From the NCBI GenBank assembly GCA_030431525.1, contig JAUIJC010000033.1:1-48062 (forward strand): a stretch of 48,062 bases of DNA. Direction: 5' to 3'. This document shows positions 1 through 48,062 of this stretch, in pieces; within the stretch, counting starts at the first letter, position 1, and each line of letters starts with the position of its first letter. This stretch comes from Bacteroidia bacterium (lineage in GTDB: Bacteria; Bacteroidota; Bacteroidia; Cytophagales; JAAEPT01). The position numbers and the translations under genes were made by a program. The notes beneath the pieces are model-generated. The model was not told the origin of the DNA. It did not search any database and saw nothing but the letters and a program-made list of their open reading frames with translations.

Positions 1-1
1 G

Positions 2-183
2 GGTGTAGGCTTTACACCTGGTACTAATACCTATATCTCTACAGATTCTGTAGCAGGTAATGTGGATACTACTTTGGCTACCGGTCTTTCAGCGCAAACT
101 ACCTACGAATTCTACATTCGTGATAGTTGTGGAGCAAATGGATTTAGTCCTTGGATTGGACCATTTACCTTTACAACTGCTTG
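2..183 (+). CDS. Partial secreted fibronectin type III-like protein (no start)
   Basis: The reading frame is open from the window edge and encodes a segment with the end of an FN3-like beta-sandwich (TTYEFYIRDSCG, then GPFTFTTAC). This is typical of large multi-domain surface proteins of Bacteroidota. The frame stays open to the stop at 290-292, but after about position 183 the DNA is the antisense of a hemW gene, so the last ~36 residues are probably not native. There is no start and no genuine C-terminus. Parent function unknown. Confidence 0.5.
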
Positions 184-453
184 TAATGTGATTTCAGCAC
201 CATTGGAAATCGAGAAGTTGTCGCGAATCTCATCTAATATTCCTCCCAACTCTTCTTTGGTTAACAAAGAAGGTGTTCCACCACCAAAATAAATGGTCTC
301 CAGCTCATTACCGCTTAAAAAATCTTTCCGCAAGCTGAGCTCCTTGCCAATGGCTTCCACCATTTTTCCCTGCCCTTTCAGATTCGTAGTGAAATGAAAG
401 TCACAGTAATGACAAGCCTGTCTGCAAAAAGGAATATGGAGATAAAGGCCCAT
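184..453 (-). pseudogene. hemW: HemW-like radical SAM protein, 5' fragment only
   Basis: The first ~90 residues match HemW (the coproporphyrinogen III oxidase-like heme chaperone). They hold the radical-SAM cluster motif CRQACHYCDF (CxxxCxxC, residues 10-17), then ETIYFGGGTPSLL and the start of the SAM-binding strand ending AEITL. HemW proteins are usually about 375-400 residues. Here the similarity stops near position 184, where the FN3 coding segment of the opposite strand begins, and the frame continues only ~23 unrelated residues. The ATG at 453 and the N-terminus MGLYLHIPFC are normal for the family. This is a truncated gene or a chimeric assembly. Confidence 0.75.
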
Positions 454-471
454 CTTATATCATTATCAAAA

Positions 472-602
472 TTTATGGCTCATCCAGACTATTGGACATT
501 TTTGTATCAAGTACAATGTATTATGTACAATGACCTCAGCCAGTGGGCAATCATTGTACATAATACACCATACATTGTACAATAGTCTGGATGAGCCATA
601 AA
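472..602. repeat. Heptad-arm hairpin element, GTACAAT/GTATTAT type
   Basis: The outer arms are a perfect 23-base inverted repeat (472-494 and 580-602). Inside lie inverted arrays with 7-base period: GTACAAT, GTATTAT, GTACAAT at 511-531, and their complements with one variant unit at 552-580. The element ends 8 bases from the stop codon of the minus-strand gene that ends at 611. The same unit family recurs at 12452-12538. Confidence 0.8.
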
Positions 603-610
603 CCAGTTTT

Positions 611-1657
611 TTAGAATCTCTTGGCAATCAGGTGAAATAAGGAGGACGCTTCCTCTTCCTTCACCGACCAATCATATTTTAAGGCATAGGTTTCCAAAAG
701 GTTTTCCATGGCCTCATCATAAGTCTGACTGCTGTCCACATTGTGGAGCGCTTGGTCATACTCTTCCCTATTTCCGTCAAATAGACGATTAACAAAGGCA
801 TACTGCAAATTCAGGTTAATCACCTCACGGATGCTCTGCACCTTGGCCTCCTCAAAACCTGCATTGATGGTATTTGTGCGAACCTCATCCTTAAAGGAAT
901 CATTCAGCACGGGATTCCTATCCTCCTCTACAGGAGTAGGATTTTGATTTTCCACAGGAACCTCAGCAGGTCGAACCTCAGGCGCTGGCTGAACCTCGTT
1001 TTCAACTGGCTTTTCAGGCATTGACTCCTGTACCAAGAAATCTTCCAAGGTACATGGGCTAAGCAAGCTCAGGTTCTCGAAGAACTCTTCCACCGAATCA
1101 AGCTTCTCTTCCTCCTCTCCGAGTACTACCTCAAAAACCGCCTTGGCGTCATCCCCACTCAAAGGATTTGGAACCTCTTCCAAGCGCTTCACATATGCTT
1201 CCCAAAGTCCCTTATTCAGACGGAAATATTTTCCATTATCCGCAATCTCTTGATGGGTCAAGGTCTCCTTCTCATTGCCCAACACGCGCTCCATCACAAA
1301 GGTGCGTGGAGACAAGACGAATTCAAGACTGTCGAAAAGGGCGTTATAGAGCAATGGCTCAAAATGCTCGCGGTTCACCTTGATATGATGGGACAACTTA
1401 TTCATGAAGACGCGCATAGCCTCCTGAACATCCTCCTGTTCATAATCAAAATAAGGAGCGCGAATCTTTTGCGACTCTTCTACCCAAGCTTGAAAAAGGT
1501 TCCTAAGAATAAAATAGTTGACCTGTTCCATCCCTGTAAAACGGCGGATGTCCGCACCAGAGATTGTTTCATTCACGTTAAAAAAGCCCTCGAGCAAACG
1601 CTCGGTCAACTGTTCACTATAGCTTTCAATTGCTTTATAATCAATGCTGTATTCCAC
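611..1657 (-). CDS. Conserved-looking hypothetical protein, acidic/proline linker
   Basis: A 348-residue protein of unknown function that I associate with Cytophagales hypotheticals but cannot name. The GTG at 1657 gives the N-terminus VEYSIDYKAIESYSEQL and is preferred. A TTG at 1729 would add 24 basic residues with no clear role. Residues ~1-190 look alpha-helical and mostly soluble. Residues ~220-265 form a Pro/Glu/Val-rich linker (EKPVENEVQPAPEVRPAE). The last ~90 residues are again helical and acidic. There is no signal peptide or membrane segment. It lies downstream of the glycosyltransferase on the same strand and is probably cotranscribed with it. A heptad-arm hairpin follows the stop. 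Confidence 0.65.
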   Translation of the reverse strand: MEYSIDYKAIESYSEQLTERLLEGFFNVNETISGADIRRFTGMEQVNYFILRNLFQAWVEESQKIRAPYFDYEQEDVQEAMRVFMNKLSHHIKVNREHFEPLLYNALFDSLEFVLSPRTFVMERVLGNEKETLTHQEIADNGKYFRLNKGLWEAYVKRLEEVPNPLSGDDAKAVFEVVLGEEEEKLDSVEEFFENLSLLSPCTLEDFLVQESMPEKPVENEVQPAPEVRPAEVPVENQNPTPVEEDRNPVLNDSFKDEVRTNTINAGFEEAKVQSIREVINLNLQYAFVNRLFDGNREEYDQALHNVDSSQTYDEAMENLLETYALKYDWSVKEEEASSLFHLIAKRF

Positions 1658-1741
1658 AAGTATAAAATTTGGCTTTCGCAGGTTTGCAAAAATACGAGTA
1701 TTCTCTTCAAGTCGACAACGACGAATCAAGTAAAGCTTCCA

Positions 1742-2383
1742 TCAGGACAACGGATACCAATCTCCACCAAGCCGTTTCAAGTCCTCAATGGTGTCCACAT
1801 CGGATAATTCCTCCAGCAACCCAACACGCTTTCCAGCCCCTTCCAGTTCCTCCAACGTGACATTTAAAAGTGTGGATTGGCTCCAAGGCTTATTTCTAAA
1901 GACATTCTCCTCAAGCTTTTTCATTCCCATAAGGTAGTAACCACCATCCTTGGCGGGCCCAAACACCACATCATGCTCATTCAATTGCTTAAATGCCTTT
2001 TGAATATGAGTTGAGTTCAGCTCCGCACAATCACTACCAATGATCACCACCTTGGAAAAACCTTGAGAAAAAGCCGTGGCAAAAGCATGCTCCATTCGCT
2101 CCCCTAAGTCACCATCACACTGGGCTTCCTTTTCCAACCCAGACCACACATCATTCTCCTCCACTTGGTCGGAATAACAAATCTTGGTGGGAACCTTGGA
2201 GGCATCCACCAGCTTTCGGGTGTAGTCCAACAACTTCAAATATACGTTGAGTGCCTGCTCCTCTCCCACCCCTTTTGCCAAGCGCGTTTTAACATAGCCT
2301 TTCTTGGGATTCTTCACAAAAACGAGAAGGAGTCCACCGTCCTCCAACAAAAACGACTCTAATCCAACATTATCCAACATCAT
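1742..2383 (-). CDS. TIGR04282-family glycosyltransferase (DUF2064)
   Basis: A 213-residue GT-A-like nucleotidyl/glycosyltransferase fold. It shows LLLVFVKNPKKGYVKTRLAK near the N-terminus, where the family binds nucleotide, then the metal-binding-like IIGSDCAEL, VFGPAKDGGYYLMG, and VDTIEDL near the C-terminus. The family is often annotated as arsenosugar biosynthesis glycosyltransferase by association. Nothing nearby (no arsS or arsM) supports that pathway here, so the substrate is open. Length is normal. The ATG at 2383 sits about 150 bases from the divergent chitinase gene. Confidence 0.8.
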   Translation of the reverse strand: MMLDNVGLESFLLEDGGLLLVFVKNPKKGYVKTRLAKGVGEEQALNVYLKLLDYTRKLVDASKVPTKICYSDQVEENDVWSGLEKEAQCDGDLGERMEHAFATAFSQGFSKVVIIGSDCAELNSTHIQKAFKQLNEHDVVFGPAKDGGYYLMGMKKLEENVFRNKPWSQSTLLNVTLEELEGAGKRVGLLEELSDVDTIEDLKRLGGDWYPLS

Positions 2384-2538
2384 CCTTTGAATTGTGCTAT
2401 TTTTTCTTTTCTCGCTTAAAATTAAGAACTTGTAGGGCTAATGCGTTGAACTACGCTCTGGGGGCGGTTACCTTTTTTCGCGAAAGGGTAACTCAAAGTT
2501 ACACCATTCAATTTCACCCAAAACCTTTTCTCAAAACC

Positions 2539-5500
2539 ATGAGGAAACTACATCTACTCTTTTGGGCATTCCTGCTGACCATGATCGGTCAGAGTGTGTA
2601 TGCCCAACGTGTCATCGGCTACTATCAGGGCTGGCGCCAAGATTATGGCAGCATCCAGTATGACAAGGTAACCGACCTTAACTACTCATTTGCCTTACCC
2701 AACAGTAATGGTACAATCTATTTTGTAGGCACTGAGAAGAATGATGTTTTTGCACCATTTGTAAGCTACGCAAAAGCACAAGGCGTTCGTGTAAACCTTT
2801 CTATTGGTGGCGCAAGCAAGGCTGCCGCTAATGCCTTCCAAACAATTGGATCCAATACCAATACGGCGAAGACCTTTGCTCAAAATGCAGTCCAACTAGC
2901 TTTGGATTACAACCTTGACGGCATTGACATTGACTGGGAACCTGTTGAAGAAGTGAATGCCACTGCTTTTACTAATCTTCTAAAGGAACTACGTGCTGAA
3001 ATTAATGCTTCAGCTCCTCATGTAGAGTTAACAGCTGCAGTCTTCCCTTACCAGTGGCAGAATGAAGGTGTTAAACCAGAATCGTATCAGTACGTGGACC
3101 ACTTCAACTTGATGGTTTATGACTTTGGAGGCGCTGGTTACCAACACCACTCTCCTTACGATGTAGCGCCTGTTTCTGTAAACCACTGGGTTGGCAAAGG
3201 ACTAGACAAAAGCAAAATGGTTCTCGGGCTTCCTTTTTATGGTCGTTCTGCAAACTGGGGGTATGATCAGGATGATTTTAAACTTTACAAGGATATCATT
3301 AACAATGACAACGGTAGAGCTCAATTAGATTCGTATGGTGGATGGTACTACAACGGTATCCCAACCATCAAGCAAAAAACTGAGTACGCTATGGACCAGA
3401 GCTTGAAAGGTGTGATGTTCTGGGAAATCAGTGCTGATGCTACTGGATCCAACTCCCTTTTGAGTGCTATTGATGAAGTTATTTCTACTGGCTGCCAACG
3501 CCCTTCCCTTCAGGAAGACCAAACTATCTGTGGTATTACTTCTGTTGAGCTTGATGGCGTTTTGGACGATGGTCAATTCAACTATAAGTGGTATTTGGAC
3601 GGCAATGTGATTTCTGGTGCAACAAGCCGTAAATACACTGCAACAGAAGGTGGTACTTACAAAGTTGAAACGACTTCTAAAACCAATGATAAATGTGTTC
3701 GTACTGCTTCTGTCACATTGGAAACTACCATTCCTACTCCAGACCTTGGTTCGGACATCCCACTTTGTGGCACTGAAACTGTAGACATTGACGCTACTGT
3801 TTCAATCCCGAACCTAAACTACTCTTGGAATGATGGCACCAACGGTGCTCAGATTGGAATCAGCCAGCCTGGAAACTACACGGTTACCATCAGCGACCCT
3901 AAGGGACACTGTCCTTCTGTACAAAGCAGCATCTCTGCTGACAACACCGAGTTAACAGTTGAGGATGGTAAAGCATGTATGGGCGACGAGGCTACACTAA
4001 AAGTACTTTCTGCTGGTGGCCCATACACTTGGTTCGAACAAGAAACAGGTGGTGAGCTATTAGGTGTAGGAAGTGAGTTCAATGTTACAGTTGAGAGTCC
4101 TTCAAAGTCTTACTACGTACAAAAGACTGGTGGAGCATTAACAGAATTCCTTGGACTAAAAGACAAAGATGAATTTCCAGGAGAGTTTGACGGCTACATT
4201 ACCTATACCGCCGACAAATACATGGTTTTCAATGTCACACAAGAAATCACAATTGACTCCGTTACGATTTATGGTGATTTTGCGAACTCTACAGATGTGG
4301 ACAACCTCTACTATGGAGAAGGTGGTACTATCGTTATAAACATTAGAGATAGCGGAGGCCAATTGGTTGGCACAAGTACTTTTGAATACGACCAAGATGG
4401 TGGTGAGTTCAGAATTCCTGTTGGAATTACTGTACTTCCAGGAAATGGCTACACCATCGACTTAGACGGCTCTAACGTTGCTATTTTTTACAGCCAGGTA
4501 TCAAATAAACAACCATCTGACGATGGCTACAAAAGACTCCCTTATCCGTTTGATTTCGAAGGAATCATGCAAATTAAAACAGCCTATGCTGGTGCTGGGG
4601 GCCCTTGGGAGGACGTAAGAACTTATCCAGGTATTTATAACTGGAGAGTTTCTACTGGCGCTACTTGCCCACGTGTAGAAGTAAAAGCCATCGAGGACGC
4701 TTCACTTTGTGCTAACGAAGACCCAACTGTTACAATTACTGCTCCTAACGATGGTGACAAAGTAACAGAAGGTGACGACGTAAGCATCACTTTCGATGCT
4801 AATGACCCAGAAGGAAACATTGCTAGCATCGAAGTTACAGTTGATGGTAACGTTGTTTCAAACAATGGTTCTTCTGCTTCTTGGACTGCTGACAAACTTG
4901 GTGACATCATCATCGAAGTGACTGTGACTGATGATCAGGGCGCTACTGCTTCTGACCAAATCACAATCACGGTTGAAGAAAAAGCCAACCTTGACCCAAC
5001 CGTTACAATCACCGCTCCTAAGGATGGTGACAAAGTAACCGAAGGTGACGATGTAAGCATCACATTCAATGCTGACGACCAAGATGGAACCATTGCTAAC
5101 ATCGAAGTAACTGTTGATGGTAACGTGGTTTCAAACAATGGTTCTTCTGCTACTTGGACTGCTGACAAACTTGGCGATATCGTTATCGAAGTAACTGTGA
5201 CTGATAACAAGGGCGCTACTGCTTCTGACCAAATCACGATTACTGTTGAAGAGAAGCCAAACGTAGACCCAACTGTTACAATCACTGCTCCTAACGACGG
5301 TGATGACTTCATCTTGAGTGATGTAGTAAATATCACTTACTCATCCAATGATACTGACGGTTCTGTAGTAAGCACTGAAGTTTCCATTGACGGAAACGTT
5401 ATTTCGGATAATGCTTCTTCTACTTCTTGGACTTCTGACAAGACAGGTACTGTTACCATTAAAGTAACTGTAACTGACAACCGTGGTGGAACAGCTTCTG

Positions 5501-7470
5501 ATCAGATTAACATCGTTGTTAACGATCCTGCCAACGAGCTTCCTGTTGTTGACATCACTGCTCCTAACAACGGCGACAGCTATAATGAAGGCGATGTTGT
5601 TTCCATCACCTTTAGCGCAAGTGACCCTAACGGCTCTATTGTTTCTACTGGTTTGAAAGTAGGTTCTGCTACTGTTTCTGTAACAGACAACGGTGACGGT
5701 ACTTACAGCGCTACTTGGACTGCTGACCAAACTGGCGCTGTAGTTATCGAAGCTTCTGCTACTGATGACAACAACGCTACGACTAAGGATCAAATCACAA
5801 TCAATGTAGCTGAGGATATGGCTCCTGAAATTGTGATCACTTCACCAAGCAATGGCGCTGACTTCATGGAAGGCGATGTTGTTTCCATCGAGTTTACTGC
5901 TACTGACGACCTTTCTACGCTCAACCCTGTGTTGACTGTTGACGGAAACACAGTATCTACTTCTCAGAATGGAAACACTTACACTGCAACTTGGACTGCT
6001 GACAAAGCTGGTTCAATTGTAATCGAAGTTTCTGCTTCTGATGACAAAGGCCAAACTGCTACTGAGTCTGTAACCATCAATGTTGAGGGTGACGAAGCAC
6101 CAACTGTAAGCATCACTGCCCCATCAAGTGGTTCTCCATTCATCCTTGGTGATGATGTAAGCATCAGCTTCAACGCTTCTGACGATGTTGCAATCGCTTC
6201 TGTTGAGCTTACTGTTGATGGCCAAGTGGTATCTCACTCTGGTAACGGCAACTACACTGCTACTTGGAATGCTGACATGACTGGTTCTATCGACATCGTT
6301 GTAACTGTTGAAGATTCTAAAGGTCAAACAGCAACAGACCAAGTTTCTATCACAGTGAATGAGCCAGCTAATGAGAACCCAACCGTATCTATTGATACCG
6401 ATTTGGATACTTATTCTTTGGGTGACGACGTTCAGATCTCTTGGACTGCTAACGACCCTGACGGAACTATCACTTCCATCGACGTACAAGTAGACGGTTC
6501 TACAGTTGCTACTTCTGGTGACGAGTTCACTTGGACTTCTGACCACGCTGGTTCTATCGTAGTTAGCATCACTGTTACTGACAACAAAGGTGCTACTGCT
6601 TCTGACCAGAAGACTATCACTGTAAACGACCCATCAAACAACAACCCAACTGTAAGCATCAACACAGACTTGACAACTTACAATGAGGGTGATGATGTAT
6701 TGATCACATGGTCAGCAAACGATACTGATGGTAACATTGCTTCTATTGATGTGAAGGTTGACGGTTCTACGGTTGCTACTTCTGGTGACCAATTCACTTG
6801 GACTGCTAATGCAACTGGTTCTATCGTAGTAAGCATCACTGTTACTGACAACAAAGGTGCTACTGCTTCTGACCAAGTGACCATCACTGTAAACAGTGGT
6901 ACAAATGGTTCTGTTAGCTTGACTGCTAACCAAGTTGGGGATAGCCAGGTGGACCTCTCCATTTCTGGGGTTGACGCTTCAAATATTCTTTCTGTACAGT
7001 ACATTGTTACTGATGCTGATGGTAATGTCATCGACCAAAAAAACAAGTACTTGACAGATGCAGATCCATTGAACCACTCATGGTACATTAACCATACTGG
7101 TGAAGTGACAATCAAAGCTGTAGTCAACTATTTGGATAGTACCCCTTCAGAAACTTCAAACGAAGTTACCATGTCCGTACAACGTCCATTGGGTGTTGGC
7201 GAAGAGTTGCTTTCTGCTCTTGACATGAACGTGTTCCCGAACCCAGCTACTGAGTACGTGAACATGAGCTACAACTTGGATCGCACTGCTGAGGTTGCTA
7301 TCGAAGTGTACACCATGGACGGAGTGAAAGTTGCTACGTTGGCTAACGGCACTCAGTCTGCTGGCACTTACAACTTGGACGCTAACGTTGCCGAAATGAA
7401 CAAAGGCATCTACTTCATCCAAGTAAAAATTGACGAGCACGCTGCTGTTCGTAAGTTGGTTGTTGAGTAA
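2539..7470 (+). CDS. Secreted GH18 chitinase, eight Ig-like repeats, T9SS tail
   Basis: 1643 residues from the ATG at 2539, chosen because it begins the signal peptide MRKLHLLFWAFLL...VYA, cut near residue 22. Residues ~24-315 are a GH18 chitinase domain with the DxxDxDxE motif as DGIDIDWE (127-134); E134 is the expected acid/base. Residues ~320-530 resemble Ig/PKD-like segments, and ~535-690 a further beta-rich domain. Residues ~728-1453 are eight ~90-residue Ig-like repeats starting DPTVTITAPNDG or variants. The tail from ~1565 (VFPNPATEYV) to the final RKLVVE is a type A T9SS sorting domain, so export is by signal peptide then T9SS. The upstream 155 bases hold a small hairpin (2467-2492) but no convincing promoter. 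Confidence 0.92.
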   Translation: MRKLHLLFWAFLLTMIGQSVYAQRVIGYYQGWRQDYGSIQYDKVTDLNYSFALPNSNGTIYFVGTEKNDVFAPFVSYAKAQGVRVNLSIGGASKAAANAFQTIGSNTNTAKTFAQNAVQLALDYNLDGIDIDWEPVEEVNATAFTNLLKELRAEINASAPHVELTAAVFPYQWQNEGVKPESYQYVDHFNLMVYDFGGAGYQHHSPYDVAPVSVNHWVGKGLDKSKMVLGLPFYGRSANWGYDQDDFKLYKDIINNDNGRAQLDSYGGWYYNGIPTIKQKTEYAMDQSLKGVMFWEISADATGSNSLLSAIDEVISTGCQRPSLQEDQTICGITSVELDGVLDDGQFNYKWYLDGNVISGATSRKYTATEGGTYKVETTSKTNDKCVRTASVTLETTIPTPDLGSDIPLCGTETVDIDATVSIPNLNYSWNDGTNGAQIGISQPGNYTVTISDPKGHCPSVQSSISADNTELTVEDGKACMGDEATLKVLSAGGPYTWFEQETGGELLGVGSEFNVTVESPSKSYYVQKTGGALTEFLGLKDKDEFPGEFDGYITYTADKYMVFNVTQEITIDSVTIYGDFANSTDVDNLYYGEGGTIVINIRDSGGQLVGTSTFEYDQDGGEFRIPVGITVLPGNGYTIDLDGSNVAIFYSQVSNKQPSDDGYKRLPYPFDFEGIMQIKTAYAGAGGPWEDVRTYPGIYNWRVSTGATCPRVEVKAIEDASLCANEDPTVTITAPNDGDKVTEGDDVSITFDANDPEGNIASIEVTVDGNVVSNNGSSASWTADKLGDIIIEVTVTDDQGATASDQITITVEEKANLDPTVTITAPKDGDKVTEGDDVSITFNADDQDGTIANIEVTVDGNVVSNNGSSATWTADKLGDIVIEVTVTDNKGATASDQITITVEEKPNVDPTVTITAPNDGDDFILSDVVNITYSSNDTDGSVVSTEVSIDGNVISDNASSTSWTSDKTGTVTIKVTVTDNRGGTASDQINIVVNDPANELPVVDITAPNNGDSYNEGDVVSITFSASDPNGSIVSTGLKVGSATVSVTDNGDGTYSATWTADQTGAVVIEASATDDNNATTKDQITINVAEDMAPEIVITSPSNGADFMEGDVVSIEFTATDDLSTLNPVLTVDGNTVSTSQNGNTYTATWTADKAGSIVIEVSASDDKGQTATESVTINVEGDEAPTVSITAPSSGSPFILGDDVSISFNASDDVAIASVELTVDGQVVSHSGNGNYTATWNADMTGSIDIVVTVEDSKGQTATDQVSITVNEPANENPTVSIDTDLDTYSLGDDVQISWTANDPDGTITSIDVQVDGSTVATSGDEFTWTSDHAGSIVVSITVTDNKGATASDQKTITVNDPSNNNPTVSINTDLTTYNEGDDVLITWSANDTDGNIASIDVKVDGSTVATSGDQFTWTANATGSIVVSITVTDNKGATASDQVTITVNSGTNGSVSLTANQVGDSQVDLSISGVDASNILSVQYIVTDADGNVIDQKNKYLTDADPLNHSWYINHTGEVTIKAVVNYLDSTPSETSNEVTMSVQRPLGVGEELLSALDMNVFPNPATEYVNMSYNLDRTAEVAIEVYTMDGVKVATLANGTQSAGTYNLDANVAEMNKGIYFIQVKIDEHAAVRKLVVE

Positions 7471-7488
7471 TCCACACCATTCATAAAC

Positions 7489-7522
7489 AAAAAAGGGAGG
7501 CCATTCGGTCTCCCTTTTTTTT
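7489..7522 (+). terminator. Rho-independent terminator after the chitinase gene
   Basis: Perfect 11-base arms (7489-7499 and 7510-7520, GGGAG/CTCCC extended by A/T) end in a T-run, 19 bases after the stop. Confidence 0.85.
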
Positions 7523-7607
7523 GTTCCATAATCAACATTGAACAAACAACATAAACGCATCGTTTTACCCCATTTTTTTACTTTATTAGAGACCAGTAAG
7601 TTTTTAT

Positions 7608-7640
7608 GTTCAAGCACATTATTCAGTGCTTCTATTGAAC
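7608..7640 (+). promoter_or_regulatory. Leader hairpin before the TPR-like gene
   Basis: Bases GTTCAA-GCAC at 7608-7617 pair with GTGC (7626-7629) and TTGAAC (7635-7640), with a five-base bulge on the 3' side. The stem ends 30 bases before the ATG at 7671. It may be a 5' UTR structure; no function is assigned. Confidence 0.35.
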
Positions 7641-7670
7641 GCCATTTATTCACTCATTTTTACCGAAATC

Positions 7671-8882
7671 ATGGGAAACCAAGAAGCTGTTAACACCATC
7701 AACCAAGCGTTGGAAAGCGGGGACTATAGCCAAGCCATCAAAGTTGCCGCCACGGCAATCTGGGATGACACGCTCAACAACGAACTTATCGCAACGGCCT
7801 CATCCGTCCTGCAACAGTCGGGAAAGGCACTGGAGCTAACAGACCCAAACCAGCCAGACTTTACGTGGAGCCAAGTAGCGATGACCAGCTTAGCGCACAG
7901 CCTTGAGCATGATTTCAATAGCGCTACCAAATGGCTATTGGAACTGTCCACCAACTACTCACAACCCTATTTGGTTTGGGCAAAAAAATGGATTGAGCAC
8001 CCTTCCTTCTTCTTGGACTTTGTCAATATGGACAAGGAAATGAGCCAAAAGATCTCAAATTTCATTAATGGGCTCGATCATACCATTACAGAAGACCATG
8101 CTGATTACCAGAACGCGGACGCACTGGCTTGCATCCTAGGAAAAACCTATGATACTGTCACACCAAAACCACGAGGGGTGATTTTGTACTATGGGCAAAT
8201 CCTCCGAAAATTGAACCGTTGGGAGACGGCATTAGCCGTGGCCGCTGATACCAAGGCAATCAGTGAGGAGATGTCCTATTTGATGGAGTCTTGGGTTTGG
8301 CGCGACAAAAACGAGCCAGAGCAATACATCGCAGCTTTGGAAAAAGCGCGTCAGGTGAACCCTGAGAACTATTCCATCGCCTTGGACATCGCCAACTACC
8401 ATTTGCAGGTAGGCAATATCGTAGAGGCCAAAAGCAATTTGCTTAGCGTGCCGATGTTTGCTGATGAGTATTACTACGCTCAACCAAGACAACACTATTG
8501 TAACTACTTGTTAACTGGCAATCAAAACGCCGTCAATGAGTTGATCACATTGGCAAAATCTGGCAACGATGTGGCCAAGGACTTGTTAACCAAAGTGGAT
8601 GGTTTGGACCCTTCTGTTTTGGAGGCCATTGAAAACGCACAAGAAGAAGCAAGCACTGCCGACGAGGACCCGAACGACCCAATCATTTTCCCCGGCCAAC
8701 CCATTGAGTGCTTGAGTCAGTATGTTGCGCTGATGAAAAAAATGCAGTCAGGCGACATGGAAGGCGCATTGGCCGAGTTTGGTTTGGACATGGGCGCTTA
8801 TGGTGCCGTGGCCGCCGCTTGGGCTGCAAAAATGACCCAAGACACATCATTGGCGGTGAAATACGGCCAGATGATGATGTGA
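7671..8882 (+). CDS. TPR-like repeat protein of unknown function
   Basis: 403 residues from the ATG at 7671 (MGNQEAVNTINQALESGDYSQAI). An in-frame TTG at 7626 would place the leader hairpin inside the gene and is less likely. The protein is helical, with TPR/HAT-like pairs: the N-terminal ALESGDYSQAIKVA, then segments such as ALAVAADTKAISEEM and ALEKARQVNPENYSIALDIANYHLQVGN. A C-terminal part holds PNDPIIFPGQPIECL. No signal peptide or membrane segment is seen, so it is probably cytoplasmic. It has its own leader and a strong terminator, so it is probably a single-gene unit. Confidence 0.75.
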   Translation: MGNQEAVNTINQALESGDYSQAIKVAATAIWDDTLNNELIATASSVLQQSGKALELTDPNQPDFTWSQVAMTSLAHSLEHDFNSATKWLLELSTNYSQPYLVWAKKWIEHPSFFLDFVNMDKEMSQKISNFINGLDHTITEDHADYQNADALACILGKTYDTVTPKPRGVILYYGQILRKLNRWETALAVAADTKAISEEMSYLMESWVWRDKNEPEQYIAALEKARQVNPENYSIALDIANYHLQVGNIVEAKSNLLSVPMFADEYYYAQPRQHYCNYLLTGNQNAVNELITLAKSGNDVAKDLLTKVDGLDPSVLEAIENAQEEASTADEDPNDPIIFPGQPIECLSQYVALMKKMQSGDMEGALAEFGLDMGAYGAVAAAWAAKMTQDTSLAVKYGQMMM

Positions 8883-8903
8883 TTGCGTGGCTTAGAATAA
8901 ATT

Positions 8904-8944
8904 AAAAAGGGGCTGACTCTACTACTGAGTCAGCCCCTTTTTTT
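8904..8944 (+). terminator. Strong rho-independent terminator, probably bidirectional
   Basis: A perfect stem AAAAAGGGGCTGACTC with its complement around a 7-base loop, with T-run and A-run on the two sides. It lies between the converging genes ending at 8882 (+) and 8951 (-), so it can serve both. Confidence 0.9.
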
Positions 8945-8950
8945 GGTGTT

Positions 8951-9400
8951 TTAAAACTCAACACCAGAACCCTCACCTACATAAGTCGCAACAAAAACAA
9001 TCTTTCTGTCTGCAGAAACGCTATCCTCCAAAGAGCCTTCATGTAAATATTCAGAGGTCTTTTGGTTCCCTTGCAAAGCCATATACTCCAATTCATGGAT
9101 TGTTGGAAGCCTGTAACTCCTAGCACCCACACTATCTATTTCCACTTCCATATTGGTCAAGCATGACTTCACATCTTGAATAGCGACCATTCTTCCTTTT
9201 CCAATTTTGGAGAAACAAGGAAGTGAGCTAATCTTAAGCTCTTCAGAACAATAGAAGGAACCTAAAATGACTGTTTCCCCTGTTATTTTTGAGACTACTG
9301 GATGAAGATCACCTTGATAAAAATCAAATTTTGGATGACACCCTATCAACGACCAAAGTATCACAAAAGACCAAGCAAGCCTATATTCATTAAACAGCAC
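8951..9400 (-). CDS. Small lipoprotein with DUF1566/Lcl-like C-terminal motif
   Basis: 149 residues with an N-terminal hydrophobic stretch ending in the lipobox LIGC (cysteine near residue 21), so it is probably lipid-anchored. The segment SYRLPTIHELEYMALQG resembles the RLPT..EL motif of Lcl C-terminal (DUF1566) domains, which are often found in surface lipoproteins of Bacteroidota. The rest is not recognised. It starts 22 bases downstream of the VOC gene's stop on the same strand and may be cotranscribed with it. Confidence 0.65.
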   Translation of the reverse strand: MLFNEYRLAWSFVILWSLIGCHPKFDFYQGDLHPVVSKITGETVILGSFYCSEELKISSLPCFSKIGKGRMVAIQDVKSCLTNMEVEIDSVGARSYRLPTIHELEYMALQGNQKTSEYLHEGSLEDSVSADRKIVFVATYVGEGSGVEF

Positions 9401-9422
9401 GTCTAAATCACTAATTTCTCAC

Positions 9423-10205
9423 TTATGAAAAGGCAATAACAGAAAAAGTACCTCCTTGTGGGTCATCCACCACAGCAATTCGACCCACATCTGGAATATC
9501 AAATGCTGGAACGCAAATGTTCCCACCAAGTTCCTTTGCTTGCTCGCAAGCTTTATCACAGTCCTCCACAGCAAAATAAATCATCCAATGCGGTGGGATG
9601 CCAGCCATTTCAGCGTCCATAGGTAACATTCCAGCCACAGGATACGAAACTCCCTCAATCCTGAAGGTTGTATAAGTACTTGATCCAAAAGGCATGGTCT
9701 CAGCTTTCCAATTAAACAGACCAGTATAGAAAGCCGTTGCCTTTTCTACATCAGTAGTCATCAACTCATTCCAGCTCATGGCACCAGGCTCCCCATACAC
9801 ACCTGCACCTGAATGCTTCTTGGTCTGCCACACCGAAAAGATGCCACCCGTAGGGTCTTGGATTACCGCCATCCGCCCTTCTTCCATCACATCAAAGGGA
9901 GGCATGATTACCGTACCTCCCAACTCTTGAGCTTTTTTAGCTGAGTCATCAACATCATCAACGGCGATATACTGGGTCCACATTTTTCCCTGTCCTTGCT
10001 CAGCCTGTTCCTCAGATAGTTTGAAAAGCGCTCCAGCATCAAGCTCCCCTTTCCTACACATCGTGTATGTCATATCTGGTCCTGCAGGCATATCTATTGA
10101 GGTCCAGCCAAACAGTGAACTGTAAAACTTCTTGGCGACCTCCGGCTCCTTACAAGCGAGGTCAGCCCAGCAGAATGTTCCCGAAGGGAATTGTTCGATT
10201 TTCAT
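9423..10205 (-). CDS. Two-domain VOC (glyoxalase/dioxygenase-like) protein
   Basis: 260 residues from the ATG at 10205 (MKIEQFPSGTFCWADLACKE). Two vicinal-oxygen-chelate halves are visible: residues ~8-125 (AKKFYSSLFGW...VIQDPTGGIFSVWQ) and ~135-260 (ATAFYTGLFNW...VVDDPQGGTFSVIAF). This matches the tandem-VOC family often named after the mycobacterial CFP30B antigen or hydroxylases. Substrate and metal cannot be deduced. An upstream in-frame start at 10232 adds nine residues unlike the family and is rejected. A hairpin terminator at 10324-10365 separates it from the Uma2 gene. Confidence 0.85.
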   Translation of the reverse strand: MKIEQFPSGTFCWADLACKEPEVAKKFYSSLFGWTSIDMPAGPDMTYTMCRKGELDAGALFKLSEEQAEQGQGKMWTQYIAVDDVDDSAKKAQELGGTVIMPPFDVMEEGRMAVIQDPTGGIFSVWQTKKHSGAGVYGEPGAMSWNELMTTDVEKATAFYTGLFNWKAETMPFGSSTYTTFRIEGVSYPVAGMLPMDAEMAGIPPHWMIYFAVEDCDKACEQAKELGGNICVPAFDIPDVGRIAVVDDPQGGTFSVIAFS

Positions 10206-10323
10206 AAAAATGGTTCTGAAAGTGTAAAACACAAAGCGCCTAAAATCTATGGATTTCAGAGGAGAAAGGAAGGGCTAAGCGATTATGTTTTTGTAAAGGC
10301 AGTTTGTGGAATCCAAAAAGAAG

Positions 10324-10365
10324 AACCTCCAGCCCAATAAGTCAATGCTTATTAGGCTGGAGGTT
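10324..10365 (-). terminator. Hairpin terminator downstream of the Uma2-like gene
   Basis: Arms AACCTCCAGCC (10324-10334) and the complement (10355-10365), with AATAAG/CTTATT extending the stem. Read leftward, a T-rich tract follows. It lies about 60 bases past the Uma2 stop and before the VOC gene. Confidence 0.75.
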
Positions 10366-10425
10366 TATTTTAAGAGAGGTCAGAAAAGTTCAGCTGACTG
10401 AAAATAATGGTTGCGAGATGCTGCA

Positions 10426-10998
10426 TCAGTGCTCAACCCCCAAATACAAATCCTTCATTGGAATCGCCAAATTCACTGAAGAGAGTACCAATTCTTGGTC
10501 CAATCCAGCCACGCGTGAAATCCGCCAAAGATCGCTTGCAGCTTGTCGAGAAAAAACATCGACCACAAAACGTTCTTGGTCTATCAACACATATTCCTTA
10601 AGCGAAGAAAGCTGACGGTATTTAAAGAACTTATCCCCTCGGTCGTATTCCTGCGAACCAGGAGATAGAACCTCTATGATAACGGTTGGATTGGTTGCCA
10701 CCCCTGCTTCCTTATTGGACCAATCGGTTTCCCCACAAATCACTGAAGCATCGGGATAGACATAAGAATTAGCCTGTTCGATATATACTTTTAACTCCCC
10801 CGTAAACGACTCACAATCTGACCCCTTCAAACGACTCCATAACTCTCCATGAATATTCCGACAGAGAATTGTATGGTTACTTGAACCTCCAGCCATGGCA
10901 AACACCTCCCCGTCATGAAATTCACATTTCTGATTGATTTCTCGCTCAAAGGCGAGGTACTCTTCAACCGTGAATCGGCGATTGCTGAAAGCCTCCAT
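10426..10998 (-). CDS. Uma2-family (DUF820) putative endonuclease
   Basis: 190 residues with the Uma2/DUF820 layout: N-terminal FTVEEYLAFER, then FHDGEVFAMAGGS, then the PD-(D/E)xK-like core VYPDASVICGE, PTVIIEVLSPGSQEYDRGDKF, and KEYVLIDQ. D and E in PDAS and IIEV plus the lysine of DKFFKY are the likely catalytic set. The family is common in multicopy in cyanobacteria and Bacteroidota; its biological role is unclear. The ATG at 10998 starts MEAFSNRRFT. The next gene upstream ends at 11039, 40 bases away. Confidence 0.85.
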   Translation of the reverse strand: MEAFSNRRFTVEEYLAFEREINQKCEFHDGEVFAMAGGSSNHTILCRNIHGELWSRLKGSDCESFTGELKVYIEQANSYVYPDASVICGETDWSNKEAGVATNPTVIIEVLSPGSQEYDRGDKFFKYRQLSSLKEYVLIDQERFVVDVFSRQAASDLWRISRVAGLDQELVLSSVNLAIPMKDLYLGVEH

Positions 10999-11038
10999 AG
11001 TGATATTAAGATGTCAAGTGGATCCAGTTTTCAATAAA

Positions 11039-12451
11039 TCACTCTCCTTGTTGACCCTGATTCGGGTTCCTTCGCTGGCGGTACTTTCCAGACGGCTTCT
11101 GACCTTCTTTGGGTTTATCCAGTCGTTGGCCTTGTGGCTTTGATTGGCCTTGGCCCGAAGAAGCCTCTTGTCGGTTTCCTCTTGGCTTTCGGTTGCGGTT
11201 GCCTTGTGGCTTTCGGCCTCCGCCACCACCTTGGCGATTTCCACCGCCATGCGGTTTCTTTCCACCACGACCTTTACCGCCTCCACCTTTTCGGCGCTCA
11301 CCTCCACGATACTCAGGGCCTTCACCCAATTCCTCCGGCGGAGAAAGCTTAGGGATTTCCAAGCCAATCAACTCCTCGATTTTGTGGAAGGAGTATTGAT
11401 CCTCCTCATTCACCAAGGTGATGGCCTGTCCAGTGGACGCCGCACGGGCAGTTCGCCCTACACGGTGCACATAATCCTCACCGTCCTTCGGCACACGGTG
11501 GTTGATCACCATGGAGATGTCCTCGATGTCAATACCACGGGAAAGGATATCGGTAGCGACTAGAATCTGAAGTTTGCGGGATTTGAAGGCACGGATGGTT
11601 TCCTCACGCTCGGATTGCTCCAAGCCCGAATGGAAGGCCTTTACATTTAAGCCTGTGCGCTTGAGCTCCCTTGCCAACTCAGAGGTCTCTGACTTACGGG
11701 AACAGAAAATGATAACACTTGGCAAGTCCTGTGCCTTCAGAATGCTCTTAATGATGCCAAGCTTCTGATTGTCGTAGCAGATGTAGGCCTTTTGCTCCAC
11801 ACCCTCTGCCGTTTTGGAAATGGCAATGCTAATTTCCTCTGGCTCCTTACAAACCGTTTTTGCCAACTGACGAATCTTCGGCGGGAAAGTCGCCGAGAAC
11901 ATCAAGCTCTGACGGCTTTTTGGGAGGTGGGAAATGATTTTCACCAAATCATCATAGAACCCCATGTCCAACATGCGGTCGGCCTCATCCAAAATCAAAT
12001 GCTGGAGGTCTTGGGTCTTTACATAACCCAAGTTGAGGTGGGAAATCAATCGTCCCGGCGTGGCCACTACAATGTCAGCCCCTTGGCTCAAAGCCCGTTT
12101 CTCCTGACCGAAATCCTGCGCTCCACTTCCACCATAAATGGCGATGTTGCTGATTCCACAGAAATAGCTGAATCCCTCAACTTGCTGGTCAATCTGCATG
12201 GCCAGCTCCCTTGTCGGGGCCAAAATCAGGGTGTTGATGCCCTTGCTTTGAGGTTGGCTAAGGATGCGGTGAATAATCGGCAACAAGAAAGCTCCGGTTT
12301 TTCCCGTACCTGTCTGGGCACTGGCAATGATGTCTTTGCCAGAAACAATCACAGGGATGGCTTGTTCTTGTACGGGGGTTGGGTTCTCGAATCCCATGGA
12401 ATCGAGTCCCTCGAGGACGCTTTCGTGAAGCTTGAGGTCGCGGAAAGTCAT
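11039..12451 (-). CDS. rhlE: DEAD-box RNA helicase, RhlE type
   Basis: 470 residues with the full set of DEAD-box motifs: Q motif TPVQEQAIP (~25-33), Walker A AQTGTGKT (45-52), PTRELAMQ (79-86), TPGR (131-134), DEAD (155-158), SAT (186-188), then IIFCSRK, ATDILSRGID and HRVGRTARA. From ~375 to the end is a basic, low-complexity tail rich in Gly, Arg, Lys and Gln, which in such helicases binds RNA. It probably acts in ribosome assembly or RNA turnover. Its start codon directly abuts a heptad-arm hairpin that fills the whole gap to pheS, so its leader region is unusual. The exact paralog (RhlE or other) is not certain. Confidence 0.92.
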   Translation of the reverse strand: MTFRDLKLHESVLEGLDSMGFENPTPVQEQAIPVIVSGKDIIASAQTGTGKTGAFLLPIIHRILSQPQSKGINTLILAPTRELAMQIDQQVEGFSYFCGISNIAIYGGSGAQDFGQEKRALSQGADIVVATPGRLISHLNLGYVKTQDLQHLILDEADRMLDMGFYDDLVKIISHLPKSRQSLMFSATFPPKIRQLAKTVCKEPEEISIAISKTAEGVEQKAYICYDNQKLGIIKSILKAQDLPSVIIFCSRKSETSELARELKRTGLNVKAFHSGLEQSEREETIRAFKSRKLQILVATDILSRGIDIEDISMVINHRVPKDGEDYVHRVGRTARAASTGQAITLVNEEDQYSFHKIEELIGLEIPKLSPPEELGEGPEYRGGERRKGGGGKGRGGKKPHGGGNRQGGGGGRKPQGNRNRKPRGNRQEASSGQGQSKPQGQRLDKPKEGQKPSGKYRQRRNPNQGQQGE

Positions 12452-12538
12452 GCAATAGTATTATGTATTATGTACAATGTATTATGAACAATGCCCCAAG
12501 GGGCTCATTGTACACAATACATAATACATTGTACTCAT
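12452..12538. repeat. Heptad-arm hairpin element, GTACAAT/GTATTAT type
   Basis: The left arm is a run of 7-base units (GTATTAT, GTATTAT, GTACAAT, GTATTAT, GAACAAT). The core is GCCCC-AA-GGGGC (12493-12504), and the right arm holds the complementary units (CATTGTA, CACAATA, CATAATA, CATTGTA). It fills the entire gap between the pheS stop and the helicase start. Confidence 0.85.
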
Positions 12539-13560
12539 TAACCAATAGTCTTAAACTGACGAAGGAAGCGCACATCGTTCTCGGTGAAGAGGCGCAAATC
12601 CTTAATCTGGTATTTCAGCATCGTGATTCGCTCGATACCCATACCGAAGGCAAAGCCCGAGTACTCCTCTGGGTCGATGCCACAATTTTTCAATACGTTC
12701 GGGTCTACCATACCGGCACCGCCGATTTCAACCCAACCGGTTTTCTTACACACGTTACAGCCATCGCCTTTACAAAGCAAGCAAGAGATGTCAATCTCAG
12801 CACTTGGCTCGGTGAACGGGAAGAACGAAGGACGGAAACGCAGTTTTACTTGTTCACCGAACAACTCCTTCACGAAGTAGTAAAGGGTTTGTTTGAGGTC
12901 AGCGAAGCTCACGTTTTTGTCGATGTACAAGCCTTCCACTTGGTGGAAAATGCAGTGCGCACGGGCGGAAATGGCCTCGTTACGGAATACACGTCCCGGA
13001 GAAAGCGTACGAATCGGTGGCTTTTCATTTTCCATCACACGCACCTGCACAGAAGAAGTGTGGGTACGAAGGGTGATATCAGGATTCTTCTCGATGAAGA
13101 AGGTGTCCTGCATCTCACGCGCCGGATGGTTCTCTGGGAAATTAAGAGCGGTGAAGTTGTGCCAGTCGTCCTCAATCTCCGGCCCCTCGGAAATGTTGAA
13201 TCCGATGCGGGCGAAAATATCAGAAATCTGCTCGCGAACGACAGTCAACGGATGACGGCCTCCCAAAGCATTCGGGATGGTCGGCAGTGTCAAATCAACA
13301 CCGCCTTGGTTCTCATCAACCGCATCTTCCAAAGCCTCTTTGGTGGCTTTGAAACGGTCCTCCGCAAATTGCTTGAGCTTGTTCAGCTCCGCACCAAACT
13401 CCTTTTTCTGGTCGGCGGGAACATTACGGAACTCTTTAAAAAGCGCTGTTACTTGACCGTTTTTGGCAATGAAGTTCAAACGGAAAGCCTCCAGTTGCTC
13501 GGCATTCGATATTTCAAAAGCTTTGGCCTCGGCCAGTAGCTTATGGACATTCTCAATCAT
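12538..13560 (-). CDS. pheS: Phenylalanyl-tRNA synthetase alpha subunit
   Basis: 340 residues, the normal length. It charges tRNA-Phe as an alpha2-beta2 enzyme with PheT. The N-terminal coiled coil (MIENVHKLLAEAKAFEI...) is followed by the class II core with HPLTVV, TFFIEKNPDITLRTHTSS, the motif 2 region FRNEAISARAHCIFHQVEG, and motif 3 GFAFGMGIERITML near the C-terminus. The ATG at 13560 is standard. pheT is not in the window. A TATCTTTG box 38 bases upstream is a plausible promoter. A heptad-arm hairpin begins at its stop. Confidence 0.97.
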   Translation of the reverse strand: MIENVHKLLAEAKAFEISNAEQLEAFRLNFIAKNGQVTALFKEFRNVPADQKKEFGAELNKLKQFAEDRFKATKEALEDAVDENQGGVDLTLPTIPNALGGRHPLTVVREQISDIFARIGFNISEGPEIEDDWHNFTALNFPENHPAREMQDTFFIEKNPDITLRTHTSSVQVRVMENEKPPIRTLSPGRVFRNEAISARAHCIFHQVEGLYIDKNVSFADLKQTLYYFVKELFGEQVKLRFRPSFFPFTEPSAEIDISCLLCKGDGCNVCKKTGWVEIGGAGMVDPNVLKNCGIDPEEYSGFAFGMGIERITMLKYQIKDLRLFTENDVRFLRQFKTIG

Positions 13561-13597
13561 TGTTCGTCAGTTATCCGTGGTCGGACTGTTTAACCGA

Positions 13598-13605
13598 CAA
13601 AGATA
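13598..13605 (-). promoter_or_regulatory. TATCTTTG -7 box for pheS
   Basis: An exact match to the Bacteroidota -7 consensus TAnnTTTG, 38 bases upstream of the pheS ATG. No clear TTTG -33 box is seen at the usual spacing. Confidence 0.5.
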
Positions 13606-13732
13606 CATAGCCATCGAAGAAGATATGAATTATGGGAAATGATTTATGCTTTTCTGTCCAAAACCAGCGTTTCCTCTTCGAGAAATTGGATTCGATTCGG
13701 GAGATAACGAAGGAAAGTTGTGATTGAAATAA

Positions 13733-13843
13733 ACCACGGAGAACACAGAGGAATGGAGAAAAGGAGACCTCTTTATTCTCAAGTGGCAATTTCATTCAGG
13801 CAGGAAGCCTCTGTGACCTCCCTTCCTCTGCGTTCTCCGTGGT
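13733..13843. repeat. Compound palindrome with nonamer-period arms
   Basis: The outer arms are near-perfect inverted repeats: ACCACGGAGAACACAGAGG at 13733-13751 and its complement with one mismatch ending at 13843. Within the arms, motifs recur with about 9-base period (ACGGAGAAC, ACAGAGGAA and the reverse TCTGCGTTC). It occupies the divergent gap between pheS and the SDR gene. The rest of the 348-base gap holds only the two promoter boxes. Confidence 0.75.
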
Positions 13844-13863
13844 AATAGACCTCCAATCTCTTG

Positions 13864-13871
13864 TAACTTTG
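13864..13871 (+). promoter_or_regulatory. TAACTTTG -7 box for the SDR gene
   Basis: An exact TAnnTTTG match 37 bases upstream of the ATG at 13909. The -33 region would fall at the end of the preceding palindrome and is not conserved. Confidence 0.5.
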
Positions 13872-13908
13872 GATGCCAATTTGGCTACATACATCCTCAC
13901 CTTTGGAC

Positions 13909-14685
13909 ATGAAACAAACAGCCCTGATTACTGGAGCCTCCAGTGGCATCGGATATGCCTTGGCCGAAATCTTTGCAGAAAAAGGCCACAACCTGATTCT
14001 TGTCGCCCGAAGGGAGACCAATCTGATTACCTTGGCCACTCGCTTGAAAAAAGAAAATGGCATTGAGGCTTATGTTATCCCCTGCGACCTCTCGAAACCC
14101 GATGCTTCCAAGTCGCTCTATCTGGAAATCAAAGGGCTTGAGCTGACCGTGGACCTTTTGGTGAACAACGCTGGCTTTGGGGATTTCGGTGAATTCCATG
14201 AGCTGGACTGGCAAAAACAGGCGGATATGATTCAGGTGAACATCACAGCCTTGACCCAGCTCTGTCACCTTTTCCTCCCAGAGATGAAAAAGAATGAGTA
14301 CGGTCGGATTCTCAACATTGCCTCCTCAGGCGCTTTTGCCCCATTGCCATTCATGTCGGTCTATGGAGCGACCAAGGCCTATGTCCTTTCTTTCAGCGAG
14401 GCCCTTGCCGAAGAAGTGAAACCGCTCAATATTACTGTGACCGCCCTTTGTCCCGGTGCCACCGAAACAGAGTTTGCGGAAACCGCACAAGCCGAGAAGT
14501 CAGGCTTTTTCAAACGTAAAATGCCAACTCCCCACCAAGTCGCTCAATATGGGTATGATAAAATGATGGCAGGACAAACCGTGGCGGTCCATGGGCTTTC
14601 CAATAAAATATTGGTGACACTCATGCGCTTGATGCCTAGGAAAATCGTGGCCAAAACTTCCAAGCACATGGCCAAGGGGGAATAA
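13909..14685 (+). CDS. SDR-family NAD(P)-dependent oxidoreductase
   Basis: 258 residues from the ATG at 13909 (MKQTALITGASSGIG). It is a classical short-chain dehydrogenase: cofactor loop GASSGIG (9-15), NNAG (86-89), catalytic S140, Y152 and K156 (YGATK). The DltE/YqjQ-like subgroup has this layout with a C-terminal extension of basic helix (LVTLMRLMPRKIVAKTSK, ~232-250) that may touch the membrane. Substrate unknown. The upstream in-frame start at 13873 lies within the promoter and is rejected. A palindromic repeat begins 11 bases after the stop. Confidence 0.9.
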   Translation: MKQTALITGASSGIGYALAEIFAEKGHNLILVARRETNLITLATRLKKENGIEAYVIPCDLSKPDASKSLYLEIKGLELTVDLLVNNAGFGDFGEFHELDWQKQADMIQVNITALTQLCHLFLPEMKKNEYGRILNIASSGAFAPLPFMSVYGATKAYVLSFSEALAEEVKPLNITVTALCPGATETEFAETAQAEKSGFFKRKMPTPHQVAQYGYDKMMAGQTVAVHGLSNKILVTLMRLMPRKIVAKTSKHMAKGE

Positions 14686-14696
14686 TTTGGAACACA

Positions 14697-14803
14697 AAGG
14701 AATGAATTCCTTTGCTATGAAGAACCGCCCTTACAGGGCTATACAGTCGTAAACCTAGTCCTGTAAGGACGGTTCTGCTTAGCGATGGATGAATAATCCA
14801 TCG
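14697..14803. repeat. Compound REP-like palindrome (copy 1)
   Basis: Three nested hairpins: AAAGGAAT/ATTCCTTT at 14697-14714, a central inverted pair around CGCCCTTACAGGGCT and CCTGTAAGGACGG, and GATGGAT/ATCCATC at 14784-14802. The same three-part layout with related central sequence recurs at 17551-17651. Confidence 0.75.
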
Positions 14804-14951
14804 ACTGACATACGTCAGAAATCGAAAAATTCCCAGCCAAATATTGCGTATCCTGAAGGCAGTTTTTAGATTGAGCAGAAACGGAGTTTTTCACCCTTTT
14901 TCATACCTCCGTTTTCACAGGCATGTTTCTTTTTTCATCGACCTAAAAAAA

Positions 14952-15098
14952 GAAAAATAATAAACTGACACAGTCGGCTTGTTCTTTTGCCCGCTGTCCG
15001 TAGCAACTTGATTTGCGATAGCTACGGCTATCCCTTCATCAATTTGCTACGACCAACGAACAAAATAACTGTGCCTTGGTGAGCCAGTTTATTATTTC
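14952..15098. repeat. Long multi-stem imperfect inverted repeat
   Basis: The outer arms AATAATAAACTG and CAGTTTATTATT enclose further paired blocks (ACACAGTC/AACTGTGC, TTGTTC/GAACAA, GTAGCAA..TTGAT/ATCAA..TTGCTAC). At the centre is the hairpin GATAGC-TACG-GCTATC. It could be a MITE-like element or a structured RNA. It fills most of the 435-base gap between the SDR gene and the small membrane gene. Confidence 0.7.
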
Positions 15099-15120
15099 AC
15101 TTTCGCTAAATTTTTCAGTT

Positions 15121-15333
15121 ATGGATGGTCAACTCAAATGGTTCGACGACAAGATTACCCTCTTGGCACTTTTCCTATTCTTCTCTCCCATTAGCATGAT
15201 TGGCTTTTGGAAACGTCAGGACTTGGCACTTGAAAAAAAGGTCACTTACTCATTGATAGGACTGATTACCCTCTTCTTCCAGACTGTGATGCTGTGGAGC
15301 TGGTGCTTCCCGTACAAGGCGTTGCCTTTTTGA
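15121..15333 (+). CDS. Small membrane protein, unknown function
   Basis: 70 residues from the ATG at 15121 (MDGQLKWFDDK). Two hydrophobic segments, ~11-26 (TLLALFLFFSPISMIGF) and ~41-58 (SLIGLITLFFQTVMLW), flank a charged loop KRQDLALEKK, so a two-pass inner membrane protein is likely. I do not recognise a family. The longer in-frame start at 15076 overlaps the inverted repeat and is less likely. A heptad-arm element begins right at its stop. Confidence 0.5.
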   Translation: MDGQLKWFDDKITLLALFLFFSPISMIGFWKRQDLALEKKVTYSLIGLITLFFQTVMLWSWCFPYKALPF

Positions 15334-15373
15334 GACTTTAGAGGTTAGACATTAGACGTTAGCTTGGGCTAAC
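15334..15373. repeat. Heptad-arm element, TAGACAT type (right arm short)
   Basis: The units GAGACTT, TAGAGGT, TAGACAT, TAGACGT are in exact 7-base phase and start at the stop codon of the 70-residue gene. The core TAGCTTGGGCTA is followed by only one complementary unit (ACGT), so the right arm looks degraded. Confidence 0.65.
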
Positions 15374-15420
15374 GTAATGAAAATCTTGGCAGATAGGATG
15401 ATGACAAACTGGGGTCATCA

Positions 15421-15448
15421 AAAAAGGAGAGCGTTTGCTCTCCTTTTT
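15421..15448 (-). terminator. Terminator of the frameshifted YD-repeat-like gene
   Basis: A perfect 12-base stem (AAAAAGGAGAGC and complement) with loop GTTT, two bases past the stop at 15450. It is almost identical to the terminator at 16528-16557. Confidence 0.85.
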
Positions 15449-15449
15449 G

Positions 15450-16476
15450 TTATTCTTCCCAATAAGTGATGGTGCGGGTCGCCTCAAAGAATGTATTTCG
15501 CTCATCGCCATTGAAAGGATTTGTCCCCAACATCGTTATCCAATTTCCCTTTTCGTCATAGGTATACTCGAAGGTTGTTACAATGCTTTTTATCTGATCA
15601 GATTCTTCATACTCACGACTTAAGCTCAGCAACAACCCACTTTCTTCATCAAAATTATACCTATAATGAATTGGAAGGGCGTCTGTCTGCAGATAGGTTT
15701 CTTCAATGACTTGACCATTAGTATTATACTTAAACACTCTTTTTCATATGCTGTACCTTCCCCGAAGACAAGAATTCAAACTCTGACTGTTCTACTACAT
15801 TTCCAGACGAATCAAATTTTTGTTCCAAGCGCTCAGTAACTCTTTCCAGACTATCCTTCTTTTCATAGAGCACCTGATTTCCATAGGAATCAAAGGAAAA
15901 TTGCTCGACCCTTTGAAGCTTCTCCCCTTCCAGAAGCATTCTTTGTTCAATTAACTTTCCATCCGAATTATACTTGAAACGCCAAAAATGGGATAGCTCT
16001 CCATTTCCATGGAAAATGCGTTCCTCCACCCTATTCCCAAAAGAATCATAGTTGTAGACAACCTCCCCTTCGTCTTTTCCACCCCCTTCCCTTTTTAGCA
16101 ATCGACCCTCATAATAAAAGTGTGTTTTTGACCTTACCGACTGCAAACACTCAGGTTTCCTCCGCCTCCCTTTTTTCCCATAACATGGCCCTGGTATAAA
16201 ACGTAATTTTTCAAGCTTTCGACCATTGGTGTCATACCTTATTACGGTATTAAAAGGGAAAGTCCCTATTCCAATTTCTATCAACCTACCCTTTTGGTCA
16301 TATGCTTTACTTTCTACAGAAATATCTGTGTAACAAGAACCAGGAAACATTTCTACAACCGCCACTTCCTTGACACGCCCTTTGATGGCATACATGTCAT
16401 TAAAAAAGCCAAAGCAAAAGGCCTGCGATGCGATGGTTACATATACCGTCAATAAACCAATCAGTCTTTTATTCAT
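15450..16476 (-). pseudogene. Exported YD/RHS-like repeat protein, one-base frameshift
   Basis: Two overlapping frames make one protein. The first runs from the ATG at 16476 (MNKRLIGLLTVYVTIA, signal peptide) to a stop at 15730. The second continues from ~15737 as FKYNTNGQVIEETYL to TITYWEE at 15450. Removing one A from the five-A run (15741-15745 on the plus strand reads T's) joins them into ~341 residues. The body has repeated YD-like strands (IRYDTNGRKLE, YNYDSFGNRVE, FKYNSDGKLIE, FSFDSYGNQVLY, FKYNTNGQVIE) typical of exported Bacteroidota proteins related to RHS/YD repeats. It is a tandem paralog of the next gene. Pseudogene, slippage or sequencing error are all possible. Confidence 0.75.
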
Positions 16477-16527
16477 AATCACCACTTAACCAAACACTAT
16501 TGAACGATATATGTATGCATTTTCATC

Positions 16528-16557
16528 AAAAAAGGAGAGCAAACGCTCTCCTTTTTT
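16528..16557 (-). terminator. Terminator of the second YD-repeat-like gene
   Basis: Stem AAAAAAGGAGAGC with its complement and loop AAAC. It abuts the stop codon at 16559 and has nearly the same sequence as the terminator of its tandem paralog. Confidence 0.85.
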
Positions 16558-16558
16558 G

Positions 16559-17467
16559 TTATTCGTCCCAGTAGGTGATGGTTCGCTTCTTTAAAGAATA
16601 GGCAGAAGGAAAATCAAAGTACAAGTCATCCCCATGGACTTCCTCATAAGCCAGCCAGTTACCATACTTGTCGAATTCTTTAGTATGTCGCTCATAATAC
16701 TGGCTAACACCCTTCTCATCTTCTTCAGTTGTTGAAACGATAAACAAACTGTCATTCTCGTATTTAAAAATTCTATCCTTTTTTTCAAACGATCCCTTTT
16801 TCTCATTTTCCCAAAAATGAAACTCCCGATTAACCCTTCCATCAGGAAGATGAAAAAGTGAATCATTAGAAACTTGCATCAAAGTTGAGCCAGGCCAAAA
16901 GATAGAATCAGTTTTCACTTCAATACGTTTTGGCAAACTCCATCTACCCTTTACTGAAGACAATACATCATTAACTCTTGTTTCAATCACATACCCCGCA
17001 TATTCATAGTTATAGATTTCTATTCTTCTCTCTCTTCCCCAGGTCACAATAGAATCAATCGACAAAGCTTTATTATACAATACTTTACTAGTTGAAAAAT
17101 ATCCATTACCCCTATAATCACCTTTTAAGAGCCTTTTATTAAGGAAAAACTCTCTATTTGTATCCAAAGAAGGAAGAAATACTTTTGTAGCAAGTAGGGT
17201 ATCACCCAAATACTCATAGTGAACATGAAAACCAGATTTAGCAGTATCTTCTAACGTCCACCATAAATATGAAGTCACCAATCCTTCCTCATTAAAAGTC
17301 ATATGGGACCGACTATACCCCTCTTCTTCCAATACTTCCTTGACTGGACCCTTCACATCAAAAACACTAAGCCATTTGTCTGGGAAAAGTTCACGTACTT
17401 GGCAATGAACTGATGTCTGTACCATAAACAATCCCAAAAGCACAAAAACGTGCCTTTTATACTTCAT
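16559..17467 (-). CDS. Exported YD-repeat-like protein, paralog of its neighbour
   Basis: 302 residues from the ATG at 17467, chosen because it gives the cleanest signal peptide (MKYKRHVFVLLGLFMVQT...HC, cut before QVRELF). The TTG at 17503 and ATG at 17488 are alternatives. After residue ~30 it carries the KGPVKEVLEEEGYSRS start seen as KGRVKEVAVVEMFPGS in the neighbour, then YD-like strands (HVHYEYLGD, IYNYEYAGYV, RIFKYENDSL, KEFDKYGNWLAYEE) and the shared ending RTITYWDE. It probably sits in the periplasm or on the cell surface. Function unknown. The shared ends and terminators show a tandem duplication. Confidence 0.75.
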   Translation of the reverse strand: MKYKRHVFVLLGLFMVQTSVHCQVRELFPDKWLSVFDVKGPVKEVLEEEGYSRSHMTFNEEGLVTSYLWWTLEDTAKSGFHVHYEYLGDTLLATKVFLPSLDTNREFFLNKRLLKGDYRGNGYFSTSKVLYNKALSIDSIVTWGRERRIEIYNYEYAGYVIETRVNDVLSSVKGRWSLPKRIEVKTDSIFWPGSTLMQVSNDSLFHLPDGRVNREFHFWENEKKGSFEKKDRIFKYENDSLFIVSTTEEDEKGVSQYYERHTKEFDKYGNWLAYEEVHGDDLYFDFPSAYSLKKRTITYWDE

Positions 17468-17550
17468 GAGAATCAGATATTTCTTCATACCACAAATTCC
17501 CAAGGATTCGGATTTGAATCAAGATTAAACGCATAATCCTTAAATATGTG

Positions 17551-17651
17551 CATAGGACGTTGTCCTACGCTATGCTATTTCGCCCCTACAGGGCTTCCAC
17601 TTCACAGCCCTGTAAGGGCGACATATGCTATCGATGGGTGCCAACCCATCG
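17551..17651. repeat. Compound REP-like palindrome (copy 2)
   Basis: Three hairpins: TAGGACGTTGTCCTA at 17553-17567, the central CGCCCCTACAGGGCT with CAGCCCTGTAAGGGCG, and CGATGGGT/ACCCATCG at 17632-17651. The layout matches 14697-14803, including a GCTA between the outer and central stems on both sides. It lies between divergent genes. Confidence 0.75.
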
Positions 17652-17669
17652 TGTTCCCCCGACAATCCT

Positions 17670-17677
17670 TATCTTTG
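17670..17677 (+). promoter_or_regulatory. TATCTTTG -7 box for tpiA
   Basis: An exact TAnnTTTG match 63 bases before the tpiA ATG, immediately after the REP-like palindrome. No clear -33 box is seen. Confidence 0.5.
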
Positions 17678-17740
17678 CCACAAACCTGCCTCCTGACCAT
17701 GATGGAGGCCGAAAACTTTGGATTGCATCCCAATAGCATC

Positions 17741-18502
17741 ATGAGAAAGAAAATTGTTGCCGGTAACTGGAAACTCAACAACAACATTGAGGAGAGCCGT
17801 GCCTTGGCTAAAGAAGTAGCCGCTTTGGTAAAAGCAGAAGTAAGCGCCGACGTACAAATGGTTGTTTGCCCTGTTTCTGTGAACTTGTCTACTGTAGCCG
17901 CTGAAATCGACGGCGTGGAGAACTTGGCCCTCGGTGCCCAGAACGTTTACCCAAAAGCTTCTGGCGCTTACACTGGTGAGGTTTCTGCCCCATTGTTGAA
18001 AGCTGCTGGCGTTGGTTACGTATTGATCGGTCACAGCGAGCGTCGCGAGTACTTCAACGAGTCCAACGAGTTCTTGGCTGAGAAAGTGAAAGCTGCTTTG
18101 GCTGAAGGTTTGGTTCCTGTATTCTGCTGCGGCGAGACGTTGGAGCAACGCGAGAGCGGTGTTCACTTCGACTTCGTGAAGTCTCAGTTGACTGAAAGCC
18201 TTTACGACCTTTCTGAGGCTGACTTCAAGAAAGTGGTGATCGCATACGAGCCAATCTGGGCTATCGGTACTGGCGTTACTGCTTCTAGCGACCAAGCGCA
18301 AGAAATGCACAAGGTGCTTCGCGACCACGTTGCTTCTAAATATGGCCAAGAAGTTGCCGACAGCACTTCCATCCTTTACGGTGGTAGCTGTAAGCCTTCT
18401 AACGCTAAAGAATTGTTCGGTAAGCCTGACGTTGACGGCGGTTTGATCGGTGGTGCTTCTTTGAAAGCCCGCGACTTCGTTGACATCGCTTTGTCTTACT
18501 AA
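17741..18502 (+). CDS. tpiA: Triosephosphate isomerase
   Basis: 253 residues, the usual length. It interconverts dihydroxyacetone phosphate and glyceraldehyde 3-phosphate in glycolysis and gluconeogenesis. The ATG at 17741 starts MRKKIVAGNWKLN with N9 and K11. The electrophile is H98 in IGHSERR, and the catalytic base E170 is in AYEPIWAIGTG. The phosphate-binding end is YGGS...GLIGGASL. Upstream in-frame starts fall in the promoter or palindrome region. A heptad-arm hairpin starts two bases after the stop, before the small exported protein. Confidence 0.97.
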   Translation: MRKKIVAGNWKLNNNIEESRALAKEVAALVKAEVSADVQMVVCPVSVNLSTVAAEIDGVENLALGAQNVYPKASGAYTGEVSAPLLKAAGVGYVLIGHSERREYFNESNEFLAEKVKAALAEGLVPVFCCGETLEQRESGVHFDFVKSQLTESLYDLSEADFKKVVIAYEPIWAIGTGVTASSDQAQEMHKVLRDHVASKYGQEVADSTSILYGGSCKPSNAKELFGKPDVDGGLIGGASLKARDFVDIALSY

Positions 18503-18503
18503 G

Positions 18504-18582
18504 TACTGAGACTTTAGTACAGAGTACTGAGCTTTCCCTATCATCGGGAGACTCCGTACTCTGTGCTCAGTACTCCGTACCC
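18504..18582. repeat. Heptad-arm hairpin element, GTACTGA type
   Basis: Left-arm units GTACTGA, GACTTTA, GTACAGA, GTACTGA run in exact 7-base phase, starting at the last bases of tpiA. The core is GCTTTCCC-tatcatc-GGGAG. Right-arm units GTACTCT, GTGCTCA, GTACTCC follow. The core is shared with the elements at 20009 and 32590. Confidence 0.85.
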
Positions 18583-18595
18583 AAAAAACTCCCCC

Positions 18596-18940
18596 ATGAA
18601 ACACCTCCTCCTTGTCTTTGCCGTTTTAGTTTGCTTGTCCTTCACTTCAGCGAAGCGCCCAACCGCTGAGTTCCCTTGCTATATCTACGGACGGGTTTTC
18701 TTTGAAACCAACCAATCCTATGCTGACCACAGGGTTTTCATTGAACAAGACGAAGGGTTTGCGGACATTCTCGTGTTCATGGAGGACAATCCACTGGCCG
18801 CTCAAGAAATTGGCCATTGGCATGAGGTGGAAAGCCGTGCACTTGCAGACTTTGTCCTTTATAAAGTGACTGACAAAGCTTATGCGGATTTCTCCGTGTA
18901 TTACACCGATGAGGTGGCATTTGCTGGATGCCAGCAATAA
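18596..18940 (+). CDS. Exported DUF6150-like small protein
   Basis: 114 residues from the ATG at 18596 with the signal peptide MKHLLLVFAVLVCLSFTSA. The mature part has the alternating pattern YADHRVFIE, FADILVFMED, LADFVLYKV, YADFSVYYTD, then AGC near the end. It resembles the DUF6150 family, whose repeats alternate AD and VY. Function unknown. It lies 94 bases after tpiA, across a heptad-arm hairpin, and is followed by a UUCG-loop terminator. Confidence 0.65.
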   Translation: MKHLLLVFAVLVCLSFTSAKRPTAEFPCYIYGRVFFETNQSYADHRVFIEQDEGFADILVFMEDNPLAAQEIGHWHEVESRALADFVLYKVTDKAYADFSVYYTDEVAFAGCQQ

Positions 18941-19004
18941 TCCCTCTCAATAGACGAATTGAGGTTTTAAGTCATTATTGGCTCTCACCTCTTACTTCAT
19001 TAAT

Positions 19005-19024
19005 AGCCCTTCGGGGCTTTTTTT
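19005..19024 (+). terminator. Rho-independent terminator with UUCG loop
   Basis: AGCCC-TTCG-GGGCT followed by seven T's, 65 bases after the DUF6150-like stop. Confidence 0.9.
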
Positions 19025-19089
19025 ATTGCCCCTGCTTCCATTCTTGGAGGATTCAACAGCATTCGACCCCTCAAACAGCCATTTTTTCG

Positions 19090-19097
19090 TATCTTTT
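19090..19097 (+). promoter_or_regulatory. TATCTTTT -7-like box for prmA
   Basis: Matches TAnnTTTG at 7 of 8 positions, downstream of the terminator and 65 bases before the GTG chosen for prmA. Confidence 0.35.
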
Positions 19098-19161
19098 TGC
19101 CTTGGTTGAAAATACTGCCCATATACAAATTTGGGCACCCCATTCTAAAACTGATATTACT

Positions 19162-20004
19162 GTGGCTTTCTTGGAAATCACCTTGAAGATGCCGGCCGAG
19201 TGGACTGAACTGCTTGTGGCCGAATTGAGTGAGATGGCGTATGATTCCTTCTTGGAAGAGGAAGATGGGTTGAAAGCCTATGTTGTAGAGGAAAGCTTTG
19301 ATGAAGAAGCCCTTAAAGGGGTGCTTGCCCGCTATCAAGACCTCTTTTCAGCTGAATATTCCGTACAGGAACATGAGGAGAAAAACTGGAACGAGGAATG
19401 GGAAAAAAACTTTGACCCTGTAGAAATTGACACCTTCTGCCGCATTCGCGCACCTTTCCATGAAAGTGTTTCGGGTTATAACTACGAGTTATTAATCAAC
19501 CCACGCATGTCCTTTGGCACTGGCCACCATGCCACCACGGCGCTTATGATTAGCGCCATGGGCAAAGAGGATTTCCAAGGAAAGGAGGTAATGGACGCTG
19601 GTAGCGGTACGGGCATTTTGGCCATTATGGCTGAAAAACTCGGTGCCAAATCCGTTTTCGCCTATGACATCGACGATTGGGCCTTTGAGAACGCACCTGA
19701 GAACTTCAAGTTGAATGACTGCGAGAAAATCTCCCTCCAACAAGGCATCGTCACGTCGGTGAACCATCCCTTGGGAGATTATGACATCATTCTTGCAAAC
19801 ATCAACAAGAATATCCTTTTGGACGAGATGGAAGAATATGCCAAACGTCTAAGGGAAAACGGTTTGTTGTTCCTGAGCGGTTTCTACGAGCATGACCTAA
19901 AAGACATCGAAACCGAGGCAAACAAATACGGTCTTGTATTAAAAGGCCACAATGTGCGAACCGATTGGACGGCCGCTGTGTTCTCGCACAGTCAAAATGC
20001 TTAA
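19162..20004 (+). CDS. prmA: Ribosomal protein L11 methyltransferase
   Basis: 280 residues from the GTG at 19162 (VAFLEITLKMPAEWTELLVAELSE). The first beta strand needs this start; the ATG at 19189 would cut it, and the open frame upstream crosses a terminator. PrmA trimethylates L11, whose gene rplK is also in this window. Motifs: NEEWEKNFDPVEI, NPRMSFGTGHHATT (~112-125), SAM-binding DAGSGTG (145-151), and ILANINKNILL. Length fits the shorter Bacteroidota form. A heptad-arm hairpin begins five bases after the stop. Confidence 0.93.
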   Translation: MAFLEITLKMPAEWTELLVAELSEMAYDSFLEEEDGLKAYVVEESFDEEALKGVLARYQDLFSAEYSVQEHEEKNWNEEWEKNFDPVEIDTFCRIRAPFHESVSGYNYELLINPRMSFGTGHHATTALMISAMGKEDFQGKEVMDAGSGTGILAIMAEKLGAKSVFAYDIDDWAFENAPENFKLNDCEKISLQQGIVTSVNHPLGDYDIILANINKNILLDEMEEYAKRLRENGLLFLSGFYEHDLKDIETEANKYGLVLKGHNVRTDWTAAVFSHSQNA

Positions 20005-20008
20005 TTAG

Positions 20009-20095
20009 AGTATTGAGTACAAAGTACGGAGTACAGAGCTTTCCCAGATACTGGGGACTCAGTACTCCGTACTCGGTACTCTGTACTCCGTACCC
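20009..20095. repeat. Heptad-arm hairpin element, GTACTCC type
   Basis: Left-arm units GTATTGA, GTACAAA, GTACGGA, GTACAGA lead into the core GCTTTCCC-agatact-GGGGA. Right-arm units GTACTCC, GTACTCG, GTACTCT, GTACTCC follow. All are in exact 7-base phase. It starts five bases after the prmA stop and ends 35 bases before the next ATG. Confidence 0.9.
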
Positions 20096-20129
20096 CTCAT
20101 ATATGATTCCACGCAATACCCATATATCC

Positions 20130-23100
20130 ATGAAAAAGCTTTTTCTCTTGGGGATTTTGGTGCTGAGCGCACTTGGCGCCATTGCCCAGCCCAAGCGCTT
20201 TGAGTTTTCGGAGGAGCCTGACCAATTCATCAGCGATATCCTTGCTTTGGTGCGATACTCGGACCGTGGCGAGGTACTCACCACGGCTGAACAATTCCAG
20301 TCCTTTTGGTCTGGATGGGCCATGGGTACGGCACAGAAAAAGCACTTCATCGAGCTGGTGAAGCAAATGAAGGAAAAAGGCTACAAGGTTGACCCTGATG
20401 TGGTCTATCTGATGCGGATGTCTTACATGGGCGCCAACGCCCAAGGCATGCCACCTGCAGAAGTGGATTCCATGTTCTACACAGTGTCAAAAGCTGTGGA
20501 GAAATATGACCGCGACTATGTGGTGACCTTCATGAAAAACACGGGGGACTTTTTGAAGGAGCGTGCCCTCTATCAGCGTGGAACAGACCAAATCTTTGTT
20601 CGTGAGGGTTCTATGCGTTTCCGATTCCTTGACCTCGATGCGGCGGCAGCTCAAACGGAAACCTCAAGCCTAATCGATGAACCATTGGATGATTACGGCG
20701 ACGATCCTAATGAAGGAGAGCAAACAGGTGATGAATGGGACGATTGGGATGACAACTCCTATGAGGATGATTGGGCGAATACCGACAATGACAACACAAA
20801 CGAAGAAGATCCTTTTGCTGAGGAAGAAACGGTAGAGGAAAACCCTTACGGCAACCCACTATACGTTCCTCAGGAAATTCCTGTACCAGAAGGGCCCGTC
20901 ATTGAATTGGTGGATGTGGATTATGTTTTGATGACACGCCATGACACCACGGAATGGACAAAAACCAGCGCCACTTACATGCCCATGAAGAAAATGCTCG
21001 TGGGTAATGGTGGTAAGTTTGACTTCTCCACGGCAGGCATGTTGGAACAGGACTGCTATGTGGAGTTCGCGGAATATGCCTTTGACCTGAACAACTATCA
21101 CATCCGTGGCGAGCATACCAAGCTTACCAACAACACATGGTTGGAGGAGCCAGTAGAAGGTGTTTTCGAATACAAACCTGAATTGGCGGAGAACCCAATG
21201 CACTCCACCTACCCGCGCTTCACCTCCTACAGCAACCGCGTAAAACTTAAGGATTTGCCAGAAGGACTCACCTACAAAGGTGGTTTCTCCATGCGTGGCC
21301 GTCGCATCTTCAGTGCATCGGTAGCGGGTGGCGACTGTATTTTGGCTGCTGAATCCAATGACAAACCGCGCTTCCGTGCCGTTTCCAAATATTTGGAAAT
21401 CATGGACTCGGCTTTCGCGACTAAGCTTTCCCGCATTTCATTTTATCAGGGCACAGATTCCATTTATCACCCTGGTGTGGAGATGCGTTACTCTGTATCC
21501 CGCAAAAACATTCGTGTAGATTGCTCTACCACTCCTTTCAAGGACGCTCCATACATCGACACCTACCATGAAATGGAGCTTCATGTGGATGAGGCTTTGT
21601 GGAAAATTGAAGACACCACCTTATACCTGCGTCGCGGCCAAGGCCGAAACGTGAGTACCGAAGGACCAAAGGGCGACCAATCCATTGAGTCGCATGGCAT
21701 GAAGAAGTACATGAGTCAATCCGACAAGGAACCGACTGGCGTTCCTGCGTATTTCGACTCTGACAAAAACTTCCAGGTTGGTAAATACAACCAACTGAAA
21801 GGCATCTACCGCTTCCACCCTTTGCAGATGGCCGTGACCTATTCGCGCATTGTACGGAAGCGAGAATTCTATGTCTCAGACCTTGCAAGGCATTACAAAC
21901 AGAAGGAATCCACCATGCGGAATGCCATGTCTGGATTGATGAAACAGGGATACATCGACTATGAACCTGTCTCTGGTGTCGTGTTCATCACTCCAAAGGC
22001 GGAGCATTATGTCCTTTCCAGGAAAAACAAGGTCGACTTTGACAACATCACCATTGAATCAGCAAACCCTGGGGAATACAATGCTGAAATCAACATGGAG
22101 AAAAATGAGCTGAGCATTAATGGCGTAAAGAAAATTACGCTTAGTGACTCACTCAACGTGTATATCGAACCAGAGGATGGGAAGTTGACCTTGCTGGAAA
22201 ACCGTGACCTACTGTTTGACGGAAAGGTAAATGCTAACAACTACTTGTTCAACGGACGTGAATTCCTATTCAGCTACGACCGATTTGACATTGAACTCAA
22301 ACACATCGACTCCTTGGAGTTTACCGTGGACGTAAAAGACTCGCTCACTGGTCGAGTGATTGGCAAGGAAAAACTGCCTAACCAGCTGACCTACTCTTCT
22401 GGTAAACTCTACATCGACGAGCCTGGCAACAAATCTGGTCGCAAGCGTAACCCACGTTATCCTTACTTCGATGCGGATAAAGGAGCCTATGTCTTCTTCA
22501 ACCGTCCTGAAATTCTTGGTGGCGTTTATGACTCCACGGTTTACTACAAAATCCCAAAGTTCACTGCCGATAGCTTGAGTAACTCTTCGACAGAGGTAAC
22601 TGGCTTTGAGGGGACCTTCTATTCAGGTGATATCTTCCCTTCCATTAAGGAGAAGCTTTCCATCATGCCTGATAAATCCTTTGGTTTCAAGCACCCTACC
22701 CCAGAGGAAGGATACCAGCTTTATGGTGGTCAAGGTAAATTCAAGGGCGAGGTCACACTGAGTAACCGTGGTATTCGCGGAAAAGGAACCATTGAATTCC
22801 TGAACACAGTGTTGGAATCAGATGATTTTATCTTCTATAACGACTCGGTAGTGACGGACGGTAAGGTGGCCTTCACCAAGCCTGGAACAAACCCTGGACT
22901 TCCGCAAAGCATCACTTTCCCTCAGGTACAAATGGACAACTATCATATGAAGTGGGTACCACTTTCTGATAGCATGTTGGTGTCCAATGTGGGAGAGCCG
23001 TTCAAGGTCTTCGACAATACCGTAGAATTTGACGGAACGATGAACATCACCTACAAGGGCATGCGCGGTGAAGGTAAGCTGCAATCCCAAGGTGCTGTAA

Positions 23101-25745
23101 CCATCTCCGATAAGTTCTCCTTTGAGGAGCGTTCCTTTGAGGCGCACGATGCCCAGTTCCAGATTACTTCTGCCGACCCGAACAAGCCTGCACTTCGTTC
23201 CGACCAAGTACAGGTTACTTTCGACGTGGACAAGGGTATTGCCACCTTCAGTCCTGAGAAGAAAGGTGTGGCTTCCAACGAATTCCCATACTTGCAGTAC
23301 AAAACTTCGATTGACCACGGAACATGGTATGTGAATGACCACAAGGTGGTGATGAAGGGTGACGTTAACCAGTCCTACTTCTACTCGACTAACCCTGATC
23401 AAGATTCCTTGGCCTTTAACGCTTCCGAGGCAATCTATCGAATGGATGACCAAGACCTTCACGTAAAAGGTGTCCCACACATCAACGTGGCCGATGGTCG
23501 GGTACTTCCACACAACAAGGAAGTCTTCATTAAGGAAAACGCCCAAATTCAAACCCTGCATAAAGCAGAGATTGTCTTAGACACTCTTAATGAATACCAC
23601 CACTTGTTTGACGGTAACATCAACATCGTTTCCAGAAACAAGTTTGAAGGTAGCGCCTTGTATGAGTATGTGAACTTTGATGGAGACACCCTTTCCATCC
23701 AGTTCAACAGCTTTAACTTGATTGAGGAGGAAACAGAGAAAAAGAAACGTAAAGACGCTCCTATCCTCCACACCGTTTCCAAAGGTTCTATTTTGGGTGC
23801 AGACACCTTCCGTCTTGCTCCTAAAATGATTTACCGAGGTGAGGCTACCATGTGGGCGCACAAGGAACGATTGGTACTTGGCGGTGCCGCCAAGATTGAG
23901 CCTGAGGGACACGTTGCTCACTCAAGCTGGTTGAGCTATATCACCAAAGGCGACACCAACGTCATCCTGATTGATTTGGAAGATCAAACGATCCCTGAGG
24001 AGGAACGCCTATCAGGAATCCACTATTCCTATGGTGGACGAACCATGTATGGCTCACTCGCCAGCAAGGCTTCCTCACCGAAGGATAAGAATATCTTTAA
24101 TGCCTCGGGCGTATTGCGCTATAACATCGAGAACGACCGTTTTGATGTCGGTTCAGCAGAACGCATGCGAAATGAGACCTATGAAGGCAACTTGTTGAGC
24201 TATGATGACCGCAACGAAATCTTCCATCTCAACGGAAAATTCAACTTGGCCAACTTCGGACCTAACGAAGAAAAGCACATTTCTGCAGACTTTGCGGGTA
24301 ACGGTACATTCAATGCCTATGACACCTTGATGGAGGTCAATGGCATGATTCACCTGAATTTTGAGTTGCCAGACCAAGCTTATCAAGCCATGGGCTCCAA
24401 CTTGAAGGAAACCGCCTTGTTCGTTGGCGGTCCAAAGGCCTTCAATGTTTCAGACACGCTTTACAGCAACTTGGCAAACCTTGGAACTACCAAAGCAGTG
24501 GATACCTACAAAAAGTCATTGTTGGCTTCCCATTATTCACCGCTTTACAACGCAGGCAAGGACTTCCAAGAAGGCATTGTTCTCTCGGACGTTACCTTGC
24601 GCTGGTCTGAGAAGTATCAGGCATGGCACAGCGTAGGCCAATTGGGATTGAGCCATGTGACTAACCAAGATGTGAACACAAAACTGGATGGCTACTTGGA
24701 AATCAAAAATGGCCGCCATGGTTCGCAGGTGACCTTGTATTTCGAATTGAACCCAAATAGCTGGTATTTCTTCTCGTTCAAGAACAACCAGATGTTGACG
24801 GTTTCTTCCAATGGAACATACAACACTGAAATCACGAACAGGAGCACTGCTCTGAAGAACCAGCCGAAAGGTCTTTACTTCTTCGACATTGCACGTAGCT
24901 CTCACCCAAAACGCTTCCAGCGCACCTATCCTGACATGTACTTGGAGGGTCAACCATTGGAAGGTTTGGCTGATGCTTACAACAAAGGTGGCGGGTCCGA
25001 TATTAGCACGGAAACCCCAACAGAGGAGCAAGCACCTGAAGAAGGCGGGCTTGACAACTTGGAAGAGGGATTAGAATCCTTGGAGGACACTTCCGACGAC
25101 AATCCATTTGAAGGTTTGGAGGATATTGAAGACCTCGACACTCCTACCGAAGAAAGCGGACTTAGCGAGCTAGATATGTTGGAGGATGAGACCGCTGATG
25201 AAGAAAACTTGGATAACCTCGGAATCCTCGAGGACAACAGCGAGGAGGAACCACTTCAGGAAGTTGAAGAGCCGTTAGACTTTGGCGGACTGGAAGTAGA
25301 GGAACCTGTAGAGACTCCAGTTGTTGAGGCTGAGGAAGAAATTTCTGAACCTGTTGTAGAAGAAACTCCAGTGGAAGAAATGCCAATTGAGGAGGTGCCT
25401 GAAGAACCTGTGGTGGAGGAAACTCCTGAAGAGGAAATTCCTATTGAAGAAGTGGCTGAAGAGCCTATCGTGGAAGAGGCTCCTATTGAAGAAACAATAG
25501 AAAACACCACTGATCTTTTCATTGAGGACACTCCAGTTGAAGAAGCTGTCGAAGAGCTTACAGAACCTGTAATCGAAGAAACAACGGTAGAAGAGGCTGT
25601 GGAAGAAATGACAGAGCCAGTTGTAGAGGAAGCCCCTATCGAAGAAGTTTCTGAACCAACTCCTGAGGAAACTCCAGAAGAAAGCGGTTCCGACAGCGGA
25701 GATGAATTTGAGTGGGATATGGATGATTCAGGTGATGGCTGGTAA
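20130..25745 (+). CDS. Very large exported protein with acidic repeat tail
   Basis: 1871 residues from the ATG at 20130 with the signal peptide MKKLFLLGILVLSALGAIA. I do not recognise a named family. Residues ~185-250 are a first acidic stretch (DEWDDWDDNSYEDDW and similar). The large middle (~250-1600) is beta-rich with recurring strands such as FKGEVTLSNRGIRGKGTIEFL, NTVEFDGTMNITYKGMRGEG and LFDGNINIVSRNKF, loosely like beta-helix or OstA-type repeats. From ~1625 the tail is low-complexity, dominated by EE, VEE, PIEE and PVVEE units, ending FEWDMDDSGDGW. No T9SS tail is seen. It probably sits in the periplasm or outer membrane. It has its own terminator. Confidence 0.8.
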   Translation: MKKLFLLGILVLSALGAIAQPKRFEFSEEPDQFISDILALVRYSDRGEVLTTAEQFQSFWSGWAMGTAQKKHFIELVKQMKEKGYKVDPDVVYLMRMSYMGANAQGMPPAEVDSMFYTVSKAVEKYDRDYVVTFMKNTGDFLKERALYQRGTDQIFVREGSMRFRFLDLDAAAAQTETSSLIDEPLDDYGDDPNEGEQTGDEWDDWDDNSYEDDWANTDNDNTNEEDPFAEEETVEENPYGNPLYVPQEIPVPEGPVIELVDVDYVLMTRHDTTEWTKTSATYMPMKKMLVGNGGKFDFSTAGMLEQDCYVEFAEYAFDLNNYHIRGEHTKLTNNTWLEEPVEGVFEYKPELAENPMHSTYPRFTSYSNRVKLKDLPEGLTYKGGFSMRGRRIFSASVAGGDCILAAESNDKPRFRAVSKYLEIMDSAFATKLSRISFYQGTDSIYHPGVEMRYSVSRKNIRVDCSTTPFKDAPYIDTYHEMELHVDEALWKIEDTTLYLRRGQGRNVSTEGPKGDQSIESHGMKKYMSQSDKEPTGVPAYFDSDKNFQVGKYNQLKGIYRFHPLQMAVTYSRIVRKREFYVSDLARHYKQKESTMRNAMSGLMKQGYIDYEPVSGVVFITPKAEHYVLSRKNKVDFDNITIESANPGEYNAEINMEKNELSINGVKKITLSDSLNVYIEPEDGKLTLLENRDLLFDGKVNANNYLFNGREFLFSYDRFDIELKHIDSLEFTVDVKDSLTGRVIGKEKLPNQLTYSSGKLYIDEPGNKSGRKRNPRYPYFDADKGAYVFFNRPEILGGVYDSTVYYKIPKFTADSLSNSSTEVTGFEGTFYSGDIFPSIKEKLSIMPDKSFGFKHPTPEEGYQLYGGQGKFKGEVTLSNRGIRGKGTIEFLNTVLESDDFIFYNDSVVTDGKVAFTKPGTNPGLPQSITFPQVQMDNYHMKWVPLSDSMLVSNVGEPFKVFDNTVEFDGTMNITYKGMRGEGKLQSQGAVTISDKFSFEERSFEAHDAQFQITSADPNKPALRSDQVQVTFDVDKGIATFSPEKKGVASNEFPYLQYKTSIDHGTWYVNDHKVVMKGDVNQSYFYSTNPDQDSLAFNASEAIYRMDDQDLHVKGVPHINVADGRVLPHNKEVFIKENAQIQTLHKAEIVLDTLNEYHHLFDGNINIVSRNKFEGSALYEYVNFDGDTLSIQFNSFNLIEEETEKKKRKDAPILHTVSKGSILGADTFRLAPKMIYRGEATMWAHKERLVLGGAAKIEPEGHVAHSSWLSYITKGDTNVILIDLEDQTIPEEERLSGIHYSYGGRTMYGSLASKASSPKDKNIFNASGVLRYNIENDRFDVGSAERMRNETYEGNLLSYDDRNEIFHLNGKFNLANFGPNEEKHISADFAGNGTFNAYDTLMEVNGMIHLNFELPDQAYQAMGSNLKETALFVGGPKAFNVSDTLYSNLANLGTTKAVDTYKKSLLASHYSPLYNAGKDFQEGIVLSDVTLRWSEKYQAWHSVGQLGLSHVTNQDVNTKLDGYLEIKNGRHGSQVTLYFELNPNSWYFFSFKNNQMLTVSSNGTYNTEITNRSTALKNQPKGLYFFDIARSSHPKRFQRTYPDMYLEGQPLEGLADAYNKGGGSDISTETPTEEQAPEEGGLDNLEEGLESLEDTSDDNPFEGLEDIEDLDTPTEESGLSELDMLEDETADEENLDNLGILEDNSEEEPLQEVEEPLDFGGLEVEEPVETPVVEAEEEISEPVVEETPVEEMPIEEVPEEPVVEETPEEEIPIEEVAEEPIVEEAPIEETIENTTDLFIEDTPVEEAVEELTEPVIEETTVEEAVEEMTEPVVEEAPIEEVSEPTPEETPEESGSDSGDEFEWDMDDSGDGW

Positions 25746-25767
25746 GCCATTCCAACTAAAAGTATTG

Positions 25768-25800
25768 AAAGGACATGGGATTTTTTCCATGTCCTTTTTT
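25768..25800 (+). terminator. Terminator after the 1871-residue protein
   Basis: Stem AAAGGACATGG with its complement around a T-rich loop, then a T-run, 23 bases after the stop. Confidence 0.9.
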
Positions 25801-25875
25801 GTTGTGGAGGGGATTCCAAGCCCAAACTTCAAAGTCAGCTCAAAGGCTGCGTTTCCGATTGAACCCGCAAAACTT

Positions 25876-25883
25876 TAACTTTG
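25876..25883 (+). promoter_or_regulatory. TAACTTTG -7 box for plsY
   Basis: An exact TAnnTTTG match 33 bases upstream of the ATG at 25916. A GTTTC about 20 bases further up is a weak -33 candidate. Confidence 0.5.
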
Positions 25884-25915
25884 TCGTTTTGGCACTCAAT
25901 CAAGAATATTCAAAC

Positions 25916-26560
25916 ATGTTTATAATAATACTTGTAGTCTCACTCATACTTGCCTATTTACTTGGCTCCATTCCCACGGCAGTATGGTTGGGCAGGTCCC
26001 TCCACAACATTGACGTACGTGACCACGGAAGCGGAAATGCTGGTGCCACGAATACGTTTCGTGTATTGGGAGCCAAGGCTGGACTCACCGTTTTCCTCAT
26101 TGATGCATTTAAAGGATTCTTGGCTACCTCTATTCCAATTCTCCTTCAAAAGCAGGAGTTGATTTCCTTGGATGAAAACCAATTCATCATCGCTCAAATC
26201 ATCACAGGACTGGTTGCCGTAATCGGCCATGTATTCCCTGTGTTTGCAAATTTCAAAGGCGGCAAAGGCGTCGCGACACTTTTGGGAATGGTCCTCGCCA
26301 TCAACTATCTGGCAGCTTTGTGTTGCTTAGGCGTGTTCATCTTGGTATTCGCCATTTCCCGATACGTGTCATTGGGTTCCATGCTCGCAGCCATCACCTT
26401 CCCTATCCTGCTTCTTTTGCCAAAGTTCAATGCGGATAAAAACATGGTTTTGATTGGCTTCGGGATTGTCATTTCCCTGTTGGTAGTCATCACCCACAAG
26501 AAAAACATCAAACGCTTGCTCAACGGAGAGGAGAACAGGATTAATTTTAAAAAGGGATAA
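25916..26560 (+). CDS. plsY: Glycerol-3-phosphate acyltransferase PlsY
   Basis: 214 residues from the ATG at 25916. It transfers acyl groups from acyl phosphate to glycerol 3-phosphate in the inner membrane, the first step of phospholipid synthesis. Family motifs are present: YLLGSIPTAVWLGR, RDHGSGNAGATNTFRVLG (motif 1), GHVFPVFANFKGGKGVAT (motif 2) and IVISLLVVITHKKNIKRLLNGEENR near the end. About five hydrophobic segments are visible. An upstream open frame from 25775 runs through the previous terminator and is rejected. A bidirectional terminator follows. Confidence 0.96.
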   Translation: MFIIILVVSLILAYLLGSIPTAVWLGRSLHNIDVRDHGSGNAGATNTFRVLGAKAGLTVFLIDAFKGFLATSIPILLQKQELISLDENQFIIAQIITGLVAVIGHVFPVFANFKGGKGVATLLGMVLAINYLAALCCLGVFILVFAISRYVSLGSMLAAITFPILLLLPKFNADKNMVLIGFGIVISLLVVITHKKNIKRLLNGEENRINFKKG

Positions 26561-26581
26561 TCATCCTACTTTCGCCAACAA

Positions 26582-26620
26582 AGAAAACGCCCGTTCTCGA
26601 TGAACGGGCGTTTTCTTTTG
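26582..26620 (+). terminator. Bidirectional terminator between plsY and the dehydrogenase
   Basis: AGAAAACGCCCGTTC pairs perfectly with its complement around TCGAT, with A-run and T-run on either side. Both flanking genes converge on it. Confidence 0.9.
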
Positions 26621-26636
26621 CACCATTTTTCAGACC

Positions 26637-27632
26637 TCAAACAGGTCTTACCTCATGCTTTAATGCGTTGCCTTGCTCGAAATCCTCAATACTTTCTAAA
26701 GTCGTATGGGCAATTTCCTCCAAGGCTTCATGGGTAAAAAATCCTTGGTGGGCAGTAATCAACACATTCGGGAAAGTCATTAATCGAGCAATGTCATCAT
26801 CCTCAATAATCTGCCCTGAAAGATCTTGGAAAAAGAGATGTTCCTCCTGCTCGTACACATCAATCCCCAAGTAACCTAACTGGCGCTTTTTTAAAGCCTC
26901 AATTGCGTCCTTAGTATTAATCAGTGCCCCTCGGCTGGTATTGATGAGCATTGCGCCTTTCTTCATTTTTTTGAAGGCCTCAACATCAATGAGGTGATGA
27001 TTCTCTGCGACCAACGGACAATGCAATGAAATGACGTCTGACTGGGCAAGGAATTCATCAAAGGAAACATAGCTCCCTCCCATTTGAAGGTACTCCTCAT
27101 TGGGATATGGATCAAAGGCAATCACATTTGCACCAAACCCGAGCATTATTCTGGCAAAAGCTCGACCGATTCCCCCTGTACCCACAATGCCCACTGTCTT
27201 CTTATAAAGGTTGAAACCAGTAAGATTCTCCAGCGAAAAATTATTCTCACGCACCCTGTTGTAAGCCTTATGCGTCTTGCGATTCAAAGCAAGAATCAAT
27301 GCCACCGCATGCTCTGCTACCGCCTCTGGAGAATAAGCAGGAACTCTTACTACTTTGATTCCTTCTTGGGCTGCTACATCCAAGTCCACATTATTAAAAC
27401 CAGCACAGCGTAGAGCGATTAAAGAAACGCCATGTTGTTTCAAGGCCTTAATCACCTCTGCATCCAAGTGATCATTCACAAACACGCAAACGGCATCAAA
27501 GCCCTCTGTGAGTTTAACCGTATCCTGATTTAATTGCCCATCAAAGAACACAAGTTCATGACCGAATGATTGGTTTATCGAATCAAAATATTGCCTATCG
27601 TAAGACTTAGAACTGAATACAGCGACTCTCAT
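26637..27632 (-). CDS. ldhA: D-lactate dehydrogenase-like 2-hydroxyacid dehydrogenase
   Basis: 331 residues from the ATG at 27632 (MRVAVFSSKSYDRQYF), the usual start for the fermentative D-LDH group. The NAD-binding loop is GTGGIG (151-156). The catalytic set is R234 (TSRGAL), E263 or E264 in VYEQEEHLF, and H295 (ITAHQGF). RCAGFNNVD (75-83) and the insert with EHLFFQDLSG are typical of D-LDH rather than phosphoglycerate dehydrogenase. It probably reduces pyruvate to D-lactate with NADH. The longer upstream start at 27719 lies in a terminator region and is rejected. Confidence 0.88.
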   Translation of the reverse strand: MRVAVFSSKSYDRQYFDSINQSFGHELVFFDGQLNQDTVKLTEGFDAVCVFVNDHLDAEVIKALKQHGVSLIALRCAGFNNVDLDVAAQEGIKVVRVPAYSPEAVAEHAVALILALNRKTHKAYNRVRENNFSLENLTGFNLYKKTVGIVGTGGIGRAFARIMLGFGANVIAFDPYPNEEYLQMGGSYVSFDEFLAQSDVISLHCPLVAENHHLIDVEAFKKMKKGAMLINTSRGALINTKDAIEALKKRQLGYLGIDVYEQEEHLFFQDLSGQIIEDDDIARLMTFPNVLITAHQGFFTHEALEEIAHTTLESIEDFEQGNALKHEVRPV

Positions 27633-27701
27633 AACAAAGTTGTTTTCAAAAATTGTAGCGCAAATTATCAGGTGGAAAAGATAGTGGGCTTTCACCAAAA
27701 C

Positions 27702-27745
27702 ACAACACCCTCGCCCCAAGACTTTGCTTAGGACGAGGGTGTTGT
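27702..27745 (-). terminator. Hairpin downstream of the DUF3467 gene
   Basis: Arms ACAACACCCTCG and complement (27702-27713 and 27734-27745) around a 20-base loop, followed leftward by a short T-rich tract. It probably ends the long rpoBC-DUF3467 transcript. Confidence 0.6.
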
Positions 27746-27766
27746 ATATGAATGTGGAAAACCTTT

Positions 27767-28084
27767 TTAGGCCTCTCCCATTCCACCACCAAAGTTCATT
27801 GGGAATTTTGGAAGATCCTTATTCTGCTTTATCAAGCCGAAGGTTTCTTCATACTTCTCAATGTTCTCCTTTAGGGCAAGCAACATACGCTTAGCGTGCT
27901 CAGGAGTCATGACCACACGGGATTTTACTTTGGCCTTTGGCACTCCGGGCATCATGCGAATAAAATCAAATACAAACTCACTGCTGGAGTGGGCAATCAT
28001 GACCAAGTTGGCGTATTCGCCCTCGGCCATTTCCTCTGTGAGCTCAATGCTAATCTGGTTGGGGTCCTTAATTTCCTCTGACAT
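27767..28084 (-). CDS. DUF3467 protein downstream of rpoC
   Basis: 105 residues. It matches DUF3467: an N-terminal ISIELTEEMAEGEYANLVMIAHSSSEFVFDF, then PKAKVKSRVVMTPEHAKRMLLALKENIEKYE, then a variable Gly/Met tail. The family is conserved next to rpoC in many Bacteroidota; its function is not known, and the position suggests a link to transcription or to the highly expressed operon. It lies 108 bases downstream of rpoC across a heptad-like hairpin. There is no signal peptide. Confidence 0.85.
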   Translation of the reverse strand: MSEEIKDPNQISIELTEEMAEGEYANLVMIAHSSSEFVFDFIRMMPGVPKAKVKSRVVMTPEHAKRMLLALKENIEKYEETFGLIKQNKDLPKFPMNFGGGMGEA

Positions 28085-28101
28085 AATTCAATCAATAAAA
28101 A

Positions 28102-28165
28102 AGACGCAAGAATCAAGATGGTGGCCAACTTACAAAGAAGTGTCCAAATCTTGACGCTTGCGTCT
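28102..28165. repeat. Heptad-arm hairpin, GCAAGAA type, between rpoC and DUF3467
   Basis: Arms at 28102-28119 and 28148-28165 pair with two mismatches. The left arm reads GCAAGAA, TCAAGAT in 7-base phase, and the right arm holds the inverted units. It is further from a stop codon (28 bases past rpoC) than the other elements and could instead act as an attenuator. Confidence 0.6.
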
Positions 28166-28192
28166 CGTAAAATCTAATTCAATTCGAAAACC

Positions 28193-31100
28193 TTAGGCCT
28201 TCTCCTCTACTTTATTTTCACGTGTCTTACGCTTAGAAGCAGACTTGAGAGCTTCATACTCGTCCTGGCCACCGACAATCAGATTGTCATAACTACGCAT
28301 ACCGGTACCGGCAGGAATCAAGTGACCTACGATTACGTTCTCTTTCAAGCCCAACAAGTGGTCTTGGTTGCCTCGGATAGAAGCCTCGCTGAGCACCTTA
28401 GTAGTTTCCTGGAAGGATGCTGCAGAAATGAAGCTGCGTGTACCCAAGGAAGCCTGAGTGATACCCTGCAACGTTGGACGAGATACAGCTGGCTTCGCAT
28501 CACGAACCTCAACTATTTTCAAATCCTTACGCTTCAAAGCAGAGTTCTCATCGCGAAGCTGACGACGAGTGATAATCTGACCTGGACGCAGGTTAGCAGA
28601 ATCACCAGCCTCTTCAACAACAAGCTTGTCAAGGATAGCATCGTTCTCCTCCATGAACTCAATCTTCTCAACCACTTGGTTGTTCAAGAATGTAGTATCA
28701 CCAGAATCAAGAACCTCAACTTTACGCATCATCTGGCGAACAACCACCTCAATGTGCTTATCGTTGATTTTTACACCCTGAAGACGATATACGTCCTGAA
28801 CCTCGTTCACCAAGTAACGCTGTACTTCGGTAGGTCCTTTAATAGACAAGATGCTGTTAGGTGTAATCACACCATCGGACAAGGACTGACCTGCGCGAAC
28901 GAAGTCATTATCCTGTACCAAGATGTGCTTGGAGAGAGAAACCATGTATTTCTTCTTGGCGCCATCCTTGGCTTCAATGAAGATTTCACGGTTACCACGC
29001 TTGATACCACCGTAAGTTACCACACCATCAATCTCAGACACAACTGCTGGGTTGGATGGGTTACGCGCCTCAAAGAGTTCCGTAACACGTGGAAGACCAC
29101 CTGTAATATCACGTGTCTTACCAGTCGCACGTGGAATCTTAACAAGCACCTGACCTGCTTTCACTTCTTGACCATTATCAATGTTCAAGTGAGCGCCTAC
29201 AGGAATGTTGTAAGACTTCTCCTCGTCACCTTTACCAATCACCCTAATAGCAGGGTTTTTAGTTTTATCCTTGGTGTCGATGATAACTTTCTCGCGGTGA
29301 CCAGTGTGCTCATCGGACTCCTCACGGAACGTGATGCCTTCCTCGATAGATTCGAACTCAATCTTACCATCGAAGTCAGAGATGATAACGGCGTTATAAG
29401 GATCCCAGAAACAGATTGTCTCGTCCTTAGTAACAGCCTTACCTTCCTCAACGAGCAAGAATGAACCGTAAGGAATGTGGTTTGTCATCAAGACTTTCTT
29501 GGATTTAGGATCGATCAATCGAACCTCACCAGTACGGCCCATCACAACGTCTACCTCATTTCCTTCAAGGTCAACACCTTTTACCGTGCGAACGTCTTCG
29601 TACTCAACCACACCTGGGAACTTAGCACGAACACTGGCCTCAACGGCAATGTTGGATGCAGTACCACCAACGTGGAACGTACGGAGTGTCAACTGTGTAC
29701 CAGGCTCACCAATGGACTGGGCAGCAATTACGCCGACAGCCTCACCTTGTTGCACTGGTCTACCAGTAGAAAGGTTAACACCATAACACTTGGCACAAAC
29801 ACCACGGCGGCTTTCACAAGTCAATACAGAACGAATTTCAACCTCTTCCACATTGGAAGCGTCAATTTTCGCTGCGATTTCATCAGTGATTTGCTCACCG
29901 GATTCAATGAAGAGTTCGTCAGTGATTGGATCAACAACATCGTGAACGCTTACACGTCCTACGATACGCTCACCCAAAGCTTCAACGATTTCATCATTGT
30001 CCTTCAAGGCGGATACCTCAAGACCGCGGAGTGTACCACAGTCCTCCTCGTTAACAACTACGTCCTGAGCTACGTCAACCAAACGACGGGTCAAGTAACC
30101 GGCGTCAGCCGTTTTCAATGCAGTATCGGCAAGACCTTTACGTGCACCGTGAGTAGAGATAAAGTACTCGATTACGTCGAGACCTTCCTTAAAGTTGGAA
30201 AGAATCGGGTTTTCAATGATCGCTCCCACAGAACCTGCAAGGTTCTTTTGTGGTTTCGCCATCAAGCCCCTCATACCACCAAGCTGACGAATCTGCTCAC
30301 GGGAACCACGGGCTCCTGAGTGCATCATCATGTAGATGGAGTTGAAACCTTGGTGGTCGTTCTCCAACTGGTTCATCAAGATGTCGGTCAACTTAGAGTT
30401 AACTTTCGTCCAGATATCAATAACCTGATTGTAACGCTCATTGTCAGTAATGAGACCCATCAGGTAGTTCTGCCAAACGCCTTCAACTTCCTCTTTCGCT
30501 CCAGCAACCAATGGTGCCTTCTCTTCAGGAACCATCACATCGGTCAAACCGATTGAGAGGCCACCCTTATAGGCAGATTGGAATCCTAGGTATTTGATGT
30601 CATCAAGGAACTTAGCACACTTGTCGTTACCAGCAACCTTATAGACTTGGTGAATGATTTGCTGAAGCTTTTTCTTCGTCAACAACTCATCAACATAGCC
30701 CATTTCCTCAGGAACGAGGAGGTTGAAGAGCACACGACCAGCAACGGTTTCCACCATTTCTTCAGCGAAAGTACCATCTGCCTTACGAACAGAAGTCTTC
30801 ACCTTGATGTAAGCGTGCTTATCCAAAGCACCTTCGTTGATGGCGATTACAACCTCCTGCTTATTGTAGAAGGACATGCCCTCACCTTTCACAGGGTTTT
30901 CAGCCGTTCCTCTACGTCCTTTCGTGATGTAGTAGAGACCGAGAACCATGTCCTGAGAAGGTACTGTAATCGGAGCACCGTTTGCAGGGTTAAGGATGTT
31001 GTGTGAAGCAAGCATCAATACGCTAGCCTCCAAAACAGCCTCATGACCCAATGGTACGTGAACAGCCATTTGGTCACCGTCAAAGTCGGCGTTAAAGGCA

Positions 31101-32524
31101 GTACACACCAACGGGTGCAACTGGATAGCCTTACCTTCAATCAGCTTTGGCTGGAAGGCCTGGATACCCAAACGGTGAAGTGTAGGAGCACGGTTAAGAA
31201 GCACTGGGTGCCCTTTCAACACGTTCTCCAAAATATCCCAAACAACTGGGTCTTTGCGGTCAACGATTTTCTTCGCTGACTTCACTGTTTTCACGATACC
31301 GCGCTCGATGAGCTTACGGATAACGAATGGCTTGAAGAGCTCAGCTGCCATGTTCTTTGGCAGACCGCATTCGTGCAACTTCAACTCAGGACCTACGACA
31401 ATTACCGAACGGCCAGAGTAGTCAACACGCTTACCGAGCAAGTTCTGACGGAAACGACCTTGCTTACCTTTGAGCATGTCACTCAAAGATTTCAATGGAC
31501 GGTTACCATCAGCCTTCACAGCATTCACTTTACGGGAGTTGTCGAAGAGAGAATCGACAGCCTCTTGCAACATCCGCTTCTCGTTTCGGAGAATTACCTC
31601 TGGCGCCTTGATTTCAATCAGACGCTTCAAACGGTTGTTACGGATGATTACACGACGGTAGAGGTCGTTAAGGTCGGAAGTGGCAAAACGGCCACCGTCC
31701 AACGGTACCAACGGACGAAGCTCCGGTGGAATAACCGGAACCAAACGAACAACCATCCACTCCGGACGGTTCTCTAACGTTCCTGTTGAAATCTTACGAG
31801 TGTTAGCATCACGGAAGGCTTCAACAACCTTCAAACGCTTCAAAGCCTCAGCTTTACGCTGTTGCGAAGTGTCATGGGCAGCCTTGTGGCGCAACTCGTA
31901 GGACAACTCATCGAGGTTCGTACGAGAGAGCAACATTTCCAACGCGTCAGCACCCATCTTAGCGATGAACTTGTTTGGATCAGAATCATCCAACTGACGG
32001 TTCTCGCTTGGCAACTTGTCGATGATATCCAAGTACTCCTCCTCAGTGAGGAAGTCCATGTAGTTGATACCATCCTCAGCCTTGATACCAGCTTGAATAA
32101 CAACGTAACGCTCGTAATAAATAACTTGGTCAAGCTTCTTGGTCGAAAGACCGAGCAAGTAACCAATCTTATTTGGCAATGAGCGGAAGTACCAGATATG
32201 TGCTACAGGAACCACCAACTCAATGTGGCCCATGCGCTCGCGGCGTACCTTCTTCTCGGTTACCTCAACCCCACAACGGTCACAAACAATACCCTTGTAT
32301 CGGATACGCTTGTATTTTCCGCAATGGCATTCCCAGTCCTTCACAGGGCCAAAGATCCGCTCACAGAACAGACCTCCCATTTCTGGCTTGTAGGTACGGT
32401 AGTTAATAGTCTCTGGCTGGGTTACCTCACCACGAGAGTTCTCCAAGATAGACTCAGGAGAAGCCAAGCTGATCGTAACCTTGGAAAAATCCTGGGAGAC
32501 TTTCTTGTTGTTTCCGAACGCCAT
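28193..32524 (-). CDS. rpoC: RNA polymerase beta' subunit
   Basis: 1443 residues, the normal Bacteroidota length. The ATG at 32524 gives [16 protein letters not shown]; the open frame upstream to 32590 is not native. The N-terminal zinc ribbon ECHCG...CDRCG (~70-90), the active-site NADFDGD (478-484, D480/D482/D484 bind Mg), the bridge helix region and the second zinc site ([13 protein letters not shown]) are present. The tail is lysine- and glutamate-rich. An unusually long 147-base spacer with a heptad-arm hairpin separates it from rpoB. Confidence 0.98.
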
Positions 32525-32589
32525 AATAGTCCTTGTATGTTGACATGCACCTGCCACGGTTACCCTTGGCTGGTGTTTGATTAAATTCA

Positions 32590-32670
32590 ATAGATTGACT
32601 TTAGACGCTAGAAATTAGACATCAGCTTTCCCCATAAAATGGGAGCTAACGTCTAATTTCTAACCTCCTA
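32590..32670. repeat. Heptad-arm hairpin element between rpoB and rpoC
   Basis: Plus-strand left-arm units TTGACTT, TAGACGC, TAGAAAT, TAGACAT lead to the core AGCTTTCCCC-ataaaat-GGGAGCT, then right-arm units CTAACGT, CTAATTT, CTAACCT, all in 7-base phase. It starts one base past the rpoB stop (read on the minus strand) and ends 65 bases before the rpoC ATG. The core matches the elements at 18504 and 20009, although the units differ. Confidence 0.9.
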
Positions 32671-32671
32671 T

Positions 32672-35600
32672 TTAGTCGAGCCTTACCTCAAGGGCCAATC
32701 CTCTGAGCTCATGTACAAGTACGTTGAAGGACTCAGGAATATTCGGATTTGGCAGGTTTTCACCTTTTACGATGGCCTCATAGGTCTTCGCACGACCAAT
32801 TACGTCATCAGACTTAACTGTAAGAATCTCTTGCAAGATATGAGCAGCACCAAAGGCCTCAAGTGCCCACACCTCCATCTCACCGAAACGCTGACCACCA
32901 AACTGGGCTTTACCACCCAATGGCTGCTGTGTAATGAGTGAGTATGGACCGATAGAACGGGCGTGCATCTTGTCGTCAACCAAGTGACCAAGCTTCAACA
33001 TGTAGATGATACCTACTGTTACGCGCTGATCAAATCCTTGACCTGTAAGACCGTCATAAAGCTGCTGACGTCCGAAGTGCTCAACATCGCAACCAGCATC
33101 AGTCAACTCAGCTTTCACCTGGTCTGCAGTAGCACCATCAAAGATTGGTGTAGCATACTTACGACCAAGTTTGTAACCAGCCCAACCAAGTACAGTTTCG
33201 TAGATCTGTCCAAGGTTCATACGAGATGGTACACCCAATGGGTTAAGTACGATATCTACAGGCATTCCATCCTCCATGAACGGCATGTCCTCATCACGTA
33301 CGATACGGGCAACAACACCCTTGTTACCGTGACGACCAGCCATCTTATCACCCACTTTCAGCTTACGCTTCTTAGCGATGTAAACTTTGGCCAAGTGAAC
33401 GATACCTGCAGGAAGCTCGTCACCAACTTCGATGGTGAAGCGCTCACGCTGGAATTCACTGGTAATCTCACCACGACGGCTGTTGTAGCTGCGAATCATG
33501 CGAATCAACAACTCATTTGTTTCAGCATCGTCAGTAGCGTTATCCAAGATGAGGTCAGAAATGAAATTCGCCTCCTCTGGTACTACCAAAGAACTATCGT
33601 CGCCGTAAACGTTCTTGTCTGGGAAGAAGTTAGTCTTGATGTTACGAGGACCAAACTTGGCACCCGATGACATCACCTCCTCACCGAACTTGTGCTTAAC
33701 GCCTTGACAAACTTTGCCTTCCAAGAGCTCAACCAATTTTTCAATCAACTGGTCGCGAACGCGGCTCAAGTCTTTTGCATAATCGTCCTTGAGCTTGGCA
33801 ACTTGCTGGCGCGCCTCGGCACGTGTTTCTTTCGTCCACTTGTGACGAGAGAACAACTTCGTTCCGATAACCACACCTTGCAAAGAAGGTGAAGCCTTTA
33901 GGGAAGCATCCTTCACATCACCAGCCTTGTCACCAAAGATGGCACGAAGAAGCTTCTCTTCAGGAGTTGGGTCAGTCTCACCTTTTGGTGTAATCTTACC
34001 AATAAGGATATCACCTTCCTTCACCTCAGCACCCACGCGGATGATACCATTCTCATCAAGGTGCTTCACAGCATCCTCGCTTACGTTTGGAATCTCAGAG
34101 GTCAACTCCTCCTCACCACGCTTAGTGTCACGTACCTCCAACTCAAACTCGTTGATGTGGATGGACGTGTAAATGTCGTCGCGTACAACTCTTTCAGAGA
34201 TTACAATCGCATCCTCAAAGTTGTAACCTTGCCATGGCATGAAGGCCACTTTCAAGTTACGTCCAAGGGCGAGTTCTCCGTTCTGAGTAGCATAACCTTC
34301 TACCAACACCTGACCTTTCTCAACGCGCTGTCCTTTGCGAACGATTGGCGTGTGGTTCAAGCAAGTATCTTGGTTCGTACGACGGAATTTCGTCAGGTTG
34401 TAAGTCGTTTTGTTCGAAGTGAAGCTGGCCAACTCATCTTTGTCCGTCCAATCGTATTCAACAACGATTTTACGAGCATCAACATAGTCGATAACACCAT
34501 CACCCTCAGCATAAATCAATGCACGCGAGTTAACAGCTACCTGCTTCTCCAAACCAGTACCCACGATTGGCGCCTCAGCGCGCAACAATGGAACAGCCTG
34601 ACGTTGCATGTTGGATCCCATCAAAGCACGGTTGGCGTCATCATGCTCCAAGAATGGAATCATGGAAGCAGCCACCGATACAATTTGGTTAGGAGCGATA
34701 TCCATGTAAGAAAGCTCAGTCGGCTCAACTACAGGGAAGTCACCTTCCTTCCTTGCCTTAATGGTCTTATTCTGGAACACACCATTCTCATCGATTGGAG
34801 CGTTCGCCTGGGCGATGTTGTGTCCATCCTCTTCCTCAGCAGTCAAGAACTGGAGGTCACGACTCACAACACCTTCATTTACCTTACGGTAAGGAGTCTC
34901 AATAAAGCCCATGCTGTTCACCTTAGCGTGAACACATAGGGAGGAAATCAATCCAATGTTCGGACCTTCCGGAGTCTCAATCGTACAAAGACGACCATAG
35001 TGCGTGTAGTGTACGTCTCGAACCTCGAAACCTGCACGCTCACGGGAAAGACCACCAGGACCCAAAGCAGACATACGACGCTTGTGCGTCACCTCCGCCA
35101 ACGGGTTGGTTTGGTCCATGAACTGAGACAGCTGGTTGGTACCAAAGAACGTGTTGATGACGGAAGACAAGGTCCTTGCGTTAATCAAATCGCTAGGCTT
35201 GAAGTCCTCGTTATCACGAACGTTCATTTTCTCTTTGATGGTTCGGGCCATACGAGCCAAACCAACACCGAACTGGCTCCACAACTGCTCACCTACAGTA
35301 CGAACACGACGGTTGCTCAAGTGGTCAATATCATCGACCACAGACTTGGAGTTGATCAATCCGATGAGGTACTTTACGATCTCAATGATATCCTCATTGG
35401 TCAACACTTTTGTACCGCTCTCAATATCCAAGTTGAGCTTTTTGTTGATCCTGTAACGACCAACTTCACCCAAGTCATAACGTTTCTCCGAGAAGAACAA
35501 GTTATGAATCACCTCACGTGCCAACTGATCATCCGGCGGATCTTGGTTACGCAACTGGCGATAGATTTGGGCGATGGCCTCCTTCTCGGAATTGGAGTTA

Positions 35601-36529
35601 TCCTTCTGGAGGGTATTATATATAATAGTGTAGTCTGCAATATTGATATCCTGCTTGTGCAAGATGACAGACTTCACACCTGAGTCGATAATCAAATCAA
35701 CATCTTCGTCAGTCAAAACGTGGTCACGCTCCAACAAAACCTCGTGACGTTCGATGGATACTACTTCACCAGTATCCTCATCTACGAAATCCTCAGTCCA
35801 AGAACGCAACACACGGGCAGCCAACTTGCGGTCAACAGCCTTTTTCAATGTTGCCTTGGTTGCTTTTACCTCTTCGGAGAGGCCAAACAAATCAAGGATA
35901 TCCTTGTCTGATCCGTAACCGATGGCACGGAGCAAGGTAGTAACAGGGAACTTTTTCTTACGATCGATGTAAGCATACATGACGTTGTTCACGTCCGTAG
36001 CAAATTCAATCCAAGAACCCTTGAATGGAATGATACGAGCAGAATAGAGCTTCGCCCCATTTGTGTGCTTGCTTTGCGCAAAGAACACACCTGGTGAACG
36101 GTGTAGCTGTGATACAATCACACGCTCGGCACCGTTGATAACGAAGGACCCTTTGTCAGTCATGTATGGGACGTTACCCAAGAACACATCCTGCTCGATG
36201 GTCTCAAATTCGTCGTTTTCCTCGTCGTTACAAGACAAACGCAACTTGACCTTGAGTGGTACGGCGTAAGTCAGTCCGCGATCAATACACTCGGTGACTG
36301 AATACTTTGGTGGGTCGATGGCGTAGTCGAGGAATTCAAGCAAATAGATCTCCCGCGAATCCGTAATCGGGAAATTTTCGAGAAAGACCTTCCGCAAGCC
36401 TTCCTTGGCTCGACTCTCCGCTGAAGTGCCCATCTGGAAAAAATCCATGAACGACTGGCGTTGCACGTCCAGAAAATCTGGATATTCTAGGACCTTCTGG
36501 GCAGAAGCAAAACTTATACGCTCTTGCAT
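32672..36529 (-). CDS. rpoB: RNA polymerase beta subunit
   Basis: 1285 residues from the ATG at 36529 ([23 protein letters not shown]). A TTG at 36544 would add five residues (MSISN) and cannot be excluded. All core blocks are present, including [35 protein letters not shown] and [10 protein letters not shown]. The residues that usually decide rifampicin sensitivity (D in FMDQ, H in THKR, S in MSALG) are wild type, so no resistance mutation is seen there. It lies downstream of rplL across a terminator-like hairpin, which may tune its level relative to the ribosomal genes. Confidence 0.98.
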
Positions 36530-36625
36530 ATTGCTGATACTCAAGGCTTAATAGGACAAACTTGGAATTCAGTTATTCTTGAATTTCAAGTCGAAAACAA
36601 TGCAGTGTGCATAAACGAGAAAAGA

Positions 36626-36643
36626 CCCCGACGCAGGTCGGGG
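36626..36643 (-). terminator. Terminator or attenuator between rplL and rpoB
   Basis: A GC-rich stem CCCCGAC/GTCGGGG with a 4-base loop. On the minus strand it is followed by TCTTTTCT. It lies 43 bases after the rplL stop. In E. coli a partial attenuator occupies the same place, so a similar role is likely. Confidence 0.75.
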
Positions 36644-36685
36644 CCAATTCTTTGAGGGGTGGTATGTATATATACCGTCCCGAAA

Positions 36686-37063
36686 TTACTTCAATTCAAC
36701 TTCGGCACCAGCTTCTTCAAGCTGAGCTTTGAGGGCTTCAGCCTCGTCTTTAGCAGCGCCTTCCTTGATTACAGATGGAGCACCGTCAACGATCTCCTTA
36801 GCTTCTTTCAAGCCTTGACCAGTCAACTCCTTAACAAGCTTAACAACAGCAAGCTTAGAGCCACCAGCAGCCTTAAGAACTACGTCAAACTCAGTTTTCT
36901 CAGCAGCAGCTTCACCACCTTCAGCACCACCACCAGCAGCAACAGCTACAGCAGCAGCAGCAGGCTCGATGCCATACTCCTCTTTAAGGATTTCAGCCAA
37001 CTCGTTTACCTCTTTAACGGAAAGGTTAACCAACTGCTCAGCGAATTCTTTCAAATCAGCCAT
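36686..37063 (-). CDS. rplL: 50S ribosomal protein L7/L12
   Basis: 125 residues, the usual length. N-terminal dimerisation domain [22 protein letters not shown], Ala/Gly hinge (~34-52), and the factor-binding C-terminal domain with [31 protein letters not shown] and APSVIKEGA. It forms the ribosomal stalk with L10. It is last of the rplK-A-J-L set and is followed by a hairpin. Confidence 0.98.
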
Positions 37064-37178
37064 TTTTCTAATGAATTAAATTAAGGTTCAAATTTAAGAA
37101 GTACAATCTTCTGAAACACGTGATTATGATACAAGTTGCATCAAGCCACGATCTCCAAATTGTACTGGAAGCACAATT

Positions 37179-37712
37179 TTACTCGCCGCGCTCTTGGAGC
37201 GTTTTGATAAGACCGGCCAAAGTCTGTCCTCCGCTTGAAAGTGCAGAGATAACGTTCTTGGCTGGAGACTGAAGCAAACCGACAACTTCGCCGATAAGCT
37301 CGTTTTTGGACTTGAGCTTGCTGAGGACATCAACATTCTCATCACCAATAAAGAGATCAGTATCAATGTAGGCACCCTTCAAAACAGGCTTTTCAGAACC
37401 TGAATCTTTACGGAAACCTTTGATAGCTTTAGCAGGAGCATTGCCAGCGTCTTCAGCGGCAAAGATGATTCCTGAGAAACCCTTTAAAGTATCCTCCAAA
37501 GCAGTAGTGTCTGCTTCAAGAGTTTCCAAAGCCTTCTTGATGAAGGTATTCTTATAAACTTTGTATTCAACGCCGAACTCCGCACACTTGCGACGGAACG
37601 CATTAGTCTGCGCTACACTCATCCCTCCGGCATCAGCAACGTAGAAGTAGTTGGTGCCAGAAAGCTTCTCGGTCAGTTCCGCGATTACTTGTCCTTTTTC
37701 TTCCCTGGTCAT
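37179..37712 (-). CDS. rplJ: 50S ribosomal protein L10
   Basis: 177 residues. MTREEKGQVIAELTEKLS and NTFIKKALETL are typical of L10, which anchors L7/L12 to the ribosome and in many bacteria controls its own operon through a leader. Here only 46 bases separate it from rplA, so a large L10 leader is not present. A 115-base gap precedes rplL. ATG at 37712. Confidence 0.97.
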   Translation of the reverse strand: MTREEKGQVIAELTEKLSGTNYFYVADAGGMSVAQTNAFRRKCAEFGVEYKVYKNTFIKKALETLEADTTALEDTLKGFSGIIFAAEDAGNAPAKAIKGFRKDSGSEKPVLKGAYIDTDLFIGDENVDVLSKLKSKNELIGEVVGLLQSPAKNVISALSSGGQTLAGLIKTLQERGE

Positions 37713-37758
37713 AATAAAGTCAGGTTTAGGCGCACATTAACTGCAACACCAATTAGAA

Positions 37759-38448
37759 TCACGAAATGCTTGATTGGTCAACTTTAACGCCTTTAGACAT
37801 CGTGCTGGAAAGGCTTACACTCTTCATGTAAGTACCTTTAGCAGAAGCAGGCTTCAACTTGTTAACCACTTGGATGAGCTCAGCAGCGTTTTCCGCCAAT
37901 TTGTCTGCATCAAAAGATGCACGACCGATGGAAGCGTGAATGATACCGAACTTATCTACTTTAAAGTCGATTTTACCAGACTTAATCTCTTGAACAGCTT
38001 TCGCTACGTCTGGAGTAACCGTACCTGCTTTTGGGTTAGGCATCAAGCCACGTGGACCGAGAACACGACCCAAACGACCAATTTTAGCCATTACCGCTGG
38101 CATGGTAACAATCACATCGAAATCAAGCCATCCGCCTTCTACTTCCTTGATCTTGTCATCAAGACCAACAAAGTCAGCGCCTGCAGCCTTAGCCTCCTCC
38201 TCCTTGTCTGGAGTACAAAGTACCAAAACTCGCTTATCACGACCAGTTCCGTGAGGCAATGTAGCAATACCACGAACCATCTGGTCAGCTTTACGTGGAT
38301 CAACACCCAAACGGATGTCAAGATCTACAGAAGCGTCAAATTTGGTAGAGGTAATTTCCTTGACAATACCGCAAGCCTCTTTCAAGGCATATTGCTGACT
38401 TGGATCAAACTTTTCCAGCGCAGCTTTTTGATTCTTCGTCAATTTCAT
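37759..38448 (-). CDS. rplA: 50S ribosomal protein L1
   Basis: 229 residues of normal length. Typical blocks are [52 protein letters not shown] and ASIGRASF. It binds 23S rRNA at the E-site stalk. It starts 12 bases after rplK on the same strand, so the two are almost certainly cotranscribed and may be translationally coupled. Confidence 0.98.
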
Positions 38449-38460
38449 TTCACTAAGCGC

Positions 38461-38904
38461 TTAGTTATCCCAAGGAGCAGTTCCCGATACAGTAATACCC
38501 ATGCTGCGAGCAGTACCAGCAACCATGCGCATACCAGACTCAACTTTAATGCAGTTCAAGTCAGGAAGCTTTGTTTCAGCAATCTCTTTTACTTGATCCC
38601 AAGTAACAGAGGCCACTTTAGTACGGTTAGGGTTACCCGAACCTTTTTTCTTCTTAGCAGCTTCCAACAACAAGACAGCAGCAGGAGGAGTCTTGATTAC
38701 AAAATCAAAAGACTTATCCTTGTAGATAGTCACAAGCACAGGAAGAACCTGACCTTGCTTGTCTTGTGTACGGGCATTGAACTGCTTACAGAAGTCCATA
38801 ATGTTCAAGCCCTTGGAACCCAGTGCCGGCCCCACTGGTGGCGAAGGGTTAGCTGCCCCTCCGCGAATCTGCAACTTCAGATATCCGGTTATCTCTTTAG
38901 CCAT
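38461..38904 (-). CDS. rplK: 50S ribosomal protein L11
   Basis: 147 residues of normal length. The blocks [32 protein letters not shown] and the C-terminal rRNA-binding part ending [13 protein letters not shown] are present. L11 is the substrate of PrmA, encoded in this window. It starts two bases after the nusG stop. A short run [10 protein letters not shown] near residue 89 is normal for the family. Confidence 0.98.
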
Positions 38905-38906
38905 CG

Positions 38907-39467
38907 TTAACCAACTTTTTCCACTTGCGTGTAACTCAGCTCCATTGGTTGGTTGCGACCGAAAATGGTCACTACAATCTTGAGCTTCTTCTTGTCGTCG
39001 TCAATCTCTTGGATCGTACCTGTAAACCCACTAAAACCTTCTTCAATCACCTTCACTTCCTCCCCTACATAGAAGACCTGATCAGAAGTCACTTCCTCCT
39101 CAACAACACCTTCGACCTTGCCAAGAATACGATTCACTTCAGACTGCCTAAGTGGTTGAGGCTTAGTATCTTCACCGTCTTTCACACCTAAGAAGCCTAG
39201 CACGCCAGGAACACTCTTAATCAAGTGAACGACTTCAGCATCGGAAAGGTCACAGGATACCAAAACGTAACCTGGGAAGAAGTTTCGCTCACGAACTTTC
39301 TTTTTCCCATTTCGGACCTCGTAGTACTTCTCCATAGGGATCAGTACTTCAGCGACCTTTTCCTCCATTTTGTGTCGAACCAGCTCGGTCTCAAGATAGG
39401 CCTTCACCTTTTTCTCTTGACCAGCAACTGCCCGCACAACGTACCATTGCAAATCAACCTTGGCCAT
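38907..39467 (-). CDS. nusG: Transcription antitermination factor NusG
   Basis: 186 residues from the ATG at 39467 ([21 protein letters not shown]). NGN domain with [12 protein letters not shown], and a C-terminal KOW domain with [24 protein letters not shown]. It binds RNA polymerase and links it to Rho or the ribosome. The open frame to 39536 overlaps secE and is not used. secE ends one base before its start. Confidence 0.97.
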
Positions 39468-39468
39468 C

Positions 39469-39657
39469 TTAGAATGAATAAACGGTTCCCAACACCTCTT
39501 CCAACAGCTTATCCATGCCGAAAACCACTCCAGCAAAAACCACGGAAGCCACTAGCACCAAAACCGTACTCTTGCGCAACTCTTCAAACGTTGGCCAAGT
39601 CACCTTATAGACGATTTCGCCAAAAGATTCCCTGACGTAGGATACAAGCTTGTCCAT
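39469..39657 (-). CDS. secE: Preprotein translocase subunit SecE
   Basis: 62 residues from the ATG at 39657 (MDKLVSYVRESFGEIVYKVTW), the typical single-membrane-helix SecE. The conserved amphipathic part VYKVTWPTFEELRKST precedes the helix VLVLVASVVFAGVVFGM. It stabilises SecY. The start at 39687 lies against the upstream tRNA and is rejected. Confidence 0.95.
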   Translation of the reverse strand: MDKLVSYVRESFGEIVYKVTWPTFEELRKSTVLVLVASVVFAGVVFGMDKLLEEVLGTVYSF

Positions 39658-39684
39658 AGAAATATTAGACTGCGTAACAACTCG

Positions 39685-39757
39685 CACAGATGGGAAGAAT
39701 CGAACTCCCGCAAACAGATTTTAACCCCTGCCGCTCTTCCAATTAAGCTACACCTAT
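39685..39757 (-). tRNA. tRNA-Trp-like gene lacking a CCA anticodon
   Basis: 73 bases fold as a type I tRNA: acceptor ATAGGTG/CATCTGT (two wobbles) with discriminator G, D arm GCTT/GAGC, and T arm GGGAG/CTTCC with loop TTCGATT. It sits between tuf and secE, where bacteria usually carry tRNA-Trp, and G73 fits Trp. However, the anticodon stem GCAGG/TCTGT encloses an 8-base loop GGTTAAAA instead of a 7-base loop with CCA. Read from the 3' side the anticodon would be TAA, which makes no sense for this tRNA type. It is a mutated or miscalled tRNA-Trp. Confidence 0.7.
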
Positions 39758-39811
39758 GTATACTCTCGCCTAAAAAGCGAATGCAAAATTAGAAACAAAT
39801 AGACTTAAAAA

Positions 39812-39848
39812 CAAATGCGCCCTCGAAAAGAATTCAAGGACGCATTTG
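39812..39848 (-). terminator. Hairpin after tuf
   Basis: CAAATGCG pairs with CGCATTTG (39812-39819 and 39841-39848), with a partial inner stem. It lies 23 bases past the tuf stop and before the tRNA-Trp-like gene, so it may be a partial terminator. Confidence 0.5.
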
Positions 39849-39870
39849 ATATTATCTAGAATCGAGATTC

Positions 39871-41038
39871 TTACTCGACGATTTCAGTCACCTGACCAGA
39901 ACCTACAGTACGACCACCCTCACGGATAGCGAAACGTAGACCTTTTTCCATCGCGATTGGGTTGATCAACTCAACAGAGATAGAAACGTTATCACCAGGC
40001 ATTACCATTTCAACGCCGTCTGGCAAAGAAATCTCACCAGTTACGTCCGTGGTACGGAAGTAGAACTGTGGACGATATTTCTTGAAGAATGGAGTGTGAC
40101 GACCACCCTCTTCTTTAGAGAGTACGTAAACCTCAGCCTTGAACTTAGAGTGTGGCTTAACAGAACCAGGCTTACAGATGATCATACCGCGCTTGATATC
40201 AGATTTCTCGATACCACGCAACAAAAGACCAACGTTGTCACCAGCTTCACCTCTATCCAAGATCTTACGGAACATCTCAACACCAGTGATGGTAGACTTA
40301 AGACCTTCAGCACCCATACCGATGATATCAACAGGATCACCAGAGTTGATTACACCTCTCTCGATTCTACCAGTAGCAACAGTACCACGACCAGTAATAG
40401 AGAATACGTCCTCAACAGGCATCAAGAAGTCAAGGTCAACAAGACGCTCAGGCTCTGGAATGTAGTTATCAACTGCATCCATAAGCTCGTCAATCTTAGC
40501 AACCCACTCAGGCTCACCATTCAAACCACCCAAAGCAGAACCTTGGATTACAGGAATATCATCACCTGGGAAGTCATACTGAGAAAGAAGATCACGAACC
40601 TCCATCTCAACAAGCTCCAACAACTCAGGGTCATCAACAAGGTCAACCTTGTTCATGAACACAACAAGAGCAGGAACACCTACCTGACGAGCAAGAAGGA
40701 TGTGCTCACGAGTCTGAGGCATTGGTCCATCAGTAGCAGCAACTACGATGATAGCACCGTCCATCTGAGCAGCACCAGTAACCATGTTCTTAACATAGTC
40801 AGCGTGACCTGGACAGTCAACGTGTGCGTAGTGACGCTTCTCAGTTTCGTACTCTACGTGAGAAGAGTTAATTGTAATACCACGCTCTTGCTCTTCAGGA
40901 GCGTTGTCGATCGCAGAGAAGTCACGCTTTTCAGCGAGTCCTTTATCAGCGAGTACTTTAGAGATGGCCGTGGTCAACGTGACCGATGGTACCAATGTTC
41001 ACGTGCGGCTTGGAACGATTAAAGGTTTCCTTAGCCAT
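39871..41038 (-). pseudogene. tuf: Elongation factor Tu with 20-base deletion and frameshift
   Basis: The ATG at 41038 starts [24 protein letters not shown], then the frame breaks. After CAC GGC the next bases belong to the codons for TTAI that normally follow the P-loop, in another frame. Adding back 20 bases restores [17 protein letters not shown] and a 395-residue EF-Tu. From position ~40980 to 39871 the rest is intact ([21 protein letters not shown], and C-terminal [15 protein letters not shown]). The lost stretch lies between two copies of GTTGACCACGGC expected at the two edges. As written, no functional EF-Tu can be made from this copy. Either the deletion is an assembly collapse or another tuf exists. 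Confidence 0.9.
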
Positions 41039-41080
41039 CGTTGAAAAATCCTTTAAGGATTAGAATTTAAATACAACTAG

Positions 41081-41152
41081 AGCCAACGATGGGATTTGAA
41101 CCCACGACCTCTTCCTTACCAAGGAAACGCTCTACCCCTGAGCTACGTCGGC
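41081..41152 (-). tRNA. tRNA-Thr (GGT)
   Basis: 72 bases. Acceptor GCCGACG/CGTTGGC, D arm GCTC/GAGC, anticodon loop TTGGTAA with anticodon GGT, T arm GTGGG/CCCAT with TTCAAAT. The CCA end is not encoded. It lies upstream of tuf on the same strand, after tRNA-Tyr. Confidence 0.95.
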
Positions 41153-41164
41153 AATAAACAGAAT

Positions 41165-41184
41165 TAACGAAAGAACTTTCGTTA
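41165..41184. other. Short perfect hairpin between tRNA-Tyr and tRNA-Thr
   Basis: TAACGAAAG-AA-CTTTCGTTA, immediately next to the 3' end of tRNA-Tyr. It may help processing of the tRNA precursor. Many genomes have tRNA-Gly between these two genes; none is seen here. Confidence 0.5.
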
Positions 41185-41185
41185 G

Positions 41186-41268
41186 TGGGGAGAGCAGGAT
41201 TCGAACCTGCGAAGTCGTAAGACAACGGAGTTACAGTCCGTCCCATTTGGCCGCTCTGGAATCTCCCC
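41186..41268 (-). tRNA. tRNA-Tyr (GTA)
   Basis: 83 bases, a type II tRNA with a long variable arm. Acceptor GGGGAGA/TCTCCCC with discriminator A, anticodon stem ACGGA/TCCGT with loop CTGTAAC, anticodon GTA. It is the first gene of the tRNA-tuf-secE transcript, about 30 bases after a strong promoter. Confidence 0.95.
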
Positions 41269-41297
41269 ATGATTACGCTTTAAGCGAAATCGGTTCA

Positions 41298-41328
41298 CAA
41301 ATGTATTGGCTTTTTTTTGTTTGTCAAA
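41298..41328 (-). promoter_or_regulatory. Full Bacteroidota-type promoter of the tRNA-tuf operon
   Basis: On the minus strand, TTTG (41325-41328), a 19-base spacer, then TACATTTG (41298-41305), an exact match to the TTTG/TAnnTTTG consensus of the primary sigma factor in Bacteroidota. It lies 29 bases before tRNA-Tyr. Confidence 0.85.
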
Positions 41329-41417
41329 CGACGCACAGAAAGTTTTTTTAATTAATGCAACAACCCAACAACAAACTGACCAACCTCAACCTTAGATAAA
41401 ACACTGATTAACAAGCA

Positions 41418-44117
41418 TCACTTAGACAATGAAGCCTCCCAATTTTGATAGATCCTAATCCAAGTTGGATCAGTCTCTGCCTTGATAACTTCCCTCCTCT
41501 TTTTGCGAACTCCAGGCAATTCATCCAATTCGAACAATCCACGGTAGCCTGCAAAACGGGTGTACTTATTCAAATCCTCGTTACCCGCGACATCTTCAAA
41601 AAACTGAATTCCTTCCTCTTGATGAGCCTCTGGCATTCGTTCCAGATAGTTGGCCATGTAAGTAGAAAATTTGATTTGATCACCGAAGGAAAGCTTATCG
41701 AAGGTTTGCACATACCATTCATATTGGGTTGAATCTGCATTCACTGAAAAGTATTCAGCCAACACCATCAAGATTCCACTCTTGTCAGTAGCCTCAAACG
41801 AAGCAAGGACTTCTGGCACATCCTCCGCACCTGAAGCCGCATAACCTTTTAGCGACTCTCCAATCACAGCATATGAGCTGTCTTTCAAGCCTTGCTTAAA
41901 AATCTCCTTGTAATCCTTTTCCGCCCATTGAGAAGACACCATAGACAAGTAACCAATCGCTGCTTTGCGGACATCAGCCTTCTTATCCGCCAAGGCCATT
42001 TGCTTAGCCTTCTCATTGACTTCCTCCCAATCGGAGAGCTCCCAGCCATTTAATTCCTCCAAAGCAAAGGCGCGAATCCCCCAAAACGGGTCATCCAAAG
42101 CTGAAACAAACCCTTCTCGCATACAGGTATCCAGCACGCCATATATAAGAACTCTTAGAGAATCCCGATTAATATCTTCACTACTACTCCCATCTTCCTC
42201 AAATTGATTTGCCAACAACATAATCGAAGGAAGCGCTTGCTCCTCCATTTCCTCAAGAGCATGCTTTCTAGCCAAATACTTCGGTGAGTTTTTATACTGG
42301 AAAACCAACTCGTCAATGTTTTTTGGATGATTGATGGTTCCAAGCAACTGCTGCTCTGCATCAAAAACTACTACATCAGGCTTACCACTCACGTTGAATT
42401 CAAACTGCTGGAAGGATTGATCAATGACTATGGACTCGATTCTTCGCTTTCCTCCTTCCCAAATCGCAATATCCAATGGTAGGCGATAGATCGGGTTCTG
42501 AACAGTATCCTGAGCTTGATACACACTCACCTGAAGGACACCCAGACTATCCACATACAAATGCTCCACTTCCAACTCAGGATGCCCAGCACTCAGGAAC
42601 CATTGATTAAAGAACCAGTTTAAATCCTCACCCGTCACTTCCTCGAAAGAAAGCCTCAAGTCATGTATCTCGGCAGGCTGGAATTCCTTTTTATTCAGAT
42701 AGCGTTTTAGGGATTCAAAGAAAGCCTCGTCCCCCACATACTTTCGCAGCATATGCAAGACACGCCCACCTTTGTTATAAGAATGGCGATCAAACATATC
42801 CTCTTTATCATCATAGTAATAGCGAATCAACGGGACACGCTTGCGCTCAGCCTCATCCAAATATTCGCTTTGTTCCTTCTCCCCGTGATAGTCAGCGTAA
42901 TCGGTTCCAACCTTATGCTCAAACCACAAATACTCCGAATAGTTAGCAAAGGACTCATTCAATGGAAGGTTTGACCACGACTCGCACGTCACCAAATCCC
43001 CAAACCAATGGTGAAACAATTCGTGGGCAACAATGTAATCCCAATCCTTATCCAACAACTCACGGTCCGTCATTTGAATCTGCTCCAAGAAAATCGCCGC
43101 TGAAGTATTCTCCATAGCACCAGAAACATAGTCTCGCACCACCGCCTGAGAATACTTGTCCCAAGGATAATCATAGCCCAATCGCTGAGAGAAAAACTCC
43201 ATCATTTCTGGAGTACGCCCAAAAATATCACGGGCATAAGGCTCATATTCCTTCTCCACATAATACTCTACAGGAATTCCTCGCCACGAATCCTTTACAA
43301 CGGCAAATTCCCCTACCACCATTACAAACAAGTAAGGAGCATGCGGCTTGCTCTGCGCCCAGTGATCCGTCTTGGTGCCATCACCATTAAACTTCGTCCA
43401 CTCCAGAACCCCATTGGAAAGTGTCGTTAAGCTATCGGCAACGGTAATCGAAATCTCTTCAGTCGTTTTTTCATTCGGAGAATCAATAGTCGGGAACCAG
43501 CAAGAACTGGCCTCCGTCTCACCCTGCGTCCAAATCTGACGTGGCTTATTCTCCTTGCCCGTCGGGTTAATGAAATAAAGCCCCTTATCCGAAGAAATCG
43601 CATGACTTCCTCCCTCCGGCAATTCATTTGGCTTGGCCACATATTTTATGGCAAGCCTAAACTCCTCATCACGCTTATACTCCTTCCCCAAATCAATCAC
43701 CATTTGAAGGGAATCATAGGTATAGGCCAAATCACGTTGAGCTCCACCATCTTCATACAAACGGACATATTCCACATCAAAACCCTTGGCATCCAACACC
43801 AATGAATCCTGCGGATAGAAATAGGGCTTCAACGTTAGCTTGGCCAACCCATTCAATCGTTGCTTCTCCCAGTCAAAAGACACATCCAAGCTGGTATGCA
43901 CCAAATCCATCAATAGTCGGCGGGAAGCCCTGTAAGGACCGCTCTCCTCAACAACATACCGAGGCGCCACGTAAACATCTTCCAAAGTGGAGTCAGCAAT
44001 CCACTGAAGCTCCTGAGATTCCGCTTGGGCATCCGCCACTGGCTTTCTACTCTTACATGAGAACAAAAACGCCACAAGACATGAGACCAAGGCAAGGTTG
44101 CGAGTAAATGAATTCAT
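41418..44117 (-). CDS. M1-family aminopeptidase lipoprotein
   Basis: 899 residues from the ATG at 44117. The N-terminus MNSFTRNLALVSCLVAFLFSC carries a lipobox (LFSC), so it is an exported, lipid-anchored enzyme. It shows the M1 exopeptidase motif GAMEN (333-337) and the zinc site HELFHHW with H365, E366, H369 and E388 (HExxH-x18-E). Residues ~620-899 look like HEAT-type helical repeats, as in other M1 peptidases. It removes N-terminal residues from peptides outside the cytoplasm. The longer frame from 44174 overlaps the promoter and is rejected. Confidence 0.93.
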   Translation of the reverse strand: MNSFTRNLALVSCLVAFLFSCKSRKPVADAQAESQELQWIADSTLEDVYVAPRYVVEESGPYRASRRLLMDLVHTSLDVSFDWEKQRLNGLAKLTLKPYFYPQDSLVLDAKGFDVEYVRLYEDGGAQRDLAYTYDSLQMVIDLGKEYKRDEEFRLAIKYVAKPNELPEGGSHAISSDKGLYFINPTGKENKPRQIWTQGETEASSCWFPTIDSPNEKTTEEISITVADSLTTLSNGVLEWTKFNGDGTKTDHWAQSKPHAPYLFVMVVGEFAVVKDSWRGIPVEYYVEKEYEPYARDIFGRTPEMMEFFSQRLGYDYPWDKYSQAVVRDYVSGAMENTSAAIFLEQIQMTDRELLDKDWDYIVAHELFHHWFGDLVTCESWSNLPLNESFANYSEYLWFEHKVGTDYADYHGEKEQSEYLDEAERKRVPLIRYYYDDKEDMFDRHSYNKGGRVLHMLRKYVGDEAFFESLKRYLNKKEFQPAEIHDLRLSFEEVTGEDLNWFFNQWFLSAGHPELEVEHLYVDSLGVLQVSVYQAQDTVQNPIYRLPLDIAIWEGGKRRIESIVIDQSFQQFEFNVSGKPDVVVFDAEQQLLGTINHPKNIDELVFQYKNSPKYLARKHALEEMEEQALPSIMLLANQFEEDGSSSEDINRDSLRVLIYGVLDTCMREGFVSALDDPFWGIRAFALEELNGWELSDWEEVNEKAKQMALADKKADVRKAAIGYLSMVSSQWAEKDYKEIFKQGLKDSSYAVIGESLKGYAASGAEDVPEVLASFEATDKSGILMVLAEYFSVNADSTQYEWYVQTFDKLSFGDQIKFSTYMANYLERMPEAHQEEGIQFFEDVAGNEDLNKYTRFAGYRGLFELDELPGVRKKRREVIKAETDPTWIRIYQNWEASLSK

Positions 44118-44171
44118 AAAAACGGATATGGGGTTAATCCCTGTAAAAGGGGGCGTAAAGGAACGAAAATG

Positions 44172-44200
44172 CAAAATTACTGCGCATGGAACAATTCAAA
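44172..44200 (-). promoter_or_regulatory. Promoter of the M1 peptidase gene
   Basis: On the minus strand, TTTG (44197-44200), a 17-base spacer, then TAATTTTG (44172-44179), an exact TAnnTTTG match 55 bases before the start. It overlaps the first codons of the divergent biotin carrier gene. Confidence 0.6.
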
Positions 44201-44677
44201 ATCCACGGGGAACTTTTCAAAGTACAGGTGTCCAACGGAACAATGACAATCAACGAACAAATTTTTCCAGATTCACCCATCAGCACTGGAACAACAACCT
44301 GTCATTTACTCCACCAACATAAATCCTATGAGGCTGAATTGCTTTCAATGGATGAAAAACGGATTGAACTCCGTATCAACGGAAAATATTTCACTGTCGA
44401 GCGAGTCAGCAAAGCCGAACAATTCCTGAAACTCATCGGCCAACAAAATAAAGTGCAGGCTGAGAACAAACAGCTTAAGGCGCCTATGTCAGGCAGAATC
44501 TTATCCATTAACGTAACCGAGGGACAAGAGGTTAAAGAAGGACAAGCCCTTTTGGTCCTTGAAGCCATGAAAATGGAAAATATCATCACTGCCGAACGAG
44601 ACGGAATCATTGAGAAAGTCATGGTCAAACCAGATCAGCGCATCGAAAAGAGCAGCGCACTCCTAAAGTTCAAGTGA
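44186..44677 (+). CDS. Biotin carboxyl carrier-like protein
   Basis: 163 residues. Residues ~95-163 form a biotinyl domain with EAMKMEN at 126-132 (biotinylated K129), flanked by APMSGRILSINVTEGQEVKEGQ. The N-terminal ~90 residues are a beta-rich extension seen in the small subunits of acyl-CoA carboxylases (propionyl- or acetyl-CoA carboxylase) of Bacteroidota. No carboxylase or transferase genes are next to it, so the partner is elsewhere in the genome. The ATG at 44186 is the only sensible start. Confidence 0.85.
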   Translation: MEQFKIHGELFKVQVSNGTMTINEQIFPDSPISTGTTTCHLLHQHKSYEAELLSMDEKRIELRINGKYFTVERVSKAEQFLKLIGQQNKVQAENKQLKAPMSGRILSINVTEGQEVKEGQALLVLEAMKMENIITAERDGIIEKVMVKPDQRIEKSSALLKFK

Positions 44678-44763
44678 CAACTTTTCCTTTGGGGAAACCC
44701 TCCTACTTCCTGTGAACACACAAAAACTACATCCCCCTAATAGCCCATAACGCCACAAAAACC

Positions 44764-44771
44764 TATATTTG
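44764..44771 (+). promoter_or_regulatory. TATATTTG -7 box upstream of pyrH
   Basis: An exact TAnnTTTG match. It predicts a ~140-base leader before pyrH that contains a small open frame (44788-44907). No clear -33 element. Confidence 0.45.
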
Positions 44772-44787
44772 CCCAGACATTTTGAAA

Positions 44788-44907
44788 ATGTCCTTTTTCT
44801 GCATTGACTTTGGCATTTATTTCATGGACATGATGGTTTTATTGAATCTCTTTGAGCTTTGGTCTTACTTCACCATCAATCATGAAACCAGATTACTAAC
44901 CCTTTGA
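44788..44907 (+). CDS. Possible 39-residue leader peptide before pyrH
   Basis: An open frame starting ATG at 44788 and ending TGA at 44905-44907, 11 bases before the pyrH ATG. The peptide is hydrophobic and aromatic ([19 protein letters not shown]...), which could suit a membrane-active or attenuation peptide. No ribosome site or homology supports it, and chance is possible. Confidence 0.25.
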
Positions 44908-44918
44908 CCTACTTTGGT

Positions 44919-45632
44919 ATGGCAACTTACAAGAGAATTTTGCTAAAGCTTAGCGGCGAGGCCCTGATGGGCGATCAGAATTATGGTATTGACCCTGAGC
45001 GCCTACAACAATACGCCAAGGACGTAAAAGCCATCGTAGACAAAGGAATTGAAGTAGCAGTCGTTATCGGCGGAGGAAACATCTTCCGTGGCATGGATGC
45101 CTCCACCACAGGCATTGACCGCGTTCAAGGCGATCACATGGGCATGATGGCCACCCTTATCAACGGCGTGGCCTTGCAGGGAATTTTTGAAAAAAACGGC
45201 ATGGATACCCGCTTGATGTCTGGATTGAACATCGAGCAAGTTTGTGAAAACTACATTCGTCGTCGTGCAGTTCGTCACCTTGAAAAAGGACGCATCGTCA
45301 TTTTCGGTGCTGGAACTGGAAACCCGTACTTCACGACTGACTCAGCGGCCAGCCTTCGTGCCATCGAAATTGAAGCCGACGTGGTACTGAAAGGAACACG
45401 CGTGAACGGCATCTACTCAGCTGACCCAGAAAAAGACCCAACCGCCACCCGTTTCGATAAAATCTCTTTCAAAGAGGTTTATGAAAAAGGACTCAAAATC
45501 ATGGACATGACAGCCTTCACGCTTTGCGAGGAGAACAAGCTGCCAATCATGGTTTTCGATATGAATACACCAGGCAACCTTCTCCGCATTATCGAAGGTG
45601 AGGATGTTGGTACCTTAGTAACTGAGAATTGA
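44919..45632 (+). CDS. pyrH: UMP kinase
   Basis: 237 residues from the ATG at 44919 ([18 protein letters not shown]). It phosphorylates UMP to UDP. Family blocks are present: [47 protein letters not shown] and the C-terminal [16 protein letters not shown]. The start at 44904 adds five residues and is unlikely. pyrH-frr is a classic pair, here separated by 69 bases that hold a heptad-arm element. Confidence 0.97.
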
Positions 45633-45636
45633 ATCT

Positions 45637-45686
45637 GAGACATTAGAAATTTAGCCCATCACATAGCTAACATCTAACGTTTTCCA
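45637..45686. repeat. Heptad-arm element between pyrH and frr (degraded)
   Basis: Units GAGACAT, TAGAAAT on the left and CTAACAT, CTAACGT on the right around TTAGCCCATCACATAG, starting four bases after the pyrH stop. The units match the rpoB-rpoC element (TAGAAAT, CTAACGT), but the core has lost the GGG side. Confidence 0.65.
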
Positions 45687-45701
45687 AAAACACTCCAACC
45701 C

Positions 45702-46262
45702 ATGGAAGAGATTAACCTTACCCTGGACATGGCCAAGGAAGCCATGGAAAAGGCTGTTGAACATACCGAGCGCGAGCTTGGAAAAATCCGAGCTGGCAAG
45801 GCTCACCCTGCAATGTTGGCAGGCATCAAAATTGATTACTACGGCTCACTCAGCCCATTGGATCAAGTGGCCAATATTTCTACTCCAGACGCTCGTACCT
45901 TGGTGATCAAACCATGGGAAAAGAACTTGGTTGGTGAAATTGAGCGCACATTGATCAATAGCGACTTGGGTCTCAACCCACAAAGCGATGGGGAGATGAT
46001 TCGCTTGAACCTTCCTGCCCTCACCGAGGAGCGTCGTAAGGACTTGGTAAAACAATCCAAAGCTGAGGCTGAAAACGGTAAAGTTCGTATTCGCAACGCC
46101 CGCAAGGACTCTAACAGCGAATTGAAGAAACTTCAGAAAGACGGTGCTTCCGAGGACCAGATCAAAGATGCTGAAGCTTCTGTTCAAGAATTGACAGACC
46201 AATTCACCAAGAAAATTGAGGACTTGCTCGCTAAGAAAGAAAGTGACATCCTGACGATTTGA
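45702..46262 (+). CDS. frr: Ribosome recycling factor
   Basis: 186 residues of normal length. It splits the post-termination ribosome with EF-G. Typical blocks: EHTERELGKIRAGKAHPAML, YYGSLSPLDQVANIS, PWEKNLVGEIERT, SDLGLNPQSDGEMIRLNLP and LTEERRKDLVKQSK. ATG at 45702. The insertion sequence begins about 28 bases after its stop, and the IS left-end hairpin probably ends its transcript. Confidence 0.98.
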   Translation: MEEINLTLDMAKEAMEKAVEHTERELGKIRAGKAHPAMLAGIKIDYYGSLSPLDQVANISTPDARTLVIKPWEKNLVGEIERTLINSDLGLNPQSDGEMIRLNLPALTEERRKDLVKQSKAEAENGKVRIRNARKDSNSELKKLQKDGASEDQIKDAEASVQELTDQFTKKIEDLLAKKESDILTI

Positions 46263-46290
46263 TTGAAACAAGGTTTCATGAAACACAAAA

Positions 46291-46325
46291 AGAGGCTGTC
46301 TCAAATCTACCCTGAGACAGCCTCT
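46291..46325. terminator. Hairpin in the left IS end
   Basis: AGAGGCTGTCTCA pairs with TGAGACAGCCTCT (46291-46303 and 46313-46325), followed by TCTTTTTT. It may terminate frr transcripts from the left and keep outside transcription out of the IS. Confidence 0.75.
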
Positions 46326-46387
46326 TCTTTTTTATATCTCTTGGCTAACCTAAACTAAAGATTTATCTGTCTTGATTTCCTCTGTTG

Positions 46388-47998
46388 TCATGCGCCAAGC
46401 TGATATTGGATGTAAGGTTTGTTTTGTACTTCTGAAAGGAAGTTTTTAAGCCCCAACCTAGCCCACTTGTCCAAATTGTGAGCGATGGCCAACAAGCCAA
46501 TTTCAATTGAGACCTTTTTCAATCCTCTGAGGAAAAATCTTCTGAAGCCCTTGTTGCCCTTCAAATTTCCAAAGACTGCCTCGATGTCCGCCGGACGTTT
46601 TTTTCTCCTTCTAACTCCCTCCTCGCTTAGGAGTTCTTCACGGGCAACTTGCTTTAGCCTGTTTAGATTGTGATTCACTTCGATTACCCTGTTGCCTTGT
46701 TGGTTATGGCAGGCGGCCCTGATAGGGCAACCCTGACAGTTTTTGGCCTTATAGCGGGAGATTGTCTGTTTGAAACCTGTTGAGGTTTCTCTCTGGTAGT
46801 CGCCTAAATGCCTCATCTCTTGTCCCATCGGACAGTAAAGGCAGTTTTTATCGGCGTTGAAATGAAGCCTGCCCGAGTCCTTAAGGTTGTCTTTCCTGGA
46901 GGATGCCTGTTTCTGCTCCTTGTGGAAATAATTGTATTTGACAAAGGCTTGGATGCCGTCCTTCTCCATTCTTGTGTAGTTCTCCTCGGAACCATAGCCC
47001 GCATCGGCCGTGATTGTTTTGGGAAAGATGCCGTGGGCCTCCCGGAAGCTGTCCAGGTGATGGGGAAGTGTAGTGGCGTCAGTCGTTTTCTGGTAGAGGT
47101 CGTAGTTGGTGATAAACTGGTCCTCGGAGGTCATCTGCACATTATAGCCAGGTTTGAGCTGGCCGTTTTGCATGTGGTCGTCCTTCATGCGCATGAAGGT
47201 GGCGTCGTTGTCAGTCTTCGAGAAGCTGTTGCGTTCACCAAGGATCTCCTCTTTCTGTTGGTACTCCTCCAGCTTGTCAGGCCAGTTTTTCTTGGCGTAG
47301 GTGATTTTTTGCCTGACTTTCTTGTCCGTGGTGTCCTTGTTCTGTGCCTTGAGGTTTTTGTCGATTTTGTCAATCGTCTTGCGGACCTCCTCGGGGTCGA
47401 GCGTGGAGAAATCGGCCGGACGATCCTGGGCCATCTCCTCCTTACAGACGGATTCGGCGTAGTCCCATAGCTCTTCGAGTTGCTCGTAGATCCGCTCCTT
47501 GTTGCGCTTTACTGCCTTGCCCCAAACGAAGGTGTAGCGGTTGGCGTTCGCCTCGATCTTCGTACCGTCGACATAGGCGTCCTTCAGGCCCACATGCCCC
47601 GATTCGACAAGAAGGACGACCACTTCGGAAAAGATCGTCTTGACCAGGTCCTTGAGTCGCTCGCCACGGAAACGGTTGATGGTGTTGTGGTCGGGGGTGC
47701 TCATGCCAGCCAACCACATGAAATGGATGTTTTCTTGAAGGGCCGCTTCAATCTTACGACTTGAATAGATGTTCCTCAAATAGGCGTAAACCAAGACCTT
47801 GAGCATCATACGGGGATGGAAACTCGACGTACCACCTCCCTTGTAGCGTTCTAAAATCGGAGTGAGGTTGATTTGGTCGATTACTCGGTTCACCACTCGA
47901 ACAGGGTGGTGTTCGTCAATCAGATCGGACAGGTTTGGTGGAAACAATACTGTTTGTCCTGGTTCATATTGCTTAAAAGTCTTCTTGGAATGGGCCAT
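46388..47998 (-). CDS. IS1182-family DDE transposase
   Basis: 536 residues from the ATG at 47998 (MAHSKKTFKQYEPGQ). The longer frame to 48043 runs into the IS end hairpin and is rejected. It has the N-terminal DUF772-type domain (HPVRVVNRVIDQ, FHPRMMLKVLVYAYLRN, STPDHNTINRFRG), then the DDE core: D in AYVDGTKIEAN, D in TADAGYGSEENY, E in IEAVFGNLKGNKG. A Cys-rich stretch CLYCPMGQEM...CQGCPIRAAC lies between the second D and the E, usual for IS1182. It looks intact, so the element may be active. Confidence 0.93.
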   Translation of the reverse strand: MAHSKKTFKQYEPGQTVLFPPNLSDLIDEHHPVRVVNRVIDQINLTPILERYKGGGTSSFHPRMMLKVLVYAYLRNIYSSRKIEAALQENIHFMWLAGMSTPDHNTINRFRGERLKDLVKTIFSEVVVLLVESGHVGLKDAYVDGTKIEANANRYTFVWGKAVKRNKERIYEQLEELWDYAESVCKEEMAQDRPADFSTLDPEEVRKTIDKIDKNLKAQNKDTTDKKVRQKITYAKKNWPDKLEEYQQKEEILGERNSFSKTDNDATFMRMKDDHMQNGQLKPGYNVQMTSEDQFITNYDLYQKTTDATTLPHHLDSFREAHGIFPKTITADAGYGSEENYTRMEKDGIQAFVKYNYFHKEQKQASSRKDNLKDSGRLHFNADKNCLYCPMGQEMRHLGDYQRETSTGFKQTISRYKAKNCQGCPIRAACHNQQGNRVIEVNHNLNRLKQVAREELLSEEGVRRRKKRPADIEAVFGNLKGNKGFRRFFLRGLKKVSIEIGLLAIAHNLDKWARLGLKNFLSEVQNKPYIQYQLGA

Positions 47999-48027
47999 CC
48001 TCAAAGCTAACAATCTGATAAAAATGA

Positions 48028-48062
48028 AAAGAGGCTGACTCAACTTTTGAGACAGCCTCTTT
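48028..48062. repeat. Right IS end with internal hairpin
   Basis: AAAGAGGCTGACTCA pairs with TTGAGACAGCCTCTT within the end, and the distal half is the terminal inverted repeat matching 46289-46305. The window stops within it. Confidence 0.8.

Follow-up and report, generated by a model that had tools for sequence, protein, structure and literature searches.

The Bacteroidia genome analysed here carries, directly before secE and nusG, a tRNA-Trp-derived gene that lacks the CCA anticodon (39685–39757, minus strand; positions are those of the window, the whole stretch of 48,062 nucleotides that was analysed). That the resident tRNA-Trp was released from decoding because UGG is read by a second tRNA-Trp on another contig is well supported, and we lean, tentatively, towards the view that the element may persist as a non-decoding, tRNA-shaped leader of secE-nusG whose fold is kept by selection.

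Read directly from the sequence, the gene is 73 bases long with tuf on one side and secE on the other, and has acceptor, D, anticodon and T stems of 7, 4, 5 and 5 pairs and a G discriminator; its position between tuf and secE, type I fold and discriminator are thus as an earlier model-made reading of the letters (hereafter the sequence-only reading) had described them. All 21 stem pairs are standard or G-U, six being G-U. The Rfam tRNA model (RF00005) matches exactly 39685–39757 on the minus strand, with one base inserted in each of the D and anticodon loops, and the score of 41.9 bits (gathering score, 29) together with the cloverleaf places the gene in the Rfam tRNA family, at a lower score than the two other tRNAs of the window (68.7 and 54.3). 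ARAGORN, run on the window, called only those two, a tRNA-Thr and a tRNA-Tyr, and left the gene at 39685–39757 uncalled. The predicted fold is a cloverleaf whose anticodon loop has 8 bases (−17.0 kcal/mol plain, −17.4 kcal/mol when one extra pair forms), though the energy is nothing unusual against shuffled sequences (z −0.46; 62 of 200 shuffles fold as well). What identifies the gene as a tRNA is the score against the model, together with its location and its resemblance to the tRNA-Trp of relatives, rather than free energy.

The anticodon arm consists of the 8-base loop GGTTAAAA (39719–39726, minus strand) flanked by the stems GCAGG and TCTGT, instead of the CCA anticodon in a 7-base loop by which a tRNA-Trp is recognized. 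Both the loop length and the missing CCA had been reported in the sequence-only reading and can be read directly from the letters, in agreement with the Rfam alignment and the fold. The two possible anticodons that it had named correspond to two registers, TAA with T33 when counting from the 3' side and TTA with G33 when counting from the 5' side. The alternative that it had itself raised, a standard anticodon in a 7-base loop, fared poorly when folded: a register with the loop GUUAAAA (DNA GTTAAAA) leaves three stem pairs, with an arm at +1.4 vs −3.9 kcal/mol, and for the whole molecule gives −11.7 vs −17.0 kcal/mol, 5.3 kcal/mol worse and the same penalty as for the arm.

The decoding of UGG is provided for elsewhere in the genome (4.24 Mb, 75 contigs, 99.97% complete), as the sequence-only reading had argued it must be. 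An ordinary tRNA-Trp(CCA) is present on another contig (G000:C12:118884-118956), and an exact pattern search for the CCA arm found this one place in the genome. The tRNA-model matches in the genome number at least 56, of which 53 lie over the cut-off (150 of 244 first-look candidates scored), and ARAGORN, applied to the window and 50 fetched loci, returned 32 anticodon types with a single tRNA-Trp(CCA). The genome-wide count of tRNA-Trp genes that had been proposed as a check therefore yields one with CCA, outside the secE place; this gene is solitary and has a promoter-like TTG-N19-TACTTTTG of its own 40 bases upstream. As the genome also has a single trpS, the gene for TrpRS, UGG is covered.

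Across the order, to judge from kinship Cytophagales, nusG was matched in 92 of 98 genomes, this one included, and the six genomes without a match are excluded from the 91 relatives compared. A CCA tRNA-Trp lies just upstream of secE in all 91, ARAGORN calling it in 90 (28 + 60 + 2), while in the last the contig is cut at its end and the CCA pattern and secE are visible there. Of 88 relatives, 86 have the anticodon loop CTCCAAA and the other two CTCCAAC, with CCA in 88 of 88, and the spacing from tRNA to secE ranges from 10 to 316 bases (median, 25; ≤113 in 83 of 89), compared to 27 in the window. In two genomes from which tuf has moved away (G391, the same as G011, and G393, the same as G096, at identical coordinates), the tuf loci (L122 and L125) have no tRNA-Trp beside them, and the tRNA-Trp still precedes nusG/secE. 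The tRNA-Trp thus stays with nusG where tuf lies elsewhere, indicating that its partner is secE rather than tuf.

Of at least 80 tuf-linked loci, 76 were scanned (L118–L193), of which 68 have a CCA tRNA-Trp and eight have none (L122, L124, L125, L127, L152, L154, L188 and L189). The genomes of L122, L124, L125, L127 and L154 were searched and all five contain the CCA tRNA-Trp pattern. At L154 (3294–3553), from a Prolixibacteraceae MAG, the tuf-secE gap holds a loose tRNA-like remnant that has kept its T-loop and gives no Rfam match at gathering, and the sole CCA tRNA-Trp pattern match in that genome is a normal tRNA-Trp elsewhere. This is probably an independent release at the place before secE, and release of the tRNA-Trp there has probably happened at least twice. 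A search for the same element by DNA in 59 relatives gave, outside its own genome, nothing beyond short or weak matches, and among 390 genomes of the order there was the own match and one weak match in G003, a tRNA-Phe. The only genome of the same family that was compared (G001; 84% complete, with too few tRNAs to be informative) has no nusG match at 1e-20 and no CCA tRNA-Trp pattern. Additional tRNA-Trp copies occur in other members of the order: four genomes of family f18 (G033, G062, G076 and G089) have two CCA tRNA-Trp each, one before nusG and one elsewhere, with identical matched arms that indicate duplication without divergence, and one genome has three consecutive matches to the CCA tRNA-Trp-like pattern, spaced 471 bases apart (G046:C52:21372-22342), besides the copy before nusG.

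Downstream of the element, secE (39469–39657, minus strand) starts after 27 bases and is followed by nusG (38907–39467, minus strand), the next gene in the presumed operon. Upstream by 57 bases lies a promoter-like TTG-N20-TAATTTTG (39784–39814, minus strand) of the −33/−7 kind, the Bacteroidota type of consensus; the motif occurs upstream of the tRNA-Trp in 68 of 88 relatives vs 0.7 in shuffles and is kept in the window. A scan for E. coli-type sigma-70 promoters found none. A terminator-like stem-loop after tuf (39812–39848, minus strand; 16 pairs, then TTTTT) would keep tuf apart from the tRNA-secE transcript; chance alone would give 0.6 such sites in the region. The tRNA would then form the first part of the secE-nusG transcript. 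The relevant passage of an earlier account likewise assigns tRNA-Trp to the secE operon, after the operon structure of Bacilli (PMC8046335).

The neighbouring tuf (39871–41038, minus strand) is the only close tuf match in the assembly, and the damage to it that the sequence-only reading had noticed is real in the assembly: compared to relatives, ~20 bases of the GTP-binding loop (GKTTLT region) are missing near 40967 and the gene is frameshifted. Such damage to an essential gene suggests a fault in the sequence or the assembly, unless an intact copy exists unassembled. The tRNA-Thr and tRNA-Tyr lie before tuf at 41080–41268. Many relatives have a tRNA-Gly(TCC) between these two; it is missing here, and this genome has a tRNA-Gly(TCC) on another contig beside tRNA-Phe. 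By eye, the contig starts within a cut hemW-like frame (112–453, minus strand) and ends next to a long transposase-like frame (46388–48043, minus strand), as if repeats had broken the assembly at both ends.

With respect to origin, the best alignment of the gene among the tRNAs of its own genome and the fetched loci is to the tRNA-Trp of relatives (score 82), with scores of 66 and 60 for the tRNA-Trp and tRNA-Phe of its own genome. Since it lies before secE and is closest in sequence to tRNA-Trp, the gene is the former resident tRNA-Trp, and from its letters and place it is best read as having been released once its function had passed to another copy. It shares with the tRNA-Trp(CCA) of the tRNA-Trp-secE-nusG unit the place, type I body, G discriminator, A1-U72, promoter-like motif and secE spacing, and differs in having no CCA, an 8-base loop and a variable region of four bases, where relatives of the same length have five. 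Turning the inner segment (between pairs 30 and 40) into that of the usual tRNA-Trp takes six edits, and a single read error therefore cannot hide a CCA loop, although the GGGG run may contain one G too many. Gene conversion was considered as the source of the loop and rejected: the tRNA-Leu(UAA) of the genome shares TTAAAATCT, yet a search of the genome with the 16-base arm (≤2 mismatches) returned the gene itself and three two-mismatch matches, compared to two for the reversed control, and identified no donor at this level of likeness, though a less similar donor may exist.

Despite the extent of the change in the gene, the stems have remained intact. Compared to six reference tRNA-Trp sequences, which stand in for the true ancestor, 12–18 stem bases differ and 3–7 pairs are changed on both sides, with none broken; when the same changes were placed randomly on like stem bases, all 21 pairs survived in 18–806 of 100,000 trials (0.02–0.8% across the six references). 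Ten letters of the window gene outside the anticodon loop, eight of them in stems, are each seen in <5% of the 51 relatives that share its length class, and all eight rare stem letters, which probably arose late, sit in intact pairs. For random stem changes, the survival of all pairs is 0.3–1.3% with eight changes and 1–3% with six, depending on the mutation model. Taken from the letters, this points to the fold having been under selection after the anticodon was given up, though part of the stem changes could be older than the release, or a single event could have altered the loop, and either would weaken the argument for selection. The broken stems of a decayed pseudogene are absent (0 of 21 pairs), in contrast to the L154 remnant. 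The relic suggested by the sequence-only reading holds in the sense of a former resident tRNA-Trp, by place and likeness.

The explanation that we favour would begin with the ancestral tRNA-Trp of the tRNA-Trp-secE-nusG unit being freed once a second copy read UGG, after which the anticodon loop could change while the cloverleaf would have stayed under selection. Transcription from its own promoter would make the element the 5' part of the secE-nusG mRNA, from which RNase P at its 5' end and RNase Z or E at its 3' end would cut it out, and this cutting would set the 5' end of the secE-nusG message. Most likely, in our view, it is still transcribed and cut by the nucleases that mature tRNAs, with the fold kept for that purpose. 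It is directly established that a second copy exists, that the place is conserved, that CCA is missing, that the stem pairs are retained and that the spacing to secE is short; the order of events, the transcription, the cutting and the fold as the target of selection are inferred. Counting against a leader, the plain cloverleaf is weaker than the tRNA-Trp folds used for comparison (−17.0 vs −23.8 and −26.0 kcal/mol) and folds no better than shuffles, the G-U pairs and the kind of base changes resemble decay, a processing role alone need not preserve the anticodon stem, and the predicted selection on the fold is drawn from one genome, with no matching element in relatives to follow on the tree.

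The main rival of the leader reading, and a substantial possibility in its own right, is a recently retired pseudo-tRNA, in which a second copy took over, the anticodon was lost and the resident gene is drifting, its stems intact because release is too recent or because most of the stem changes predate it. Most of the changes are indeed C-to-T or G-to-A, as in decay; six pairs are G-U, the model score is below those of the other window tRNAs, and the loose remnant of L154 sits at the equivalent place in a genome with a normal tRNA-Trp elsewhere. Drift fits poorly with a loop and closing pair changed by as many as six edits while none of the 21 pairs is broken. An error in the sequence or assembly of an ordinary tRNA-Trp is the least likely explanation, and the suspicion in the sequence-only reading that a local sequence problem lies behind the missing CCA is not supported. 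Local errors do occur, given the ~20 bases absent from tuf, and one G of the GGGG run could be surplus, but an error would have to account for six edits in the inner loop segment alone and for pair-matched changes across the acceptor and anticodon stems, a normal tRNA-Trp exists elsewhere in the genome, and the damage to tuf is a separate matter.

It is improbable that the gene is a new decoding tRNA, charged by a route other than TrpRS acting through CCA and reading UUA (TAA register), UAA (TTA register) or a +1 frameshift. The body is complete, and in E. coli the variants of tRNA-Trp that carry a CUA or UUA anticodon are classical suppressors. The extra anticodon-loop base that marks a +1-frameshifting tRNA is present as well, such a base being typical of +1-frameshifting suppressor tRNAs in the description given in PMC7803779. 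UAA is the stop in 14 of the 22 window genes (UGA in the other eight), including eight of the nine from tuf to rpoC (gene names by eye from the list of open reading frames), and with UAA this common its efficient reading would be harmful. UUA accounts for 5 of the 385 Leu codons of 11 window genes and the genome has an ordinary tRNA-Leu(UAA), making additional reading of UUA unneeded; moreover, LeuRS requires features other than G73 and a type I body. Read in the TTA register, the gene would have G instead of U at base 33, and nothing in the window calls for a frameshifting tRNA. Of the frameshift-type or stop-reading role floated in the sequence-only reading, the 8-base loop stands and the role itself is unlikely. 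There is very little likelihood that a natural tRNA-Trp derivative with an 8-base loop still takes part in translation, reading UAA/UUA or shifting frame under some condition; if true, duplication of a tRNA-Trp would have given rise to a suppressor or frameshifting tRNA encoded in the chromosome.

The closest published case found, as far as its description in PMC3399842 extends, comes from Bacillus cereus: the pseudo-tRNA tRNA-Other carries a Trp anticodon, becomes charged only poorly in vitro and is absent from polysomes. Like the window gene, it is an extra tRNA-like gene beside a working tRNA-Trp; it has been proposed to act outside translation (PMC3399842), as the window gene may. At the window locus, a tRNA-like body and a promoter-like motif are present and transcription is predicted. 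According to that description, tRNA-Other keeps its Trp anticodon and flanks a genomic island, whereas the window gene, known from its sequence, has no CCA and precedes secE. The SufB2-type +1-frameshifting suppressors share the extra anticodon-loop base but, as portrayed in PMC7803779, arose by selection as mutants of charged decoding tRNAs whose loops are otherwise normal, whereas here the anticodon itself is gone. Among the titles and abstract starts listed by searches of the open-licence PMC literature, nothing was recognised as a non-CCA tRNA-Trp derivative before secE.

Everywhere else in the order surveyed, a working tRNA-Trp occupies the place before secE, and this genome therefore represents a natural separation of two roles that such a gene may have, the decoding of UGG and the provision of a folded front end for the secE-nusG message. 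If the fold is indeed kept without decoding, tRNA genes within mRNA operons can be held in place by a processing role alone.
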